From NCBI RefSeq assembly GCF_001548055.1, contig NZ_AP014724.1, forward strand, positions 1,240,001 through 1,304,000: 64,000 nucleotides of DNA, given 5' to 3'. Positions 1 through 64,000 of the stretch are shown here, piece after piece (positions within the stretch are counted from its first letter, which is position 1; each line of letters begins with the position of its first letter). The translations under genes were made by a program, and so were the position numbers. The DNA comes from Sulfurospirillum cavolei (GTDB lineage: Bacteria > Campylobacterota > Campylobacteria > Campylobacterales > Sulfurospirillaceae). The notes beneath the pieces were generated by a model. That model was given only the letters and a program-made list of their open reading frames with translations, did not search any database and was not told where the DNA came from.

Positions 1-147
1 TTCGGTATTTTTCTTTAATGAAATGCCGATACTCACGACCGGAAACGATCCGTTGCCGTAAGGCTCTTCCAAATGCGAAACGGAGATGACGCCGTTTTTA
101 GTACCTGCTAACGGAAATTTGGTTAATATTGTATTTTTTCCACCCAT
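1..147 (-). CDS. N-terminal 49 residues of an unrecognised protein (runs off window)
   Basis: An open frame starts with ATG at 147, two bases after the lpxD stop codon, and stays open to the window edge. The visible N-terminus begins MGGKNTILTKFPLAGTKNG and contains SVSHLEEPYGNGSFPV. There is no signal peptide or membrane segment in the visible part. The tight spacing suggests it is the last visible gene of the ilvI-ilvH-lpxD operon. I do not recognise the family. Confidence 0.6.
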   Translation of the reverse strand, partial: MGGKNTILTKFPLAGTKNGVISVSHLEEPYGNGSFPVVSIGISLKKNTE

Positions 148-149
148 AA

Positions 150-1106
150 TTATGAATTCCTTTTAAAAAATTGAGCGATTTTGGCCTGTTTTTTAAGCCA
201 ATCGCTTTGAAGCATTAGCGGGAATCCGCCGTAGACTTTGCCGCCTTCGATGGATTTACTCACTCCGCCTCGTGCCGCAACGGTCGCGAAATCGCCGATT
301 TCCAAATGACCTGCGGTTGCGCTTTGTCCGCCCATGACGACGTTTCGTCCCAACTTCGTCGATCCCGCCAAGCCGGTTTGCGCGACGATGATGCAAAATT
401 GACCGATTTCGCAATTGTGTCCGATGTGCACAAGGTTATCGATTTTTGTCCCTTTTTTAATAACCGTAGAGCCGAAAACCGCACGATCGATCGTGGAATT
501 AGCACCTATTTCGACGTTTTCTTCGATAATCAAGTTACCGTTATGGTAAATCTTGATGTGTTCGCCGGTTTTCGTATGCGCGTAACCGAAGCCGTCGCTC
601 CCGACGACGACGCCGGCTTGAAGGATGGATCCTGCTTTAATTACACAATCGTCGTAAACGACGACGTTAGGGTATATGACGACGTTTTGACCGACGGTGA
701 CGTTCGCTCCGATCGTTACGTTTGGCATAATACGCGCGCCAGCTTCGATGACGCTTCCGCTACCGACGACGACGTTTTGCTCGATCGATGCCGTAGGATC
801 GATACGCGGAGCAACGGAAGTAGTCTCAAAAACTTTTTTCGCGAAGTAGCGGCTGGCGTATGCCATGCTCAAATAAGGATCGTCGCTCACGAGAGCTTCT
901 ACGTTTGAAGGTAAGGCTTCTAAATAGGCCTTGGGAAGGATGACAACGCCTGCTTGGGTGTTTTTTAAGTCGTCGAGTAGCTTGGCGTCTTTAAAAAAAG
1001 CAATATGCGAAGGCGTTGCCTCCTTGAGCGTTGTAAAAGAGGCAACATCAAAATCTCTGCCGGCGTAGTCTAATCCTAACGCTTGTGCAAGGAGGCTAAT
1101 TTTCAT
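150..1106 (-). CDS. lpxD: UDP-3-O-acylglucosamine N-acyltransferase LpxD
   Basis: LpxD adds the second 3-hydroxyacyl chain, from acyl-ACP, to UDP-3-O-acylglucosamine in lipid A synthesis. It acts in the cytoplasm as a trimer. The 318-residue length is slightly short for the family. After an N-terminal uridine-binding region (about residues 1-95) the protein becomes a left-handed beta-helix of hexapeptide repeats, for example VVVGSGSVIEAGARI and NVTIGANVTVGQNVVI. It carries the conserved stretch GSDGFGYA and the catalytic-region motif HIGHNCEIG. The start codon shares one base with the ilvH stop (TAATG), so translation is probably coupled. The order lpxD-ilvH-ilvI is also found in Campylobacter. 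Confidence 0.95.
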   Translation of the reverse strand: MKISLLAQALGLDYAGRDFDVASFTTLKEATPSHIAFFKDAKLLDDLKNTQAGVVILPKAYLEALPSNVEALVSDDPYLSMAYASRYFAKKVFETTSVAPRIDPTASIEQNVVVGSGSVIEAGARIMPNVTIGANVTVGQNVVIYPNVVVYDDCVIKAGSILQAGVVVGSDGFGYAHTKTGEHIKIYHNGNLIIEENVEIGANSTIDRAVFGSTVIKKGTKIDNLVHIGHNCEIGQFCIIVAQTGLAGSTKLGRNVVMGGQSATAGHLEIGDFATVAARGGVSKSIEGGKVYGGFPLMLQSDWLKKQAKIAQFFKRNS

Positions 1107-1576
1107 TACAGATCCATCGCTACCGAACCGCTGCGAACGATATCGGTCGGATTGTATTTTTTAACGGCTTTTAAAAAACTGTCGATTCGATTGTAATCGT
1201 CCGCAACCATTAAGACGATCGACTCTTCGCTGCTACTGGCGATCGTGCCGTTATAGGCTTTGAGCATGGCATCCAGACCGTTGAAATCTTCACTCAGAGG
1301 AATTTTGACTAATGCAAGCTCTTTTTCGACAAACTCGCCCGATTCGATGACTTTATAGGTCGGTATCAATTTATGAAGTTGTTTGACGATTTGTTCCAAA
1401 ACAGCGGTACTGCCTGAGGTAACAATTGTCAAGCGCGACAAATTCGTTTTCGGAATGGGGGCTACCGTTAAAGAGTCGATATTGTATCCGCGACCGGCAA
1501 ATAAGCCTGAAATACGAGATAGTACGCCGTCTTCGTTGAGGACGATAACCGATAATACTCTTCTAATCGCATCCAT
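1106..1576 (-). CDS. ilvH: Acetolactate synthase small (regulatory) subunit
   Basis: Regulatory subunit of acetohydroxyacid synthase, the first common enzyme of valine, leucine and isoleucine synthesis. It binds valine and confers feedback inhibition on the catalytic subunit. The 156 residues match the usual IlvH length. An N-terminal ACT domain (about 4-80) opens RRVLSVIVLNEDGVLSRISG and contains FAGRGYNIDSLTV; a C-terminal ACT-like domain follows. It lies 4 bp after ilvI and overlaps lpxD by one base. Confidence 0.95.
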   Translation of the reverse strand: MDAIRRVLSVIVLNEDGVLSRISGLFAGRGYNIDSLTVAPIPKTNLSRLTIVTSGSTAVLEQIVKQLHKLIPTYKVIESGEFVEKELALVKIPLSEDFNGLDAMLKAYNGTIASSSEESIVLMVADDYNRIDSFLKAVKKYNPTDIVRSGSVAMDL

Positions 1577-1580
1577 AGGC

Positions 1581-3272
1581 TTACTCCTTATACTCTAACA
1601 TCATATTGTAAAGCGTTCCGCCTGCCGGAACCATCGGTAAAACGTTTTCAAAGCGATCGACTTGAACGTCGATCATACAAACGCAACCGCTTTGCATTGC
1701 ATCGTTTAAAGCTTGATCGAATTCTGCTTTGGTTTTGACTCTAAATCCGCGTCCGCCGAAGCTTTCAACCAACTTGACGAAATCGGGTTGTACCGAAAGA
1801 TCGGTTGAAGAGTAACGTTTGTTGTAGAAAAAAGTTTGCCATTGTCGAACCATTCCTAAAAATTGATTGTTCAAAATAATGTTGATAACGGCAATTTTAT
1901 TTTCGACTGCGGTCATAAGCTCTTGAATATTCATCAAAATCGAGCCGTCTCCCGTGAAGTTGATGACCGTTTTGTTCGGTAATGCAACCTTAGCACCCAT
2001 CGCCGCGGGCAAACCGTACCCCATCGTTCCTAAACCGCCGCTGCTGAGCCATTGTCTTGGATAGCTAAACGGGTAAAATTGCGCCGCCCACATTTGGTGT
2101 TGACCGACGTCGGTACAGATGACGGCTTTATCGCCGAGAAGTTCTCCTACGCGTTCAATCGCCCATTGCGGTTTGATGACGTCGTTGCTGTCTTCGTACC
2201 TGAGCGGATGAATTTCGTTGTAGCGTTTTAGCAGTTCACGCCACGGTTTGTATTTATCGGCTTGTATTTGCTCTTTTGCCAGCGGGATCATCGCTTCGAC
2301 GACGTTTTTAAGGTCTCCGACGATCGGATAATCGATTGGAACGATTTTCCCGATGCTGCTTGGGTCGATATCGACGTGAATGATTTTGGCATGTTTGGCA
2401 AATTCGCTGAGTTTTCCCGTAACCCTATCGTCAAAACGAGGACCAAAAGCGATCATCAAATCGGCTTCGCTCATCGCCATATTGGCGCAATAGCAACCGT
2501 GCATACCCAGCATGCCGAGCAATAAAGGATTTTCATCGCCCATTACGCCGCGTGCCATCAATGTTTCGACGGCGGGAATACCGCAAATACGAGCAAATTC
2601 GCGAACTTCATTTGCCGCGTTGGAATTAATCGCACCGCCGCCGATGTATAAAACGGGGCGCTTCGCCGCCGCAATCGCTTCGATCGCCTTTTTGATTTGA
2701 CGAGGGTTGCCTTTGTACGTCGGTTTGTACGTTTGCATTTTAATTTCGCTCGGGTAGCTAAAATGTGCCATCTGTGCGGTTACGTCTTTGGGAATATCGA
2801 CATGTACGGGACCGGGTCTGCCGCTTCGTGCGATATAAAACGCCTCTTTTAAAATACGCGACAAATCTTTGGCGTCTTTGACCAAATAGTTGTGTTTGAC
2901 GCACGGACGGCTGATACCGACCGCATCGATTTCTTGAAACGCGTCCGTACCGATCATACTAATAGGAACCTGTCCGCTAATGACGACCAGAGGAATCGAG
3001 TCCATATAGGCCGTTGCAAGCCCCGTCACCGCGTTGGTAAATCCAGGTCCGCTGGTCACAAACGCAACACCGACCTCGCCCGTTGCCCTCGCATAACCGT
3101 CTGCGGCATGAATCGCCGCTTGTTCGTGTCTCGTTAAAATATGTTTAAAATGGTTTTGTTTATAGACTTCATCGTAAACATTCATAATCGCACCGCCGGG
3201 ATAGCCAAAGACGACGCTGACGTTCTCCTTCCGTAGTGCTTCTATAACCATCTGGGAACCGCTTAACTCCAT
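1581..3272 (-). CDS. ilvI: Acetolactate synthase large (catalytic) subunit
   Basis: Thiamine-diphosphate enzyme that condenses two pyruvates, or pyruvate and 2-oxobutyrate, to acetohydroxy acids. The N-terminal ThDP-binding domain has the catalytic Glu region TRHEQAAIHAADGYARATG. The C-terminal domain has GDGSILMNIQEL followed by NNQFLGMVRQWQ, the usual GDG-to-NN Mg/ThDP motif. A longer frame begins at 3287, but a clear Shine-Dalgarno (AAAGGAGAGG) sits just before the second ATG at 3272. I therefore start there, giving 563 residues, typical for the family. A promoter and about 230 nt of structured leader precede it. It should work with ilvH; ilvA at 34-35 kb supplies 2-oxobutyrate. Confidence 0.95.
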   Translation of the reverse strand: MELSGSQMVIEALRKENVSVVFGYPGGAIMNVYDEVYKQNHFKHILTRHEQAAIHAADGYARATGEVGVAFVTSGPGFTNAVTGLATAYMDSIPLVVISGQVPISMIGTDAFQEIDAVGISRPCVKHNYLVKDAKDLSRILKEAFYIARSGRPGPVHVDIPKDVTAQMAHFSYPSEIKMQTYKPTYKGNPRQIKKAIEAIAAAKRPVLYIGGGAINSNAANEVREFARICGIPAVETLMARGVMGDENPLLLGMLGMHGCYCANMAMSEADLMIAFGPRFDDRVTGKLSEFAKHAKIIHVDIDPSSIGKIVPIDYPIVGDLKNVVEAMIPLAKEQIQADKYKPWRELLKRYNEIHPLRYEDSNDVIKPQWAIERVGELLGDKAVICTDVGQHQMWAAQFYPFSYPRQWLSSGGLGTMGYGLPAAMGAKVALPNKTVINFTGDGSILMNIQELMTAVENKIAVINIILNNQFLGMVRQWQTFFYNKRYSSTDLSVQPDFVKLVESFGGRGFRVKTKAEFDQALNDAMQSGCVCMIDVQVDRFENVLPMVPAGGTLYNMMLEYKE

Positions 3273-3507
3273 GACCTCTCCTTTCATCTTTTTTTTGGTT
3301 GCGACTTCGCGCTAAAGTTTGCTTTTTAGGAAGCAAACTCTTTTTGTACATGTCGGGGCAAAAGCCTCAACGCCGAGGTTGTACGGAGCGTCAAAGGTTG
3401 ACTCTTGCGAAGTCAAATTTTCCGCATACCGCTAGTGTTACATCTTCACGTAAAGCTCGAATACCGCTATTTTATCGGGTGTTAAAGCTCGGTAAAAAAA
3501 GTGGGTT
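3273..3507 (-). promoter_or_regulatory. Long structured leader of the ilvI-ilvH-lpxD operon
   Basis: Between the putative -10 box and the ilvI start lie about 230 nt with several potential hairpins. The strongest is a 9-bp stem, AGTTTGCTT pairing with AAGCAAACT, at about 3317-3340. Another is TTGACT/AGTCAA at about 3398-3416, and there is a short CCTC/GAGG stem at about 3366-3379. I found no leader peptide rich in Ile, Val or Leu: the candidate starts give only ATG-TAA or a four-codon frame. A role in regulating branched-chain amino acid synthesis is inference; no known riboswitch class is recognised. Confidence 0.4.
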
Positions 3508-3513
3508 ATTATA
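3508..3513 (-). promoter_or_regulatory. -10 box, ilvI operon
   Basis: On the minus strand the sequence reads TTTGCTATAATAACC, a perfect TATAAT with an upstream TGC. It is the only good -10 box between ppx and ilvI. The -35 region is not conserved, as is usual for sigma-70 promoters in Campylobacterota. Confidence 0.55.
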
Positions 3514-3556
3514 GCAAATAAAGATTAAAAGAGGCTATTTTCGGTACTTTGAATCG

Positions 3557-4459
3557 CTAAAAGGAAGAGGTGTTACAATTTGCTATAGCCACGCCTTCTC
3601 GAAGGCTATCGTCGATAACGATGCAGGTTTCAAATCCCAGTTTTTGCATAATGGTTTTAACGAGTAAAATTCCGGCGATCATGGAGTCGCGGCGATTGGT
3701 TCCCGTAAAGCGTGTTGCTTCTTCGATAGGCATACGGCTTAAACGTACGAAAGCTTCTTCAAAATCGTTGACATGTAAAGAAGTTCCGTTAATCGCGTTT
3801 GCATCGTAATGGGCATAATCCATGCTTTGTTTAAAAGCGGCAACGGTCGTCGGCGTTCCGGCGGTCGCGATCAATTGACGATAGTGCGATACGACGGGTT
3901 GATGTTGCAAGACAAAAGGTTCGATGACCGATACGATGCGATCAATGTGTGATGCGTCGATTGGGGCGTAGCGTTCGGTGGTTGTGACGATACCGAACGG
4001 AAAGCTTCGGCTTTCTTTGCTCGTCGTGTTACAAAAAGTAATTTCCGTCGATCCGCCGCCTAGATCAAATAAAACATAACAAGACGCGTCGAATCCTTCT
4101 CGTTTTAAGGCGTGTTCAACTGCTAAAGAGGTCAATGCCGCCTCTTTTTCGCCTGAAATAATTTCAAAGCAAATCCCAAACGTTGTTTCGATACGACTAA
4201 GAATTTCTCGCGCATTGGATGCCATGCGCATCGCTTGCGTCGTGACCGCAAAGCAAGGTTCGTTGCGGAAGTCAAAATGTAACGAAGCTTCATGCAGTGC
4301 CGTAAAAAGGCGTTCTTGCGACTCTGGGGCAATCGCACGGTTGACATGTAAGTCTTTTGCCGTACGCACGATGCGTTCAAAACATGCCGTTCTTTGACGT
4401 GTTTGACAATCAAAACGTGCGATACGAAGCGTGTTAGAGCCTAAATCACATGCAATCAT
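3557..4459 (-). CDS. ppx: Ppx/GppA family phosphatase (exopolyphosphatase-like)
   Basis: Member of the actin/ASKHA-fold Ppx/GppA family, which removes phosphate from polyphosphate or converts pppGpp to ppGpp. It begins MIACDLGSNTLRIARFD, the family phosphate-1 motif. It contains FDLGGGSTEITF (phosphate-2) and ATAGTPTTVAAF. At 300 residues it holds only the two-lobe N-terminal domain and lacks the C-terminal HD-like domain of the long E. coli Ppx, as in other short epsilon-type members. Polyphosphatase versus pppGpp hydrolase cannot be decided from sequence. It follows a small membrane protein gene after 10 bp. Confidence 0.85.
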   Translation of the reverse strand: MIACDLGSNTLRIARFDCQTRQRTACFERIVRTAKDLHVNRAIAPESQERLFTALHEASLHFDFRNEPCFAVTTQAMRMASNAREILSRIETTFGICFEIISGEKEAALTSLAVEHALKREGFDASCYVLFDLGGGSTEITFCNTTSKESRSFPFGIVTTTERYAPIDASHIDRIVSVIEPFVLQHQPVVSHYRQLIATAGTPTTVAAFKQSMDYAHYDANAINGTSLHVNDFEEAFVRLSRMPIEEATRFTGTNRRDSMIAGILLVKTIMQKLGFETCIVIDDSLREGVAIANCNTSSF

Positions 4460-4469
4460 ACGGCAAGAG

Positions 4470-4694
4470 CTAACGTTTTTGAAAACCGAAGAGTTTCATT
4501 ACAAGGGCAAGAGCAAGACGAAGCACGCCGATCAATACATATGCAATAAGGGTATAGAACAGTGGATGGTAGGGCATATCGTGCGCCATCAGACGAGAAA
4601 AATGCTCTAAAGGATGTGAAACCCACTGATTCATATGCATGCCTAAGGATAAGACGAAAAATATCACGACAAAAATGAAGAACTCTTTTTTCAC
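4470..4694 (-). CDS. Small membrane protein, unknown function
   Basis: A 74-residue protein with two predicted membrane segments, about residues 4-20 (FFIFVVIFFVLSLGM) and 45-68 (FYTLIAYVLIGVLRLALALV). A His-rich loop (HMNQWVSHPLEH) lies between them. It starts with GTG at 4694, preceded by GTGAGG. An overlapping frame (4456-4704) gives an unconvincing Arg/Cys-rich product. It is probably co-transcribed with ppx. I do not recognise a named family. Confidence 0.6.
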   Translation of the reverse strand: MKKEFFIFVVIFFVLSLGMHMNQWVSHPLEHFSRLMAHDMPYHPLFYTLIAYVLIGVLRLALALVMKLFGFQKR

Positions 4695-4899
4695 GATGCC
4701 TCACTACGGGAGCTAAAATTTTTACAGATTGTAAGCAAAAAAGACTTAATAGAAGATTTAGAATAACGTTACATTATCGCTACAATCTTAGAAGATTATA
4801 AATAACTAAAATAATCAACTATAATATTACTAGCCAAGGAAAACTTTATATTGTTGGCAGTAGAATGGGGAGACATACAACAAAAAGGATGGTTAAATT
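4695..4899. promoter_or_regulatory. Divergent intergenic region with -10 box for sqr
   Basis: A 205-nt AT-rich divergent region. TATAAT at 4820-4825 (plus) is the best -10 box and would give a leader of about 70 nt before the sqr gene. The Shine-Dalgarno AAGGA is about 10 nt before the ATG. I see no convincing operator. Confidence 0.45.
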
Positions 4900-6369
4900 A
4901 TGAAGTCTGACAAAATCATCGAAGAGATTCTAGGTGAGATTGAAAAACACGAAGGTGTCCTTTCCCGTCGTGACGCTATGAAGCTATTGGCTGCGTCTCC
5001 TATTGCCGCAGGCGTTTTAGCAGGTACGACAACGACAACCGAAGCGTTTGCTTCTTCCGATGCAAAGGGAAAAATCGTGATCGTCGGAGGCGGTCTTGCC
5101 GGTGTTGCTACGGCGGCAAAATTGACGAATAAACTGTCCAATCCCGACATTACGATTATCGAGCCTAATCCGCATTCGGTTTCGTATCAACCGGGGCAAA
5201 CATTGGTAGCAGCCGGCGTATGGCAAAAAAGCGATATTACGTATGATACCGCCAATTTTATTCCCAAAGGCACAAAATGGATCAAAGAGATGGTCGTCTC
5301 TTTCGATCCGGCAAATAACAAAGTCAAAACGCAAAGCGGCATGGAAGTTGCGTACGACTATTTGGTCGTAGCAACGGGTTTGGTGCTCGATTTTGCTTCG
5401 ATTAAAGGCTTAGAGGGCGAAATCATGTCTTCGGGCGACAATGAAATCGTTCGCAAAAAAGTGGGCAAAAACGGCGTCTATTCTATCTATTTTGCCGACG
5501 GTGCGGTTGATACGTATAAAGGTATTCAAGAATTGATCGCCAAAGCCAAAGCACACACGGGAAGCGAAAAGCTACAAGCCATTTTTACCGATCCGGCTAC
5601 GGCGATTAAGTGCGGCGGTGCTCCTAAAAAGATTATGTATATTATCCATGATCTTTTAACCAAAGCCGGCGTACGCGATAAAGTTGAACTTACGTTTTGT
5701 CCGAGCGGCGATAAGATGTTCGGCGTGCCCGAATACAACGACGCTATTTTTGAACAATTTAAAAAACGCGGCTTTAAATGGGAATTTAAAACCAATCTTG
5801 TCGCCATCGATACCGAGAAAAAGGTAGCGACGTTTGAGAATAAATGGTTGGAAAAAGGCGAATACGACGAGGATTTAAAAGAGTATACAATGATCCCGAT
5901 GTCTAAAAATATCGAAAAAAAATACGACTTTATCCATATTACGCCGCCTCAAAAAGCACCCGATCTTGTCGGTAAATCTCCGATCGGCTCTTCCAAAGGT
6001 TGGGTTCCCGTCGTGAAAGAAACCTTACAACATGTTACGTATAAAAATGTTTTTGCTATCGGCGACGTTGCCGCTCTTCCGATGGGTAAAACCGGCGGAA
6101 GTGCCCGTAAAGAGTATGCCGTTTTAGTCGACAACTTGATTGCCGTTATGGAGAAAAAAGAGAAATTGCCGGCTGCATACGACGGTTATACCGTATGTCC
6201 GTTGATTACGAGCCTCGGTACGGTTATGCTTGCCGAATTTAACTGGACGGCAAAACCTACGCCTTCTTTCCCTCTCGATCCGACGCAAGAGCGATGGATT
6301 TGGTGGTTGTTGAAAGTGTATGCCCTTAAACCGATGACGATTTACGGCATGCTATCCGGTAGAGCTTAA
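4900..6369 (+). CDS. sqr: Tat-exported sulfide:quinone oxidoreductase, type II (SQOR-like)
   Basis: FAD enzyme that oxidises sulfide to sulfane sulfur and passes electrons to quinone or a cytochrome. A twin-arginine signal is visible (SRRDAMKLLAASPIAAGVLAG, residues 22-42), so the mature protein is periplasmic. The FAD motif IVGGGLAGVAT lies near residue 61. C238 in AIKCGGAPKKIMY and C433 in GYTVCPLIT correspond to the redox-active Cys pair. The tail LAEFNWTAKPTPSFPLD resembles mitochondrial-type SQOR, hence type II. Flavocytochrome c sulfide dehydrogenase is the alternative, but the SQOR-like C-terminus argues against it. Two cytochrome genes follow and may be its electron partners. The Tat signal on a type II SQR is noteworthy. 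Confidence 0.85.
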   Translation: MKSDKIIEEILGEIEKHEGVLSRRDAMKLLAASPIAAGVLAGTTTTTEAFASSDAKGKIVIVGGGLAGVATAAKLTNKLSNPDITIIEPNPHSVSYQPGQTLVAAGVWQKSDITYDTANFIPKGTKWIKEMVVSFDPANNKVKTQSGMEVAYDYLVVATGLVLDFASIKGLEGEIMSSGDNEIVRKKVGKNGVYSIYFADGAVDTYKGIQELIAKAKAHTGSEKLQAIFTDPATAIKCGGAPKKIMYIIHDLLTKAGVRDKVELTFCPSGDKMFGVPEYNDAIFEQFKKRGFKWEFKTNLVAIDTEKKVATFENKWLEKGEYDEDLKEYTMIPMSKNIEKKYDFIHITPPQKAPDLVGKSPIGSSKGWVPVVKETLQHVTYKNVFAIGDVAALPMGKTGGSARKEYAVLVDNLIAVMEKKEKLPAAYDGYTVCPLITSLGTVMLAEFNWTAKPTPSFPLDPTQERWIWWLLKVYALKPMTIYGMLSGRA

Positions 6370-6400
6370 AATAACGAACGAATAGAAAAAGGAATAACAG

Positions 6401-6775
6401 ATGAAACAATTGACTTTACTATGTATGACGGTAGCAAGTTTGGCCTTATTAAGCGGTTGCGGGGATAAACCTAAATCGGATGCGGCAAAGTATAAGTATT
6501 CTGCGGCGGAAGTGTATAAAGAGACGTGTTTGCATTGCCACGGCAATAAGGGCGAAGGCAATCCCGAGAAAAAAGCTCCTGCGATTAATAAACAAAGTAT
6601 CCAAGAGCTTGAGATGTCACTTTTTGACATCAAAAACGGCGGTTTAGGCCAATCTACGGCAAGTGAGCACGAAGTAATGGAACATAATATGAAAAAATTA
6701 GCCGAAAAAGGTTATGATTACGATATTAAAGTGATGGCAAGTTATATTTTCAACACGTTTAATATCAGCAAGTAA
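6401..6775 (+). CDS. Monoheme c-type cytochrome lipoprotein
   Basis: A 124-residue small cytochrome c. The lipobox ALLSGC places the lipidated Cys at residue 20. One heme-binding motif, CLHCH, spans residues 43-47, and several Met residues in the second half could give the sixth ligand. The fold looks like class I cytochrome c. It lies 31 bp after sqr and is probably its membrane-anchored periplasmic electron carrier (inference). A strong hairpin separates it from the next gene. Confidence 0.85.
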   Translation: MKQLTLLCMTVASLALLSGCGDKPKSDAAKYKYSAAEVYKETCLHCHGNKGEGNPEKKAPAINKQSIQELEMSLFDIKNGGLGQSTASEHEVMEHNMKKLAEKGYDYDIKVMASYIFNTFNISK

Positions 6776-6785
6776 TGATCAACGA

Positions 6786-6816
6786 TACTTCTCGGCGACA
6801 TGTTAGCCGAGAAGTA
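6786..6816 (+). other. Intercistronic hairpin, 11-bp perfect stem
   Basis: TACTTCTCGGC (6786-6796) pairs perfectly with GCCGAGAAGTA (6806-6816) around a 9-nt loop. No U-tract follows, and the next gene begins 15 nt later. It is more likely an mRNA-processing or stabilising element, or a translation modulator for the cytochrome b gene, than a terminator. Confidence 0.6.
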
Positions 6817-6830
6817 CCTGAAAGCGAAGA

Positions 6831-7961
6831 ATGAACAAGCGACAAAATGAAGTTTTCGTATGGCCTTTGTGTACGCGCATTATTCATTGGATGATCGCAC
6901 TCTCCTTTATTACCTCTTTTATCACGGCTTTTTTTCACTCGCTTTTTAAATGGCATTTAGCCTTCGGTTGGATTTTCGGGATTGTTTTGATTTATCGGCT
7001 CGTTTGGGGCATCGTCGGTCCAAATTATGCGACGTTCAAAACGTTTAAACTCTCTTTTGCGGAACTGCGATACTATTTTGTCGAAAAGGTGCAAAATCGG
7101 TGGCGCAAGATTCACGCCGGTCATAATGCCGCTTCCAGCTGGTTTACGATTATCGTGTTGTGTTTCGGTTTGGAAATCGTTCTAAGCGGGCTTTTACTTC
7201 AAGGAACACAAGAAGCGAGCGGTCCGTTTTGCTTTTTAAACAACGATTTTTTTAAGGCATCGACATTTTTGTTTTACGTGCATAAATACGGAGCGTATAT
7301 TCTCGTTGCATGGGCGTTCATTCATATTTCAGGCGTCCTCGTGGAGCAGTTTTACCATAAAACGCATATGCTCTTTGCAATGGTAACGGGCTATAAAAGG
7401 GCCGATGGCGAAGATACCGTCGTTTCGATTTGGCACCATCTGTTTGCGTACAGCGTGATTGCGATCTCAATCGGTATGCTTTATACGATCGTTTACGACG
7501 AAAAGAGTTATTTGACGCATGAACGTTTTGCGAAAATCGACTATGCCGCCGAAAACGAGGCTTATGCGCAAAAGTGCGGAAAATGCCACAAACCCTACCC
7601 TCCTTTTATGTTTCCGAGTGCTTCGTGGACGCTTTTAATGGACGGCTTATCGAACCATTTCGGCGAAGCGATTAGCGATCGCAATATTACCCAAAGCGAG
7701 CAAGAGAGCATTCGTGCGTATCTTGCAAACCGTAGTGCCGAAACCTCCTCGCGCAAGTTGGCGTTTAAAACGCTGGACTCTTTGGGGACGATGCATCCGA
7801 TCTCGATGAGTAAAGTTCCCTACTGGCGCGCGGCACATGAGGACATCGATCGTAGCGTGTACAAACGTCCTTCGATCAAAGAGGCTTCCAACTGCTTCGC
7901 CTGTCACGAAGGATTTGAGTTCGGTATTTTGGACAATACGCGTATTCATATTCCCCAATAG
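6831..7961 (+). CDS. Cytochrome b561 / diheme cytochrome c fusion
   Basis: A 376-residue membrane protein. The N-terminal part (about 1-235) is a Ni-hydrogenase/b561-type cytochrome b with four or five membrane helices and candidate heme b His residues in RIIHWMIALSF, FKWHLAFGW, YVHKYGAY and AFIHISGV. The C-terminal periplasmic part carries two c-type heme motifs, CGKCH (from residue 249) and CFACH (from residue 355), with VPYWRAAHEDID between them as in diheme DHC-type cytochromes. It could link a periplasmic cytochrome to the quinone pool. Its position after sqr and a cytochrome c lipoprotein supports a sulfide-related electron-transfer module. Confidence 0.8.
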   Translation: MNKRQNEVFVWPLCTRIIHWMIALSFITSFITAFFHSLFKWHLAFGWIFGIVLIYRLVWGIVGPNYATFKTFKLSFAELRYYFVEKVQNRWRKIHAGHNAASSWFTIIVLCFGLEIVLSGLLLQGTQEASGPFCFLNNDFFKASTFLFYVHKYGAYILVAWAFIHISGVLVEQFYHKTHMLFAMVTGYKRADGEDTVVSIWHHLFAYSVIAISIGMLYTIVYDEKSYLTHERFAKIDYAAENEAYAQKCGKCHKPYPPFMFPSASWTLLMDGLSNHFGEAISDRNITQSEQESIRAYLANRSAETSSRKLAFKTLDSLGTMHPISMSKVPYWRAAHEDIDRSVYKRPSIKEASNCFACHEGFEFGILDNTRIHIPQ

Positions 7962-7990
7962 CGACCGTTTCGTAACGTCGCAATTTTTTT
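7961..7990 (+). terminator. Rho-independent terminator after the sqr module
   Basis: GCGA-C-CGTT (7961-7969) pairs with AACG-TCGC (7974-7981) around a TCGT loop, with one bulged C. A run of seven T follows at 7984-7990. It begins at the last base of the cytochrome b stop codon and separates the sqr module from pdxJA. Confidence 0.7.
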
Positions 7991-8006
7991 GAAACCCTAT
8001 TTTGGT

Positions 8007-8012
8007 TATAAT
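8007..8012 (+). promoter_or_regulatory. -10 box, pdxJA
   Basis: TATAAT in the context GGTTATAATAC. It lies about 17 nt after the terminator T-run and gives a leader of about 115 nt before pdxJ. Confidence 0.6.
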
Positions 8013-8034
8013 ACAAAACGTTCCTAGCAACTGT

Positions 8035-8100
8035 CTGACGCGTCGTTGATGCAAGATTTTTACATATAAGATGATGTAGTGTGTTTTGTACCTGACGCGT
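8035..8100 (+). repeat. Direct repeat CTGACGCGT in the pdxJ leader
   Basis: Two exact copies of CTGACGCGT at 8035-8043 and 8092-8100, 57 nt apart, both in the predicted pdxJ leader. Each contains the palindrome ACGCGT. They could be sites for a regulator or RNA structural elements; no function is known to me. Confidence 0.45.
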
Positions 8101-8135
8101 AGGCTCGTTTTGAAACTAAAAACAAAGGATGCAGA

Positions 8136-8915
8136 ATGCTTTTGGGTGTGAATATCGACCATATCGCCGTATTAAGGGAAGCGCGCAAGATCAACGATCC
8201 CGATCCTTTGGACGCGCTCTTTTTCGTTAAACGCTCCGGAGCCGATCAGATCACGATTCATCTTCGCGAAGATCGACGCCATATGAACGACGAAGATGCG
8301 CAAAAAATCATTTCACAATCGCAACTTCCCGTGAATTTAGAGTGTTCGATGAACGCTGAGATTCTTGAAAAAGTGTTAGCTTTCTTGCCGCATCGAGCGA
8401 CCTTGGTTCCCGAAAAACGCGAAGAAGTTACAACGGAGGGCGGCTTGGACGTTCTTGCGCATTTCGAGGCTCTCAATCAGGCGATCAAGCGTTTGCATCA
8501 AGCGCAGATCGAAGTATCGCTTTTTATCGATCCTTCGGTGGAAATGATCGAAGCGGCGCACCGTTTAGGCGTTGAATGGATTGAACTGCATACGGGTTTG
8601 TACGCCAATATTTATGCGATGTTGTATGCCAATTTGGCGCGAACGCCTCATTCGATTGTTGAGCTGCAACTGGATCGAAAAACCTTACATGTCAAGTTGG
8701 AAGCATCTTTGAGAGAGCTTGAAAATGCCGCCAATATAGCGCGTCGATTGGGAATGAAAGTCGCCGCCGGGCACGGTCTTAATTATCAAAACGTCAAGCC
8801 AATCGTCGCTATGGCTGCGATCGAAGAACTCAATATCGGACAGAGTATTATCGCGCGTTCCGTTTTTGTCGGCTTAGAATGCGCGATTAAAGAGATGTTA
8901 GGATTGGTACGATGA
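8136..8915 (+). CDS. pdxJ: Pyridoxine 5'-phosphate synthase
   Basis: Condenses 3-amino-2-oxopropyl phosphate with 1-deoxyxylulose 5-phosphate to pyridoxine 5'-phosphate in the DXP-dependent vitamin B6 pathway. The 259-residue TIM barrel begins LLGVNIDHIAVLREAR and has HLREDRRHM, the phosphate-site motif VAAGHGLNYQNV and ELNIGQSIIARSVFVGL. All are typical of PdxJ. The start is supported by AAAGGATGCAG just upstream. It overlaps pdxA by four bases (ATGA), so the two enzymes acting at the same step are coupled. Confidence 0.96.
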   Translation: MLLGVNIDHIAVLREARKINDPDPLDALFFVKRSGADQITIHLREDRRHMNDEDAQKIISQSQLPVNLECSMNAEILEKVLAFLPHRATLVPEKREEVTTEGGLDVLAHFEALNQAIKRLHQAQIEVSLFIDPSVEMIEAAHRLGVEWIELHTGLYANIYAMLYANLARTPHSIVELQLDRKTLHVKLEASLRELENAANIARRLGMKVAAGHGLNYQNVKPIVAMAAIEELNIGQSIIARSVFVGLECAIKEMLGLVR

Positions 8916-9850
8916 AAAAACTTGCCATCAGCATCGGCGATCTTAACGGCGTCGGTTTGGAAATTGCGCTCAGAGCGCACCGAGAAATTACGAAAGTCTG
9001 TAAGCCGATTTATTGCATTAACGAAAACATGTTAGCATGGGGAAGCGCACTTTTGGGAATCGACGTACCCGAAGATTTCGAAATTCGCGATTGCGGAAAA
9101 GTTTTTGAAATTACTCCGGGCGTTTGTTGCGCCGATGCCGGAGAGAGTTCCTATGATTCGTTTATCACGGCGGTGGCATTGGCCAAAAGTAATGAAGTCG
9201 ATGCGATCGTGACGTTGCCGATCAATAAAGAGGCATGGGAAAAAGCGGGCTTGGAATATAAAGGTCATACCGATGCTCTTAGCGATTTACTCGGATGCGA
9301 AGCGATCATGATGCTTGGATGCGAAGCGATGTTCGTCATTTTGTACACGCATCATATTCCGCTTCGTGATGTGCCGCACGAGATCAAAACGAAAAAGCTT
9401 AAACCGTTTTTACTCAAAATATACGAAGAACTCGGATGTGAACGTATCGCGGTTTTAGGGTTAAATCCGCATGCGGGAGATCACGGCGTTATCGGCGACG
9501 AAGATAGCGAAATCGAAAAAGCGATTCAAAAAGCCAACCATTTTTTAGAACGTGAAGTTTTTTTCGGTCCCATGGTTCCCGATACCGCTTTTTCAACCGC
9601 CAATCGTGAAAAATTTAAGTATTTCGTTTGCATGTACCACGACCAAGGTTTGATCCCTCTCAAAACGCTCTATTTTGAAGAGAGTATCAACGTAAGTCTC
9701 AATGCGGGCATTATACGAACGTCGGTTGATCACGGAACCGCTTTTGATATTGCCTATACAAACGCTCAAGAGCTTTCAACGCTTAGTTACGTCAATGCCG
9801 TTCACGAAGCGTTGAAGCTGACCGGTACTAAAGTCTTATTGACCTTTTAG
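8912..9850 (+). CDS. pdxA: 4-hydroxythreonine-4-phosphate dehydrogenase
   Basis: Oxidises 4-phosphohydroxy-L-threonine, yielding 3-amino-2-oxopropyl phosphate for PdxJ. The sequence starts KKLAISIGDLNGVGLEI. It carries metal-ligand regions HHIPLRDVPH, MYHDQGLIPLKTL and SVDHGTAFDIA, all signature PdxA motifs. At 312 residues it is a little shorter than the E. coli enzyme. It overlaps pdxJ by four bases and ends overlapping by four bases with the convergent methyltransferase gene. Confidence 0.95.
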   Translation: MKKLAISIGDLNGVGLEIALRAHREITKVCKPIYCINENMLAWGSALLGIDVPEDFEIRDCGKVFEITPGVCCADAGESSYDSFITAVALAKSNEVDAIVTLPINKEAWEKAGLEYKGHTDALSDLLGCEAIMMLGCEAMFVILYTHHIPLRDVPHEIKTKKLKPFLLKIYEELGCERIAVLGLNPHAGDHGVIGDEDSEIEKAIQKANHFLEREVFFGPMVPDTAFSTANREKFKYFVCMYHDQGLIPLKTLYFEESINVSLNAGIIRTSVDHGTAFDIAYTNAQELSTLSYVNAVHEALKLTGTKVLLTF

Positions 9851-10461
9851 GCTTTTGCGGCAAAACAGAGGATGACCTCATACGTTTTGCCGTTTTTGCT
9901 CACGGTGTGTGCGTGGACGAAACGCGGTTTTTCAAAGCCGTTTTCGGTGAAAAAACGCACCCACTCTTCCCTTGAAAATCCAAAATGGTATACGCCCGTG
10001 TTGTCCGAGTGAAAACTTCCGTCCTCTTTGTCCAAGTCGGCAATCGCTAAGAGCCCTTTGTCTGAGAGGATACGGGAAAATTTTCGAATAAGGTGCGAAG
10101 GCTCTTGGATATGGTGAAACGCCATGGCACTTACGATACGATCGAATCGCAAAGCACCGAAATCCGCATCAATGTCCAATGCCAAGGTGTCAATATGAGT
10201 CAATCCGCTTTCATCGGCTTTACGTTGAAATTGCTCCAACATCGCACTTGAAAGATCTGCGCCGACGAGTTTCCCGACAAAAGGAGCGATATTGAGTCCC
10301 ACAAGTCCGGTGCCGCAGCCAAAGTCCAAAACACAGTCGTCTTTTGAAAACGAAACGGAGTCTAAGATCGCATCGGTAATATTTTTAGCAAGGCTTAAAC
10401 GCATATTGTTTTGATCCCACGTTTGTGCTACGGCATCAAAGCGTTGTTTCGTGTCCGTCAT
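9847..10461 (-). CDS. Class I SAM-dependent methyltransferase (UbiE-like)
   Basis: A 204-residue Rossmann-fold methyltransferase. Motif I is VLDFGCGTGLVGLNIAP, followed by LVGADLSSAMLEQ (motif II) and FDRIVSAMAFHHI (post-motif III). The substrate is unknown. It is the last gene of the nikKMLQO operon, overlapping nikO by 26 bp, with its own Shine-Dalgarno (GGAGAACGT) before the ATG. Consistent association of such a methyltransferase with nickel transport would suggest metal-related chemistry, but that is inference. It overlaps pdxA tail to tail. Confidence 0.8.
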   Translation of the reverse strand: MTDTKQRFDAVAQTWDQNNMRLSLAKNITDAILDSVSFSKDDCVLDFGCGTGLVGLNIAPFVGKLVGADLSSAMLEQFQRKADESGLTHIDTLALDIDADFGALRFDRIVSAMAFHHIQEPSHLIRKFSRILSDKGLLAIADLDKEDGSFHSDNTGVYHFGFSREEWVRFFTENGFEKPRFVHAHTVSKNGKTYEVILCFAAKA

Positions 10462-11152
10462 ACGTTCTCCAGATATAAGATTTTTGGGGGTTTGAGGCGT
10501 TAAACGTACCGTGTAAACCCTCTTGCGTCATCGTATAGATTTTATCGACGATGGATTCGAGAAACTCTCTGTGATGCGAAACGATGATGATGCTTTTATC
10601 GATTTTACGTAAAATCGCAACGAGCTTTTGTTGCATGGCATTGTCCAATCCATTGGTCGGCTCGTCTAAAAGCATGAGTTTGGGTTCGGCGATTAAGACG
10701 CCGGCAAGTGCTACTAATTTTTTTTCGCCTCCGGAGAGATGATAGACTACTTTCTTCGCCAAGTGTGCAATGCCTAAATCCTGAAGCATCATAGCGGTTT
10801 TAAGTGCGGCTTCCTCTTTGGATATGCCTTGGGCAAGGAGGCTAAACGCGACGTCATCCTCGACGATAGGTGCTAAAAATTGATTGTCGGAGTCTTGAAA
10901 AAGATAGCCGATCATCGTACGCACGGTTTTAAAATCGTCCAAGGAGCGCATCGGTCGGTGAAACAGTTCCAAGAGACCGCTTTGCGGCAAAGACAATCCG
11001 GCGATCATCTCCAAAAGCGTCGTTTTACCGCAACCGTTAGGTCCGATAATCGCAATTTTCTCTTTATGCGAAAGGTTTAACGTGATGCCGTTATAGAGCG
11101 TCACGCCGTTACGTGCGGCGGAAATATTTTTCATCGTTAGCGAACAACTCAT
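10436..11152 (-). CDS. nikO: Nickel/cobalt ECF transporter ATPase
   Basis: ATP-binding subunit of an energy-coupling-factor metal transporter (NikO/CbiO family). Walker A is IGPNGCGKTTLL, the Q-loop region is GYLFQDSDNQFL, the signature is HLSGGEKKLVALAGVL and Walker B is LMLLDEPTNGLD, followed by the HHREFL switch His. A longer frame starts at 11173. The ATG at 11152 overlaps the nikQ stop as ATGA and has AAGGG upstream, so I use it (238 residues). It powers uptake with NikQ and NikM. Confidence 0.92.
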   Translation of the reverse strand: MSCSLTMKNISAARNGVTLYNGITLNLSHKEKIAIIGPNGCGKTTLLEMIAGLSLPQSGLLELFHRPMRSLDDFKTVRTMIGYLFQDSDNQFLAPIVEDDVAFSLLAQGISKEEAALKTAMMLQDLGIAHLAKKVVYHLSGGEKKLVALAGVLIAEPKLMLLDEPTNGLDNAMQQKLVAILRKIDKSIIIVSHHREFLESIVDKIYTMTQEGLHGTFNASNPQKSYIWRTYDGHETTL

Positions 11153-11823
11153 AGTAGATACCCTTGATGCCAAAAAAGTGAGATAAGCGTCAATAACGTT
11201 GCAATCGCGTCGTTGGAGCTCAAGCTTTGGCGGCGGCTTAAGGTGTAAATTTCACCTTGAAATCCCCGAAGCAGCATTGCTTTTTGCAAAGCGACCGAGC
11301 GTTCTAAAGCCTTGATTACCAGCGTGCCGATAAATCCCGCCAACGTTTTATACGATAAAAGATCGGTTTTGGGCGTAAAACCGCGAATGCGTAGCGTATT
11401 TTTAAAGAGTACGAGTTCATGGCGAATCAGAAAAATCGATTTACTCGTAAAGAAAAAGAGCGTCGTTATTTTATGCGGTAAAGCGAGGCGTTGCATCGCA
11501 ATCGCGATCGTAAATTCGTTACAGCCGTGAAAGAGCAGTAAAATACAAAGCAACATCAAGTTGGAACGAAGGAGCATTAATCCCGCAAGATGCTCTTGAT
11601 GTTGCCAATAAAGCGTGAGTGCAATGAAAACGATCAGCGTATTGAGCATGACAAGACGCTTGAAAATAATCAGCAAAAAGCGTCGTTTGAGCCATGCCAA
11701 AAAAAATAAGATCAGCGACATCGAAACGTACATGTGCGTTTGAAGTGCGATCGTGCAACCGTATACGAGGGCTAAAAGCAAGGCGACGCAAGGCGTTATC
11801 GGCGGGTGGGACGTTTGATCCAA
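11149..11823 (-). CDS. nikQ: Nickel/cobalt ECF transporter permease (CbiQ/NikQ)
   Basis: T-component of the ECF transporter, coupling the ATPase to the substrate-binding NikM. It has 224 residues with about five hydrophobic segments and the cytoplasmic coupling region SVALQKAMLLRGFQGE, where ALxxRG-type motifs contact the ATPase. The N-terminus is Pro-rich and short. It overlaps nikL by 28 bp and nikO by four. Confidence 0.85.
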   Translation of the reverse strand: MDQTSHPPITPCVALLLALVYGCTIALQTHMYVSMSLILFFLAWLKRRFLLIIFKRLVMLNTLIVFIALTLYWQHQEHLAGLMLLRSNLMLLCILLLFHGCNEFTIAIAMQRLALPHKITTLFFFTSKSIFLIRHELVLFKNTLRIRGFTPKTDLLSYKTLAGFIGTLVIKALERSVALQKAMLLRGFQGEIYTLSRRQSLSSNDAIATLLTLISLFWHQGYLL

Positions 11824-12218
11824 AAGAGTGCTCCAAAGAAAAAGACAATTATAGCCAATCCTAAGGCGACTTTACTCAAAGGCGTATCGGCAGGTAAGGT
11901 TTTGAGCTCTTCTTTTGTGTGGGATTTTGCTTCGTAGTCCAACGTCGCTTGATGCCCCATACCGCCTTCAACGGTAATTTTGAAATGCGGTGCAGGCAAC
12001 TTGATGGAGGCTTTTCCTTCATCGTCGGTTTGAACGCGTGCTAATTCTTTGTCTTGAAAATCTTGAAGCAGGATCGTGCATTGTTTACACGGAGCGGATT
12101 TGGTAAAGTAGCTTTGAACGTATAAACTCCCCTCTTCGTCGTAAGCGAAAAGATTGATTTTATGTGCGTACAAAGTCGAGATACTTAAAAAAGCGATGAT
12201 TATAAAACGAACTATCAT
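11796..12218 (-). CDS. nikL: NikL-type accessory protein of the nickel transporter
   Basis: A 140-residue protein with an N-terminal signal or anchor (MIVRFIIIAFLSISTLYA), a periplasmic beta-domain containing a CKQC pair, and a C-terminal membrane helix (VALGLAIIVFFFGALFWI) ending in Arg/Lys. This matches the NikL/CbiL-like auxiliary component of nikKMLQO systems. The frame is open upstream to 12437, but the ATG at 12218 overlaps the nikM stop as ATGA and has GGAGG upstream. That is the true start. Confidence 0.75.
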   Translation of the reverse strand: MIVRFIIIAFLSISTLYAHKINLFAYDEEGSLYVQSYFTKSAPCKQCTILLQDFQDKELARVQTDDEGKASIKLPAPHFKITVEGGMGHQATLDYEAKSHTKEELKTLPADTPLSKVALGLAIIVFFFGALFWIKRPTRR

Positions 12219-12811
12219 ACGACCTCCAACCATGCGGGTGCGACTTTTTCGATAAAACGAAGTGCAAAAAGCGTGATGACGCCTTCGATGAACATCACGG
12301 GTAGGTGTGCTAAAAACGCCAATTGTGCGGCACTGACGAACGCTTCGCCGTTTAAGGCTAAGGTAAGCGAGAGCAAGAACGCCGATAAGCCTAAGGGAAC
12401 AAAGCCGATGCAAAACCATAAGGCGGTTTTTTTCCATAGCGTATGCGGATGTAAGCGAAAGAGAAAATACCCCGCAAGCGTTGGAAACGCAAGATTGAAC
12501 ACGTTAACGCCGAGCGTCGTGAGTCCGCCGTAGCCGAATAAAATACCTTGTAAGAAGAGCGCGACGAAAATTGCCACAAAAGCGCGCGGACCTAACAGTG
12601 CGCCGACGATACCGCCTAAAACCAAGTGAACCGACGTCGGACCTAAGGGAATATGAATAAACGACGCTAAGAAAAAGAGTGCGGATAAAACGGCGGTTTT
12701 AGGAATCTCTTCGTTTTTAAGCGTTTTAAACGCGTAAAAAACCAGTGCCGTCGAAAGAACGGCACCTCCGATCAGAATTTCGGGGCGTAATACCCCTTCG
12801 CTAATATGCAT
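12215..12811 (-). CDS. nikM: Nickel/cobalt ECF transporter substrate-binding subunit
   Basis: S-component that binds Ni(II) or Co(II). The N-terminus [13 protein letters not shown] is the family hallmark: Met1 and His2 take part in metal coordination in characterised CbiM/NikM. The 198 residues form about six membrane helices, with a conserved HIPLGPTSVHLVLGG segment containing a second His. Nickel rather than cobalt is inferred from the linked NikK and NikL components. The ATG shares a base with the nikK stop (TAATG). Confidence 0.92.
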   Translation of the reverse strand: MHISEGVLRPEILIGGAVLSTALVFYAFKTLKNEEIPKTAVLSALFFLASFIHIPLGPTSVHLVLGGIVGALLGPRAFVAIFVALFLQGILFGYGGLTTLGVNVFNLAFPTLAGYFLFRLHPHTLWKKTALWFCIGFVPLGLSAFLLSLTLALNGEAFVSAAQLAFLAHLPVMFIEGVITLFALRFIEKVAPAWLEVV

Positions 12812-13554
12812 TAGTGAATCTTTTCGGTTTTAAGCCACAAAACGGCACCCAGTTCTACCGGATAGCTTTTACCCTCGTGTTTGATTTTTTCGTCGTCGTC
12901 GATTAAAGCGGCAAATCCCCACCAGCCCTCAAGCGGTAAAGCCACATGAAAAACACCGTTATTATCGGCTTTGACGACTTGTGTTACGTACATGTCGTTG
13001 GGAGCTTTAAGCCCTTGTGTGTTGTAGTATTCGATTTCGATTTCGGCATTGGGAACGGGTTTACCTTTGTAGAGCACTTTGCCGCTAAAAAGATTTCCGG
13101 CATAAAGCGAGTAAGGGCGTGAAAGCGGAATGATTTCGGCTTTGAGTCCGATGGGTTTATCCCAACCTTCGCCCGAATTAAACGCATCGACGATTGTTTT
13201 CGTTTGATGGCGAATAAACTTGTCTTCCGCAGGTTCGAAGTACGGCATCGGATCGACGTAAAATTGGTACACGCCGGGTTCTTTGATCGTATATTCGCTT
13301 TTCCACGTCGTCATTTTATTTTTTTCGACCGATTGGAGATTGCTTAGAAGCGATGTTTTTTTACCTTCAAAGAAGACGCCTGCTTCCTTAGGTTTTTGCA
13401 TGTTCATCGATTGTTGTTCAAACGGGTGCGTAAACTCGTATTGAATCGAAACTTTCGGATTTTTTTGTTCGACGACCGACTGATCGGTCATAACCGTTTG
13501 AAAGTGAGCCAAAAGCGACGTTGCGCAAACCAGTGATGCCAATAATATTTTCAT
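12811..13554 (-). CDS. nikK: NikK-type periplasmic protein of the nickel transporter (DUF4198)
   Basis: A 247-residue secreted protein with signal peptide [18 protein letters not shown] and a DUF4198-like beta-sandwich typical of NikK. It probably assists metal delivery in the periplasm. The longer frame to 13665 is rejected: GAGG lies nine bases before the ATG at 13554, and the hydrophobic signal starts there. A candidate metal-responsive operator lies 17-45 bp upstream. It is the first gene of nikKMLQO plus methyltransferase. Confidence 0.8.
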
Positions 13555-13570
13555 ACGAATGGTCCTCATA

Positions 13571-13599
13571 AATAATACTTGAATTAATTTGATATTATT
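13571..13599 (-). promoter_or_regulatory. Palindromic candidate NikR-type operator upstream of nikK
   Basis: AATAATA (13571-13577) and TATTATT (13593-13599) form a perfect inverted repeat of 7-bp arms separated by 15 nt. It sits in the 70-bp gap between mnmH and nikK, where it would overlap the promoter or start region. The half-site spacing is about two helical turns, as expected for a tetrameric ribbon-helix-helix regulator. Helicobacter NikR sites use similar AT-rich half-sites. Assignment to NikR is inference. Confidence 0.5.
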
Positions 13600-13625
13600 G
13601 TCGCATTTATGACGTAAAAAAGGGC

Positions 13626-14630
13626 TTAAAGCGTTTCGCGAAGGTTGATGAGTGAAGCGATGCATGCCGCTTCGTTTGCATTGTCGAAAACAAAGCTTAC
13701 ATGTAAAGGTTTTTGATAGACCAAATCGTAATAATCGCGCAGTAAGAAGGTAACGACGCTTTGTAAATCACGGCGTTCGTACGCATCGATAATCGCCTCT
13801 TTAACGCTTTTACGAATGTAAGGCGCGATAATCGCCATTGCGCGGTAAAAAAATTCCGGCGTTACGTTTTGGTAGTAATGTAAGATGCGTTTCGTACGCA
13901 TTTCAAAGGGTGCGGTAATTTCGACGCGAACGCCTGCTTGAATGTTTTGATACACGCGCGCGGGAATCGTGACTTTTCCAAGACGCTTGCTCTCGGCTTC
14001 GACAAAGATACTCTGATCGGGTTCTAAAGCGAAAAGAGCGTTAAAGAGGCTGTTTTCAAACATCTTTTGGCTCGGTTGCGCTCCGCAGACCGCGCCGAAA
14101 CTCGAACCTAAATGATTGGCGAATCCTTCGATATCGAGCGAAGGCGAGAGTCGTTTGAGCAACTCGGTTTTTCCGCAACCCGTTTTTCCTCCGAGGACGA
14201 TAAAACGTCGGTGAGGCAATTGCTCGAAAAACGTTAGTACGTACGCGCGATAACGTTTATAACCGCCTTCCAAACGATAGACTTGATAACCGATATGCGA
14301 CAATATAATGGCGATCGAACTGGATCTTAGCCCTCCTCTAGCACAATAAATGCCGATCTTCGAGCCTATGGGATAGTGTTTTGCGATCGTTTGAAGGTGT
14401 GCGGCAACGTTTTCGCAGATGTAACGCGCGCCTAAAATCTTGGCTTCGTTGCGCGATCGTTGTTTGTAAATCGTACCGACTTCTTGGTGTTGTGCATCGC
14501 TTAGCGCATAAAAGTTTTGTGCGCCTACGATGCAAGATTCGCTAAATTCTTTGGGGCTACGAGCGTCGATCAGAAGATCCAACGCTTCGCGAGACGCTAA
14601 AAACGTTTCGACGTCGCATTCTTTTAACAT
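13626..14630 (-). CDS. mnmH: tRNA 2-selenouridine synthase
   Basis: Converts 2-thiouridine at the wobble position of some tRNAs to 2-selenouridine via a geranylated intermediate, using selenophosphate. The N-terminal rhodanese domain has the active-site Cys in [13 protein letters not shown] (C96). The C-terminal P-loop domain carries GGKTGCGKT (about residues 147-155). The 334 residues fit the family. It implies selenium use by the organism, although selD is not in this window. It overlaps the HIT gene by seven bases at its start and is the last gene of a long minus-strand run. Confidence 0.92.
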
Positions 14631-15115
14631 GAAAAATACGTCGGAATCAGCGCGTGAAGTGTGTGATACAAGGCGTCAAAATCCGTACCGTAGACGCGGG
14701 TTTGCGCTATAGCGGTAATAAAATTGGTGTCGCCGCTCCAACGCGGAAGAATATGGTAATGTACATGTTCGGCAATGCCGGCACCGCCGCTTTTACCCAA
14801 ATTCATACCTAAATTGACGCCGTGCGCTCCCAGCCCTTCTTTAAGCATTTTAACCGAGCATTGCACCAGATGCGACATACGAAGCCACGTCGAAGACTCT
14901 AAAGACTCGATGGCGTCGGTATGAACGTGCGGTATAACCATAAAATGCCCCGGCGTGTACGGGTAGCGGTTCATCACGACAAAGCAGAGTTCGTCGCGAT
15001 AGAGAACGTGATGTACTTCGTCCATTTCGGGATGTTCGCTAATACGGCAAAACACACACCCCTCTTCTTTTTCCTTAAAATAAACGTCGCGCCACGGTGC
15101 GTACATGTAATCCAT
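14624..15115 (-). CDS. HIT family nucleotide hydrolase (Ap4A hydrolase-like)
   Basis: A 163-residue histidine-triad protein. The catalytic triad motif is visible as HVHYHILPRW, preceded by NLGMNLGKSGGAGIAEH. The N-terminal CVFCRI and the His of HHVLYRDELC look like the zinc site of Ap4A phosphorylase-type HIT proteins. The ATG at 15115 overlaps the trpC stop (TGATG); an alternative TTG lies one codon earlier. It probably hydrolyses dinucleoside polyphosphates or nucleoside phosphoramidates. Confidence 0.88.
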   Translation of the reverse strand: MDYMYAPWRDVYFKEKEEGCVFCRISEHPEMDEVHHVLYRDELCFVVMNRYPYTPGHFMVIPHVHTDAIESLESSTWLRMSHLVQCSVKMLKEGLGAHGVNLGMNLGKSGGAGIAEHVHYHILPRWSGDTNFITAIAQTRVYGTDFDALYHTLHALIPTYFSC

Positions 15116-15903
15116 CAATCGACCTTTTTGATCGCTGCCAATGCGGACGCGATATCGGGTTCGCGCATAAAGTATTCGCCGATCAAAAAAGCGTCCGCGC
15201 CGACTTTGCTTAAATGCCGAATCGTCTCTTTATCGTTCAAACCGCTTTCCGCGACGATAATTTTACCTTGAGGAATGAGCGGCATGAGCTTTTCGGTTAG
15301 GCTCATATCCATATCGAAAGTCTCCAAATTGCGATGGTTGATACCGATAATGTTTGCGCCTGCAAAAATCGCTTTGACCAAATCTTCTTTGTCGTGAATT
15401 TCGACTAAAACTTCCAATCCTAAGCGAAACGCATACTCTAAAAGGTGTTTAAGCTCGGTTTTACTGAGCGCTTTGGCGATCAACAAAATAAAATCGGCAC
15501 CGTAAACGAGTGCCTCGACGATCTGATACTCGTCTACGATAAAATCTTTTCGAAGCAGCGGCGTCGGAACGTAACGGCGTATTTGCGTCAGGTATTCTAA
15601 ATCGCCCTTAAAATAGTGCGGCTCGGTTAAAACGGAAATCGCATCGGCTTTGCCTAACTCATACGCTTTTGCGATCTCAAGCGGATCGAAATCCTCTTTG
15701 ATAATCCCTTTACTCGGGCTTGCTTTTTTCACTTCGGCGATAATGCGGTAAGGATTGTCGCTCGTTGCTTTCAGATACGGCTTAACGTCGCGCGGCATAT
15801 AAGGATTAAACGCAAGGCTTCGCCCTAACCAATCGATCGTATACTTTTTTTTCTTTTTCTCCAAATCGTCTTTGGTACGCTTGATAATCTCGTCTAAAAT
15901 CAT
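15115..15903 (-). CDS. trpC: Indole-3-glycerol-phosphate synthase
   Basis: Cyclises carboxyphenylamino-deoxyribulose phosphate to indole-3-glycerol phosphate in tryptophan synthesis. The TIM-barrel protein has [49 protein letters not shown] and [11 protein letters not shown], all TrpC signatures. The ATG at 15903 overlaps the TPR lipoprotein stop as ATGA, giving 262 residues. An upstream in-frame start at 15924 is unlikely. It stands apart from other trp genes and is monofunctional. Confidence 0.95.
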
Positions 15904-17168
15904 GGTTGTTTCTCTTTGAGGCATTGTTTGATGGCATTAATGTGGCTTAGCACTTCGGGTTCGGTGGAGATGCTTTCGTCGAAATCTTTCATAATATCGT
16001 AGGCTTTTTGGCACTCTCCTAGCTTGTAGTATCCCCACGCTAAAGAGTCCAAATAGTAAGGCGAATCGGGTTCGAGTTTTAACGCCCGCTCCACCAAAGC
16101 GATTCCTTTTTTAACATCGATAGTATGATCGATCAATAAGTAGCCGTAGTAATTTAAATAGACCGAATCGTTCAAGATAGCGGTCACTTCTTCAAATTTA
16201 TGCGTTATAGACTGTAAAACTTCGGGCGAAAGAGCGTTTTTATTGAGCTCGTATTCGTAAATCGCCATTTTACCGAGGTAGTCGATGTTTTTCGTATCGT
16301 CGTAGAGTTCTGCGGCAAGTTCGTAAGCGTTTTTAAATTTCTTTTGCGTTGCATAAATTTGGAGCAATAAATCTTCGTTAAACCGACTTTTTTCCAAAAA
16401 GGCGATCGCGCCTTTGACGTCTTTGGAATAGAGCATCAATTCGACGATTTTCTTGGCGATTTCTTCGTTTTGGTTCTCTTTGTAGAGTTTCTTATACGTA
16501 GCGATCAATCCGTTCACGTTACGATCGCGTCCGTAGATTTCAACGAGTTTGTAGCACACGTGTTGCCCGCATCCTTCCATGGATGCAAAGGTTTCAAGGT
16601 ACGCCATGGCGTCGTCTTTACGGTCTAAAAAGCGGTACAACACTTCGACCATATTCATCAACAGCTCTTCGGAAGGTTCGAGTTTGTACGCACTTTCAAA
16701 GTATTTGAGCGCAACGTCGTAGTTTTTCATCTGCAAATACAAATTGGCGGCAATGCTTAAGTGTTGAACGGTCTTGTCGGTACCGATTAACGAAAGGATC
16801 TCTTTTTCCGCTTCTTCATAGCGTTTTTCTTTGACGAGTTGGCCGACATGTAAGCGTGTAAAGTTTTTCTCTTCGGGGTATTTTCGAAGTCCTTCATCGA
16901 TCAATGCGGCGGCATCTTGCGTTTGGAGAACAAACGCTAAACCCGCTTCTTCGGTCAAATAGTCTTTCTTTTGGCTCTGATCGTAGAGAACGTGGTATAC
17001 TCTTTTAGCATTCGCATAATCGCCGCGTTGTTGATAATCAAGGGCTTGAAGAATAAGGTTGTCCTCTTCTTCAAAGACTTTTTTGGTCGTTTCGGTGAAG
17101 ACGACTTCTTTGGTGCTACATCCCACCAAAAGGAAAAAAACGACTATAAAGGAATAATACCGGGACAT
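15900..17168 (-). CDS. TPR-repeat lipoprotein
   Basis: A 422-residue lipoprotein: signal peptide with lipobox FFLLVGC, Cys at residue 17, followed by tandem helical repeats typical of tetratricopeptide repeats (for example [19 protein letters not shown] and [29 protein letters not shown]). It is probably anchored in the periplasmic membrane leaflet as a protein-interaction scaffold. Its partner is unknown. It overlaps the YkgJ-like gene by 25 bp and trpC by four. Confidence 0.8.
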
Positions 17169-17524
17169 TCTGAAACTACCTCGTTCATGTTATCTTTAAA
17201 ATGTTCCCAAAAGGGAAACGTTCGACACTGTTTGGGACGTACTTCGTAGATACCGCATTGTTTGCGGTGCGAATCGAAAAAAATACACGCATACCCACTT
17301 TCGTGAACGACCTCTTTGATCGTGAAACGATAGCGAATTTTGTTTAAATAGTTATTGATAAAAAGCACTTTGTTCAAAGAAAGTTTTGCCGCAATCGCTT
17401 CGATCTCTTCTGTGCTGACCCAAATATAACCGCTTTCTCCGATACAGCAGTTTCCCTGACACGTTTCGCACGCGCTAGGATCGAAAGCGTAGGGATAATC
17501 GTTGCAATGCATTAGTTCTGCCAT
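17144..17524 (-). CDS. YkgJ-like cysteine-cluster protein
   Basis: A 126-residue protein of the CxxCxxxCC family (YkgJ/UPF0153). The motif CETCQGNCC sits near the N-terminus, with later conserved Cys in CGIYEVRPKQCRTFPFW. These probably bind zinc or an iron-sulfur cluster. The biochemical role is not established. The start is ambiguous: ATG at 17524 has AAGAG upstream, while ATG at 17512 makes a TAATG overlap with the preceding methyltransferase gene. Confidence 0.75.
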   Translation of the reverse strand: MAELMHCNDYPYAFDPSACETCQGNCCIGESGYIWVSTEEIEAIAAKLSLNKVLFINNYLNKIRYRFTIKEVVHESGYACIFFDSHRKQCGIYEVRPKQCRTFPFWEHFKDNMNEVVSECPGIIPL

Positions 17525-18207
17525 GCTAAACTCTTGGTTTGGGATTTTTCGAAAATATGTGCGACGCGAGGAGTGAAATGATCGTTCTCGTATAAAATAA
17601 TCGGCGGACGTACTTTACATAAGGTTTTGGAATTTTTACGCGCACGAATCAAAACCAACGAAGACTCTTTCGCGTAGCTTGGGTGGACAAAACAGATCTC
17701 TTCGACGTTGAGCTTTGCTTTTTGTAACTCTTGCATGAGCATATCCAGTTGTTTGGCATCGTAACAAAAACAAAAATAGCCGCGATTGCTTAAGTTTTTC
17801 GTGACTTTATGCGCCAATGCTCCAAACGGTAAGGCACTGCCGTGACGACTCAAAAAAAGTGACTCGTTTTGGCTTTTCACGACGCCTTGATGGTAAAAAG
17901 GCGGGTTAGAGACGATCCAGTCGAATTTATCGCTAAACGACGTTTCCGTAAAATTGCCGTGTATGAAACCTACATGTAAAGAATTGAGCCCCGCATTGCG
18001 CTCGCTGAGAATCATATTCGCTTCTTGAATATCCAAAAGCGTCATTGACGTTTCAGGAAAATCGCGTTTGAGCAAAAGCCCTAAAATACCGCACCCGCAT
18101 CCGACGTCCAGTATCGATCCTTTGGGGTGACATGCCGCGATAAAATCATAAAGTAAGAGCGTATCGCTGTTGTAGCGATAGCCCGTTTCGTATTGGTAAA
18201 GTTGCAT
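17512..18207 (-). CDS. TrmN6-like methyltransferase (tRNA/adenine-N6 type)
   Basis: A 231-residue SAM-dependent methyltransferase. Motif I is ILDVGCGCGILGLLL. The catalytic motif NPPFY, in FDWIVSNPPFYHQG, is typical of N6-adenine or N-methyltransferases such as TrmN6, which modifies A37 of tRNA1(Val). Family-level annotation is secure; the exact substrate is inferred. It starts two bases after the coiled-coil gene stop. Confidence 0.8.
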   Translation of the reverse strand: MQLYQYETGYRYNSDTLLLYDFIAACHPKGSILDVGCGCGILGLLLKRDFPETSMTLLDIQEANMILSERNAGLNSLHVGFIHGNFTETSFSDKFDWIVSNPPFYHQGVVKSQNESLFLSRHGSALPFGALAHKVTKNLSNRGYFCFCYDAKQLDMLMQELQKAKLNVEEICFVHPSYAKESSLVLIRARKNSKTLCKVRPPIILYENDHFTPRVAHIFEKSQTKSLAWQN

Positions 18208-18209
18208 GT

Positions 18210-21092
18210 TTATCGGTACACCTTGATTACAAACCCTTTGGATTTATCTTTTTCGACGTTGGAAAGCGCATAACTAATCTTCGCGCCATCGCCCACAAAC
18301 GTTTCAATGAGCTCTCCGCCCGCTTTGGCGCGTGCTTTTCCTAAGCCGATGTTGGCAAGGGAACTGATGCGATCAATTTCGCTGTCCTCGACGCCGACTT
18401 TTTTACTTTTAATCAGTTTTAACGAGGCAAATCCGCCGTTATCGACGATAGGTGCGACCTCGAAGAAATAAGTACCGTCGTATTTGCTTAAGAAGGCTTG
18501 CACGTTTTGTTTGCACTGATCGGAAATGGCGTTGACGCCCGTTCCCATATCGGTACACATAATCGAATCGACGAAAACGGGCTTTTGTCCCTTGCCGGCA
18601 GGTTTGTTCGGTGTTGACGTTGCGGCGGCCGTTTTAGGCGCGTTTTTCGTCGATTCGGACGCTTCGAGTAACGCCAACTTTTCGTTTAACGTTTTGAGCG
18701 ACTGTTCGCTTGCCGCCAAACGTTTGCTCAGAGCGTCTTTTTCTTGAGCAAACGCCAGTTCTTTTTGTTTGAGCTCTTTTTCCAAAGCGATACTTTTGAG
18801 CGTCTCTTGTTTTTGGTTGCCGTTGAGCGCACTTTCTTTCACTTTGAGCTCATTTTGAAGCGTTTTGGTCTCTTCAAGATGCTTAAACTCTTTTTGTTTC
18901 AGCTCTTCTTTAAGTTTTTTAATCTCTTCTTCGCTGTTTTGTTGCGCGGCACTTATCTTTTTAATCTCTTCTTTGCTCGCCGAAAGTTGCGTCTCTTTGG
19001 CTTTGAACGCTTTGTCTTTTTCTTTAAGGGCGTCTAGGTATTCGATCTCTTTGGCACGTAACGTATCTTTAAGATCGACCAATTGCGTGTTTTCGGTTGC
19101 ACGGTTTTTCTCGGTTTGCGCCAGTTTGGCTTTGAGCTCTTCGATTTGCTTATTGCTTGCCTTGGTTGCGGAGTCTTCCATATCTTTGATTTTGACTTGA
19201 AGCGTTTTGAGCGCGCTTTCGTGGCGCGAATTTTCATCGCGAAGTGCTTGCATCTCAACCGCTTTGGTTTTAATCTCTTTCTCCAGTGTCGCAATTTTAA
19301 GTGTTTCGTCTTTTTTTGCCGCTGTCGCCGTTGCCTCTTTTGCGCGCAGATCGGCCTCTAGCGTTTGAATTTTAAGAAGGTAGGCTTCTTCTTTTTGTTT
19401 GGTTTCGCCGCGAAGCGTTTCCAGCGTGCTTTGGGCGGATTTGAGCGAAGTATCCTTGGCGTCTTGAGCTTTTTGCTGTTCAAGTTTAAACGCTACGAGT
19501 TGATTTTTCGCGTTTTGAAGTTCTTGGTCTTTGGCACTCATTTTTTGTTTCAACTCTTCGTTGGCGCGCGTAAGCTCTTCCGTATGGAACTGAACGCGAT
19601 CATACGTCTCTTTTGCACTGGCTTTGTACTCGGCTAATTGTTTGTCGAGGTTTTCCGTTAAGGCTTTTTTAGAGGCTTCGAAGCTTGCGATTTTCTCGTT
19701 GAAAATTTTGTAGTTTTTATTATGGACTTTGTCGTTTTCGTCGACGCGACGTTTTACTTCGGCTTCGACGTTGAGTTTATCGTTGTTGAGTTTGGCAATT
19801 TTATCGTTGAGTTCTTGAATGACAATCTCTTTTTTTGCCAACTCTTCTTTATGTTTGAGCAAGCTGTCGTTCAAACTTTTTTCCATCGCTTGCGCATTTT
19901 CTTCCAGTTTTTTATTGCCCGCGGTGAGTTCTTTGTTGAGCTTTTTCTCGTCTTCAAGATAGGTTTTAAACTTATTGAAATCTTTTTCGTTCTCCAAAAT
20001 TAAGGCATCTACGTGTTTTTGCGCACTTGCAAGTTCGGCGTTGAGACCTTTGATTTTCTCTTCTTGGACGGCTAATTTTTTAAGACCCACTTGTTCTTGG
20101 TCACTCATTTCTTGGCGATTTTTTGCGATGAGCGTTTCGGTGTCGGCTTTGAGTTGTTCGATGGTTCTGACGTATTGGGCAATTTCGTCTTTATGTTTTT
20201 GATCCGCCGCAAGGAGATTTTGCGTTTGCTTGCTTAAAAGCTCGTTTTTCTCTCTTGCCGCAAGATCGAGTTGGTTTTTCAGTTTATCGATTTCGTCTTG
20301 TTTGCGCATAAAGGCATTTTTCGCCGTATCGTTGTTGTTGGCGATTTGTTCGTTCAGAAGTGAAATTTGATCGTTAAGAAGTTTGATTTTTTCCTTATAG
20401 TCGCTCAGCTTAGCTTGTTCTTCTTCGCGCGCTTTTTGAATCTCTTTGCCCTTGCGCGTTTCGGCTTCAACGGCTTGGCTTTTTAATTCGTCGATTTGAG
20501 AACGCAATGCGTTGGCTTCTAGATTGGCTTTTTGCGCGATGACCACGTTTTCTTTTTGCAATTCGTTGATTTTCATCGTCAGATCGCTGATGTTACGATA
20601 ATGCTGCTGTTCCGCCTCGTTGAGGCGTTCGGTATTTTTGCTTTGAAGTTCCGCTTTTTCGCTCTCGCGTTCGTTCTCTTGTTCGTCAAGTTTTTTAGCA
20701 AGTTCGTTTTTTTCGTTCGTTATCAGTAAATTGTCGTGTTGTAAGAAAAGAAGCGTTTTTTGCAACTTGGCAATCAGGCGTTTCATATCTTGCGGCATCA
20801 CTTCCGACTCGGGAATTGGTTTGCCCTGTTCGTCGAGATAGGCGTCTTCTAAAAGATCGGAAGCCTCTTTGTTTTGTTCCAAAGTCGCTTCTTTATCGAT
20901 GTAGCGTTTTTGAACATCTCTGGGTAAATCGCTAAATTTGACGTCGCTTTTACTAATGTATTTTTCGCCGAGTTCGTCAAACGAAACACCGTCGAAATGA
21001 CCGAATTTGTAGGCGGAAAAACCGCCTACGCCGATAATGACGCTTAAAAGAATGTTTAAACTTTGTGACGACGAAAGAGGGATTTTTGCCAT
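18210..21092 (-). CDS. Membrane-anchored giant coiled-coil protein, unknown function
   Basis: A 960-residue protein. One membrane helix (about residues 12-28, NILLSVIIGVGGFSAYKF) precedes an extremely charged Lys/Glu/Gln-rich coiled coil spanning about residues 100-800. A short Thr/Pro linker and a globular C-terminal domain (about 830-960) follow, containing two Cys and ending KGFVIKVYR. By topology the coil probably extends into the periplasm. The C-terminal domain may be OmpA-like or otherwise wall- or envelope-binding, but I do not recognise it. It is tightly linked to a flavoprotein upstream and TrmN6 downstream. Confidence 0.75.
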   Translation of the reverse strand: MAKIPLSSSQSLNILLSVIIGVGGFSAYKFGHFDGVSFDELGEKYISKSDVKFSDLPRDVQKRYIDKEATLEQNKEASDLLEDAYLDEQGKPIPESEVMPQDMKRLIAKLQKTLLFLQHDNLLITNEKNELAKKLDEQENERESEKAELQSKNTERLNEAEQQHYRNISDLTMKINELQKENVVIAQKANLEANALRSQIDELKSQAVEAETRKGKEIQKAREEEQAKLSDYKEKIKLLNDQISLLNEQIANNNDTAKNAFMRKQDEIDKLKNQLDLAAREKNELLSKQTQNLLAADQKHKDEIAQYVRTIEQLKADTETLIAKNRQEMSDQEQVGLKKLAVQEEKIKGLNAELASAQKHVDALILENEKDFNKFKTYLEDEKKLNKELTAGNKKLEENAQAMEKSLNDSLLKHKEELAKKEIVIQELNDKIAKLNNDKLNVEAEVKRRVDENDKVHNKNYKIFNEKIASFEASKKALTENLDKQLAEYKASAKETYDRVQFHTEELTRANEELKQKMSAKDQELQNAKNQLVAFKLEQQKAQDAKDTSLKSAQSTLETLRGETKQKEEAYLLKIQTLEADLRAKEATATAAKKDETLKIATLEKEIKTKAVEMQALRDENSRHESALKTLQVKIKDMEDSATKASNKQIEELKAKLAQTEKNRATENTQLVDLKDTLRAKEIEYLDALKEKDKAFKAKETQLSASKEEIKKISAAQQNSEEEIKKLKEELKQKEFKHLEETKTLQNELKVKESALNGNQKQETLKSIALEKELKQKELAFAQEKDALSKRLAASEQSLKTLNEKLALLEASESTKNAPKTAAATSTPNKPAGKGQKPVFVDSIMCTDMGTGVNAISDQCKQNVQAFLSKYDGTYFFEVAPIVDNGGFASLKLIKSKKVGVEDSEIDRISSLANIGLGKARAKAGGELIETFVGDGAKISYALSNVEKDKSKGFVIKVYR

Positions 21093-21100
21093 TTCTATCC

Positions 21101-22060
21101 TTACATGTGAGACGATGTTAAGATATGCGTTACGATATCGTGGGCGTGGTTGAGCGCAATGGCGATACTTCCGCCGCTTTTAACCGCGATGTCGCCGGCA
21201 AGGTAAAGCCCTTTGGTTTTCGTCTCGTAGTGCTCATCAAACTCGGGTTTGCCTTCCGCATCGAAGGTAATACCGCATTTTTTGAGAAAATCGACCGGCG
21301 TCGTTCCGCCGATAGCATAGATGACGCGATCGTAAATCGTGTAGTAGCCGTCGGTAAAATTGACTTTCACCAGACCGTTTTCGTTTTCGATCGAGACGAT
21401 GTCCATGCCTAAGCGTAGGCGTAGTTTTTCTTGACCGTTGTATTCGTTGATAAGGGTTAAATTGATGTCGTTGAGTCGACTAAAGGTCTCACGACGGTAG
21501 TTCAGCGTGACGTTATTGGTTTTAGAAAGCTCGATTGCGTATTCGACCGCCGAATTACCGCCGCCGACGATCAACAGTTTCTCTCTTTGCGAACATTTGT
21601 CGAGGTTGAAGTTGATGCGCTCTTTAAGTGAAATCGGAAGCGTATAGTCGGGTTTGTTGGGTTTGCCCATCGTTCCGATTGCAACGATAACGTTTTTCGC
21701 GCGATAGCCGGCTTTGGACGTGACGACGTAGAATTGTCCGTTCTCTTTCGTGATGCTTTCGACTTCGCTGTTAAACGCCGTGTCGATTTCGCCTCTATCG
21801 AGTAAGGAGTCGAAATAGTTGAGCGTGCTCTCTTTGGTGCCGTCTCGAAAATCGATCGTTCCTTTAAGTTCGATCTCTTGTCCTTTGTAGTTCTTATCGA
21901 CGCGTTTGTTGTCTTTGTAGAATTTACGAATGGTTTGCGAATGGTTTTCGCCTTTTTCGATCATCAAGATGTTTTGAAGCCCTAACGCTTTTGCTTCAAC
22001 CGCCGCACCGATGCCTCCTGGGCCTCCTCCGATAATGACTAAATCGTATAACTGTACCAT
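21101..22060 (-). CDS. FAD/NAD(P)-dependent oxidoreductase, YpdA/thioredoxin-reductase-like
   Basis: A 319-residue two-dinucleotide-domain flavoprotein. The FAD motif is LVIIGGGPGGIGAAVEA at the N-terminus, with a second GxGxxA motif LLIVGGGNSAVEYAIEL near residue 175, and the C-terminal FAD segment GLYLAGDIAVKSGGSI. It lacks the CxxC active site of thioredoxin reductase, so it fits YpdA-like (bacillithiol-type) or NAD(P)/FAD oxidoreductases. The start is chosen at ATG 22060, where the Rossmann fold begins; the frame is open to 22102. First gene of a long minus-strand run. Confidence 0.8.
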   Translation of the reverse strand: MVQLYDLVIIGGGPGGIGAAVEAKALGLQNILMIEKGENHSQTIRKFYKDNKRVDKNYKGQEIELKGTIDFRDGTKESTLNYFDSLLDRGEIDTAFNSEVESITKENGQFYVVTSKAGYRAKNVIVAIGTMGKPNKPDYTLPISLKERINFNLDKCSQREKLLIVGGGNSAVEYAIELSKTNNVTLNYRRETFSRLNDINLTLINEYNGQEKLRLRLGMDIVSIENENGLVKVNFTDGYYTIYDRVIYAIGGTTPVDFLKKCGITFDAEGKPEFDEHYETKTKGLYLAGDIAVKSGGSIAIALNHAHDIVTHILTSSHM

Positions 22061-22100
22061 GATGTGTGTCGTCTCCCGTTTGTTTCTTCTTATAACGTCC

Positions 22101-22106
22101 ATTATA
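22101..22106 (-). promoter_or_regulatory. -10 box for the flavoprotein-coiled-coil run
   Basis: On the minus strand the sequence reads GGGTATAATGG, a perfect TATAAT about 40 nt before the flavoprotein ATG. This is probably the promoter of the whole run down to mnmH. Confidence 0.55.
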
Positions 22107-22144
22107 CCCCGCGCTTACTTATGGCTTATTAAATATAAAAAGTG

Positions 22145-22150
22145 TAAAAT
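22145..22150 (+). promoter_or_regulatory. -10 box for proA
   Basis: TGTAAAATCC contains TAAAAT 34 nt before the proA start. It lies in the short divergent region shared with the flavoprotein promoter. Confidence 0.4.
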
Positions 22151-22183
22151 CCCCGTAAATGCGATGATTAAGGAAAGAAAAAC

Positions 22184-23419
22184 GTGCAAACTTTTTTAGA
22201 ACATGCTAAAGCGGCAAGTAAGACGATCGCCACGCTTGATCCCCAGACGAAAGTATCGGTATTGATGCAGATGGCGGATGCTCTGGAACAAAACGCCGAT
22301 ACGATTCTCGCCGAAAACGAAAAAGATTTACACGAGGCGCGCCAAGCGAATTTAGCGGGTGCTTTGGTCGATCGATTGCTCTTAAACGCCAAACGCATTG
22401 CGGATATGGCGCAGGCCATTCGCGAAATCGCGGCACTCAAAGAGCCGATCGGACGCGTTTTGGAAGGATGGGTCGTTCAAAGCGGGTTGCGCATTGAAAA
22501 AGTGAGCATTCCCATCGGCGTCATCGGTATTATTTACGAGAGCCGTCCGAACGTCACGAGCGATACGGCGGCATTGTGTTTCAAAAGCGGCAACGCATGC
22601 GTGCTCAAAGGCGGGAAAGAGGCATTGCACAGTAATCGGGCGATTGCCGCGCTTTTGCAAGCGGTGTTGCGAAACAACCGTTTGCCCGAAGAGATTATTT
22701 CGCTCTTACCCGATGCTTCCCGTGAGGGCGTCGCAAAACTCATTAAAATGGATCGCTACGTTGATTTGATTATTCCGCGGGGCGGCGAAGCGTTGATTCG
22801 CTACGTCAGCGAAAACGCAACCGTTCCGGTCGTAAAACACGATAAAGGCGTTTGCCATACCTACGTCGACCGAGACGCCGATCACGAACGTGCCGTCGCA
22901 ATCGTTTTAAATGCCAAATGCCAACGTCCCAGCGCATGCAACTCCCTTGAAACGCTTTTGGTACACGAAGCAATCGCCGAAACGTTTTTACCGCATATGA
23001 AAGAGGCACTTGATCGCGCGGGAACGTACGTCAAAGGGTGCGAAAAAACGCAAGAACTCTTACATGTAGAACGTGCAAGTGACGAAGATTATCATACCGA
23101 ACACTTAAGTAATGCTTTAAACATCAAGATCGTTGCGAACGTCGATGCGGCAATTGCGCATATCGCCGCTTACGGTTCTTCGCATTCGGAGGCGATTTTG
23201 AGCGACAATTACAGCGTCGTTGAGCGTTTTTTAAACGAAGTAGACGCGGCGGCGGTGTACGCCAACGCTTCGACGCGTTTTACCGACGGCGGCGAATTCG
23301 GCTTCGGGGCAGAAGTGGGCATCAGTACCAATAAACTGCACGCGCGCGGCCCTATGGGCATTAACGATTTGACGACTTATAAATTTAAAGTTTACGGGCA
23401 AGGGCAAATTCGCGAATGA
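22184..23419 (+). CDS. proA: Gamma-glutamyl phosphate reductase
   Basis: Reduces gamma-glutamyl phosphate to glutamate semialdehyde with NADPH in proline synthesis. The aldehyde-dehydrogenase-fold protein has IGVIGIIYESRPNVTSD, GNACVLKGGKEA, the catalytic-Cys region NAKCQRPSACNSLETLL and the tail HARGPMGINDLTTYKF, all diagnostic of ProA. The 411 residues are standard. It starts with GTG, supported by AAGGAAAG upstream, and overlaps the ABC ATPase gene by four bases. Confidence 0.95.
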   Translation: MQTFLEHAKAASKTIATLDPQTKVSVLMQMADALEQNADTILAENEKDLHEARQANLAGALVDRLLLNAKRIADMAQAIREIAALKEPIGRVLEGWVVQSGLRIEKVSIPIGVIGIIYESRPNVTSDTAALCFKSGNACVLKGGKEALHSNRAIAALLQAVLRNNRLPEEIISLLPDASREGVAKLIKMDRYVDLIIPRGGEALIRYVSENATVPVVKHDKGVCHTYVDRDADHERAVAIVLNAKCQRPSACNSLETLLVHEAIAETFLPHMKEALDRAGTYVKGCEKTQELLHVERASDEDYHTEHLSNALNIKIVANVDAAIAHIAAYGSSHSEAILSDNYSVVERFLNEVDAAAVYANASTRFTDGGEFGFGAEVGISTNKLHARGPMGINDLTTYKFKVYGQGQIRE

Positions 23420-23994
23420 GCCAAGAGGTGTTAGCGATTGAAGGTCTTTGCTTCGGTTATCCTCATGGACGGCTTTTGTACGAGGATTTTTGCTTAAGCG
23501 TGCATCGGGGTGAATGCGTTTCGATTTTAGGAGCGAGCGGGAGCGGGAAAAGCACGCTTTTCGAGCTCATTACCGGACACCTTAAACCGCTTAAAGGAAG
23601 CATCGTCGCCGCACCTCTTTCGCAAATTTTTCAAGACCCTTACACGTCGTTTCACCCGACGTATAGCATTGAAAATCAAATCAAAGACGTCGCGTCGATG
23701 GAAGATTGCGAAGCGTTATTGCACGACTTGGACCTTGATGCGAATCTTTTAACGAAAAAACCGCATCAATTAAGCGGCGGTCAATTGCAACGATGCTCGA
23801 TTTTACGTGCATTATTGATGAAGCCTCAACTGCTTTTAGCCGACGAGCCCTCTTCCGCGCTCGATAACGTCACGGGCTTACATGTCATGCAGTTGCTGAT
23901 GCGCTTTTTGGATCGCGTGGGAATCGTACTCATTACGCACGATACGCATTTAGCCGCATGGTGTAGCGATCAAACGATTAAATTAACTCATTAA
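23416..23994 (+). CDS. Orphan ABC transporter ATPase (peptide/nickel-type)
   Basis: A 192-residue single ATPase domain. Walker A is [16 protein letters not shown], the Q-loop region IFQDPYTSFHPTYSIENQI resembles the Dpp/Opp/Nik subfamily, the signature is HQLSGGQLQRCSILRAL and Walker B is LLLADEPSSALD. It lacks the C-terminal oligopeptide extension and is short. No permease or binding protein is adjacent, so the transported substrate is unknown. It is translationally coupled to proA (ATGA). Confidence 0.85.
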   Translation: MSQEVLAIEGLCFGYPHGRLLYEDFCLSVHRGECVSILGASGSGKSTLFELITGHLKPLKGSIVAAPLSQIFQDPYTSFHPTYSIENQIKDVASMEDCEALLHDLDLDANLLTKKPHQLSGGQLQRCSILRALLMKPQLLLADEPSSALDNVTGLHVMQLLMRFLDRVGIVLITHDTHLAAWCSDQTIKLTH

Positions 23995-24012
23995 AGTAAG
24001 GATAAAAACGGC

Positions 24013-24660
24013 ATGCATGCTATGATAGATTGGATTGTTCAAACGGTTGGAGCTTTGGGGTATTTGGGTATTTTCGTCATGATGTTGATCGAAAGCAGTA
24101 TTTTCCCGCTTCCCAGCGAAGTCGTGATGATTCCGGCGGGCTATTTATGTGCCAAAGGCGAAATGAGTATGCCGGTCGTGATCGTGTTAGGAACGCTCGG
24201 GAGTATCGCCGGAGCTTTACTCAATTACTATTTGGCGGTCTTTTTGGGGCGAAAATTGATTTTAAAATACGGGCACTATCTCTTTTTCAGTGCCGAAAAG
24301 CTTGAAAAAGTCGAACGGTTTTTCAAGACGCACGGCTCGTTTTCAACGTTTACGGGACGTTTGATCCCCGTTGTGCGCCATTACATCTCGTTGCCCGCCG
24401 GATTGGCGCGTATGAATGTGGCACTTTTTTGCTTTTACACGGGATTGGGTGCCGGTATTTGGGTCACGATTTTGACGCTTTTGGGGTATTTCTTCGGTCA
24501 GAATCAAGCCCTTTTGGAAGAAAATTTGCATACGATAACGTGGAGTTTACTCGCTTTGATCGTCGTTAGTTCGCTCGTGTACGTCAAAGTGTTTCGTACC
24601 AAAGAAAAAAAACGCGCTCGTAGTGCTATTGGCGCGCAATCACAAACGAGAAATCGTTAA
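24013..24660 (+). CDS. DedA family membrane protein
   Basis: A 215-residue inner-membrane protein of the DedA/SNARE-associated family, implicated in lipid scrambling and envelope homeostasis. The motif [16 protein letters not shown] near residue 40 and [22 protein letters not shown] near residue 115 (including the conserved Arg of GRLIPxxR) are diagnostic. About five hydrophobic segments and a basic C-terminal tail follow. The Shine-Dalgarno AAGGA is 10 nt before the ATG. Its 3' end overlaps the convergent CheX-like gene by 35 bp. Confidence 0.9.
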
Positions 24661-25045
24661 GCGAATAACACAGCGTCTCTTGCGTCGTAAACGGAAAAGG
24701 ATGTGAGATATGCCCCATAAATTCGGGAACGCTGAGTTGGTAGGTGTGATTGGGGTATTTTTGTTGTAAGATGACTTTTGCCCCGCCGATAATTTGGTTG
24801 GAAACCTCTTTGATTAAGTCGTCCAAATCGTCTTCGCACAGGCTATCTTCAAAAAGAAGGTTTTGTGCGATTTGGTTGAGGGTTTCTCGTTGAAATAAGA
24901 GATACCAAATATGCTCGGCTTCGTTTTCGTACAAAGAAACCGCAGCACCGTAAAAGTTGTCTGTTTCGAGTCGCCCTTGTCGTAAAGACGTCGATAAGAT
25001 CGTGGAGCAAAAATTCTCAGCGGCAGAAAGAACGGCTTGTTTCAT
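24626..25045 (-). CDS. CheX-like chemotaxis phosphatase-domain protein
   Basis: A 139-residue soluble protein. The helix [21 protein letters not shown] matches the conserved CheX/CheC-type helix with an Asn and a following Gly/Ala-Lys (compare E-x-x-N-x-[IV]-x-G-x-A-K). CheX dephosphorylates CheY-P in spirochaetes. Two chemoreceptor genes occur elsewhere in the window. The assignment rests on that short motif and size, so it is moderate. The overlap with the dedA 3' end is unusual but fits the compact genome. Confidence 0.55.
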
Positions 25046-25078
25046 TTTTTGTCCAAAAATATTATTTTGTGAAACGAT

Positions 25079-25084
25079 TATAAT
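25079..25084 (+). promoter_or_regulatory. -10 box for the DnaJ-domain gene
   Basis: GATTATAATGC contains a perfect TATAAT in the 128-nt divergent region, giving a leader of about 85 nt. Upstream lies AT-rich sequence typical of this phylum. Confidence 0.45.
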
Positions 25085-25173
25085 GCAAGCAATGTAAATT
25101 AAAGATTAAATAACAATCGATGCGCCATAAGGCATATTCAAAGCTACATGTCAAAAAATAAGGAACTCGCGTG

Positions 25174-25461
25174 ATGGAAAAAGAGATCAGTTTTGAAGCG
25201 TTTAGCCGTGCCGTAGAGACGTTGGGTCTTGTCGGAAAAACCGATAAAAAGACCGTTCGAAGCGTTTATCTGCTCTTATGCAAAGAGTTTCATCCCGATA
25301 TGCCAACAGGCGATCACGCAAAATTTCAAGCCATTAACGATGCGTACACACTGGTGATGGATTATATGGAAGCCTATCGATTTGACTTTGACGAAGAAGA
25401 GTTTAAGCACCAATTCCCGCTTTATGACGCCAAAGCGGGAATATGGATGAACGAGCGTTAA
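25174..25461 (+). CDS. Small DnaJ-domain protein
   Basis: A 95-residue protein with a single J domain. The HPD tripeptide, which stimulates Hsp70 ATPase, is in [27 protein letters not shown]. There is no Gly/Phe or zinc-finger region, so it is a class III J-protein that may recruit DnaK to a specific client. ATG 25174 is preferred over the adjacent GTG at 25171 because of spacing to AAGGAA. It overlaps the convergent DAHP synthase gene by four bases. Confidence 0.8.
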
Positions 25462-26822
25462 GATTCTATCAGACGTTGGCGTGCCGCTTTGAGGGAATCG
25501 GCAATCAAAAAGGCAAGTTCAAGAGCTTGGTTCGCGTTGAGACGCGGGTCGCATTGGGTTTGGTAACGGCATGCAAGGTTCTCTTCGGTGATCTCTTGTG
25601 CGCCGCCGATGCACTCGGTGACATCTTGTCCCGTCATCTCCAAATGAACGCCGCCCGGAAACGTGCCCTCTTCTTCATGAACTTTAAAAAAGCCTTTGAC
25701 TTCGCGTAAGACTTCATCAAACGAACGCGTTTTGTAGTTATTGGAAGCTTTGATGGTATTTCCGTGCATCGGATCGATACTCCAAAGCACTTCTTTTCCC
25801 GCTGCTTTGACCGCGCGTACAAGTTTTGGGAATTCGGATTCGATTTTATCGGCACCCATACGAACGATAATATTGATGCGTCCCGCTTCGTTTTCGGGGT
25901 TTAATTTTTCGATTAACGCCATCAGCTTTTCGGCCGTCATGCTAGGACCTGCTTTAATACCGATAGGATTTTTAACGCCGGTTAAAAACTCGACATGTGC
26001 TTCGTCGACTTCTCTCGTTCGATCGCCGATCCACAGCATATGCGCCGAACAGTCGTACCAGTCTCCGGTCAAACTGTCTTGACGCGTGAGGGCTTCTTCG
26101 TAGTTGAGAAGCAAGGCTTCATGCGACGTATAGACGACGGTTTCGTGAATGCTTGGCGTGCTAGTCGATGTGATACCGCATGCTTCCATAAACGCAAGCG
26201 TTTCGGAAATGCGCTCGCATAAATGTCGGTAGCGATCGCCCAAAGGACTCTCTTGGACAAAACCTAAGGTCCATTTATGCACTTGATGCAAGTCTGCCAA
26301 ACCGCCGCGCGAAAAGGCGCGCAGTAAGTTCATCGTCGCCGCCGATTGGTTGTAGGCTTTGAGCATGCGTTTCGGGTTTGGGATACGCGCTTCTTCGGTA
26401 AATTCGATATCGTTGATAATATCGCCGCGATAACTCGGCAATTTGACGCCGTTCAACTCTTCGTAATCGCTTGAGCGGGGCTTGGCGAATTGTCCCGCGA
26501 GTCTTCCGACTTTAACGATCGGACACCCTCCGGCAAAGGTCAAAACGACCGCCATTTGAAGCAGAACTTTGAACATGTCGCGAATATTGACCGCATTAAA
26601 TTCCGCAAAACTTTCGGCACAGTCGCCGCCTTGCAGTAAAAAAGCCTTACCGTGTACGACGTCCGCCAAAGCAGATTTGAGTTGTCGTACTTCTCCGGCA
26701 AATACGAGCGGAGGATACTTACTTAGCTCTTCTTCGACATTTTGTAAAATCTCTTGATTGGCATAAGTCGGTTGTTGTTTGATCGGTTTGTCTCTCCAAG
26801 ATGCACGCGTCCAAGAACTCAT
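25458..26822 (-). CDS. aroF: 3-deoxy-7-phosphoheptulonate synthase, class II
   Basis: First enzyme of the shikimate pathway, joining phosphoenolpyruvate and erythrose 4-phosphate. The 454-residue plant/class II type has [57 protein letters not shown] and [15 protein letters not shown], with the metal-binding Cys, His and Glu of this class. Class II enzymes are usual in Campylobacter and Helicobacter. A minus-strand TATAAT at 26848-26853 lies just upstream. Confidence 0.95.
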
Positions 26823-26847
26823 AAAAGACCCTTTAATGATTTTCTCT

Positions 26848-26853
26848 ATTATA
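26848..26853 (-). promoter_or_regulatory. -10 box for class II DAHP synthase
   Basis: On the minus strand CATTATAATAG contains TATAAT 26 nt before the ATG. A Shine-Dalgarno-like AAAGGG follows near the start. Confidence 0.5.
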
Positions 26854-26893
26854 ATGAGATTGGCTTTAAAGAGAATTGAAAAGTCCCGACGTT

Positions 26894-29005
26894 TTAGGAC
26901 GTTTTAAACTGCCCGACGGTTTTACTGAGCGAATTGACGTGATGCGTGACGCTGTCGCTAATCGTACGTACGCGGCGGTTCAGGTGCGTTAACTCGTACA
27001 CTTCGTCGCTAATCGCCTTCGCGTGAAGCATCGTGTTTTTCGAATCTTCAAAAACGGCGTAAACGTCTTCTTTCATTGCCAAGATTACCTCTTTTTGATC
27101 GTGTAAAATCGCATCGATACTTTGTAGTGATTCGGTGGAGATCGCAACACCGTTGTCGACCGTACGATTGACGTTTTGCATACTCGAAAGCGCGTCCCCG
27201 ACGTTGTCGTTAATGTTATGCACGATGGCTTCGATACGTACGGTGGCTTTATCGGTCATGTCGGCTAGTTTGCGAACCTCTTCGGCAACGACCGCAAATC
27301 CGCGTCCTTGTTCGCCCGCACGACTGGCTTCTACCGCCGCATTGAGGGAGAGAAGATTGGTTTTGTCGGTAATGTCTTTGATGGTTTCGATCATCGACGA
27401 AACCTCGGCGACGTTTTGCTCCAGCGTAAAAATAATCTGCGTCGTTTCGTCTGCGATGGTTTTGATGTTGCCGATGGACGATTCTACTTTTCCGAGTTTT
27501 TCGGCGACATGTGCTTGCGTTTGGCTAATTTTAAGGCTCATCGCGTCGGCTTTAGTGACCGAATTTTGGATCGCGTTGTTTTGGGTTTGAATATGCGTCG
27601 CGATATTTTGAATGCTAACGCCGATTTGCTCGATTTTTTTGCCCGTAACGACGATCGTGTTGGTGAGATGTTGATTGAGGTTGAGCAAATTGAGAAGCGA
27701 GCTTTTGGTTTTTTGTAAGATCGTATCGAAAATATCGATGACGCTGTTAATCCAAACGGCCGTACGTCGGTTCTCATCTTTTGCAAATCGATTCAAATCT
27801 GCCCGTTGGGTAATATCGCCGTCACCTTCGACAAAACTTTGCAAGAGTGAACGTAAAGAGGCGTATGCATTAAAAAAATTAGACAGTTCGCTTTTGGTCA
27901 TCCCTAAAATCATCGCTAAAGAAACCGTCGTAATGATGCCGATTTCTTGTAAGCGGGTTAAAAACGGCATAAACGTGAGGGTGGCATAATAGGCACTCGG
28001 AATGAAAAGACCGATGAGCAAAGCCATTCTAAAATAAAGTTTATGGCGAAATTGCATGATGTCGTATACTTCCGAAAGATCGCCCTCGCACATCATTCCC
28101 CACGTATCGAGGCTATAAGGAAGCGTTACGGTAATACCTTTGCCGATCACGGGAATGCCGCGATAATCGGAATACCCCGGATACGCACAACAGAGATTTG
28201 CTCCTTTTTTAACGGTGTTGGCTACGCCAAAGTGCAATGCTTTGGTCGCGGGGTCGTTAAAAACGATCTCAAATTCGGTATGTTTTTGAATCGAAATGAT
28301 GCCTTGTTTTGTGTGCACGCCCTCTTTGAGGTTTTCACCGAAGCTAAACGTGTCGTCTTCAAAACGCGAGCGAGAAAGTGCCGTTCCGGTTTTAATGTTT
28401 TTATTAAAATAGGGTTTGATCATAAAAAGATAGTTATCGCCGGATTCTTTAAAGATATGTCCCGCTTCGCGTTGAATGAGATCGCTGAGCGTATCGTTGG
28501 AAACACGTGCGACGAGAAGGCACTTTTCGTTTTGACATGTAACGTGTTTCATAAAAGCGAGCGTCACGCAATCGTGGAACGTCGAAGCCTTGGGGCGAAA
28601 TAAAAGCGTATCTTCATCGACGTAAGGGCCGAAAAGCAGTTGCGAGGAGCCGAGCTGAACGTAATCGACGGCTTCGCAAAAAGCGGTTGCATCGTAACGA
28701 TACTCTTTTAACGGGCGTTGCATCGAGCTAAAAAGCATCGTTTTGGCACTGTTAAGAATGAAATATTCTAAAATCGTTTCGCTTAGCTTTTCTTGCTCTT
28801 TGAGGATACCGAGGGGATCGCCTGCTTCTTGATCGAGAAGAATAGCGGTATTTTCGACTTCGCGCCATATTTCGTTCGCCCATTCGATCATAAGCCGTTT
28901 ACGTGTTTGTGCAATACCTTCAAATGCGGTCTCGACGGCACTGAGCATTCCTTTATTGCGCGTCCATTTCGACCAAATAGTCCCTTTATCTTTGAGTGAA
29001 AGCAC
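26894..29005 (-). CDS. Methyl-accepting chemotaxis protein with unusual topology
   Basis: A 703-residue chemoreceptor. Residues about 1-320 form a sensory region resembling a Cache-type domain ([16 protein letters not shown]). Two hydrophobic segments follow at about 325-345 and 355-373, then a HAMP-like linker and a long signalling coiled coil whose tip is [19 protein letters not shown]. No membrane helix precedes the sensory region, so by the positive-inside logic it would be cytoplasmic, opposite to normal Cache receptors. The start is GTG at 29005 with AAAGGA upstream; an in-frame stop a short way upstream excludes a missed N-terminal helix. The ligand is unknown. Confidence 0.85.
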
Positions 29006-29406
29006 GGTATTTTCCTTTATTGTTTTTGATTGTTTAATTTTTAATCATTTTTTTTTATTCGTGAAAGACATTTAACGATTGCTTTGATTCATAAACGCTT
29101 CCGACGGTTTTGCGTCATTAAATCGCCTCAAAAAAAGTATCGTCTATAAGCCCCTTCATATAGAGCGTTGAAAGCTTTATATTTTAAAAAAAACAACGCA
29201 GAACTATACAAAAATAGCAATCTCGATGCAATGATAAAATTGATTAAAAAATAATCATAAGATTTCGAAAAAGCCTTTTTTCTTCAAGAATGTAGATTCT
29301 ACACACCTTTTTCGACTGATTAATTTATAGGCAATTTTTTCGCCAAAAAAAATCTTTTGATGTTAAAATGGACGTACACCAATTCTCAAACGAAAGGAAA
29401 GAAATA
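29006..29406. promoter_or_regulatory. 400-nt divergent regulatory region (MCP / aap operon)
   Basis: AT-rich, no gene seen. A TAAAAT -10 box for the aap operon is at 29364-29369, in TTGATGTTAAAATGG. A perfect 13-bp palindrome, TGTAGATTCTACA, is at 29291-29303. It is nested between the inverted arms CGAAAAAG (29266-29273) and CTTTTTCG (29307-29314). This nested structure lies about 50 bp upstream of the -10 box, a plausible activator or repressor site for the amino-acid transporter. No clear sigma-28 or sigma-54 site was found for the chemoreceptor. Confidence 0.5.
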
Positions 29407-30432
29407 ATGGTTTTATCTCGTATCGCTAAAGTCTCTTTAGCAACCGTAACGATTTTGGGTTTAGGCGTCACGACACTTAGTGCCGATACGCTCAGTGAAG
29501 TACAAAAGCAAGGTTTTGTGAAGTGCGGCGTCGACGGCGGACTTCCGGGGTTTTCCGAAGTCGGTAGCGACGGTATTTACAGAGGAATCGACGTGGACGT
29601 ATGCCGTGCCGTCGCCGCGGCAACACTTGGTGACGCCAAAAAGGTTAAATACGTCGCTTTGAACGCAAAAGAGAGATTAACCGCGCTTCAATCGGGCGAG
29701 ATTGATATGCTTTCCCGTAATACGACATGGACGGAAACCAGAGATACCTCGTTGGGTTTAAATTTCGCCGGCGTCAATTATTATGACGGACAAGGCTTTA
29801 TGGTAACGAAAAAACTCGGCGTCAAAAGTGCCAAAGAGTTAGACGGTGCTTCGATTTGTCTTCAAACGGGAACGACGACCGAGTTGAACGTTGCGGACTA
29901 TTTTAGAACCAACAAAATGAAATACAAACTTGTCTCCTACGATACCAACGATCAAGTCGTTAAAGCATATGAAAGCGGTCGTTGCGACGTTTTAACTTCC
30001 GATCAATCTCAACTTTACGGTTTGCGTATTAAATTGGCAAAACCGGACGAATCCATCGTTTTACCCGAAGTTATTTCCAAAGAGCCTTTGGGACCGGTTG
30101 TGCGTAAAGGGGACGGTCGATGGTTCGATATCGTTAGATGGTCGTTTTATGCCATGTTGACGGCGGAAGAGTCGGGCGTTACGAGTGCCAATGTCGATGC
30201 GATGCTTAAATCCGACAATCCGGACGTGAAACGTCTTTTAGGTGCGGAAGGTCAGATGGGCGAAAACTTGGGACTTAAAAAAGATTTTGCTTACCAAATC
30301 ATCAAACAAGTCGGTAATTACGGCGAATCGTTTGAGAGAACCGTCGGTCAAGGCTCTCCGCTTAAAATTCAAAGAGGCTACAATGCCCTATGGACAAACG
30401 GCGGTTTACAATACGCACCTCCTTTTAGATAA
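29407..30432 (+). CDS. aapJ: Amino-acid ABC transporter periplasmic binding protein
   Basis: Solute-binding protein of the general L-amino-acid (Aap/Bzt) type. A Sec signal peptide (about residues 1-24, ending TTLSA) precedes LSEVQKQGFVKCGVDGGLPGFSEV, the family start of the mature protein. Further AapJ features are DVDVCRAVAAATLGDAKKVKY and VIRKGD-like PVVRKGDGRW. The true ATG is at 29407 (GAAAGGAAAG upstream), not 29368. It is expected to be the most abundant product of aapJQMP, consistent with an intercistronic hairpin after it. Confidence 0.92.
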   Translation: MVLSRIAKVSLATVTILGLGVTTLSADTLSEVQKQGFVKCGVDGGLPGFSEVGSDGIYRGIDVDVCRAVAAATLGDAKKVKYVALNAKERLTALQSGEIDMLSRNTTWTETRDTSLGLNFAGVNYYDGQGFMVTKKLGVKSAKELDGASICLQTGTTTELNVADYFRTNKMKYKLVSYDTNDQVVKAYESGRCDVLTSDQSQLYGLRIKLAKPDESIVLPEVISKEPLGPVVRKGDGRWFDIVRWSFYAMLTAEESGVTSANVDAMLKSDNPDVKRLLGAEGQMGENLGLKKDFAYQIIKQVGNYGESFERTVGQGSPLKIQRGYNALWTNGGLQYAPPFR

Positions 30433-30454
30433 GAAGCGTTGGAATGTTTTTCAC

Positions 30455-30475
30455 GAGAGCGGCGTGTCCGCTCTC
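30455..30475 (+). other. Intercistronic hairpin between aapJ and aapQ
   Basis: GAGAGCGG (30455-30462) pairs with CCGCTCTC (30468-30475), an 8-bp GC-rich stem with a 5-nt loop and no long U-tract. Such hairpins after binding-protein genes commonly stabilise the upstream mRNA or attenuate transcription into permease genes. Confidence 0.6.
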
Positions 30476-30500
30476 TTAACTTCTTAAACAAAGGACGTAC

Positions 30501-31655
30501 ATGTTAGCACTTTTGAGAAATCAAAAGATTCGAGGGATTATTTTTCAGCTTTTAACGGTAATCGGCTTGGTTGCTTTTTTGTGGTATATTGGTGCTAATA
30601 CGGTTGCAAATATAGAACAAAGAGGCATTCAAACCGGTTTTGGATTTTTGGAAGGAACGGCGGGATTCGGTATTGATCAATCCCCGATTCCCTACACCGA
30701 AGAGGATACGCACGGCAGAGTTTTTATCGTAGGATTGTTAAATACGATGATTATTGCCGCCGTCGGTATCGTTTTTTCGACGATCGTCGGATTGTTGATC
30801 GGTATTTTAAGGCTTTCAAACAACTGGTTAATCGCCAAGCTCGCCAAAGCTTATATCGATTTTTTCCGTAATATTCCGCTTTTACTGCAAATTTTGTTTT
30901 GGTACAACGTCGTGTTGCGCGCCATGCCAAACCCTAAGCAAAGTTACAATTTCTTCGACACGATTTTTATCAACAACCGAGGACTTTACTTCCCGCAACC
31001 CGAATACAATACGACGTTTTTTGCGATTTTAATAAGTTTTGCGGTTGCCTTCACGTGTGTTTATCTTCTCAATCGATGGGCAAATCGCCGCAAAGAAGCC
31101 ACGGGGAAAGACTTTTTCGTCTTACCTTGGGGTATCGCGCTTTTTCTTCTACTTCCCGCCCTTGCCTATTGGATCGGCGGTGCGCAATTGCACTTTAGTT
31201 TTCCCGAACTTCGGGGTTTCAACTTTAAAGGCGGCAAAGTGCTTTCACCGGAATTTTTGGCGTTGGCGTTTGCGTTAACGATTTATACCGCAACGTTTAT
31301 CGCTGAAGCGGTACGTTCAGGCATCGAAGCGGTCAGTCACGGACAAAAAGAAGCTGCCGCTTCGATGGGATTTAGCCCGTATCAGTCCCTCAAACTCGTT
31401 ATTTTGCCTCAAGCCATTCGTATTGCGATTCCTCCCATTATCAACCAATACTTGAATTTAACGAAGAACTCTTCTTTGGCAACGGCAGTGGGTTATCCGG
31501 AGATCGTAACGGTTTTTGCGGGAACGTCGTTAAATCAAGTCGGACAAGCGATTGAAATTATTGCGATGACGATGTTAGTTTACCTTATTATTAGTTTGCT
31601 GGTTTCGGCGCTGCTTAACTGGTTTAACCATAAAATGAAGATCAAGGAGCGCTAA
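30501..31655 (+). CDS. aapQ: Amino-acid ABC transporter permease AapQ
   Basis: A 384-residue inner-membrane permease of the HAAT/AapQ type. About eight hydrophobic segments are visible. FIVGLLNTMIIAAVGIVFST is the permease domain start, RNIPLLLQILFWYNVV is characteristic, and the EAA loop is SGIEAVSHGQKEAAASMGFS. A large central insert typical of AapQ is present. It overlaps nothing and precedes aapM by one base. Confidence 0.9.
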   Translation: MLALLRNQKIRGIIFQLLTVIGLVAFLWYIGANTVANIEQRGIQTGFGFLEGTAGFGIDQSPIPYTEEDTHGRVFIVGLLNTMIIAAVGIVFSTIVGLLIGILRLSNNWLIAKLAKAYIDFFRNIPLLLQILFWYNVVLRAMPNPKQSYNFFDTIFINNRGLYFPQPEYNTTFFAILISFAVAFTCVYLLNRWANRRKEATGKDFFVLPWGIALFLLLPALAYWIGGAQLHFSFPELRGFNFKGGKVLSPEFLALAFALTIYTATFIAEAVRSGIEAVSHGQKEAAASMGFSPYQSLKLVILPQAIRIAIPPIINQYLNLTKNSSLATAVGYPEIVTVFAGTSLNQVGQAIEIIAMTMLVYLIISLLVSALLNWFNHKMKIKER

Positions 31656-31656
31656 G

Positions 31657-32745
31657 ATGGCGGTTTATTCCAAAAAAGAGGCGCGCAAGGCTCCCTCCAA
31701 TGTTAAAGGCTTAACGTTTTGGTTACGTGAAAACCTTTTTTCTTCCCCGTTTAACGTCGCATTAACGCTTTTAGGCGTGATGCTTTTGGTATGGGTGATT
31801 CCGCCGTTCATCAAATGGGCGTATTTGGATGCCAATTTTGCGGGAAGTACGCGAGAAGATTGTACGGGCGGAGGAGCATGTTGGGTCTTTATTCGCATGA
31901 AAATCGATATGTTTATGTACGGGTTTTACCCTTCCGAATTTCGTTGGCGCGTCAATACGGTTTACGGGCTGTTTCTCGTATTGGTTGCGGCGTTTCGTTA
32001 TCTCAAAAGCCCTGTTCTCAAAATCGTATTGGCGCATGTCTATTTTATCGCCGGTTTCCTTTTGGTTCACGGCGGTTTAGCAGGTTTAGAAGTCGTGCCG
32101 ACCGATAAATGGGGCGGTTTGATGTTGACGATTATGGTGGCCGCCGTCGGTATCGTTTCGGCGTTTCCTTTGGGTGTTATTTTGGCGTTGGGACGTGCGT
32201 CGCATTTACCGATTATTCGCAGCCTAAGCGTTACGTACATCGAGTTTATTCGAGGCGTACCGCTCATTACGATTTTGTTTATGTCTTCGGTTATTTTGCC
32301 GCTTTTCTTCCCCGAGGGAATGAACTTCGATAAATTGTTGCGCGCACTGATCGGTATTGCGATGTTCGAAGCGGCGTATATCGCCGAGAATATCCGCGGC
32401 GGACTTCAGTCGATTCCCAAAGGTCAATACGAAGCGGCGGATGCAATCGGTTTGTCGTACTGGCAAAAGATGTTTTTAGTCATCTTGCCGCAAGCGTTAA
32501 AGGTTGCCATTCCCAACCTTGTCGGCGTTTCGATTGCCCTTTTTCAAGATACGACGCTTGTTTTGATCATCGGTTTATTCGATTTGTTGGCGATGGTGCG
32601 TCTGAGTGCCGCCGATTCGTATTGGCTCGGCTACGAGACGGAAGGCTACGTGTTCGTTACCTTTATCTTTTGGTTTTTTTGTTACATGATGTCGAATTTC
32701 AGCCAAAAGCTTGAAAAACGTTTTAATACGAATTTACGAAAATAG
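31657..32745 (+). CDS. aapM: Amino-acid ABC transporter permease AapM
   Basis: A 362-residue partner permease. It has a long N-terminal region with several membrane helices, the permease core starting [20 protein letters not shown], and [19 protein letters not shown]. The EAA loop is [20 protein letters not shown]. The combination with aapQ is typical of the general L-amino-acid transporter. One base separates it from aapQ, and nine bases from aapP. Confidence 0.9.
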
Positions 32746-32753
32746 GACACTTT

Positions 32754-33500
32754 ATGAAAGAGAGAAAAGAGATTATAGAGATTAAAAATCTCAATAAATG
32801 GTACGGCGATTTTCATGTCCTCAAAGAGGTCAATCTCACGGTGAAAACAGGTGAAATTATCGTGGTATGCGGACCTTCCGGATCGGGTAAATCGACGCTG
32901 ATTCGCTGTATTAATTACTTAGAGCAATTTCAAGAAGGTAGCATTAGCGTTGAAGGTATCGATTTGGTCAACGACGTCAAAAAGATCAAAGCGATTCGCG
33001 AAGAAGTAGCGATGGTGTTTCAACACTTTAACCTCTTCCCGCATTTGACGATTTTAGACAATCTTACCTTGGCTCCGATTTGGGTCAAAAAGATGCCGCG
33101 CAAAGAGGCCGAAGCGATGGCGATGAAATATTTGGAGCGCGTGGGTATCGCCAATCAAGCGAATAAATACCCCAATCAACTCTCCGGCGGTCAGCAACAA
33201 CGCGTCGCAATCGCAAGAGCGTTATGCAAAAATCCGAAAATTATGCTTTTTGACGAGCCGACTTCCGCATTGGACCCCGAAATGGTTGCCGAAGTTTTAG
33301 ATGTTATGATAGAATTAGCCAAAGAAGATAAAACAATGGTGTGCGTGACGCATGAAATGGGTTTTGCTAAAAAAGTAGCCGACCGTATCATTTTTATGGA
33401 CGCGGGACAAATCGTTGAAGAAAATACTCCCGAAGAGTTTTTCCAACATCCCGAATCCGAGCGTTTAAAACTCTTTTTAGAGCAAATTTTATCGCACTAA
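32754..33500 (+). CDS. aapP: Amino-acid ABC transporter ATPase AapP
   Basis: ATP-binding subunit of the polar amino-acid family. Walker A is [14 protein letters not shown], the Q-loop region is [14 protein letters not shown], the signature is [17 protein letters not shown] and Walker B is [15 protein letters not shown]. The 248-residue size is standard. It completes the aapJQMP operon. Confidence 0.94.
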
Positions 33501-33527
33501 TCGTTGTTGACATGTAAGGATTGTGGT

Positions 33528-33989
33528 ATGGAAGAGTTGATTCCCGTTTTAGTGATTGTCGGAGCGGTCGCTTTCGTGATGATCAAACAAATCGGCAACA
33601 TTACCCAAAGGCTCGATCGCGTGCACGATGCGGACGCATTTGAGCGCTATGCGAAGTTTTCGGCGATTATTCAAGAGCACGTGCGCGCGATGAAACAGAG
33701 TATCGACAGCTCAAAACAGGTAGCGTTAAGAACGTACATGTTAATCGACGAGAGCCAAGAAGCGTACGCGTTGGAGAAGCTCTCCGATATGATTCGCAAG
33801 CTCGTTTTTTTTGAAACGATGACGGCACGGCAAAAAAATCCTCAAGAGATTGAAGCGGAGCTTTTTGAAATTTTAAACGCATTGGAACAGTTTTTAAAAA
33901 CCTATTGTCAAGAGGGAGAGGCTCAAAGCGAAAAGCTTCGCGAGAGCCTCATGGTCGCCTATGAGACGCTCACGAACGAAGAGGTTTAG
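33528..33989 (+). CDS. Conserved-looking small membrane-anchored protein, unknown
   Basis: A 153-residue protein with one N-terminal membrane helix (LIPVLVIVGAVAFVMI) followed by a helical, charged soluble region. The longer frame starting at 33504 is unlikely because TAAGGA sits just before the ATG at 33528. It may be co-transcribed with aapP but looks unrelated to transport. It overlaps the convergent ilvA by four bases. Family not recognised. Confidence 0.65.
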   Translation: MEELIPVLVIVGAVAFVMIKQIGNITQRLDRVHDADAFERYAKFSAIIQEHVRAMKQSIDSSKQVALRTYMLIDESQEAYALEKLSDMIRKLVFFETMTARQKNPQEIEAELFEILNALEQFLKTYCQEGEAQSEKLRESLMVAYETLTNEEV

Positions 33990-35197
33990 ACCTCTTCGAT
34001 AAACGGATATTTCGCGTCGTTTAAGAGTTCGCGGATCATCGCTTGATGTTCTACGCCTTTGGTTTCCAACATAATCGTAATTTGTGCATCGCCGTAAGAG
34101 AGTTTCGTCGAAAAACGGTCGTAATCGATTTGAATAATATTGGCGTTGGCATTTTTAAATAAGTCCGTCAGACGCATCAGTGCGCCCGGTTTGTCGATCA
34201 ACGTGATGACCAACTTCATTTTACGGTGCGATTTGATTAAACCTTTCTCGATAATGATCGAAAGCACTTGCACATCGATATTTCCGCCGCTTAAAACCGC
34301 GCCGATTTTGGTATGTTTGTCAAAGGCAAATTTTTTATGCATAATGGCCGCAACGCTTGCCGCACCGCCGCCTTCAACGACCAATTTTTGTCGCTCCAAT
34401 AAAAACAAAATTGCCGATGCAATCTCTTCGTCGTCTACCGTGACGACTTCATCGACACACTCCAAAATATGTGCTAAATTGCTTTCACTGACGTCGCGTA
34501 CGGCGATACCGTCGGCAATCGTTCGCACGCTTTTGGAATTGATCGCTTGTTTGGCATGGAACGATTCGCACATAGCGGGAGCTCCTGATGCATTGACGCC
34601 GATGACTTTGATTTTCGGATCGATTTGTTTGATCGCCGAGCTCATACCGCTAATCAGTCCGCCGCCGCCGATGGGAACGACGACGACGTCAAGGTCGTTG
34701 ATTTCATCGATCATTTCTAAAGCAACCGTTCCTTGCCCCGCAATGACTTTTTCGTCTTCAAACGGGTGAATAAACGTCAAGCCGTGTTCGTTGGCGTACG
34801 TAAGGGCATACGCGTAGGCTTCGTCGTAGTTATCGCCTTGTAAGATCACTTCCGCACCCAAAGCTTTGGTTCCCGTGACTTTTAAAAGAGGCGTGGCTTC
34901 TGGCATCACGATCGTTGCTTGGATACCGAAGACCCGAGCACTGTAGGCAACGCCTTGCGCGTGATTGCCCGCACTTGCTGCAATGACGCCCTTTTTGCGT
35001 TCTTCTTTGGTTAATGAGGCGATTTTATTGTACGCGCCGCGAAGTTTATAAGCACCCGTAATTTGGAGATTTTCTTTTTTTAGATAGACGTTTGTTCCGA
35101 CTTCTTCACTTAAAATCGGAGCTAAGGCACAAGGCGTGTTGGTCACGACGCCGGCTAATTGTCGTTTGGCTTTAACGATTTCACTAAGGGGTATCAT
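33986..35197 (-). CDS. ilvA: Threonine dehydratase (biosynthetic type with ACT domain)
   Basis: PLP enzyme that deaminates threonine to 2-oxobutyrate for isoleucine synthesis. The PLP Lys lies in NLQITGAYKLRGAYNKI, with AASAGNHAQGVAYSA and the phosphate loop VPIGGGGLISG. A C-terminal ACT domain (about 325-403, VITLIDKPGALMRLTDLF) suggests feedback control. ATG 35197 has AAAGG upstream and overlaps the CoA-binding gene stop as ATGA; the frame is open to 35230. It could also act as a catabolic enzyme, since the ACT arrangement is a single domain. Confidence 0.92.
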   Translation of the reverse strand: MIPLSEIVKAKRQLAGVVTNTPCALAPILSEEVGTNVYLKKENLQITGAYKLRGAYNKIASLTKEERKKGVIAASAGNHAQGVAYSARVFGIQATIVMPEATPLLKVTGTKALGAEVILQGDNYDEAYAYALTYANEHGLTFIHPFEDEKVIAGQGTVALEMIDEINDLDVVVVPIGGGGLISGMSSAIKQIDPKIKVIGVNASGAPAMCESFHAKQAINSKSVRTIADGIAVRDVSESNLAHILECVDEVVTVDDEEIASAILFLLERQKLVVEGGGAASVAAIMHKKFAFDKHTKIGAVLSGGNIDVQVLSIIIEKGLIKSHRKMKLVITLIDKPGALMRLTDLFKNANANIIQIDYDRFSTKLSYGDAQITIMLETKGVEHQAMIRELLNDAKYPFIEEV

Positions 35198-35628
35198 AGG
35201 TGTAACCTTTCGTATTCTACTTTCGTACATTTATTTTGAACGGCGATTAAGCCGTTTTCTTTTGCTTTTTGGCAGGCGGCATTGTTAATAATGCCCAATT
35301 GCAACCATACGACTTTCACGTCGCCTCTTTGCAAGGCTTCATCGACGAGCGAATCGGCGATTTCGGGTTTACGAAACATATCGACCATGGCTACTTTTTC
35401 TGGAATTTCCAGAAGCGATCGGTACACTTTTTCCCCTAAAATCGTCTCTTCCTTGGGATAAATCGGATAGATTTTAAAGCCTTTTGTTTGTAAATAACGT
35501 GCTACTTTATGACTGTCTTTATCGGGATCGGGAGAAAGGCCGATAATGGCAATGCTCTTGCACATCGAAAAAATATCTTTAATGCCCGCATCATCGGGCA
35601 TGCTAATGTTAGAAATGTCGCATTCCAT
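35194..35628 (-). CDS. CoA-binding domain protein (YccU-like)
   Basis: A 144-residue single Rossmann domain of the CoA-binding family. It contains SIAIIGLSPDPDKDSHKVARYL (nucleotide-binding loop), GFKIYPIYPKEETILGEKVY and VDMFRKPEIADSLVDEAL. The biochemical role is not established; related domains occur in succinyl-CoA synthetases. It is coupled to ilvA. Confidence 0.85.
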   Translation of the reverse strand: MECDISNISMPDDAGIKDIFSMCKSIAIIGLSPDPDKDSHKVARYLQTKGFKIYPIYPKEETILGEKVYRSLLEIPEKVAMVDMFRKPEIADSLVDEALQRGDVKVVWLQLGIINNAACQKAKENGLIAVQNKCTKVEYERLHL

Positions 35629-35742
35629 TATTGCTCCTTTAAAAAAAATTGAAGTGAGGAGTATAGCACACCCAAACTTTCTTAGCCTTTATCGAAAAAA
35701 TTACGTTTGACGTATGTCGTCTGTTTTGCCATTTTTTTGTGC

Positions 35743-35748
35743 TATAAT
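35743..35748 (+). promoter_or_regulatory. -10 box for the small chemoreceptor gene
   Basis: TGCTATAATCCC contains an extended -10 with a perfect TATAAT, about 34 nt before the gene start. T-rich sequence lies upstream. Confidence 0.55.
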
Positions 35749-35781
35749 CCCACGAAATTACATTTTGTATTATAAGGGAAT

Positions 35782-36966
35782 ATGATGTTTCTCGGGGAAA
35801 TTAGTATTAAAACGAAAGGCTGGATTTTAGCACTTTCGACGGTCGGAGGATTTACGGCAAATACGATCTTGGTCTTTTTTTTATTGGAAGGAACGAATCG
35901 TACGATTTTAGTGACGGGTTCGATTTTGGGGATGATTTTTTTCTTCATCTTTACGCGCATTATGACCTTAAGTATTTCGCGTTCGATTGACGCGCTTTCT
36001 GCCGTTACGTTTGATTTGGCGCAAGGAAGCGGCGATTTAACGAAACGCATCACCGTAACGTCGCATGACGAAATTGCCGAGCTTTCCGCCAATATCAATC
36101 ATTTTATCGATAAAATCCATCAAACCGTTATCGCTGCGACCAAAGCATCGCAAGAGAGCACCTCCACGGCCGATCGGTTTGCACTTATCGCTCAAAATAT
36201 TCATCAACGTATTGCCGAAGAGCTCAGTTTTGCTCAAAAAACGAAAACGTTGGGAGATACGATGAAAGGCGTCTTGGAACAATCGACGCAAAGCTCGAAA
36301 GATACGAGTCGCGATATTTTAGCCGCCTCTTCGACGTTGAACGAAACGGCATGCGAGATACAACGTTTGGTCGAAGATATACAAAAAGCTTCCGAAGTGG
36401 AGTCGGTCACGGTCGAGAGGCTCAATCAACTCAGTACCGACGCCAATCAGGTTAAAAACGTTTTAACGGTCATTTCCGACATTGCCGATCAAACCAATCT
36501 TTTAGCACTCAATGCCGCGATCGAAGCCGCACGCGCGGGCGAACACGGACGCGGTTTTGCCGTCGTCGCCGATGAAGTGCGAAACTTAGCCGAACGTACG
36601 CAAAAAAGTTTGAGCGAAATTAACACGACCATTAGCGTGATCGTGCAAAATATTATCGATGCCAGCGGTCAAATGAACGACAATTATGCCTTTATCGAAA
36701 AAATAGTCCATCACTCGGCACTGGCACAGAGTCACATCGGCGAAGCCGAAGTCGTCATTAAAAAAGCATCGCACGTCTCGTCTCAAGCGTCCGAAGTATC
36801 GCAAAAACTCTCCAGCGATACGACGACGATCTTGGAAAACGTTACTTACATGTACGAAGTTTCATTGAAAAACAGTACCGACGTACACGAGTTAAACGGT
36901 GCGTCCAAAAACCTTCTCGCGCAAGCCGGCGAACTTTCGCATAAACTCAACCAATTCCAAATCTAA
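35782..36966 (+). CDS. Minimal methyl-accepting chemotaxis protein lacking a ligand domain
   Basis: A 394-residue chemoreceptor. Two membrane helices (about 13-33 and 41-62) are separated by only a few residues, so there is no periplasmic sensor. A HAMP-like region (about 63-125, with [17 protein letters not shown]) and the signalling domain with tip [19 protein letters not shown] follow. It may sense membrane or redox state, like energy-taxis receptors, or depend on another protein. ATGATG start with AAGGG upstream; either ATG is possible. Confidence 0.88.
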
Positions 36967-36968
36967 GG

Positions 36969-38081
36969 TTACGAAATCGAGCGTCGTTTGAGAATGACGC
37001 CCGATTCGAGGTGTTCGGTATTGGGAAATTGGTCGAACAGAGCAAACCGTTTGATCTCGTACCGTAACGCTAAAATCTCTAAATCGCGCTTGAGCGTTTG
37101 CGGATTGCACGAAATATAAATAATATGCTCGAATTGCGAAATAAACGCAAGGCTTTTTTCGTCTATTCCCGAGCGCGGAGGATCGACGAAAACATGACTA
37201 AAGCGATACGCATCCAAATCAAGATGCGCTAAGCGGTTGAACGTACGTTCGTGGTTGAGTGCGGAGGTGAGCTCCTCGGCACTCATGCGTAAAAACGAGA
37301 TCGTGTGAACGTCGTTCAATTCACAGTTGATCAGTGCCGATTTGATAGACGTTTTAGAGATTTCCGTCGCCAAAACCTTCTGAAATTTGCTAGCCAAAGG
37401 AATCGTAAAGTTGCCGTAACCGCAATAAAGCTCCAACAGATCTTCGCATTCGCTCATGTGTTCTAAAACCCAAGCGATCATCGCACGATTGATGGCGCGA
37501 TTGGGTTGCGAGAACCCTCCCTCAAACACACGGTATCGATACGTACGCCCTGCTATTTCCAAACACTCTTCTGCAAAATCGCGGCTTAAAACGCGTTTGA
37601 TACCGCGCGAGCGACCGATGATGCCGATACCGAATCGCTGCTCTAAGACTTTAGCCTCTTCATCCCATGCTACATGTAAAGGTTTGTGGTAAAGGAGCGT
37701 GACCAAAAGATGCTCCGACGTGCACAAAAACTCGATTGAAAAAATCTTTTCGCGCAGGATCGAAGAGCTTTCGATTGCCTTTAAAAGTTCGGGCATCAGC
37801 ACGGCGATTTTTAGATCGACTTTAGGGCAAGCGTCGATGCAAAGCGTACTTTTTTTATCCGCCGCACCCATGGCGTATGAAAGCGTGTCGCCCTCTTTCC
37901 ACAAGCGAAATTCCGCGCGTGATCGATAATGGCTATCTTGGGAAGGAAAAAAATCGAAAGAACCTTGATAGAGGGATTCGAACAAGGTCGTAATCGCCTT
38001 TTTTTTAGAGATTATTTGGTCTTCGTAATCTAAACGGTACAGCGTACAACTACCGCACTTCCCGAAATATGAGCACTCCAT
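36969..38081 (-). CDS. trmA: tRNA (uracil-5-)-methyltransferase TrmA
   Basis: Forms ribothymidine 54 in tRNA with SAM. A 370-residue enzyme with LLELYCGYGNFTIPLA (motif I), FVDPPRSGID and the catalytic Cys in YISCNPQTLKRDLE, typical of TrmA. The N-terminal CSYFGKCGSCTLY Cys cluster is short and does not match the full iron-sulfur TRAM form of RumA. The start is ATG 38081 (AAGGAATGCG upstream); the frame is open to 38192 but that upstream part is AT-rich promoter DNA. Confidence 0.9.
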   Translation of the reverse strand: MECSYFGKCGSCTLYRLDYEDQIISKKKAITTLFESLYQGSFDFFPSQDSHYRSRAEFRLWKEGDTLSYAMGAADKKSTLCIDACPKVDLKIAVLMPELLKAIESSSILREKIFSIEFLCTSEHLLVTLLYHKPLHVAWDEEAKVLEQRFGIGIIGRSRGIKRVLSRDFAEECLEIAGRTYRYRVFEGGFSQPNRAINRAMIAWVLEHMSECEDLLELYCGYGNFTIPLASKFQKVLATEISKTSIKSALINCELNDVHTISFLRMSAEELTSALNHERTFNRLAHLDLDAYRFSHVFVDPPRSGIDEKSLAFISQFEHIIYISCNPQTLKRDLEILALRYEIKRFALFDQFPNTEHLESGVILKRRSIS

Positions 38082-38100
38082 CGCATTCCTTTTATGTAAT

Positions 38101-38106
38101 ATTATA
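38101..38106 (-). promoter_or_regulatory. -10 box for trmA
   Basis: On the minus strand ACATATAATATT contains TATAAT about 20 nt before the trmA ATG, leaving a very short leader. Confidence 0.5.
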
Positions 38107-38162
38107 TGTAAAATTTTATCTATTTTTAGCTTTCCTAAAATCACGTTTTGGCAAAGTATCCG

Positions 38163-38269
38163 CGCACCTTTGGTGCTTTTTATCTTTGACACGCTTTTAA
38201 AGCTGAGCTCTAAAAGCTACGTTAACACTGGGTTCTCCTCGGCGGAGTGCCCACGCACCTTTGGTGCTT
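38163..38269. repeat. Two copies of a 16-nt hairpin repeat between DUF445 and trmA
   Basis: CGCACCTTTGGTGCTT occurs at 38163-38178 and 38254-38269. Each contains the stem-loop GCACC-TTT-GGTGC. Between them are a 7-bp stem, GCTTTTA (38193-38199) with TAAAAGC (38211-38217), and CTCC/GGAG around 38235-38247. The first copy is followed by TTTTT on the plus strand, terminator-like, although no plus-strand gene leads into it. The region of about 210 nt (38082-38290) has no credible gene. Confidence 0.55.
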
Positions 38270-38290
38270 ATAGATTGTCGATATGTTTCG

Positions 38291-39001
38291 TTAGAGGATT
38301 AAGCTTGAAAACACGCCGATAATCGCGCCGAAAACGCCGCCCCATACGACCAGCCAACCCAAATGTTCTTTAATAAAATCTTGAACGATTTCTTTGACCA
38401 TTCGCGGCGTCAGCTCATTAAGGCGCGCATCGACCATCTTTTCTATGGTGATTAACATGTCATCACTTAGTGATGAATTTTGTATTTTTTTAGATATTTT
38501 TTGTTGAAATACATCACTTTTAACGATTTCATTGAGCGAGATTTTGAGCTTTTCGTTAAACGGAGCACGCAGTCCTTCCAATGCGCTTGCTCCTCCGAAC
38601 ATCGCCAACATCCCGCCGAAAGAGGACTCCATGACGGTTTTACTGAGCGCGTCAAAGGCCAAAGAGGTGTCTATCTCATCGATGATAGAGCCAAGATCGA
38701 GCGTTTTTTCTTCGTGTGCAAAGAATGCGTCGAGTTGTGTTTTGGTAAAAAACTGTTCCATCATCAGGTTTTTAATCGATGCTTTAAAGGCTTCAAAACG
38801 TAATTCTATGACGCCGCTTCCGTAAAAAAAAGGTACTTTTTCAAAAAGCATATGAATGGCAATTTGATTGGTAATCGCGCCCGAAAGGGCAAAAAGTCCC
38901 GCTAAAAGTAGCCAATGCGCGAAGGGTTCGCTTAAAACGTAAGAGAGTGCTACCAATCCAAGGCTTATCAGATCGGTCATAAAGCTTTTATCGTATTTCA
39001 T
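38291..39001 (-). CDS. DUF445 family membrane protein
   Basis: A 236-residue protein. The N-terminal half has two hydrophobic stretches with the family motif GAITNQIAIHMLFEKV, the middle is helical and charged, and the C-terminus is a membrane helix (LGWLVVWGGVFGAIIGVFSSLIL). DUF445/YheB-like proteins have no established function. The start at 39001 is supported by AAAGGAGAAACG; the frame to 39028 overlaps the radical SAM gene. Confidence 0.8.
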   Translation of the reverse strand: MKYDKSFMTDLISLGLVALSYVLSEPFAHWLLLAGLFALSGAITNQIAIHMLFEKVPFFYGSGVIELRFEAFKASIKNLMMEQFFTKTQLDAFFAHEEKTLDLGSIIDEIDTSLAFDALSKTVMESSFGGMLAMFGGASALEGLRAPFNEKLKISLNEIVKSDVFQQKISKKIQNSSLSDDMLITIEKMVDARLNELTPRMVKEIVQDFIKEHLGWLVVWGGVFGAIIGVFSSLIL

Positions 39002-39011
39002 CGTTTCTCCT

Positions 39012-40529
39012 TTACACTGCGTTTGCATGTTTTAATTGTCGTTTGTTAACTTTGATCGTGTTCTCTTCACTTTCGTCTCGCGGTACGTAGTTGTCACGCA
39101 AAAAAGAAGGCATTTTGCGTCCGCGAACGGTCATAATATCTTCGATGAGCTGCGCTTTGATTCTTTCTTTTTCATAGCCTTGCTCCTCGCAAAGATAACG
39201 AAAAACCAGTTCCGCCAAACGGTCCAAGGCAATTTGCCATGTAGATTCGGTTTGGGTGTAGAGCCATTCGCTAAAGGCGTAAAAGCCTTCAAACACCTGC
39301 CCCTCTTTCCATAAAAGCTCACACGAGCGTTTAAAATTGCCGCTGTTATACACCATATCCCAAAAACGTGCAAATCGTTTCATTTTTTGCATCAGCGCAA
39401 ACGGGATTAGATCGTTTTGCACAATATCGTACGGAGGTTTGTCCGAATAAACCATGCCGTAGATTTCGTCGTGACGCGAGAGCGTCGTACCGGAAAGTTT
39501 TTTTAAAATACCGATTTGAATTTCGCATTGCGTCAGGGCATGGAGTCGGTTTAAATTGCGCCCGAATCCCTCGATACTTTCTCCGGGTAACCCCACGATC
39601 AAATCGACATGTAAGTGTGCATGGGTTTCATTCTGTAAGAAAGCGAGATTTTCTTCGATTTTTTCCACATTGAGGCGTCGATGAATATTTTGGGAGATGT
39701 TCGGATCAAGCGTTTGAATTCCGACTTCAAGCTGCAAAGCCGCCGGAGGAAACTGAGCAATTTTTTCACGCAGGGCTTTGGGAAAATGATCGGGAATAAC
39801 CTCAAAATGGACAAAATATTCCTCTTTTTTGGAGAGAAAAAAGTCTAAAAGTTGTGTTGCGTTCTCAATACTTAAATTAAACGTTCGATCGATAAATTTG
39901 AAATTGCGCACGCCTCGTTGCCATAATTTTTCGAGCTCGCCTAAAAAGCGTTCCATCGGAATGTCGCGTACTTTTTTATCTGCCGAAGAGAGACAAAACT
40001 CACATGTAAAGGGACAACCGCGACTCGCTTCTACGTAACAGTAACGATGTTTGACGTCATGATCGCTGTAAAAATCGTAGGGTAAAACAATCGTACTTAA
40101 ATCGACCATCGGTGCTTTTATGAAACGTTCTTCGGGTAAATCGTCGTTTAAAAGCCTTCGGCACAATGCGTAAAAAGCATTTTCTCCTTCGCCTTGAATG
40201 ATATAATCGGCTTTGGAAAAATCGACGCGATGCGGCAGATGTGACGCTTCGGGACCGCCTAAGATAATAAACGTCTTCGGCGATACTTTTTTCAAAAGTG
40301 CCGTCAGTTCTTGCACTTCAAGCGCATTCCAAATATACGCACCGATACCGACGATGCGCGGTTGATGTGCAAGTATGTGCTCCGCGACGTCCGCGACGCT
40401 TGTATTGATGACGCTCTCTAAAATCAAAGCTTGGGCTTGAAGTTCGCGTAAATTGGCGTACAAATAACGCATAGCAATCGACGTATGCGTGTAGCGGGCG
40501 TTAAAGGTCGTTAAAATAATTTCTTTCAT
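39012..40529 (-). CDS. B12-binding domain radical SAM protein (DUF4080-type)
   Basis: A 505-residue enzyme. The N-terminal cobalamin-binding-type Rossmann domain (about 1-140, with VGIGAYIWNALEV and IILGGPEASH) precedes the radical SAM core with the cluster motif CPFTCEFC in EASRGCPFTCEFCLSS (CxxxCxxC). A C-terminal DUF4080-like domain follows. Substrate unknown; such proteins often act as methyltransferases or in tRNA/secondary metabolism. Many Campylobacterota carry a copy. It slightly overlaps the frame of the DUF445 gene region. Confidence 0.85.
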   Translation of the reverse strand: MKEIILTTFNARYTHTSIAMRYLYANLRELQAQALILESVINTSVADVAEHILAHQPRIVGIGAYIWNALEVQELTALLKKVSPKTFIILGGPEASHLPHRVDFSKADYIIQGEGENAFYALCRRLLNDDLPEERFIKAPMVDLSTIVLPYDFYSDHDVKHRYCYVEASRGCPFTCEFCLSSADKKVRDIPMERFLGELEKLWQRGVRNFKFIDRTFNLSIENATQLLDFFLSKKEEYFVHFEVIPDHFPKALREKIAQFPPAALQLEVGIQTLDPNISQNIHRRLNVEKIEENLAFLQNETHAHLHVDLIVGLPGESIEGFGRNLNRLHALTQCEIQIGILKKLSGTTLSRHDEIYGMVYSDKPPYDIVQNDLIPFALMQKMKRFARFWDMVYNSGNFKRSCELLWKEGQVFEGFYAFSEWLYTQTESTWQIALDRLAELVFRYLCEEQGYEKERIKAQLIEDIMTVRGRKMPSFLRDNYVPRDESEENTIKVNKRQLKHANAV

Positions 40530-40606
40530 GTGTACCGTTTATTTTTTTGTTTATTATAATAAAACTTTTTGGTTATTTTTGTTAAAATCCACATTCTAAA
40601 ATGGAT

Positions 40607-40684
40607 CGGGGTGTAGCGCAGCCTGGCTAGCGCGCTACCTTGGGGTGGTAGAGGTCGCGTGTTCGAATCACGTCACTCCGACCA
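40607..40684 (+). tRNA. tRNA-Pro (anticodon GGG)
   Basis: A complete 78-nt cloverleaf. The acceptor stem CGGGGTG pairs with CACTCCG (one G-T wobble), with discriminator A and an encoded CCA at 40682-40684. The anticodon stem CTACC/GGTAG encloses TTGGGGT with anticodon GGG at 40642-40644. The T-loop is GTTCGAATC. A TTAAAAT -10-like box lies about 25 nt upstream. Confidence 0.95.
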
Positions 40685-40746
40685 TTTTTGCGTTGAACGC
40701 TTCTTGACATGTCACTCTTCTTACCCTAAAAAATTCATAGCATTTT

Positions 40747-42867
40747 TTAAAATTCACTTTCACGAATAAGAACAGAGAGTACTTTTTTGTAAACTTTCGT
40801 GATCAAGCTTGACGATTCGCCCTCGACTAACAATGTCCCAACACTTCGATTTCGCAACCGTATATTGCTTTCGTTTAAATCAATGATGATTTTATAATAA
40901 GCTTGTTCGGTTTTGAGACGTTTATTGCCGTCTTGCCGCGTAGCGATTTTTCCGCCGAATACGGAGGCTAATTCGGGAAATTCTAAATACGGACTTGATA
41001 CTTTGGCTATCTCGTTTACGCTTGCATGAATATCTTTTCTATCGCCGGAGTGAAAGAAAAACGTACTTTTGGCACTGTTTTTAAGGAACGCCATGTCGTA
41101 TTCGTTGCAAAAAGCGGTAATGCGATGGTCCGTGTCGTCGTATAGCACAAAAATCGGTTTAGTTTTACTGACCCATTGATTTTCTTTGAACGTATCGTAA
41201 AGATAGACTTTCCCGTCGAAATTTGCTCTGACGTCAAATTTTTGTCGGATTTTTTCTAAACCTTCCAATTCGTTTAGGCTTTTGAGTAGGCTCTCTTGCA
41301 AGACAAAACGTTTGTCCAAGCTCTCTTTAAAACCGGCTTGTTTGTCCAGTTCTTGCTTGAGTTGCTCGATTTGCGTCTTCACTTGGGTGATCTTGAACTC
41401 CAGTTCCGATGAACGTATTTTCATCAAAAGATCGCCTTGTTTAACTTCCGCTCCATTCGTAAAGAAGATGCTTTCAATGTAGCCGTCTTCAATCGGATAA
41501 AATTCAAAATAGTGCTTTGATTCGATCACGGCAGGCATCTTGATCGTGCCATGCCACGGAAGAAAAATCGCCGCTAAAAGAAGTAAAAACACGAACAGTG
41601 AACGGCGGTTTTTTCGATTGAACGTAAGTTCGCCTCGTTTCTTCCACCAGACGTTGAACTCTTTGTAAATCGGTAAAAGGATAAACCATGCGACTTCAAC
41701 CGCAAAGAGAATAATACCCAAAGCTTTAAACGCAAAATAGTACACTAATGCGGCGATTCCGGCAAATAAAAAGAAGCGGTATATCCATGTCGCAATCGCA
41801 TAAACGATAAAAAATACTTCGCGCTTTTTCGTCAAAAGTTCGGGTTTTTCTTGCTCTAACCCTAAAATATGATGACGCAAAAACCACTTCGCCATCGCAA
41901 AAGAGCGCGGCTGTAAATTTTGCGTATCGGTTAAGTCTGCAAGGGCGTAGTATCCGTCAAAACGCAAAAAAGGACTGATATTGATGAGCAAAGAGCTGGT
42001 CCAACTGGTTGTTGCAATGATAAATAAAATACTTTTAAAAACACCGATCGGTGCAAACGACCATAAAAACGTCGCAATCAATGCCAAATAAAGCTCGACT
42101 TTAATGCCCGCTAGAACGATTTGCAAACGCTGGTAGTTAGACTTTAACTTCCAAGCACTGGTCGTATCGGTGTATAAAACGGGGAAAAGCACTAAGAACG
42201 CAACGCCCATCGTGGGGACTTTGCACCCAAAACGTTTTGCGCTAAAGGCATGTCCTAATTCGTGAAAGCTTTTAACGAACACCAAAGAGAGAAAATAATA
42301 AACAGCACCCTCTTGCGAGAAAAAATAGAGAAACGTTGAACTAAACGTCGTCCAGTCTCTTAAGATAAAAATGATGCCGATAAAGCCTAGAATTAAAACA
42401 ATGTTTTGCCAGAGCTTAGAGTATAAAAAATCAATGCGATGTAGATTGTCATCCAACCAACGATCGGGTTTTACCAACGGGATTCGAATAAACAGGTAGT
42501 TATGCAAAAGCCATTTAAGCAACGTTTGTCTGGATTGTTTATACATCGCTTTGATGCGATGCAAAGACTTCGCGTCTTCACAAACGATCAAGTTGTTTTG
42601 GCTTAAAAATTCGATAAAGGTCTGCAAGGATTCCGCATCGATCGCGTAGTTTTTCTCTTCTAAGGTTTTTAAAAATTCTGCGGTCGTGATGCCGCTTTGC
42701 CAATGTGAAATCAGCTCAAATGCATCAATACCGATCGTGAAATACTTGTTTTGAATGGGGTCAAACAGTAACCAGCGTTTGGAACCGTCTTCAGCCGAAG
42801 AGGTATCCAAAAGCTTTAAATCGTTTCGTAACGGCGGTAGAAGCGGTTCTTGCGTCTGTGGAAGCAT
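40747..42867 (-). CDS. PqqD-like / M50 metalloprotease / HlyD fusion membrane protein
   Basis: About 706 residues (711 if it starts at ATG 42882); residue numbers here follow the 711-residue form. Residues about 22-100 resemble PqqD/RRE leader-peptide-binding domains (KRWLLFDPIQNKYFTI, then AFELISHWQSG). A membrane core of roughly eight helices contains the zinc site HELGH (H207, E208, H211) and NISPFLRFDGYY with Asp309 as likely third ligand, as in M50 intramembrane proteases. After the last helix (about 429-442) comes a HlyD-like arm with a lipoyl half-motif, a coiled coil and a beta-barrel. It is the last gene of the adhesin operon. The start at 42867 forms a TAATG with the preceding gene. 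It may be a protease, a non-proteolytic receptor or an export component. Confidence 0.8.
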   Translation of the reverse strand: MLPQTQEPLLPPLRNDLKLLDTSSAEDGSKRWLLFDPIQNKYFTIGIDAFELISHWQSGITTAEFLKTLEEKNYAIDAESLQTFIEFLSQNNLIVCEDAKSLHRIKAMYKQSRQTLLKWLLHNYLFIRIPLVKPDRWLDDNLHRIDFLYSKLWQNIVLILGFIGIIFILRDWTTFSSTFLYFFSQEGAVYYFLSLVFVKSFHELGHAFSAKRFGCKVPTMGVAFLVLFPVLYTDTTSAWKLKSNYQRLQIVLAGIKVELYLALIATFLWSFAPIGVFKSILFIIATTSWTSSLLINISPFLRFDGYYALADLTDTQNLQPRSFAMAKWFLRHHILGLEQEKPELLTKKREVFFIVYAIATWIYRFFLFAGIAALVYYFAFKALGIILFAVEVAWFILLPIYKEFNVWWKKRGELTFNRKNRRSLFVFLLLLAAIFLPWHGTIKMPAVIESKHYFEFYPIEDGYIESIFFTNGAEVKQGDLLMKIRSSELEFKITQVKTQIEQLKQELDKQAGFKESLDKRFVLQESLLKSLNELEGLEKIRQKFDVRANFDGKVYLYDTFKENQWVSKTKPIFVLYDDTDHRITAFCNEYDMAFLKNSAKSTFFFHSGDRKDIHASVNEIAKVSSPYLEFPELASVFGGKIATRQDGNKRLKTEQAYYKIIIDLNESNIRLRNRSVGTLLVEGESSSLITKVYKKVLSVLIRESEF

Positions 42868-44213
42868 TACCAGCCGATCCATTGCCTAACGGCGGTGATG
42901 GGTTTTCGAAAAAGGTAAAAAAAGAGCGTTACGTTGTGCGAATAGATTTTTGCCGTACCGCGAAGTCCGATAGAGGGAATGTACCCGTTTTCTTGAATAT
43001 CGTCAAAATCCGCGACGATACGATACGACAAAATATTTTGTTCGGTGAGTTCGGGCTTGTAGGAGATGTATTTGATTTTGGCATTCCACGCGTTAATCGG
43101 ATCGTTGTCAAAAAACGCTTTGACGGAGGCATTTTCTTCAAGGAAAAGAGCATCGTTGACGGGTAACATCATTTTGAGCTCTATTTTACGAGCATCGGCA
43201 ATCAAAAAGATACGCTCACCCGTTGCGACGGGTTTTCCTTTCCAATCATTCGGATTGGTAATAATCGCAACCCCCTCCTCTTTGGCGAAGATAGAGGTTT
43301 TATCCAACTGGTCTTTGGCATGCGCGAGCTCGGCTTCTTTGAGTTTGACATGGTTTTCAAGCTGCGCAATTTGGCTTTTTTGTTTCGGATCGAAAAAACT
43401 GCTTTGTCTGGCGGTAAACAATTCGGCATTGCTCACATCAAGCGTTCGTTTGGCAACCAAATAGTTGTTATTAAAATCGACGTCGTCAAACTTGACGACC
43501 AATTGATCTTTTGTTACCTTTTCGTTGGGAAACACCTTGACCTCTTCAATGACCGCATTAAGAGGCGACGTCACCACGTAAGGATTTTTGGCATCGACTT
43601 CCAGCGGTGCTAAAACAGAGAGCTTTACCGGCATAAACATCAGAACTAGAAGCGTTAATGCCGCTATTTTGACGTATTTATTGCGAAACGAGATATTTTT
43701 AAACGTTTGGAAAAGAGCGCATTTACGCATTGCAAATAAAAAGTAGGCTAATGACGAAGAGAGATGTTGACACAAGGCAACGTCATTTTCGCTCCACGGC
43801 TCTTCTTTAAATAACAGTAACATGTAACGGGTTTGCTTTTGCTCTTTCTCGCAATGAAGCGGTATTGTTAAAAGGTGTGGAGGCGCAAATTCGTGAAAAG
43901 ATTTGGCGTTAATCTCTTTTAAATCGCGTGACGCATCGACGCTAAAAATCTCTTTCGCTTTTGCGTTGTGACGAATATCTTCGGCAATCTCTTCGATCCA
44001 TTGAACGTAAGGTGAAGTTGCGTCCATAATGGCAATATCGGAGATTGCCACAACACGGTATTTTTCTCTTAAATCTGTCGTGAGTAAAACCCCTTGCGTA
44101 TAGGATACGAGGTTTCGCGTTTCGTTGACAACTTGAAAATAGAGCTCTTTTAAGGTTTCACAACTCCTACAGTTATGTTCTAACTGTAGGAGTTTTGCTA
44201 AAGTCGGTTCCAA
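42867..44213 (-). CDS. GAF-like / HlyD-family membrane-fusion protein
   Basis: 448 residues. The N-terminal cytoplasmic region (about 1-165) begins KLLQLEHNCRSCETLKELYFQ and looks like a GAF domain. One membrane helix (about 181-200) and a HlyD-like periplasmic adaptor (lipoyl VTSPLNAVIEEVKVFPNEKV, hairpin 255-305, beta-barrel) follow. A cytoplasmic sensory domain on an adaptor is unusual; it could bind the substrate N-terminus, a nucleotide or another export part. The start is TTG at 44213 with AAGAGAGAGA upstream. A 14-bp hairpin lies inside codons 7-17. Confidence 0.78.
   Translation of the reverse strand: MEPTLAKLLQLEHNCRSCETLKELYFQVVNETRNLVSYTQGVLLTTDLREKYRVVAISDIAIMDATSPYVQWIEEIAEDIRHNAKAKEIFSVDASRDLKEINAKSFHEFAPPHLLTIPLHCEKEQKQTRYMLLLFKEEPWSENDVALCQHLSSSLAYFLFAMRKCALFQTFKNISFRNKYVKIAALTLLVLMFMPVKLSVLAPLEVDAKNPYVVTSPLNAVIEEVKVFPNEKVTKDQLVVKFDDVDFNNNYLVAKRTLDVSNAELFTARQSSFFDPKQKSQIAQLENHVKLKEAELAHAKDQLDKTSIFAKEEGVAIITNPNDWKGKPVATGERIFLIADARKIELKMMLPVNDALFLEENASVKAFFDNDPINAWNAKIKYISYKPELTEQNILSYRIVADFDDIQENGYIPSIGLRGTAKIYSHNVTLFFYLFRKPITAVRQWIGW
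44162..44194 (-). other. Perfect 14-bp-stem hairpin in the 5' end of the GAF/HlyD gene
   Basis: AACTCCTACAGTTA (44162-44175) and TAACTGTAGGAGTT (44181-44194) pair perfectly over 14 bp with a 5-nt loop. It lies 33-65 nt downstream of the adhesin stop codon and 20-52 nt into the coding frame. No U-tract follows. It could attenuate transcription, mark an RNase site or limit ribosome movement, so that the giant protein is made in excess over the membrane proteins (inference). Confidence 0.7.
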
Positions 44214-44226
44214 TCTCTCTCTTTTC

Positions 44227-47200
44227 TTATGCGAGTAGTTTTGTTAAATAAGAGCCGTAATGCTCCAGTCGTTGGGTTTCAAGTGCGATTTGCTCTTTAA
44301 AGCCCACAAAGTTCTTGGCATCGGTTTGGTTTTTGTTTTTCAACTGTTTCAAATCAATGGTAAGATTAAGTACCCTTGTCGTACCGTCCGAGTTGATCGC
44401 TTTGATGCTGACATGTAACGTTTCGAGCTCTTCGAGTAACGTACCGGTAATATTACCCGTTCTTGGATCAAACGACAAGCCTTTCGGTAACGCAGCCCCG
44501 TCTGCTAGGGTGACAACAAAACTTTGCGCAAGATTGGTGTCGACGACTTTGACTTCAATATAGTTGTTGACAAGTTTGATCTCTTCAATGGCAATACCGA
44601 CAATAGAGAACGAGTCACGACTGGATTGATTAAAGACGATTTGCCCGTTGGTTAAGACATTCACGTCGACATTGGCCTGAAGTACGCCACTACCGCCTTG
44701 GACACCTCTTTGTGTCGTCGTATCGCCGGATGAAGCGGAACGCTCGTTTTGAGTGTCTCTCTCTCCGGCACTACCCGATGATGGTGCATCGGTTCCCGCT
44801 CGAGGCGTTTCTTGAGTGCTACTTGTTCCAAAACTACCGCTTCCACCGCTTGAGGCTTCACTGCCAGAAGATGGAGTCGTGCTTAAAAAGCCTCTTCCGA
44901 CCTCCGTCGGCAATCCGCTAGATTGAGCACTAGGTGCATAGTTGATAACACCCAATCCTCCAAGAGAACCTCCCGTCGTTCCTGGATTTCCAAACGGATT
45001 TGTACCGCCAGAAGAGCTTCCCGTAGGGGTGGACGCATCCGCACTACCGCCGCTTGATGGTGCCGGTTTTGCCGTTTCTAGCGGAGCGGGGGCGATGACT
45101 AGCATCGAATAGGTTCGGCTGATCGTTGCGCCGAACGGATCTGTTGCTTTAAGCGTAATCTCAAAAACTCCCGATTGTGAAGCTCTTCCGGAGATGACAC
45201 CCGTATCCGGATCAATCGATAAGCCTATCGGTAAATTCGTTGCTTCAAACGTAAAGACGTTGCTTGCATCGCTATCACTAAAGAGCACGGCAATATCTTT
45301 GCGGTAAACGTCTCCAAAAGGTATTTCGACATCGATATTGTCCGATGCAACCGTCGGTGCATCGTTTGTACCCGTAATCGTGATCGAAAAATTCGCAATC
45401 GTCGTTAAGCCTTCAGCATCCGTAACGGCAATAGGGATAACAATCGTATCGGTTTCGCCTTGTCCGACATAATTATAACTAGAAGAATCAAACGTAAACG
45501 AACCGTCATTATGTAAGATGAAGCCCTCAGGTGCAGTTCCGCTTACGCTAAACGTAATAGAGCCGCTATCGACGTCGCTTGCCGGAAGAACACCTTGGAG
45601 GTGTTCACCTTCAATAACACTCCCGGACTGCGCTTCAAAGACAGGACTATCATTGACTGCATTGACCGTAATAGCGATGGTTTGAGTAGCTTCCAAACGA
45701 TTGCCCTCACCAATATTGCCAAGGTCGTTAATGCTGATGGTTAAACTATCGCTTCCGTTATAATCGCTATTAGGTGTATACGTTAATCCATTGATTGCAT
45801 TTTGTAAATCTTCCAAGCTGCCGCGTATTTTAAGAATAGAGGAATGATTAGAACCTTCCAAAACACTTAGCCCCGTCGTTTGTGACAATTCCAATGTTCC
45901 GTTAGTGACATGAAGTGTCACGTCTAAGAGTTGGGATGCATCTATCACATCCAAATCGGACAGAACAATCGCATGAGTATTGTCAAAAACAAAAGGCGTA
46001 TCTTCGTTTATCGTGACGGTCGTATCGGTGATCGTAATCACCGGTGCATCATTGACCGGAGTCACAAAGAATGCAACTTGAGCGATGTTGCTCACTTCGC
46101 CGTCATTCGACGTAAATTGGTATAAAAACGTTTCATATCCGTACCAGTTTTCATTCGGAATAAAGGTAAATTTCGCGTAATCGGGATGATCTGCTCTATT
46201 TTTACCTTCATTCAACATAATTTTACCGTTGGTTAATTGATAACCGATGACTTTTGCATTGGAATCATAGATATAGGTGCTTGCGTCAAAAGCATGGAAC
46301 GTTCCTGCTGTTGTGATCGTGCCGCTTGCATTCGTGATGTCGGGTGTTCCCGTTCCAAACACAAACGTTCCTCCATTATCGTTAATATCTGTCACGAGAT
46401 TATTGATATTGGCGATAATTGAAGAGGTATTATCTTCGGCTCCTACGATATTGTCGCTGTAAATATTGGGGATCGCCGGCAAAACCATCACCAATTTTTC
46501 CGAAACATTCGTACCATTTAAAGCATCTCTTGCCGTTATTTTCAAATAATCGGCACCCGGAGTGATATAGTCGTTTCCATATCCAGCAGCGTATGTTACA
46601 CCGTTAGAAGCGGCTAACGTAGCATTGATTTGATCGATCGTTCCGCTGAGTGTTACAACGCGCGAGCCGTTTCCGCTGATCTGTGAAGCACTAAGACCGT
46701 TGGTGATCGAGTCGTTGATCGTGATGTGACCGTAGCGGGTTGTCTCAATCGTGACACTGAGCATCGTATCGTCTAAATCGGAAACCCTTAAAATAGAGCC
46801 GATCGCAAGCGTACCGTCGTCATTTTGACCGATGATTTTTTCAACGATCAGCGTTGTCGTATTTAAATCTATCGACGGTAAGTCATTGATCGATTGAAGG
46901 TTCACACTTGCCGTTTTGACGCTATAACGTGCCGCCGTCTCACCGCCGTTTCCGCCGTCGTTGACTTTAATCTCAACCGTTCTAGCCGCATCATTGAAAT
47001 TATCGGACGCATTGCTAAACGTGATCGCTCTTGCCAAGGCTTGTACATGTGAAGAGTAAGCATTTTCATTCAAATGTACGCGTAATTCTTTACCGTTTTC
47101 ACCGTTTAAAACAGAGTCGATGGTGCCGATAATAGTATTACCGTATTTTACATGTAAGCCTTCAAACGAAATGCCGCCAAAGGATGCAATCGCCAAAGTA

Positions 47201-50200
47201 TCGAGCGATTCTTTATGTGTCGTCACGGCAAAGGAAATATACCCGCCATCATAACTCGTGCCTTCCAAGTCCGTCACCGTTATATCAGAATCGACTTGTA
47301 CAGGTGATCCGTTTTCGACAAATGTTTTGGGATGTAATGTTCCACCTAAAAGCGGAGCATCATTAACCGCATCTATGGCAATGACCAATTGCTTAGTGTC
47401 GGTAGAACCGTCGTTATCACTAAGCGTCACGGTAAAGGCTTCTGAAGTATTAGCCCTAAGAGCATTGATGACATCAGCATTTGGGGTATACGTATAAGCA
47501 CCCGTAACCGTATTGAGTGTGAGTGTACCGTATAAACCTACTTTCGTCACTGTTGAGTTTAGTAATACGCCTCCATCAATTCCGTATGTAAATACCGTAT
47601 TGTGATCAATGTCGGTTGCACTTAAAGAAGAAGATGTTGCGTTGAAAACGTCGTTTGCATCCGTATCGGTATAGTAAATCGTAGCAGGTGTATTTAATAT
47701 GACATTATCATTCGTGCCGACGATATGAACCGTAATGGTTTTATTCACGCTTGCATTACCGGAATCTTTTACGCTAATCGTATAGGTCAATGTTAAGGTC
47801 TCGCCTGCCGGTAAAGCGTTAAAATAGTTGCTACCGGAATTAAACGACCAATTGACGTCAGAATCGTGCGTCGCAACGCTTAACATGTTAAGTAAAGCGT
47901 TCGTGTTTAGCGTCAATCCTTCCGTTGCTCCCGATGCGACGACACCGACTTTACTGACTGAAAAACTCGTATCCATCGTATCAATATCTTCAATACTTAA
48001 CGTACCGCTTGAGCTCAATGTCGTATTGGTTTCATTGACGGTTGACACATCACTATCACCCGCATCAACAACAACGGTAGGTGTGTCATTCACACCGTCA
48101 ATGGCTATTGAAACGGTTGTCGTTGCCGTTGCGCCTTGAGAGTCCGTTGCCGTTAGTGTATAAAGAAGTGTCACCGTCTGACCTCTGCCTAAGAAGTTAA
48201 ACGTGTGTTCCGTTCCTGAATTAAAACTCCACGAGACCGTTCCTGTTGTTGAATCGTTATCAATAACGGGATTGGAGTTGATATGGAGCATATTTTTGAT
48301 AATCTCTTCCGTATAACCTGAAGGTAAGGTTAACCCGCTGGGAAGCGTGACCTGTACGGAACTGACCGCAACATTAACCTCATCGGTTAGATCAATATCC
48401 GTAATCGTATAATCATCGGTTAAAACAAGCGACGAACTGTTTTCTTGTAGGTTGGTCGATGCCGCATGCTCTAAACTGGAAGTGATATTAGAAAGTTCTG
48501 ATACGGCTCCGGCCGCATAATACCAATCAAACATGACCGTTTGTGAGGCATTGACATTGTTTAAGTTCGTAAACATCGCATATCCGCCGTCATCATACGA
48601 TTGATTGTAGACAGAATTTAAAGGATCAATTCCTGGAGCGTACTGATTGGAGGTGGTCCAACCGTATCCGGGGGCAATGACGGTATTGACATTGGTATTA
48701 GTCGAGTAAAAAAGAACGGCTGTCGCGTTGGCACCTGTTCCCGTATAAATTTTAATCGCTTTAGCTTGCTCTGAAGCATTTGAGATCATCGTAAATTCAC
48801 CATTGACGATATTGCCTTTTTGTTTGGCGGGACTATCGCTACCTGCGACAAAATCGTCGCGTGTTCCGACCCAAAACCTCAAGTTTTCCGTCGATGTAGT
48901 TCCTAGATTGGTAATATACGTGTTTGCTTTGATATATTTAGCACCCGATTCCAAGGTATAGACGTTCGTCACTTTCAAATGAGCCGTTCCGACCGTAATC
49001 TCACCGCTCCAAACAATCGTACCTGTTCCTGTGGTAGTATTGAAATGGGAATTATCAACCGTCGTATTGGTAAAAGTCGGAGTAAGATTAACCGTTCCTT
49101 CTAAGTTCCAGTCCGTATCCGTCTTAGCACTGCCGGAATTATAATCTGCGGCAATTGCCATGTTTAATTGATAACTAGAGAACGTTAATTTATACCAAGT
49201 ACCGTCTTTATAATACCACGGTTGTTCCAGCATACCTGTGCTTGCATTAACAGAATCAACCGTTCCGCTTCCGAATCTTAGTAACCCGTTATTAAATACT
49301 TCCGTTCCCGCGTTTGGACTTGTCGCTCCGGCAGCAGGAGGTGTTACAACACCTGTTCCTCCGCTTGTAATCGTTCCAAATACCGGAGCATCGTTTGTTC
49401 CCGTGATCGTAAACGTAATCCTTGTACTTTGTGTAGCACTTGCCGTGTCGGTTGCGATTACATCATAACTAAACGTAATCGTCTCTCCTTCGGCAAGAAA
49501 ATTTAAATCGACATTATTAGCAGTATAGCTCCATGTCGTCGTACCGGAAGAAGCATTGGTCACACTTGTGTGAAATCCTGCACTCAATGCCGAAGAAAGT
49601 GTTGAATTGAGCGTACCTCCGCTCCATACAATATCGTTGTTATAACTATACGTCACATTAACATTACTATCGACATCGCTAAAGGTTACCGTTCCGCTTT
49701 GTGTCAAATTCTGATTGTCGATGCCGGTCGTTTCCGTAAAGCCTGAAGGGGTTGAAACGGAAATCGTCGGCGCATCGTTGACACCCGTTACATGTAACGT
49801 CGAAGTATCAACCGTACTCTCTAAATTTCCATCGTTAATTTTCCACGAAACGGTTCGCGTCGCTTGCGTTAGACTTAAGGTTTCACTGGTGGAATGATAC
49901 GTAACGCTTCGTAATGCACTTTGCCATTGGGCAAGCGTTGCCGTCGCACCTGAAGATGTTAAAGTTAAAACACCGGTTGAGCCATTGTAAAGTGCCGTGA
50001 TATTGCCCATCGTGGAGCCGTCATTCGTAAAACCTAAAATATCACCGCTTAAAAAACCGGAACTAATGCTGACTTGAGCACTTGCTAAAGTCGTATTGTC
50101 TATATCGTTTAGCGTTAACGAAGGCGAGAGCGCGATAGGCGAACCGTTTTCCGAATAATTTGACGTCTGACTGGTTTCTAACGTAGGTGCATCGTTAACG

Positions 50201-52818
50201 GATAATACTTTAACGGTTAATTGAGCAGCACTTAACGTTCCCCCTGCTCCGCCGTATTCGACAATGTATCCGGCAATTGCGCTTGTATTATTGGCTGCAA
50301 AATCATTCCATTTTCCGGCATTGGCTCCGGAATAGTAAAAGTGTGCCACGTCTTCTCCGCCGCGTGAAGCATCGGAATTATTCGGTTCACCGCTATCCCA
50401 GTTGGCATATTGGCTGTTATACGCTGAGCCGTAATTGGACGTCGAATTGGTTCCGGCACTCGTATCGCCTGTCCAAAATTGTGTTCCGGCTTCCGGACCT
50501 GTGACCCACTTCCAAATCCCTTCGCTAGCGGCATCGCTAGCACCGATCCAACCGTTTCCGCCCGCCATCGAAGTGATGAGCGCATTTTCGTTCGCGGATG
50601 TGATGGTGACCAAGTATCCATTTAATCCATATAAAGTACGAGCTTCCGCCGCGGTTTTAGCATCGGTCCAAGAAATACCCGATGCGCTGACAAATTCGTA
50701 GTAATGTCCATTGAGCGTATTGAAGAATTTACCCGTTTGGTTGATTCTATAAGGTTGCTCGCCGCTTCCTTGGTTGTCGTTAACCGTAATGGTTAAAGGA
50801 TCGTCGCCGAACCAATTGGAATCGGCTTGATAGCGAAGCGTAGCAAGAGTGCTATTAAGGTTTGCAGTACTACCCGTAATTTCCAACGTATGCGTGCCTG
50901 TACCGCTAACCGTTACACCGCTGGAACTGCCTAAACTTAAATTACCGTGATTGGACGATATGGTTACTTTAACATCGCTTCCGGCATCATTATCGCTAAC
51001 GCTGATCCCGGAAATCGTAATGGACGTATCTTCATTCACAGAAAGCGTCTCTCTACCTGAAATATAAGGTAAATCATTTGTTGAGCTAACGCTAATCGTA
51101 CTAGAAGAACTGCCTACGTTACCGCTTGAATCAACAGCCGTTACGGTAAATGTCCGATTCGCGGTTGAAGGATCGTCGGAAGTATTGGAAAACGAAACCA
51201 GTTTCGAAATTGACGTTACGACTGCATCATTCACTTTCGTTCCGTAAACTCTTACGTTATCGATGTAAAGCTGTCCGCCTGCCGCTTGCCCTCCCGATGC
51301 GTCGTATGTGCCGTTAACAAAAACAAATCTATACGTACCGGATGTTGAAATAGTGGTTGCTTTCGTTGCCCATGCAGTGTTGGACGCACCCGTCGCATCT
51401 AAAACTTCAATTTGCGCCCCTGTATTAACATTGACGATATATCCGAAAGCATCAAAATCATCACCTCCGGCATAGGCTCTCCAGTCAAAATAGATGACAT
51501 CACCCGAGCTTGCTTCAAAAGCGGAGCTGTATACGGCAGGTCCGTGAACCACATCGTAGCCGTTGAGTGTCGTCATACTACTGGTAAGTTTTAAAGCATA
51601 GTTACCGTCTGTCGCATTTCCGGCTTCGGAAACAATGGTTGTCGAATAAGAACCGCTTGGTATGTCATTGTCGTTTCCGCCGGAGTTTGCATTGTTCGAA
51701 TAATCGCTTGTATCTTGCGATGTCCATCCGGCAATAACCGTAGAACCTAAATCGATCATTTGATTCATTGCCGTCCATCCGGTGATTGTTCCCGTCTCAA
51801 AACTTGCATTTGTAAAGCTACTGGCAAAATTAATTCGTAATTTTTGTCCGTTAACTCCGTTATAGGTGGAATCTATCGAACCGATAATATCTTTTCCGGA
51901 GCCGTTCCCCAAGTACACATTGGAACCATCAAGAGAAATAGCTCCGTTCGCGGTGGCGTTGCTTGCACTATTGAGTACAAGTTGATCCGAGGTTGTAGCA
52001 TTTGTAAAGCTATACTCGATATATTGCCCCGCATAGCTTGTACCGTTCGTAATAGAAATATTTGAGGCAGGATTTACGCTTGCACCGTTTTCATAAAATG
52101 TGACATTTTGTAAACCGGAAATTGAAGGTGTTCCCATATCTCCTTGATAAGACATGATATTAAAAGACTCCGTTTCAACCACACCGCTTTTAATTTCTAA
52201 ATCCCAATCTCCGCCGACGCCGGTCGTATCGTTTGAAGCGGCAATATCGGCATCGGTCGAAGCGGCGACGGCATTGATAAAGGCTTGTCCTTCTCCGTTG
52301 GCGGCAACGTCGCATCCGTAAAGCAAGACGTCGCCGTTTTCGGACATAGCGTTTTTAATCGTTTGCATTAACGCGTCGTAATGTGTTAAGGTATTTTGAT
52401 TTAAAACATCGTTTCCGACCGTAATTTCACCGGTGCTACCGTGAGAGAGAACGTGAAGAGCGTCAATCTCGGTTTCATGCTTAAGAATCGTTTGAATCTC
52501 GTCTAAGGAACTGACCAAATAAATTTCAACGTTATCGCCGATCCCTTTGACCAGTGTTTCATAATCTTTGACGCTGGTGTCGACAAAAGCAACTTCTTTG
52601 CGTGTATTGGATTCACTGCTTTGCGTTGCTTGTACTTTGTGAGCATTATTTTCGGCATTGTCGTTCGTTACATCGCTGTGTTGAACGGTCGTATCGCTTG
52701 TTTGTGTTGAAAAACTGCTCTTATCAAGGACGTCAACTGCCGTACCGACTGCGGCTCCATCAAAGAGCATTCTTTGTTCTAACGCGCTAATAACCGGTTT
52801 TTTTCTAGTATTTTTCAT
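44227..52818 (-). CDS. Giant DUF4347/cadherin-like surface adhesin with C-type lectin domain
   Basis: 2863 residues. The N-terminus lacks a Sec signal but has ALEQRMLFDGAA at residues 12-23, close to the LEPR-XLL motif of giant exported proteins. DUF4347 (about 74-222) contains DALHVLSHGSTGEI and DVLLYGCDVAANGEG. A jelly-roll-like region follows (about 232-530), then cadherin-like/NED-type repeats, a C-type lectin domain (about 690-855, SWTDAKTAAEARTL, WDSGEPNN), a non-repeat insert (about 1157-1446) and more repeats (NDAPV-type linkers). A Ser/Gly-rich linker (about 2570-2715) precedes the last domain, ending YGSYLTKLLA. No RTX nonapeptides are seen. Probable surface adhesin exported by the flanking genes. 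Shine-Dalgarno AAGGACGGG precedes the ATG. Confidence 0.9.
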   Translation of the reverse strand: MKNTRKKPVISALEQRMLFDGAAVGTAVDVLDKSSFSTQTSDTTVQHSDVTNDNAENNAHKVQATQSSESNTRKEVAFVDTSVKDYETLVKGIGDNVEIYLVSSLDEIQTILKHETEIDALHVLSHGSTGEITVGNDVLNQNTLTHYDALMQTIKNAMSENGDVLLYGCDVAANGEGQAFINAVAASTDADIAASNDTTGVGGDWDLEIKSGVVETESFNIMSYQGDMGTPSISGLQNVTFYENGASVNPASNISITNGTSYAGQYIEYSFTNATTSDQLVLNSASNATANGAISLDGSNVYLGNGSGKDIIGSIDSTYNGVNGQKLRINFASSFTNASFETGTITGWTAMNQMIDLGSTVIAGWTSQDTSDYSNNANSGGNDNDIPSGSYSTTIVSEAGNATDGNYALKLTSSMTTLNGYDVVHGPAVYSSAFEASSGDVIYFDWRAYAGGDDFDAFGYIVNVNTGAQIEVLDATGASNTAWATKATTISTSGTYRFVFVNGTYDASGGQAAGGQLYIDNVRVYGTKVNDAVVTSISKLVSFSNTSDDPSTANRTFTVTAVDSSGNVGSSSSTISVSSTNDLPYISGRETLSVNEDTSITISGISVSDNDAGSDVKVTISSNHGNLSLGSSSGVTVSGTGTHTLEITGSTANLNSTLATLRYQADSNWFGDDPLTITVNDNQGSGEQPYRINQTGKFFNTLNGHYYEFVSASGISWTDAKTAAEARTLYGLNGYLVTITSANENALITSMAGGNGWIGASDAASEGIWKWVTGPEAGTQFWTGDTSAGTNSTSNYGSAYNSQYANWDSGEPNNSDASRGGEDVAHFYYSGANAGKWNDFAANNTSAIAGYIVEYGGAGGTLSAAQLTVKVLSVNDAPTLETSQTSNYSENGSPIALSPSLTLNDIDNTTLASAQVSISSGFLSGDILGFTNDGSTMGNITALYNGSTGVLTLTSSGATATLAQWQSALRSVTYHSTSETLSLTQATRTVSWKINDGNLESTVDTSTLHVTGVNDAPTISVSTPSGFTETTGIDNQNLTQSGTVTFSDVDSNVNVTYSYNNDIVWSGGTLNSTLSSALSAGFHTSVTNASSGTTTWSYTANNVDLNFLAEGETITFSYDVIATDTASATQSTRITFTITGTNDAPVFGTITSGGTGVVTPPAAGATSPNAGTEVFNNGLLRFGSGTVDSVNASTGMLEQPWYYKDGTWYKLTFSSYQLNMAIAADYNSGSAKTDTDWNLEGTVNLTPTFTNTTVDNSHFNTTTGTGTIVWSGEITVGTAHLKVTNVYTLESGAKYIKANTYITNLGTTSTENLRFWVGTRDDFVAGSDSPAKQKGNIVNGEFTMISNASEQAKAIKIYTGTGANATAVLFYSTNTNVNTVIAPGYGWTTSNQYAPGIDPLNSVYNQSYDDGGYAMFTNLNNVNASQTVMFDWYYAAGAVSELSNITSSLEHAASTNLQENSSSLVLTDDYTITDIDLTDEVNVAVSSVQVTLPSGLTLPSGYTEEIIKNMLHINSNPVIDNDSTTGTVSWSFNSGTEHTFNFLGRGQTVTLLYTLTATDSQGATATTTVSIAIDGVNDTPTVVVDAGDSDVSTVNETNTTLSSSGTLSIEDIDTMDTSFSVSKVGVVASGATEGLTLNTNALLNMLSVATHDSDVNWSFNSGSNYFNALPAGETLTLTYTISVKDSGNASVNKTITVHIVGTNDNVILNTPATIYYTDTDANDVFNATSSSLSATDIDHNTVFTYGIDGGVLLNSTVTKVGLYGTLTLNTVTGAYTYTPNADVINALRANTSEAFTVTLSDNDGSTDTKQLVIAIDAVNDAPLLGGTLHPKTFVENGSPVQVDSDITVTDLEGTSYDGGYISFAVTTHKESLDTLAIASFGGISFEGLHVKYGNTIIGTIDSVLNGENGKELRVHLNENAYSSHVQALARAITFSNASDNFNDAARTVEIKVNDGGNGGETAARYSVKTASVNLQSINDLPSIDLNTTTLIVEKIIGQNDDGTLAIGSILRVSDLDDTMLSVTIETTRYGHITINDSITNGLSASQISGNGSRVVTLSGTIDQINATLAASNGVTYAAGYGNDYITPGADYLKITARDALNGTNVSEKLVMVLPAIPNIYSDNIVGAEDNTSSIIANINNLVTDINDNGGTFVFGTGTPDITNASGTITTAGTFHAFDASTYIYDSNAKVIGYQLTNGKIMLNEGKNRADHPDYAKFTFIPNENWYGYETFLYQFTSNDGEVSNIAQVAFFVTPVNDAPVITITDTTVTINEDTPFVFDNTHAIVLSDLDVIDASQLLDVTLHVTNGTLELSQTTGLSVLEGSNHSSILKIRGSLEDLQNAINGLTYTPNSDYNGSDSLTISINDLGNIGEGNRLEATQTIAITVNAVNDSPVFEAQSGSVIEGEHLQGVLPASDVDSGSITFSVSGTAPEGFILHNDGSFTFDSSSYNYVGQGETDTIVIPIAVTDAEGLTTIANFSITITGTNDAPTVASDNIDVEIPFGDVYRKDIAVLFSDSDASNVFTFEATNLPIGLSIDPDTGVISGRASQSGVFEITLKATDPFGATISRTYSMLVIAPAPLETAKPAPSSGGSADASTPTGSSSGGTNPFGNPGTTGGSLGGLGVINYAPSAQSSGLPTEVGRGFLSTTPSSGSEASSGGSGSFGTSSTQETPRAGTDAPSSGSAGERDTQNERSASSGDTTTQRGVQGGSGVLQANVDVNVLTNGQIVFNQSSRDSFSIVGIAIEEIKLVNNYIEVKVVDTNLAQSFVVTLADGAALPKGLSFDPRTGNITGTLLEELETLHVSIKAINSDGTTRVLNLTIDLKQLKNKNQTDAKNFVGFKEQIALETQRLEHYGSYLTKLLA

Positions 52819-52835
52819 GGTGCCCGTCCTTGATA

Positions 52836-53558
52836 TTAATGGGTATTTTGAGGGAAATGGGCCGTAGCACTCATTCCCGGAATAATAGTTTCAAAAGGCT
52901 TGATCAACTTTGCCCGTATCGTAATCGATTGGCTTGTCGGATCTACTACCGAATCGATCTGTACGATTTGCGCTTTCAGCGTTGTTTTTGTCTCATCGAC
53001 ATTGAGTTCAAATTCCATCCCTCTTTTCAGCCATGCAAGCCACGAAGAGGGAACGACGACTCTGGCTTCAAGATTATCGAGTCCGACGATTTCGAAGAGC
53101 TCGTCTTGGGGTTTAATACTTTGGTATTTCGATACTTTCTTAGAGGCGATTTTGCCGTCAAAAGGGGCATTGATCTCGCATCGCGAGACGTTAATGGCGG
53201 CAATATCGCTTTCTGCTTTTTGTTTGTTGTAGTTTTCATTTGAGATTTGAATCTCAAACGTCCCCACGGAACCGAAAGAGTCAAGTTTTTTGTTTTTTTC
53301 CAGTTCAAGCTTGGCGATCTCTTTTTCAACGTCTATTTTGCGTTTTTGCGCTCGATAAACCGCACAATCGATTTTCAAAAGGGATTCGCCTTTTTTAAAA
53401 GAATCACCCTCATGCTTGCTAAGCTCAATAATTTCCCCTGCAATTTCACTGGATAAAACGGTGCGATCAAGCGATACGATAATGGCACGTGCCGTAGGAT
53501 TTTCTGCGGCACAGAGCATCGATGCTAACGCTAATACGATACTTAAAACTCTTTTCAT
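52836..53558 (-). CDS. Periplasmic adaptor (membrane-fusion protein), short form
   Basis: A 240-residue HlyD/RND-adaptor-like protein with a cleavable signal peptide (MKRVLSIVLALASMLCAA). A lipoyl first half (SSEIAGEIIELSKHEGDSFKKGESLLKI, cut here to its core) is followed by a short helical hairpin, the second lipoyl half ISKNAPFDGKI-like INAPFDGKIASKKVSKYQ, and a beta-barrel ending PGMSATAHFP. It has no membrane helix. The start is ATG 53558 (AAGGTGAG upstream), since the GTG three codons earlier overlaps the Shine-Dalgarno. It lies between tolC-like and adhesin genes and should bridge the outer-membrane channel to inner-membrane parts. Confidence 0.85.
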   Translation of the reverse strand: MKRVLSIVLALASMLCAAENPTARAIIVSLDRTVLSSEIAGEIIELSKHEGDSFKKGESLLKIDCAVYRAQKRKIDVEKEIAKLELEKNKKLDSFGSVGTFEIQISNENYNKQKAESDIAAINVSRCEINAPFDGKIASKKVSKYQSIKPQDELFEIVGLDNLEARVVVPSSWLAWLKRGMEFELNVDETKTTLKAQIVQIDSVVDPTSQSITIRAKLIKPFETIIPGMSATAHFPQNTH

Positions 53559-53572
53559 TGCGCTCACCTTTT

Positions 53573-55465
53573 TTATTTAGCACTAACCCTGTTTTTTTCA
53601 ACGAGCCATGGATTTTCAGACACGATCCATGATGGAGAAACTCCCGCTTCTTCGGCAATTTTAGGAAGGCTATCACCCTCTTTGACGCTATACGGTTTTG
53701 CGTTGACCGTTAGCTTGTCACCGGGGTAAAGAAGCACTTTTGCCGTTCTGAAATTCATCGTTGAAAAGCGATTTTCTTCTTTTTGGAGTGTTGCTTTTTG
53801 CGGCACTTCAACAGCTTGTGTTTCTTTCACTTCCGGCATAACGACAGGTGTTACATGTAACGTTTCCTCTTTCGTTTCGGCGACGGGTTTAGCTTCAACG
53901 ATAGGAGCTTGCGTCTCTTGAACTTCCGGCACGACGACAGGCGTTACATGTAGCTTTTCTTCCGGAACTTCCGCGACGGGTTTTACTTCCTCAACGGGGG
54001 CTTGTACCGCTTGAATCGGTTCCATGTTTGGCGTTTCAAGAGCTTTTTCATCTACACCCAAAGAGGCAAAGATTTTTCCGTAACCGTTTTGAACATTCGC
54101 ATACGCCGCCGAGTAACGCAACGTCGCCAAGATATTATTGAGTTTCTCTTTGATGAGAATCAAACGACTGTTAACATTAACGGAATTTTCAACTTCCGTG
54201 AGACGGTAAATATCATCGGCAACCGTGAGATACTCTTTGGCTAAGAGGTACTCTTTTTTTGCTTGGTTGAAGTTAACGATGGAGAGATGCACTTGAGAGA
54301 GTACCGCCATCGATAGAGCAAGTTTTTGCTCTTTTGCCACTTCGATTTGAGTTTTTGCCAACTTATTATACGAGCTTGCTTTAAAGACGTTCAAAAGATT
54401 CCATGAGACATTCGCACCGTAAGAGTACCAGTCGTTGTTGAGCAAATAATCGCTATTGTCGTAAGATAAGGAAGCACTAAGATTAACCCCCGGTAACATT
54501 TTAAGCTTAGCGGCGGTTAACTCTTTTTCCGAGATGCGCTCTTGGTATCTGCTCTCTGTCAACTCAGGACGATTTTCCAAAGCGATCTCTTCCATTTGAT
54601 CAAGACTGAGATGCATTTGAGGAATCTCATAGTTTTTTTCAACTTTATCGGCTAACTCAAACTCGGTTCCCGGTTTAAGCCCCATGAGTTCCGAAAGCTC
54701 GACTTTGGCTGAAATAAGACCGCTTTCTAAAGTATGAAGCGATCGTAAAATGTCGAGCAATTCGCGTTGATACGCTAAAGCTTCCATCGGCGTTTTGGAA
54801 ACGCGTTGGTCTTGAACCGCTTTAGAATCGTTAAGGGCTTGTTTCACTTCGACCATCATCGGTTGAATGCGTTTGAGCAGATCTTGTGCGGAGACGGCTT
54901 GATAGTAAGCTCTTCTGATCTCTTGGGTCAACGTATGCTCGATCTTTTTCTCTTTTTCTTTGGCGATTAAAAATTTATCGGCTTGTTGCTCCGCTCTAAC
55001 GTAAGACAAACCGAAATCAAGAATATTCCAACTAAAGGTAACGTCGGTGGTCGATCTCTCTTTTTCTTGGGAGATGGAGTACGTATTGTTCAACGGTTGG
55101 GGTTTTCCGTTGGTAAAAGAAGCACTTTGGCTCGCCGCATAGTTATTGCGTTCGGAATATCCCGCCGCCGCGGTCAAACTCGGCAACATGTCATAATAAA
55201 CTAAATCAAGTTGTTGTTCGGAGAGAGCCGATTCTAAAACTTTGACACGCTTTTGAAGATTGTGGTTGATACCGCGATAAATTGCCTCATCCAGCGTAAT
55301 GGGTTTTGTGACCGGCAAAGCCGCTTCGCTGAGCGTCGATAAATCCTTCTTAACTTGCGCTTTGACGTCTTCTTGAAGCATCGGTTGCGGTGCAACGGAA
55401 CAACCCGTAATGACAACCGAAGCGGCTATGGACAGAACAACGTTTTTAGACACTTGTTTTAGCAT
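53573..55465 (-). CDS. TolC-family outer-membrane lipoprotein with C-terminal LysM
   Basis: 630 residues. The lipobox VVITGC puts the lipidated Cys at residue 22. The OEP/TolC body (about 40-470) has two repeated helical halves (for example EIRRAYYQAVSAQDLLKRIQ). A Pro/Val/Glu-rich region (about 483-545) carries two 31-residue repeats. The C-terminus (about 590-630) is a LysM-like domain, YSVKEGDSLPKIAEEAGVS, expected to bind peptidoglycan. Start ATG 55465 has AAAGGTG upstream; the GTG at 55474 is part of that site. First gene of the adhesin operon. Channel for export; the LysM tail is unusual for TolC proteins. Confidence 0.85.
   Translation of the reverse strand: MLKQVSKNVVLSIAASVVITGCSVAPQPMLQEDVKAQVKKDLSTLSEAALPVTKPITLDEAIYRGINHNLQKRVKVLESALSEQQLDLVYYDMLPSLTAAAGYSERNNYAASQSASFTNGKPQPLNNTYSISQEKERSTTDVTFSWNILDFGLSYVRAEQQADKFLIAKEKEKKIEHTLTQEIRRAYYQAVSAQDLLKRIQPMMVEVKQALNDSKAVQDQRVSKTPMEALAYQRELLDILRSLHTLESGLISAKVELSELMGLKPGTEFELADKVEKNYEIPQMHLSLDQMEEIALENRPELTESRYQERISEKELTAAKLKMLPGVNLSASLSYDNSDYLLNNDWYSYGANVSWNLLNVFKASSYNKLAKTQIEVAKEQKLALSMAVLSQVHLSIVNFNQAKKEYLLAKEYLTVADDIYRLTEVENSVNVNSRLILIKEKLNNILATLRYSAAYANVQNGYGKIFASLGVDEKALETPNMEPIQAVQAPVEEVKPVAEVPEEKLHVTPVVVPEVQETQAPIVEAKPVAETKEETLHVTPVVMPEVKETQAVEVPQKATLQKEENRFSTMNFRTAKVLLYPGDKLTVNAKPYSVKEGDSLPKIAEEAGVSPSWIVSENPWLVEKNRVSAK
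53829..54014 (-). repeat. Tandem 93-bp repeat in the TolC-like gene
   Basis: Two consecutive imperfect copies (53829-53921 and 53922-54014) encode LHVTPVVMPEVKETQ and LHVTPVVVPEVQETQ, followed by VEAKPVAETKEE and VEEVKPVAEVPEE. Each copy is 31 residues. This linker between the channel and the LysM domain may vary in length between strains. Confidence 0.7.
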
Positions 55466-55735
55466 GATGAACACCTTTTGTAATTTTATTTTTAGTCTTT
55501 AATAGCGGAAGTCTCAAAATCGAAAGAGAAAGCCTGATATCGTGAAAGCGACGATTTAACATACGCCAATCCTCATATTCATACGTTTTACTCTAAGCTT
55601 CATTGTACTTTTTTCATATCGTAGCTTTATCGCACGTTAAAATTTTTTTTGCGATGTGTTTGCGATTTGATTATAATACAGTTACGAAAATCGATCATAC
55701 GCATCAAGATTTAAAAAAAGACCGGTAAAACACCG
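55466..55735. promoter_or_regulatory. Divergent promoter region: adhesin operon / two-component genes
   Basis: A 270-nt divergent region. TATAAT at 55672-55677 (plus), in TTGATTATAATAC, is a good -10 box for the response regulator. On the minus strand TACAAT (55602-55607) is a weaker candidate for the tolC-like operon, giving a leader of about 130 nt. I found no clear direct-repeat operator for the OmpR-type regulator. Confidence 0.45.
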
Positions 55736-56410
55736 ATGAAACGATTAGCGGATAAAAATTTACTACTTTTAGAAGACAACGTCGAATTTATCGATAACGC
55801 CGTCTCTTTATTTGAGATGTTCGTCGCGCGTGTTTATGTCGCACATACGATTAAAGAGGCTTATGAACTTTTTGAGAAAGAACGCATCGATATTATTATT
55901 TCGGATATTCACCTGAAAAATGAAAACGGGCTCGATTTTATCAAAGAGTTGCGAAAAAGTAACGACAGTGTTCCTGTTTTAATTCTGAGCGGTCATAAAG
56001 ACGAAGAATTCCTCTTCAAAGCGATGACCTTAAATCTCAGCGGCTATCTTTTAAAACCGATTAATTTTAAAATGTTGGTTGACGGACTTCAAGAATGCAT
56101 TAAAAAAATGGAAGCAAGTTCGCAGACGATCGTTACGCTTAAAGACGGTTTTTGTTACGATAAAGCACTGAAAAACGTTACGAAAAATAACGTTACGTTT
56201 GAGCTGAATAAAAAAGAGATTCTCTTTTTTGAAATGCTCTGCCAGCATAAAAATACGATTTTGACGCGCGACATGTTTTTAGCTTACGTTTATGAGTACG
56301 AACCGATGAGTGAAAGTGCGCTTAATAATTTTATTATGCGCATACGAAGACGTTTCGGAAAAACGTTTTTACATACGATTCCGGACGTCGGCTACAAGTT
56401 GATCGTATGA
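55736..56410 (+). CDS. OmpR-family response regulator
   Basis: 224 residues. The receiver domain (about 8-120) has the acidic pair in LLLEDN, phospho-acceptor Asp in IIISDIHLKNENG, and Lys in YLLKPI. The winged-helix DNA-binding domain (about 135-224) ends RRRFGKTFLHTIPDVGYKLIV. The sensor kinase gene overlaps it (stop TGA inside ATGATG). Divergent from the adhesin operon and convergent toward ttrA, so either could be its target. Confidence 0.92.
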   Translation: MKRLADKNLLLLEDNVEFIDNAVSLFEMFVARVYVAHTIKEAYELFEKERIDIIISDIHLKNENGLDFIKELRKSNDSVPVLILSGHKDEEFLFKAMTLNLSGYLLKPINFKMLVDGLQECIKKMEASSQTIVTLKDGFCYDKALKNVTKNNVTFELNKKEILFFEMLCQHKNTILTRDMFLAYVYEYEPMSESALNNFIMRIRRRFGKTFLHTIPDVGYKLIV

Positions 56411-57981
56411 TGAAATCGCTTTGGGCATTGTGCCTTTGGGGCTTTATAGCGACTGTTTTTGCCTCTTCCGTTGCGTTAAGCCCAGAGCAAGAAGCATACC
56501 TCAAAGAGAAAAAAGTCGTGACGATGTGCGTCGATCCCGATTGGGCTCCTTTTGAAACGATTAATGCCGACAAAGAGCACGAAGGCATTGCCGCCGATCT
56601 GATACGATTGATTGCTTCTAAACTCGATCTAACGTTACGATTGGTTCCGACGAAAACATGGGAAGAGACGGTTTTAAAATCCAAACGCCAAGAGTGCGAC
56701 CTCTTAAGTTTGGTCAATCAAACTCCAAAGCGCGAAGAATGGCTCGTATTTACCGAACCGATCATTAAAGATCCCAACGTACTGGTCGCTCGCAGTGATT
56801 ATCCGCCGATCGACGACATACGCTCCTTGCGTAATACCAGCATTGCCTTACTGAAAGAAACATTCGTTATCGAGCGTTTTCAAAACGATTTTCCTAACCT
56901 TAAAATTCTTCCCGTCGATACGGAAGAAGAAGCGTTTTGGATGGTGGAAAACAAAAAAGCGGATTTGACGCTTCGCTCGCTGATGGTTACGGCATATACG
57001 ATCAAAAAAGAGAGTATTTTCAACCTCAAAGTCGTCGCACAACCCAAAGATTACGTCAACATTTTGCGTATCGGCGTTCGCAAAGACGAACCGATTTTGC
57101 GGGATATTTTAAATCGAGGCATTCAAGCAATCACGCCAAGCGAAAAAGAACACATTGTTAATAAGCATATTTACATCAAAGTCGAATCCAACGAGCGTAA
57201 CCACCACTTATTGATTTACGGTATCTTAACGCTTTTATTGATTTCGTCTTTGATCTTAATTTGGAATTACCAACTGCGTAAACGTGTTGCGCAAGAGGTC
57301 AAAAAAAACCTTGAACACTCTCAAATGCTTTTTCAACAATCCAAACAAGCCGCCCTTGGTGCGCTTATTGCGACGATTTCGCATCAATGGCGGGAAAGCC
57401 TGACTAAAATCAGTTATGCGAATTTGACGTTTCGCGCCCATATCTTGCAACATAAAAAGATTCCGGACGAATTGCTGGATAAAAACACGCGGGAAATCGA
57501 GCAAACCTTGGATTTTATGTCCGAGACGATGCAGAACTTTTTAGAGTATTACAAACCTTCTACCAACGTTTACGAATTTGAGGTCGAAGACTCGATTCGA
57601 GCCGTGATTCGCATTTTGGATACCCGTATTAAAAACCTGAACGTCGCTATTGCATTTCATCAGACGTCCAATACCCATTTTATCGGTATTCGTAACGAGT
57701 GGATGCAAGTGTGGATGAACCTTTTATCCAATATGCTCAATATGGCACAAAAACGTGCTATCAAGTATCCTTATATCGAAATTACGATTAGCGAAAATGC
57801 GATTTCGTTTCACGATAATTGCGGCGGAATAGAACCTGAAATATTGGAAAAGTTAAATAAAGGAAGCTATAAAAACGGTTTAGGGATTAACATGTCAAGG
57901 GAAATCGTGGAAAAATACGGCAAAAGTCTTTTCATGCATAACCTTGACCAAGGGGCTCAATTTATGATCGTTTCGCCTTAA
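56407..57981 (+). CDS. Sensor histidine kinase with periplasmic solute-binding-type domain
   Basis: 524 residues. Signal sequence (about 1-19), then an SBP_bac_3-type domain (about 30-255) resembling amino-acid-binding proteins: VVTMCVDPDWAPFETIN and ECDLLSLVNQTPKREEWLVFT. One membrane helix (about 262-285) is followed by an H-box, ATISHQWRESLTKISYA, and an ATPase domain with N-box NLLSNMLNMAQKRA, G1 DNCGGIEPEIL and G2 GLGINMSREIVEKYG. The catalytic domain is compact. It may sense an amino acid or organic acid. Overlaps the regulator gene by four bases. Confidence 0.9.
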   Translation: MMKSLWALCLWGFIATVFASSVALSPEQEAYLKEKKVVTMCVDPDWAPFETINADKEHEGIAADLIRLIASKLDLTLRLVPTKTWEETVLKSKRQECDLLSLVNQTPKREEWLVFTEPIIKDPNVLVARSDYPPIDDIRSLRNTSIALLKETFVIERFQNDFPNLKILPVDTEEEAFWMVENKKADLTLRSLMVTAYTIKKESIFNLKVVAQPKDYVNILRIGVRKDEPILRDILNRGIQAITPSEKEHIVNKHIYIKVESNERNHHLLIYGILTLLLISSLILIWNYQLRKRVAQEVKKNLEHSQMLFQQSKQAALGALIATISHQWRESLTKISYANLTFRAHILQHKKIPDELLDKNTREIEQTLDFMSETMQNFLEYYKPSTNVYEFEVEDSIRAVIRILDTRIKNLNVAIAFHQTSNTHFIGIRNEWMQVWMNLLSNMLNMAQKRAIKYPYIEITISENAISFHDNCGGIEPEILEKLNKGSYKNGLGINMSREIVEKYGKSLFMHNLDQGAQFMIVSP

Positions 57982-57984
57982 GCG

Positions 57985-58012
57985 AGGCTATGAAAGCGTC
58001 GTTTCATAGCCT
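57985..58012. terminator. Bidirectional terminator between the kinase gene and ttrA
   Basis: AGGCTATGAAA (57985-57995) pairs perfectly with TTTCATAGCCT (58002-58012), an 11-bp stem with a 6-nt loop between convergent genes. The A/T ends of the stem are modest and the flanks lack long T-runs, so it may be a weak terminator or an end-stabilising hairpin. Confidence 0.6.
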
Positions 58013-58021
58013 GCGGTTTGG

Positions 58022-61000
58022 TTAGATTTTTTCGATGCGAACCGGAACGGCTTGGCGTGCGTTGGAACCGACGGCAAAATCGCTTAAGGTCGGCATATTC
58101 AAGCGCGTTATATCGCGTAAGCCTAATTTATTGATATTGACGCCGCTTCTTCTGGCGATGCGTCCTTGTTTAAGCACGCTATCGATCTTAACGTCGATCG
58201 CCCCTTCTCCCTCGCGTCCGCTACCGTGTTCGATGCCGATAGAAAGCGGATGAATTCCTTCTTTGACGCGGCAAATGCCTTCAATCGTTCCGTCAAGCGA
58301 GCGGACGCGTACCGCTTCGCCGTGCGTGATGCCCAATTGTTGCGCCGTTTTTGCGTTCAAATCGATGTAAGACGTGTAACGCGTATCACGCAACGCTTCC
58401 AAAGCCGAAGTTGCCGAAGAGAGCACGTTGGACTTGTAGCTAAAGGCTAGAAACGGGTATTCGGGCGTATTGAATTTTAATTTTTCACCGTTAGCAAGAC
58501 GCGGTGCATAATAACGCGGTACGCCGCTGTAAAGCTCTCCCGTTAACGCATGATGCGACGTTCCGACGGTCTGGTTATAAACGGCAATCGCCTTGGTATA
58601 AGATTTGGTCATTTTATTGCCTTCGTATGCGCTACCTTTATCGGCAAAACGCCCTCCCCGACTCATGACGTAAGCAACCCTTTTCCAATTTTCGCCGCAA
58701 ATACGTTTGAGCGACACGACATACTCTTCCAGTCCTGCCAAAGCAATCTCTTCGTCGCTAATTTCAGGTACGGGTGCGGCTCCGTCCATCGCGATGTTTT
58801 CAAAGGCTCTTAAATAAAAATCTTCGGGACGCTCAAGCGCAAATTTTGCATTGGCTCCGTTGATAGCATTAGCACCGAATCCCGCTAAATTAAGCGATTT
58901 TCCCAATTCGATAAGAAAACTGTCCATCGAAATCGGTTCGCCGTTTTGCAGCTTTGCATTGGGTGAAGCGACGATCGGATAACGTACATGTGAAGTTTTC
59001 GTAAGGTGTGCCGCCCACGGCGAAACGACGCCCCATGTTTCGTAAAGAACCGAATCGGGCACGATATAATCGGCGTAACGGCTGGTTTCATTGATAAACG
59101 GATCGATCGCAATAAAAAGCGGCACGGCTTTTTTGGGGTCTTTTAAAAGCGGGATCAAATGTTCCGCACCGCTTTGTCCGTACATAAAGTTCGAGCACCA
59201 TGAGATTAACGCTCCCATTTTATACGGATAGGCACTAGCACTGCTATGAATCACTTCCGATTCGATCGCGTTGGTAAAAGGAAACCATGCATCTTTTGCC
59301 GGATAGGGATTTTCGCCTCGGGCAACTTTTTGTTTGTATTCGCTGCTGGTTTCATACGCTTTTCGAGCGCGATCCAAACGCGTACCGAAAGGCTTTTGTT
59401 TACCGGCATAGGCCAAAAGGTTGTAAACGGAACCGTTAAAATCTTTAAATTTACCGCCTCCCGTACTCATACCGCCTTTGTAATTTAAATTGCCCACCAA
59501 CGCCCCTAACATCATCACGGCATACGTCGTGTAAAATCCGGTCGAATGCATCGTTCCGCCGTGACAATCGACGCCGACGCTACGACCGTAAGAGGTAAAT
59601 TCACGTGCCAAATGGACGATCGTTTGCTCATCGATACCGCTTTCTTGGGCGTAAAACGAGAGCGGATGCTCCAATGCCGCCTCTTTAAGAAGTAAAAAGG
59701 CACTTTTAACGCGGTATGTTTTCCCCTCAAGGCTCACGTCTCCCTCAAATGCGATATCGGCTTCTAGAACTTCCTCGGCGGATTTGAGTTTGGCATCTTT
59801 GGCATCGACGACATGGACGATTCCTTTGGAATCGACGAGAATTTTACCTTGGTTTTCGCCTTCTTGAACGACCAAATGCGACGCATTGGTAAAGCTGTAA
59901 TCGTGTAAAGCTTTTTGCGACGTTTCGCTTGGAATCGCCAAGTACGCTTTCAAATAACGCTCTTCTTCGATAATGACGCGCATCATACCCATGACAAACG
60001 CCAAGTCTCCGGAAGGTTTGATCGGTAGCCAACGCGAGCGGTCGCTTGAGGCAATCGAGTCGCTGTTGGTCAAAATCGGCGTGACGACGACATAGCGAAG
60101 ATTTCCTTCGCTTCGACCTTTTGCCAAGAGTTTGGCTTGACGCTTAAACGGATTGCCCGCTTGTGCCGGAGCCGTAGCGATGTTCAGCATAAATTGACAA
60201 TGTTCGTAATCGGGCTTCATATGCGGATATGCGTTAAAATCGTCTAAATACGCCGCTTCGCCCGCTCGCATGGAAAGACCGCAGATCGAGGTGTGCCCCA
60301 TAAAATTGACCGTACCGAAACTTTGCACGAAGCGATGCACGATAAAGTTTTGACGTCCCTCGTCCGCCGTGCCTAAAACGCACAATTTATTGGCTATCGG
60401 ACCGTAATCGGGGTTGTTTTCGTCGATCAAGGTTTTCGTATCGGCAAAGGCTTTGAGCCCGTCAACATAGCCTTCTTGGAAAAGATTACCGCCTTGCGTA
60501 ATTTCACGAATCAACTGCTCGATCGAAATCGTTTGCCACTGATTGTCGCCGCGTTTACCGACGCGTTTTAGCGGTGCTGTGACGCGAAAAGGATCATTGA
60601 GTTTTTCATAAACCAGATTGCCTCTTGCACACGCGGTCGAGCGCATTTCCAAGCCTTTTTCTTTCCACGCGGAGGTTGCTTGAAAGCTTTCGCTTAAAGG
60701 AGTTTTGTATGCCAACCACGGATCGGAAGAGAGAAGACTGTACGGATTGCCGAAAACACGCTCGACGTGACCCGTTTTACGGTTGATTTTGACGCGAACC
60801 GAACAGTGGGTCGTACATCCGTTACAAATGCTCGGTTTTATGCTAAAATCGTTAGAGGGCGTAAAAGAACCTTTGACATGTAAGCCTTCGGTTTGAGGTG
60901 CGTTTCCGTAAATAGGATCGTTTGCTTTTTCGCCGCGTCTGGAAAGCGTAGCGACATGTTTGAGCGTATCGCTATAACCTCCAAGTGCCGCGCTTCCGGT

Positions 61001-61045
61001 GACGATGCTGGTTCCGATTAAAAATTTTCTGCGTGAACTTTCCAT
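58022..61045 (-). CDS. ttrA: Tetrathionate reductase-like molybdopterin subunit A
   Basis: 1007-residue catalytic subunit of the DMSO-reductase family. Tat signal SSRRKFLIGTSIVTGSAALGG; [4Fe-4S] Cys 74, 77, 81 (CNGCTTHC) and 139 (STACARGN). The candidate Mo ligand is C494 in VGVDCHGGTMH. From memory the length and blocks such as PLKRVGKRGDNQWQTISIEQ and MSRGGRFADKGSAYEGN resemble Salmonella TtrA throughout, and the order A-C-B with TtrB and NrfD-type TtrC fits. Related thiosulfate, polysulfide, arsenate or selenate enzymes cannot be excluded. Shine-Dalgarno AAGGAG before the ATG. Periplasmic, terminal reductase of an anaerobic chain. Confidence 0.82.
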   Translation of the reverse strand: MESSRRKFLIGTSIVTGSAALGGYSDTLKHVATLSRRGEKANDPIYGNAPQTEGLHVKGSFTPSNDFSIKPSICNGCTTHCSVRVKINRKTGHVERVFGNPYSLLSSDPWLAYKTPLSESFQATSAWKEKGLEMRSTACARGNLVYEKLNDPFRVTAPLKRVGKRGDNQWQTISIEQLIREITQGGNLFQEGYVDGLKAFADTKTLIDENNPDYGPIANKLCVLGTADEGRQNFIVHRFVQSFGTVNFMGHTSICGLSMRAGEAAYLDDFNAYPHMKPDYEHCQFMLNIATAPAQAGNPFKRQAKLLAKGRSEGNLRYVVVTPILTNSDSIASSDRSRWLPIKPSGDLAFVMGMMRVIIEEERYLKAYLAIPSETSQKALHDYSFTNASHLVVQEGENQGKILVDSKGIVHVVDAKDAKLKSAEEVLEADIAFEGDVSLEGKTYRVKSAFLLLKEAALEHPLSFYAQESGIDEQTIVHLAREFTSYGRSVGVDCHGGTMHSTGFYTTYAVMMLGALVGNLNYKGGMSTGGGKFKDFNGSVYNLLAYAGKQKPFGTRLDRARKAYETSSEYKQKVARGENPYPAKDAWFPFTNAIESEVIHSSASAYPYKMGALISWCSNFMYGQSGAEHLIPLLKDPKKAVPLFIAIDPFINETSRYADYIVPDSVLYETWGVVSPWAAHLTKTSHVRYPIVASPNAKLQNGEPISMDSFLIELGKSLNLAGFGANAINGANAKFALERPEDFYLRAFENIAMDGAAPVPEISDEEIALAGLEEYVVSLKRICGENWKRVAYVMSRGGRFADKGSAYEGNKMTKSYTKAIAVYNQTVGTSHHALTGELYSGVPRYYAPRLANGEKLKFNTPEYPFLAFSYKSNVLSSATSALEALRDTRYTSYIDLNAKTAQQLGITHGEAVRVRSLDGTIEGICRVKEGIHPLSIGIEHGSGREGEGAIDVKIDSVLKQGRIARRSGVNINKLGLRDITRLNMPTLSDFAVGSNARQAVPVRIEKI

Positions 61046-61047
61046 AA

Positions 61048-62172
61048 TTATTGCTCCTTCGTATAATAATTCGCCATCTCTTTATCCCAAGGAAAAAGTG
61101 CCATAATCGCGGCAATTAAAGCGATGAGCAAACTCCAGTTGGACACCACGGAAAGAATGCTATCGAATCCAAAGACATGAGGATGGTATTCCAATAAGAA
61201 AGGCGTCGTTTTTCCGATGCTCTGACCGCCGATAACGGTGTTCCATCTAAAAATCCATACGCCGATTGCCGAGAGAACGCCCGCAAAAAGAACCCATTTG
61301 AGCGAGCGGGAGAAAAAGCGAATAAAACCGATTGCCATCGGTACAAAAAGACAAATAACGTAATCGACGATCAGGACTTCCCAAAAGTTTTCGCCGAAAA
61401 AGAGTTTGAGGGCATATTTTTCTTCGTTATTGAACGTAATCGCAAAGGTGAGCCAAAAGAAACGAATCACCAAATCGATGACGATAAACCATGCAAGCAA
61501 TCGTGCCAAACGTTGCATCATCGCATAATCGATACGTTTAAAATCGGTAAAAAATTTCTGAAAAATCGGTAGCAAAATAATGAGCAAGCCCGTACCCGAA
61601 ACCATTGCGGAAGCTAAAAACAAAATAGGCATAATCGGCGTATGAAATAAAGGAATCGCGTGAACCGCACCTAAAATATAACCGGTGTATCCGTGTACGC
61701 TTAGTGCCAAAGGAATACCGATCGCTCCAAGTAAAACGCCTAAACGATGGTCTTTTTCTTCTTGTTCTTTCGTGTAGGCGACCCCTTTTTTCATCGTAAA
61801 ATAAGGTCTATACAAGACGATTGCTTCGGCTAAAATTAAAAGCGGATACGCCATTAGTAACAAAACGCCCCATTTCATCGGAGAGGTCGGGAAGTTTTCC
61901 CATCCGTAAAAAAAGAAGTTGATAATGCGTCCGGGTTGGCGTAAATCGTCGATGAGATTCATCGGTGCGGCAACGAGTAAAACAAAGGCCAAAAGCAGCG
62001 AAAAACCGGCAATAGGCTTATACTCTTTCATACCGAAAACATGCGCAAAACTTGAAATGATAAACGCCGCGGCGGAACTTCCGGTAAACCAAAAATAGTT
62101 CGGAATGTCGATACCCCAAGGTCGATCGGGCGTAATCGAGCTAATCGTATGCAATAGTGATCCAAAATCCAT
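61048..62172 (-). CDS. ttrC: NrfD-type membrane subunit of the Ttr-like reductase
   Basis: 374-residue quinol-oxidising membrane anchor of the NrfD/PsrC family. About nine to ten membrane helices, opening IPNYFWFTGSSAAAFIISSF, with conserved SVHGYTGYILGAVHAIPLFH and MPILFLASAMVSGTGLLI. It would pass electrons from menaquinol to the ferredoxin-like subunit. Start ATG 62172 has GGAG upstream and follows the ttrB stop by one base; the frame to 62211 lies within ttrB. Confidence 0.85.
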   Translation of the reverse strand: MDFGSLLHTISSITPDRPWGIDIPNYFWFTGSSAAAFIISSFAHVFGMKEYKPIAGFSLLLAFVLLVAAPMNLIDDLRQPGRIINFFFYGWENFPTSPMKWGVLLLMAYPLLILAEAIVLYRPYFTMKKGVAYTKEQEEKDHRLGVLLGAIGIPLALSVHGYTGYILGAVHAIPLFHTPIMPILFLASAMVSGTGLLIILLPIFQKFFTDFKRIDYAMMQRLARLLAWFIVIDLVIRFFWLTFAITFNNEEKYALKLFFGENFWEVLIVDYVICLFVPMAIGFIRFFSRSLKWVLFAGVLSAIGVWIFRWNTVIGGQSIGKTTPFLLEYHPHVFGFDSILSVVSNWSLLIALIAAIMALFPWDKEMANYYTKEQ

Positions 62173-62173
62173 G

Positions 62174-62962
62174 TTATTCTCCTTTACTTGACCATTCTTT
62201 GTGCAAAGCACCCTCGCGTTTGCGTACCGCGTCGTCCAAAATTCCGTTTGAATACGGTAATGACTGGATTTCTCCGCTCAACGCAATGTAAAATACGCGC
62301 GGTTTCGTTCCGGAAGCTGGTTTTAAAACGGTGGCCGGAAACGTTGCAAGCAAGCGTGAGACGTGCGAAGAAGGATCGTTCAGATCACCGAAAACCCGTG
62401 CTCCGCCGACACAACTTTCCACGCATGCCGGAAGCAATCCGTGATCGACGCGATGCGCGCAAAGCGTGCATTTGTCGGCAACGTTGGAGATCGGATTGAA
62501 ATAACGTTTATCGTAAGGACAGGCATTGATGCAGTATCCGCATCCCCAACAAATCTCGTTATCCACGACGACGATACCGTCTTTGCGGGCAAACGTCGCT
62601 CCGGTCGGGCAGACGCTTACGCACGAAGGCTCGGCACAATGGTTGCAAAGTTGCGGTAAAAACGCTTTCCTGACGCTTGGGTAACTTCCGAGTTCGTATT
62701 CGGGAACGTAGGTTCTAAATTTCTCTTTGGGGACTTTATTTTCACTTTTACACGCACTCGTGCAGGCTTGGCATCCGACGCATTTGCGAAGATCGATAAC
62801 CATACCGAAGCGTTTACCCTCTTGCCCGACGTAACGGGCGTCTTTGGCGTCGCGACCGGGATTGGTAAGGCTTAATGCGTGTGCATGCGTTGATGCTAGC
62901 GTACTAACGCCGATCAAGCCCGTCGCTTTTTTGACGAACTCCCTTCTGCTCTTACTTGGCAT
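62174..62962 (-). CDS. ttrB: Four-cluster ferredoxin subunit of the Ttr-like reductase
   Basis: 262-residue periplasmic iron-sulfur protein. Tat signal SRREFVKKATGLIGVSTLAS. Four ferredoxin-like Cys clusters: CVGCQACTSACKSEN, CNHCAEPSCVSVCPTGA, CWGCGYCINACPYDKRY, and CTLCAHRVDHG...PACVESC. It transfers electrons from TtrC to TtrA. The start at 62962 is chosen because AAGGAG precedes that ATG; the upstream frame start at 62980 lacks a site. Likely first gene of ttrB-ttrC-ttrA. Confidence 0.88.
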   Translation of the reverse strand: MPSKSRREFVKKATGLIGVSTLASTHAHALSLTNPGRDAKDARYVGQEGKRFGMVIDLRKCVGCQACTSACKSENKVPKEKFRTYVPEYELGSYPSVRKAFLPQLCNHCAEPSCVSVCPTGATFARKDGIVVVDNEICWGCGYCINACPYDKRYFNPISNVADKCTLCAHRVDHGLLPACVESCVGGARVFGDLNDPSSHVSRLLATFPATVLKPASGTKPRVFYIALSGEIQSLPYSNGILDDAVRKREGALHKEWSSKGE

Positions 62963-63041
62963 AAAAACTCCTTTTGACAATTTCCAAAAGGTATAATAAC
63001 GAGCAGTCGAGAGAAACTAGGGAGAAACGAAAAGCGAGGGA

Positions 63042-64000
63042 TTAGAGAATGATTTCGAAGCAGGCTCCCTGATCGGTATTGAAGGCTTTAAGGCTTCCTT
63101 GAGCGTGTTGTTCGATAATGGTTTTACTCATGTAAAGACCGATGCCCGTACCGCTTTTGGCATGTTTGGTACTGACGTAAGGCTCGAAAATGCGCTCAAT
63201 CGGTTCCATTTCGATTCCGCCGCCGTTATCGACGATGCGAATACAAATGCGACCGTCGATGCGTTGAAGCGTAATGCTAATATGTGGATCGTCGATCGCA
63301 CGTTCGAGTAAAATGTCTTTGGCGTTACCGATAATATTTAAAACGACCTGCGCAAACTGGCTTGGACATCCTTTGATCTCTAGGCGCTCTTGGGCTTCGA
63401 AAGTCAAGCGGATATGGTGGTTTTTGAGTGCCGAATCGATCAGATCGATAGCCTTTTGAATCGTGTCGTTGATGACGTAATCTTTTTTTTGGTTGTCGCT
63501 CATAAAAAAATTGCGAAAATCGTCAATGGTTTTTGACATGTAAGCGATAAGCTTCTCCGAACGCGCGATACGCTCTTCGAAAATATCGCGGCTTAGTTTA
63601 TTTCTCTCCCATAAAAGTTGAAGGTTCATCAGCGTTGCCCCCAGTTCGCTTAAAGGCTGACGCCACTGATGGGCAATATTGCCGATCATTTCTCCCATAC
63701 TCGCCAAGCGGCTTTGGTGCATTAACAGTTGTTCGTGATGCAAACGTTGTTCGATCTCTTGGTTAACGCGATCTTCAAGCGTGTGATTGAGGTGGCGCAA
63801 GCCCGCTTCGCTCTCTTCAAGCCGTTTGATTAAAACGTCAAATCCATAGTTTAAAATAACAAGCAATACGCCGATCATCGCAAGCGTAAGGAAAAACGCT
63901 TCATAGACGGCATCTAAAAGCTTTTGTTGCTGATCGCTAATATCTTGAAAGAAGAGAAGTTGCGCCAGATGATCGCCGATGAGCCCTTCGAGTTGAATGA
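63042..64000 (-). CDS. Sensor histidine kinase, C-terminal part (5' end beyond window)
   Basis: The frame is open from the window edge; 319 visible residues. A membrane helix (AFFLTLAMIGVLLVILNYGF) precedes a coiled coil, the H-box GNIAHQWRQPLSELGA and an ATPase domain with NIIGNAKDILLERA (N), VDNGGGIEM (G1) and STKHAKSGTGIGLYMSKTI (G2). The sensory domain is cut off at 64000. It lies 79 bp before ttrB on the same strand and could control the ttr operon; no response regulator is visible in the window on this side. Confidence 0.88.
   Translation of the reverse strand, partial: IQLEGLIGDHLAQLLFFQDISDQQQKLLDAVYEAFFLTLAMIGVLLVILNYGFDVLIKRLEESEAGLRHLNHTLEDRVNQEIEQRLHHEQLLMHQSRLASMGEMIGNIAHQWRQPLSELGATLMNLQLLWERNKLSRDIFEERIARSEKLIAYMSKTIDDFRNFFMSDNQKKDYVINDTIQKAIDLIDSALKNHHIRLTFEAQERLEIKGCPSQFAQVVLNIIGNAKDILLERAIDDPHISITLQRIDGRICIRIVDNGGGIEMEPIERIFEPYVSTKHAKSGTGIGLYMSKTIIEQHAQGSLKAFNTDQGACFEIIL

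Follow-up and report, generated by a model that had tools for sequence, protein, structure and literature searches.

RRE/PqqD domains bind leader peptides, and M50 enzymes cleave near membranes. In the daptides, an RRE stands N-terminal to an intramembrane site-2 protease (S2P), and the partner peptides carry a conserved leader motif (PMC10036551). M50 enzymes take off leaders or scaffolds in other RiPPs, according to a review (PMC10885120). A conserved locus of SecA_DEAD, M50, GAF-HlyD and HlyD genes was described by Kamneva, Poudel and Ward in 2015, who proposed a role in secretion, suggested the M50 protein as the pore and called the biological role completely unknown (PMC4452313). LEPR, PqqD and DUF4347 were not found in the main text of that paper, and a substrate, a tag and an RRE are absent there. 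Our search of the open-access literature, which left aside preprints and most subscription papers, found no work joining PqqD, HlyD and M50.

Here, we investigated a 64,000-nucleotide stretch of the Sulfurospirillum cavolei genome (NZ_AP014724.1, positions 1,240,001 to 1,304,000), referred to as the window, in which a locus of related composition encodes, and may export, a single giant adhesin. We describe its M50 fusion protein, the N-terminal tag of the adhesin and the inheritance of the two across genomes, and then weigh what the operon may do.

The operon and its fusion protein

The locus is a compact row of five genes on the minus strand, to which all coordinates below refer. The first gene encodes a TolC-family outer-membrane channel (53573..55474; Pfam OEP, E 2.6e-38) with a lipoprotein-like N-terminus and a weak C-terminal LysM match (E 0.0036); a TolC-family gene heads the operon in six Campylobacterota relatives as well. 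It is followed by a small periplasmic HlyD/RND-type adaptor (52836..53567; TIGR01730, 112 bits, above cut-off), which by hydropathy begins with a hydrophobic, Sec-like signal, and by the 2863-aa adhesin (44227..52818), which carries an N-terminal tag, a DUF4347 domain, cadherin-like/VCBS repeats and a C-type lectin-like insert. The GAF-type HlyD protein (42867..44213; HlyD_D23, E 6.2e-9) has, judging by hydropathy, a cytoplasmic-like N-terminal domain, one transmembrane helix at about residues 183-201 and an HlyD arm. Pfam GAF gave no match in it, and it is equated with the GAF/HlyD protein of PMC4452313 on the basis of its position and its homology to longer GAF-HlyD proteins in sister loci. 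The M50 protein comes last.

On a tree of M50 cores, the window's branch is related to the SecA2 branch of Kamneva et al. The 82 proteins of the window's type (type A) form one group, with a support of 0.77 after midpoint rooting, while the other group holds the SecA2-linked proteins and that of genome G358. Clustering of the genes neighbouring type-A loci returned only the adhesin, TolC, HlyD, GAF-HlyD and M50-HlyD families as widely common, apart from generic ABC and two-component genes. No modification enzymes common to these loci, as a daptide-like RiPP cluster would have, were found in this survey, outside which short precursor ORFs (<110 aa) fall; the shared module consists of the adhesin and export genes. 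Directly upstream of the window's operon we also observed a response regulator and a periplasmic-sensor histidine kinase (55736-57981), and similar genes flank the operon in loci L013 and L021. The gene order is not fixed: in one Pseudomonas locus (L202:705-10387), the gene directly downstream of an M50 copy initially read as an orphan encodes a tagged adhesin. At some loci, for example L036 and G745, the available sequence shows no adhesin next to the machine. The window's M50 protein (operon 40747-55474) is 68-70% identical to M50 proteins from another family of the same order, and only about 32-34% identical to that of the sole other carrier genome in its own genus; this pattern of identities suggests that the operon was horizontally acquired.

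The fusion gene lies on the minus strand; on the plus strand, 40747-42867 is interrupted by many stop codons. An earlier reading of this DNA, the preliminary description, began the protein at 42867. A start at 42882 (MDRLVM...) is preferred: relatives conserve MDRLVM or MDWLVM/MERLVM, and this start overlaps the end of the upstream gene. The resulting open frame (40747..42882) encodes an RRE-M50-HlyD fusion protein of 711 aa, delineated with Pfam, an AlphaFold model, Foldseek and an alignment of homologues. The residue numbering already given for H207, E208 and H211 fits this form.

In the AlphaFold model of the whole protein (mean pLDDT 76.9), an N-terminus of beta-beta-beta-alpha-alpha-alpha order is followed by a membrane core of helices and an HlyD arm. 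Modelled alone with 77 aligned homologues, the N-terminal domain (about residues 17-105; 42568..42834) reached a pLDDT of 90.6 with the same order of elements, and its predicted three-stranded sheet and three helices are those of the winged RRE fold. When this model was compared with 350,542 PDB chains, the seven best matches were all RREs, most of them leader-bound, including TbiB1 (5v1u, 5v1v), CteB (5why) and another lasso B1 protein (6jx3). Their E values are modest (0.013-0.098) and their probabilities 0.94-1.00, falling to 0.18 at rank eight. Pfam PqqD had no match in the window's M50 protein or elsewhere in the genome, though it matched 10/77 homologues (best E 2.8e-4), and a profile of the domain found no PDB sequence match. 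The PqqD/RRE-like region proposed earlier thus does not appear by sequence in the window protein and does appear by structure; an RRE (PqqD-like) fold is supported by the domain model.

The membrane core (about residues 155-441; 41560..42420) was delimited from the Peptidase_M50 match, the model and hydropathy, and has about seven membrane helices. The Pfam match covers residues 196-301 (E 2.4e-9, above cut-off). The HELGH zinc/catalytic motif (residues 207-211; 42250..42264) and the second metal-site motif NISPFLRFDG (residues 301-310; 41953..41982) are present where they had been reported, giving the HExxH and NxxPxxxxD of an M50/site-2 protease within membrane helices. Loss of HExxH in most homologues was among the results that would have told against the preliminary description. 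H207, E208 and H211 are invariant in 89/89 homologues, and HExxH is kept in 80/80 scanned loci and in 20/20 SecA2-type proteins, so that no widespread loss was seen. N301 and D309 are likewise invariant (89/89), a conservation that is partly built in, since the scan that fetched most homologues selected on the NISPFLRFDG (NxxP..D) stretch; HExxH was outside the scan patterns, and its 80/80 is not built in. By its motifs and Pfam match, the core is a predicted M50 (S2P-type) protease. The NCBIfam model daptide_HExxH (NF041824) matches residues 43-398 with an E of 9.9e-41 and a score of 140, below its cut-off of 300, and NF058609 matches the protein weakly.

The remainder of the protein (about residues 446-711; 40747..41547) is a HlyD/MacA-like periplasmic adaptor arm. 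Foldseek matched it to MacA (3fpp, E 3.4e-11) as well as to ZneB and MexA; in the whole-protein search, the HlyD arm alone was matched, among the matches listed. The HlyD-like arm of the preliminary description thus holds, with HlyD_3 at E 1.1e-7 and MacA/MexA adaptors as the top structural hits of the complete model. Provided that the arm is periplasmic, the approximately seven membrane helices of the model and of the hydropathy profile would place the RRE domain in the cytosol.

An adhesin tag that travels with the machine

The core of the tag, ALEQRMLFDGAA, was found at adhesin residues 12-23 (52750..52785), as first reported, within a conserved segment of about residues 10-27. It had been called LEPR-XLL-like; a conserved N-terminal tag is indeed present, but the score against NF012209 is 11.9 bits, below the cut-off of 17. 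The consensus reads LE[PQS]R-x-[ML]-F-D-G-A-A-[VA]-A-T-A, and L-E-[PQS]-R-x-[ML]-F-D-[GA]-A stands on nearly every intact adhesin N-terminus adjoining a type-A M50. Across 54 unique aligned tags, the conserved positions extend from about -3 to +14 (ALEPRIMFDGAAVATA), after which conservation falls away. In the fetched loci, the tag sits at adhesin N-termini. The adhesin bodies, 202,761 aa in all, contain it 0 times, and of roughly 1,250 further intact ORFs one has it, which is a fragment of an adhesin. It is found 3 to >100 residues from the adhesin start, in genomes from several phyla, and is kept in adhesins with differing or missing DUF4347 and repeat domains. Within the Sulfurospirillum cavolei genome, tag profile A3 matched the window adhesin alone (E 9.6e-14), while a DNA-pattern search for further tags gave the adhesin and chance-like matches only. 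Most exceptions to the tag rule had a cause: broken gene pieces (L053), an assembly gap (L059), a wrong start (L178), a contig end (G743) and a frameshift that left the tag on the N-terminal piece (L097). No such cause emerged for L061, L142 and G745.

The adhesin had been said to bear no other signal. We found neither a Sec-type hydrophobic segment (best 19-residue mean hydropathy 0.79) nor RTX nonapeptide repeats in it, and no anchor or C-terminal secretion signal was recognised. Its DUF4347 domain (residues 76-217; 52168..52593; Pfam E 1.2e-42) begins beyond the tag. Five tagged adhesins have no DUF4347 match (L025, L074, L082, L085 and L086), whereas in three Campylobacterota genomes that have no such machine the DUF4347 proteins are untagged. 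The persistence of tag and M50 without the domain argues against DUF4347 as the reader of the tag.

The co-occurrence of tag and machine was evaluated in two taxa. The tag profile has 28 columns and was trained on leaders from four of the eight positive Campylobacterota genomes and from the Pseudomonadales genome G436; the other four positives and all 389 negatives contributed no sequence to it. Among 397 Campylobacterota genomes, the profile matched exactly the 8 with a type-A M50, once each (Fisher 7e-17). The M50 protein was found in 10 of these genomes and DUF4347 in 12, with both in 8 (Fisher 1.5e-12). In 200 Pseudomonadales genomes, the tag was present in 20/22 type-A genomes and in 0/178 others, a group that includes 25 genomes whose only M50 proteins are more distant relatives (Fisher 1.4e-25). 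The cut-offs were E < 1e-80 for a type-A M50, a border chosen in the gap between 4e-86 and 3e-70 after the list was known, and E < 1e-4 for the tag. Of the two misses, one (G743) has an adhesin truncated by the contig end, and the other is G745. Several genomes with two machines were seen, and these usually have two tags. The absence of co-occurrence, which would have told against the preliminary description, was not seen; co-occurrence is near-perfect in two unrelated taxa. These patterns in gene content support a tag that follows the M50 machine rather than the DUF4347 domain, and they lend indirect support to a leader-binding RRE, although such co-inheritance would also result from a tag that binds some other component of the machine.

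The sister branch carries a different tag, LE[PSN]R-x-L-[LMF]-S-[AG]-D, with the close variants IEPRILHSAD and LSPRILFSAD, and its machine often comes with a second SecA. In genome G309 the two machines coexist, each accompanied by its own tag, and RRE positions 22, 37, 61 and 92 differ between the branches. A separate tag for each M50 clade is consistent with tag specificity, yet it is not strong proof, because types A and B diverged essentially once on the M50 tree, which does not supply many independent tests. A strict rule by which a second SecA always accompanies an LLSAD tag was rejected, as G358 (L031) combines an LLSAD-like tag and a sister-clade M50 with one SecA. In two SecA2-type loci (L027:443-2002 and L029:10007-12133), we also observed a shared extra lipoprotein-like gene, with an SG.V.DGPIKNA stretch, upstream of the TolC gene; it is absent from the window operon.

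Probable export of the adhesin and rival readings

We consider it fairly probable that the operon encodes machinery devoted to exporting a single giant adhesin, in which the RRE would capture the tag, the M50 protease would cut, and the adaptors and channel would export the product. By analogy with RRE domains that hold RiPP leaders, the cytosolic RRE of the M50 protein would capture the adhesin tag, LExRxxFDGAAVATA, and hand it to the membrane-embedded zinc protease, which would cut at the point where the alanine-rich part of the tag ends, or shortly beyond it. The chain would cross the periplasm and the outer membrane by way of the TolC-like channel and of the adaptor arms provided by the M50 protein, the GAF-type protein and the small HlyD. 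RRE-tag binding, cleavage and passage through or beside the M50 core are what we infer from the features above. A point against cleavage of the tag is that S2P enzymes normally cut membrane-spanning helices, and the tag is not such a helix (best 15-residue hydropathy 1.45). Overall, what the preliminary description observed is confirmed, and its interpretation is partly supported, well so for fold, motif and co-inheritance.

The operon has no ABC transporter, and no exporter is common to the neighbours of type-A loci. A second SecA was considered as the motor and rejected: it is absent from the operon and the genome, whose one SecA lies far from the window, and 0/80 scanned loci have a second SecA adjoining the M50 gene. 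Among 40 other type-A genomes, clear extra SecA genes were found in five, each beside a second, different M50 copy. The SecA2-free branch therefore poses the question of how a giant chain is exported without a dedicated ATPase, for which the housekeeping SecA, the proton-motive force and folding outside the cell are candidate drivers.

Other readings of the same features were weighed. The protease could act late rather than early, with the RRE keeping the adhesin N-terminus cytosolic and the remainder exposed outside through the TolC-like channel, until M50 cuts the tether under GAF-type control and the adhesin is shed, a LapA/LapG-like logic with different parts. A tether would suit an N-terminal tag on an adhesin without RTX repeats or a recognised anchor, the intact protease motifs, and the conservation with the M50 protein of a GAF-type HlyD that has a cytoplasmic-like domain and one transmembrane helix. 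Export with the C-terminus first would need a secretion signal, however, and none was recognised at that end of the adhesin. We regard the tether reading as unlikely. That the role of the M50 protein is confined to recognising or conducting the adhesin, and that DUF4347 does any trimming of the adhesin N-terminus, is quite unlikely, even though Kamneva et al. proposed M50 as a pore (PMC4452313). By motif, DUF4347 looks like a caspase-like clan-CD cysteine peptidase domain, a fold on which its weak matches to caspase chains and to Peptidase_C80 agree, and it may cut its own adhesin. Its Gly-Cys is kept in 55/56 domains and its His-Gly in 45/56, and the cysteine is the only one of the protein as fetched in 36/56 adhesins; in the window these residues are H126 and C169, the latter the sole Cys among 2863 residues. 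The His is lost in 11/56 domains, though, adhesins lacking a DUF4347 match still have tag and machine, and invariant M50 catalytic residues would be needless for a mere pore.

The tag might be no export signal at all, only a signature of the adhesin lineage linked to the M50 gene by a shared operon. One operon with the patchy distribution of horizontally moved units would produce such a linkage, but the tag persists despite domain change, at 3 to >100 residues from the start and in several phyla, and it is never found in adhesin bodies or on the DUF4347 proteins outside these loci, which makes a bare signature very improbable. Hardly credible is export by a classical ABC-type type 1 secretion system of the genome, with the operon serving another purpose. 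The genome does have two LssB/LapB-like ABC exporters, yet both adjoin their own RTX/retention-module substrates, and RTX repeats are lacking in the window adhesin, which travels together with this operon; an unlinked route was rejected accordingly. Beside an intact LapB-like exporter, the LapA-like retention-module adhesin of the genome seems to be split into three overlapping frames (L189:808-8238; G000:C1 about 1811807-1819237). We also observed, in two Pseudomonas genomes (L155 and L156), a second M50 copy that lies <20 kb from a LapA-type retention-module adhesin and its ABC exporter.

Relation to described systems

The proposed export machine would provide a likely function and a substrate for a locus that is widespread and that, in 2015, was still described as having a completely unknown role; it also offers a possible explanation of the LEPR-type N-terminal tags of giant repetitive proteins as sorting signals. 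Leader recognition, known from small peptide natural products, would be extended to proteins of thousands of residues. The evidence points to a little-studied mode of adhesin recognition and probable trimming during export, without the usual ABC transporter, in several phyla. A broader proposal, which we put forward tentatively and do not favour as strongly, is that these loci form a separate Gram-negative secretion system, in which an RRE-read N-terminal tag sorts giant adhesins, which pass through a channel with an intramembrane metalloprotease as one of its parts and are cut en route, with no ABC transporter; one branch would use a second SecA and the other would lack a dedicated ATPase, and each would read a tag of its own.

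Classical type 1 secretion (HlyBD-TolC, LapBC) shares HlyD-like adaptors and a TolC-family channel with the window module, which has neither an ABC ATPase nor RTX repeats. The LEPR-XLL domain (NF012209, LEPR-8K) is likewise a short N-terminal tag on large proteins, and the SecA2-type LEPRxLLSAD resembles it, whereas the window tag has FDGAA instead of LLSAD and stays at 11.9 bits against the cut-off of 17. The SecA_DEAD locus of Kamneva et al. also has M50-HlyD, GAF-HlyD and HlyD together, sometimes with an OEP channel, and no ABC transporter; it is defined by a second SecA, which is absent from the window genome and from beside M50 in 80/80 scanned loci. The epipeptide protease EpeP/YydH and the pearlin proteases TglG/TmoG are membrane M50 enzymes that process peptides, EpeP possibly also exporting them, but their substrates are short, and an HlyD arm is absent from their description in the excerpted text of the review (PMC10885120). 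The daptide protease has the same arrangement of an N-terminal RRE followed by a site-2 protease; there the substrates are short peptides, while here the protein is joined to an HlyD arm, has a TolC neighbour and is matched with a 2863-aa adhesin.

Follow-up and report, generated by a model that had tools for sequence, protein, structure and literature searches.

The channel gene and its operon

The window (the whole 64,000-nucleotide stretch of DNA analysed here) belongs to a Sulfurospirillum cavolei genome of 2.7 Mb in a single contig. It carries an operon encoding a TolC/OEP-family lipoprotein (the channel), a short adaptor, a giant surface protein (the passenger), an HlyD-type adaptor (HlyD448) and an M50/HlyD fusion protein, beside a divergent response regulator gene (Table 1). 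The initial annotation had read the first of these genes as a TolC-type lipoprotein, and its coordinates, strand and lipobox were all recovered here. The TolC body was likewise confirmed by Pfam OEP (PF02321), which matches the protein in two stretches with 132.2 bits (cut-off 22; E 2.6e-38), and a lipobox-like motif is present in 37 of 40 scanned rows, a count that includes duplicates and fragments. The channel is a member of the broad TolC/OEP family and of neither named NCBIfam subfamily, scoring under the cut-offs of both type_I_sec_TolC (40.1 against 225.15 bits) and outer_NodT (35.8 against 210.05 bits).

Table 1. Features of the channel gene, its operon and the neighbouring regulator gene, in window coordinates.
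Feature	Position	Strand	Basis or remark
TolC/OEP-family outer-membrane lipoprotein, 630 aa	53573..55465	-	ATG at 55465, stop at 53573
Lipobox I-T-G-C (Cys22)	55400..55411	-	Motif scan
OEP (TolC-fold) body, residues 23-474	54044..55399	-	Pfam OEP
Glu/Val/Pro-rich linker, residues 475-566	53768..54043	-	Composition and dN/dS
Two tandem 31-aa (93-nt) units, residues 488-549	53819..54004	-	TRF phases them from 53813
LysM-like C-terminal domain, residues 567-630 (Pfam core 592-616)	53576..53767	-	Pfam, tail profile, dN/dS
Short periplasmic adaptor (RND-type MFP), 243 aa	52836..53567	-	TIGR01730 112.1 bits, cut-off 94.9; adjoins TolC in relatives' loci
Passenger: giant DUF4347 / cadherin-like / Ig-like surface protein, 2863 aa	44227..52818	-	Domain matches
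HlyD-type adaptor, 448 aa (HlyD448); N-terminal region of ~180 residues, one hydrophobic segment	42867..44213	-	
M50 (HELGH) intramembrane protease fused to HlyD-type adaptor, 711 aa	40747..42882	-	
Divergent response regulator	55736..56410	+	Homologue (56-94% identity) beside TolC in 8/17 relatives' loci, some stretches cut

The channel shares with the TolC/OprM outer-membrane factors the OEP body and the lipobox, and differs from them in ~155 extra residues that include a module of wall-binding type; SilC, the solved relative that a sequence search brought up, aligns with just a part of the body. Long tails are not common on the TolCs of this genome, in which eleven OEP ORFs were found: the channel frame has 641 aa and the ten others only 396-479 aa.

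No ABC transporter was found among the operon genes scanned with Pfam and NCBIfam. With no ABC exporter of its own among them, the operon does not qualify as a canonical type I system; the genome has four ABC_membrane genes at other places, and a distant exporter is possible. The passenger presented no match to an RTX family at E values up to 10, RTX repeats being absent from some type I substrates, and no match to a beta-barrel family; it is encoded by a gene separate from that of the channel. LEPR-XLL (NF012209) matches residues 12-29 of the passenger with 11.9 bits (cut-off 17), and a related motif is visible there. A C-type-lectin match inside the protein reaches 21.6 bits, just under the cut-off of 22.6, and one in the passenger of a relative (L026) lies above it at 28.4 bits. 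As in type I secretion of giant adhesins (LapA/BapA, and BapP in PMC12153261), a giant repetitive surface protein is found beside adaptor or TolC-type parts; the window operon differs from these systems in presenting an M50/HlyD fusion instead of an ABC transporter among its scanned genes, and in the lack of an RTX match.

The segment at 40747-44213 encodes the HlyD-type adaptor and the M50/HlyD fusion with no ABC gene. The M50 protease part is similar to RiPP maturation proteases, scoring 140.1 bits with the daptide family (below the cut-off of 300). For the M50 and HlyD448 proteins, Pfam gave no accepted family in the N-terminal parts, which may be RRE/PqqD-like and GAF-like. Directly downstream of the operon (38291-40529), B12-binding radical-SAM and DUF445 genes are common to the window and its nearest relative, Sulfurospirillum sp. 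UBA4058 (G025), a member of the same genus with a 90% match over the whole channel protein; the remaining fetched stretches, a number of them truncated, had no match to these genes.

The linker and the LysM-like tail

The two 31-residue repeats reported in the initial annotation lie side by side in the linker as degenerate units, identical at 23 of 31 aa and 68 of 93 nt; the pair has a TRF score of 223, and none of 20,000 linker shuffles reached 23 matches (best 13). The accompanying suggestion that this repeat could change copy number fared less well. The presence of two units in the window and of one, recognisable by eye, in UBA4058, where a repeat-family search found none, lends it weak support, but the units are 27% diverged in DNA, with 10 synonymous and 8 non-synonymous codon differences, which marks the pair as an ancient duplication and not an actively slipping switch. 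Copy-number switching was rejected, there being just two degenerate units here and a single recognisable one in UBA4058.

A LysM-like C-terminus, which would help to moor the channel to peptidoglycan, had also been proposed. The LysM family (PF01476) matches the whole protein with 17.7 bits (E 0.0036), under the curated cut-off of 20.9, and the match spans positions 1-27 of 43, leaving the canonical last strand unmatched; both observations count against a mooring role. Scanned alone, the tail reaches 25.1 bits (E 1.7e-5), and in a LysM-family scan of the whole genome it is the third-best of six matches (19.4 bits, under the cut-off). Searched against the PDB, a profile built from nine homologous tails ranked LysM proteins first: LytE (1.7e-7, a sum over three stretches that are each weak alone, best 0.58), YaaH (6.9e-6; best single stretch 0.035) and MltD (0.0026; single stretch 0.0037). 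With the window and UBA4058 removed from the profile, the window tail scored 63.8 bits, compared to 8.6 for the best of 2000 shuffles. The score of the tail alone and the ranking of LysM structures favour the LysM-like assignment, with the whole-protein score below the cut-off. A fold model of the tail from two sequences was of low confidence (mean pLDDT 66.6), with two short strands (fragment residues 24-27 and 30-33) ahead of the first helix and no significant match in fold comparison; the full-length TolC model, also from two sequences, had a mean pLDDT of 35, too poor to place the tail.

Against UBA4058, the window's LysM domain is under the same constraint as its body (61/64 and 431/452 aa identical, respectively, both with a dN/dS of 0.03), while the linker drifts (33/72 aa identical, dN/dS 0.23). 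Four sister-genus pairs gave dN/dS values of 0.10-0.42 for the LysM domain, 0.10-0.16 for the body and 0.57-2.45 for the linker, whose alignments are unsure; in the comparison of the window with L026 and L028, some dS values were not estimable. The dN/dS values reject the view of the tail as a decaying leftover.

The tail profile also yielded long matches in RTX giant proteins of two other genomes (G115, E 2.5e-11; G120, 4.6e-9) and, in G329, in a short ORF that borders a contig end (8.6e-9), and 13 of 298 genomes present any match at E ≤ 1e-4. The G115 protein fragment has Pfam matches to RTX and LysM, and the neighbours of the G120 RTX gene are, by eye, adaptor-like, transporter-like and TolC-like ORFs. 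In the RTX giants at L126:8000-15580 and L127:4420-10545, the same extended LysM subtype is found at about residue 260-270, and in L126 it follows a glycine-rich hydrophobic stretch. The occurrence of this subtype in RTX giant proteins places the module in further systems of exported proteins and means that wall binding is not its sole conceivable role; the module may bind something besides the cell's own wall, which counts against the mooring reading.

Relatives of the operon and their tails

TolC homologues at E ≤ 1e-30 were found in 3 of 44 genomes of the window's own family and 8 of 397 sampled across the phylum (own genome counted in both), and in 15 of 104 genomes of a second family (f7, possibly Arcobacteraceae). 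The OEP body of the window is 77-83% identical in amino acids to those of 11 loci of genus g12, in another family, and this identity, together with the patchy spread, suggests transfer. The order TolC, short adaptor, giant protein, HlyD-type adaptor and M50/HlyD is found in 17 relatives' loci, where the sequence reaches, with the exception of G012, in which the passenger lies on the opposite side of TolC; the stretches of G462, G478, G419 and G421 are cut short, and the absence of ABC genes in relatives was judged from gene order. In G421 (L034:2120-3409), a 429-aa ORF that looks transposase-like has been inserted into the tolC orthologue and splits it.

This TolC/HlyD operon family without a nearby ABC motor was found in Campylobacterota and on plasmids of Azospirillum, Enterobacterales and Burkholderiales, with TolC in 52 plasmid records (E ≤ 1e-20) and the M50/HlyD protein in 71 (E ≤ 1e-10); Citrobacter is among the plasmid matches listed. 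The passenger lies upstream of TolC in the annotated plasmids viewed (Kosakonia, Azospirillum, E. coli). On an Escherichia coli plasmid (L049:4482-24233), TolC, adaptor, HlyD and M50/HlyD genes lie beside a 13.4-kb Ig-like gene. A more distant branch was mapped in G357, a second G336 locus, G587, G382 and G578. In a second branch, distant from that of the window (L069, L070, L071, L072), a 603-626-aa protein precedes an M50/HlyD protein that is 24-26% identical to that of the window.

Different modules occupy the place of the tail in these relatives. Among 18 loci from the window's taxonomic order (the window, two more of its own family and 15 of f7), nine have a LysM-type tail, four an SH3_3-like tail and five no tail module, the last counting against the mooring reading. 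Two of the six relatives' LysM-type tails that were scanned pass the Pfam cut-off of 20.9 (L024, 21.0 bits; L026, 23.7), and four fall under it (L031, 20.8; L028, 19.9; L036, 17.6; L025, 14.0), which again counts against that reading. Of the SH3_3-like tails, those of L033 and L038 pass the cut-off of 27 (34.2 and 40.3 bits), that of L035 lies just under it (26.2) and that of L037 well under (18.6). Three Azospirillum plasmid orthologues end in a SPOR tail, one by Pfam (29.4 bits, cut-off 21) and two by sequence, and in a fourth (A. ramasamyi, L076:2990-3600) a body 94-96% identical is followed by a stop and then by a frame-broken remnant of the SPOR tail that its close relatives retain. SH3_3 and SPOR are classes associated with wall binding. 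The plasmid copies without SPOR have short tails, Pro/Ala-rich tails or, in E. coli and Hafnia, a different tail of ~120 aa, which in E. coli matches no accepted Pfam family and reads alike in Hafnia. No wall module was seen by eye in 17 of 20 plasmid loci, Pfam having been run on three of the 20, and this too counts against mooring; a plasmid search with the window's tail as query returned no match.

Association of the tail with the passenger

The link of the tail to an adhesin made in the initial annotation gained support from its co-segregation with the passenger and from a switch of both in one clear pair of loci. Across the sister genus, the passengers have their ends in common (N-terminal ~225 and C-terminal ~165 residues) and differ in the middle. 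The window's passenger class is present in 9/9 LysM loci (the window included) versus 0/4 tail-less loci (13 loci, two genera), and the tail-less G012 is also without it. With sampling at 20-residue steps and a minimum identity of 40%, residues 1841-2381 of the window's passenger are covered by matches in all seven LysM relatives besides UBA4058 and in none of seven other loci (four of the sister genus, G012 and two SH3 loci; G462 and G478, whose passengers are cut off, were left out). In shared residues, counts of which are rough in such repeat-rich sequence, the passenger of the SH3-tailed L033 has up to 1243 in common with LysM-class passengers (L028, L034), that of L035 up to 554 (713 on the L034 side), and the tail-less passengers at most 463 with any LysM-class passenger.

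The clear pair comprises L026 (LysM) and L030 (tail-less), whose nucleotide identity is 93.3% in the TolC body, 94.7% in the adaptor, 96.3% in M50, 97.7% in the last 1000 nt of HlyD448, and 88.4% and 93.1% in the N- and C-parts of the passenger. The next-best relative stands at 82.6-89.5%, apart from the two ends of the passenger, where L034 comes about as near (87.2%, 94.7%). The TolC tail and the passenger middle have been replaced, and the adaptor gene and the passenger N-part between them are conserved; as judged from these alignments, the pair presents a clean co-switch of tail and passenger middle. A single exchange from a distant donor is disfavoured, since the adaptor would have been replaced too; exchange between very close strains is a possible source of the difference. 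The tail-less L032 is closest to the LysM-tailed L024 in TolC body, HlyD448 and M50, by margins of just 0.9-2.9 points, and in the adaptor L024 is level with L028, which weakly supports a second switch.

The perfect 9-versus-4 separation has a chance of 1/715 if labels are dealt freely, related loci not being independent. Mapped onto the TolC-body tree, the LysM label requires 5 changes (5-6 across bootstraps), and 144 of 500 shuffles need no more; of the 14 inner branches 8 are open, and those with good support force only one change of tail state, which counts against the mooring reading. With only 13 loci, a poorly resolved tree and related loci that are not independent despite the 1/715, the association could reflect hitchhiking or chance in a small set, the tail having a general role independent of the passenger. 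We consider this quite unlikely, however, as L030 keeps its sister's adaptor gene between two switched segments.

The tail could also bind peptidoglycan in order to place or assemble the channel, as a local docking site for the trans-periplasmic complex, and not to hold a loaded adhesin. Two sources lend this some plausibility, wall-anchored secretion parts being known from GspB/OutB in type 2 secretion (PMC9239104) and a pore-making or anchoring role having been proposed for the LysM of intimin (PMC3008723). Nevertheless, machinery at 93-98% identity is without the tail when the passenger middle differs, which indicates that assembly in itself probably does not require the tail, and we regard a docking role as unlikely. 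The co-switch would likewise be expected if the LysM-like tail bound the passenger, or another exported protein or glycan, rather than the wall, and the same extended LysM subtype does occur in the RTX giants of G115 and G120. SH3_3 and SPOR at the same position, however, are most simply explained by a shared wall ligand, making passenger binding improbable.

Taken together, we favour, with a probability of about 0.55, the reading that the tail serves particular giant surface proteins by mooring their exit channel to peptidoglycan. The channel would be the outer-membrane exit of an export operon without an ABC gene, and the fast-evolving, flexible linker after its body would carry a LysM-type module whose most likely ligand is periplasmic peptidoglycan; the known topology of TolC/OprM proteins would place the tail in the periplasm. 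The channel would be held twice, by its N-terminal lipid and by the wall; this double attachment, proposed in the initial annotation, is backed in part by the LysM match, by purifying selection and by the SH3_3 and SPOR modules at the same place in orthologues, wall binding by the tail itself remaining putative. The anchor would be optional for the machinery and matched to the passenger. Its retention with one class of giant protein and absence with others suggests a role in bearing the load of a passenger that remains attached to the channel, or in keeping that passenger in place.

The closest working analogues are the inverse autotransporters YeeJ and intimin, a family of which the channel is not a member. 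The LysM of YeeJ is reported to bind peptidoglycan and to raise surface display and biofilm (PMC5595812), and intimin likewise has a periplasmic LysM that ties the outer-membrane anchor of an Ig-like adhesin to the wall (PMC3008723). In these proteins, as here, the outer-membrane anchor of a large Ig-like adhesin bears a LysM, and the YeeJ passenger ends in a C-type lectin, of which the window's passenger has its internal, sub-cut-off match. In YeeJ and intimin, however, the LysM is N-terminal and in one chain with beta-barrel and passenger, whereas here it is C-terminal on a separate TolC-type channel.

A broader reading, which we hold only tentatively and as rather doubtful, is that the exit channel of an ABC-less, M50-protease/HlyD export system may serve as the permanent mooring of a giant protein, with a wall anchor (LysM, SH3_3, SPOR or none) that is exchangeable and matched to the passenger. 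Among the matches listed from the open-access literature, the coverage of which is incomplete, we found no report of a TolC with such a tail or of this operon type. The present observations draw attention to a TolC/HlyD operon family without a nearby ABC motor. How the attachment of giant adhesins to a thin outer membrane lasts under pull is an open mechanical question and, if the mooring reading is true, near-identical natural operons with and without a passenger-linked wall tether would offer a direct comparison.
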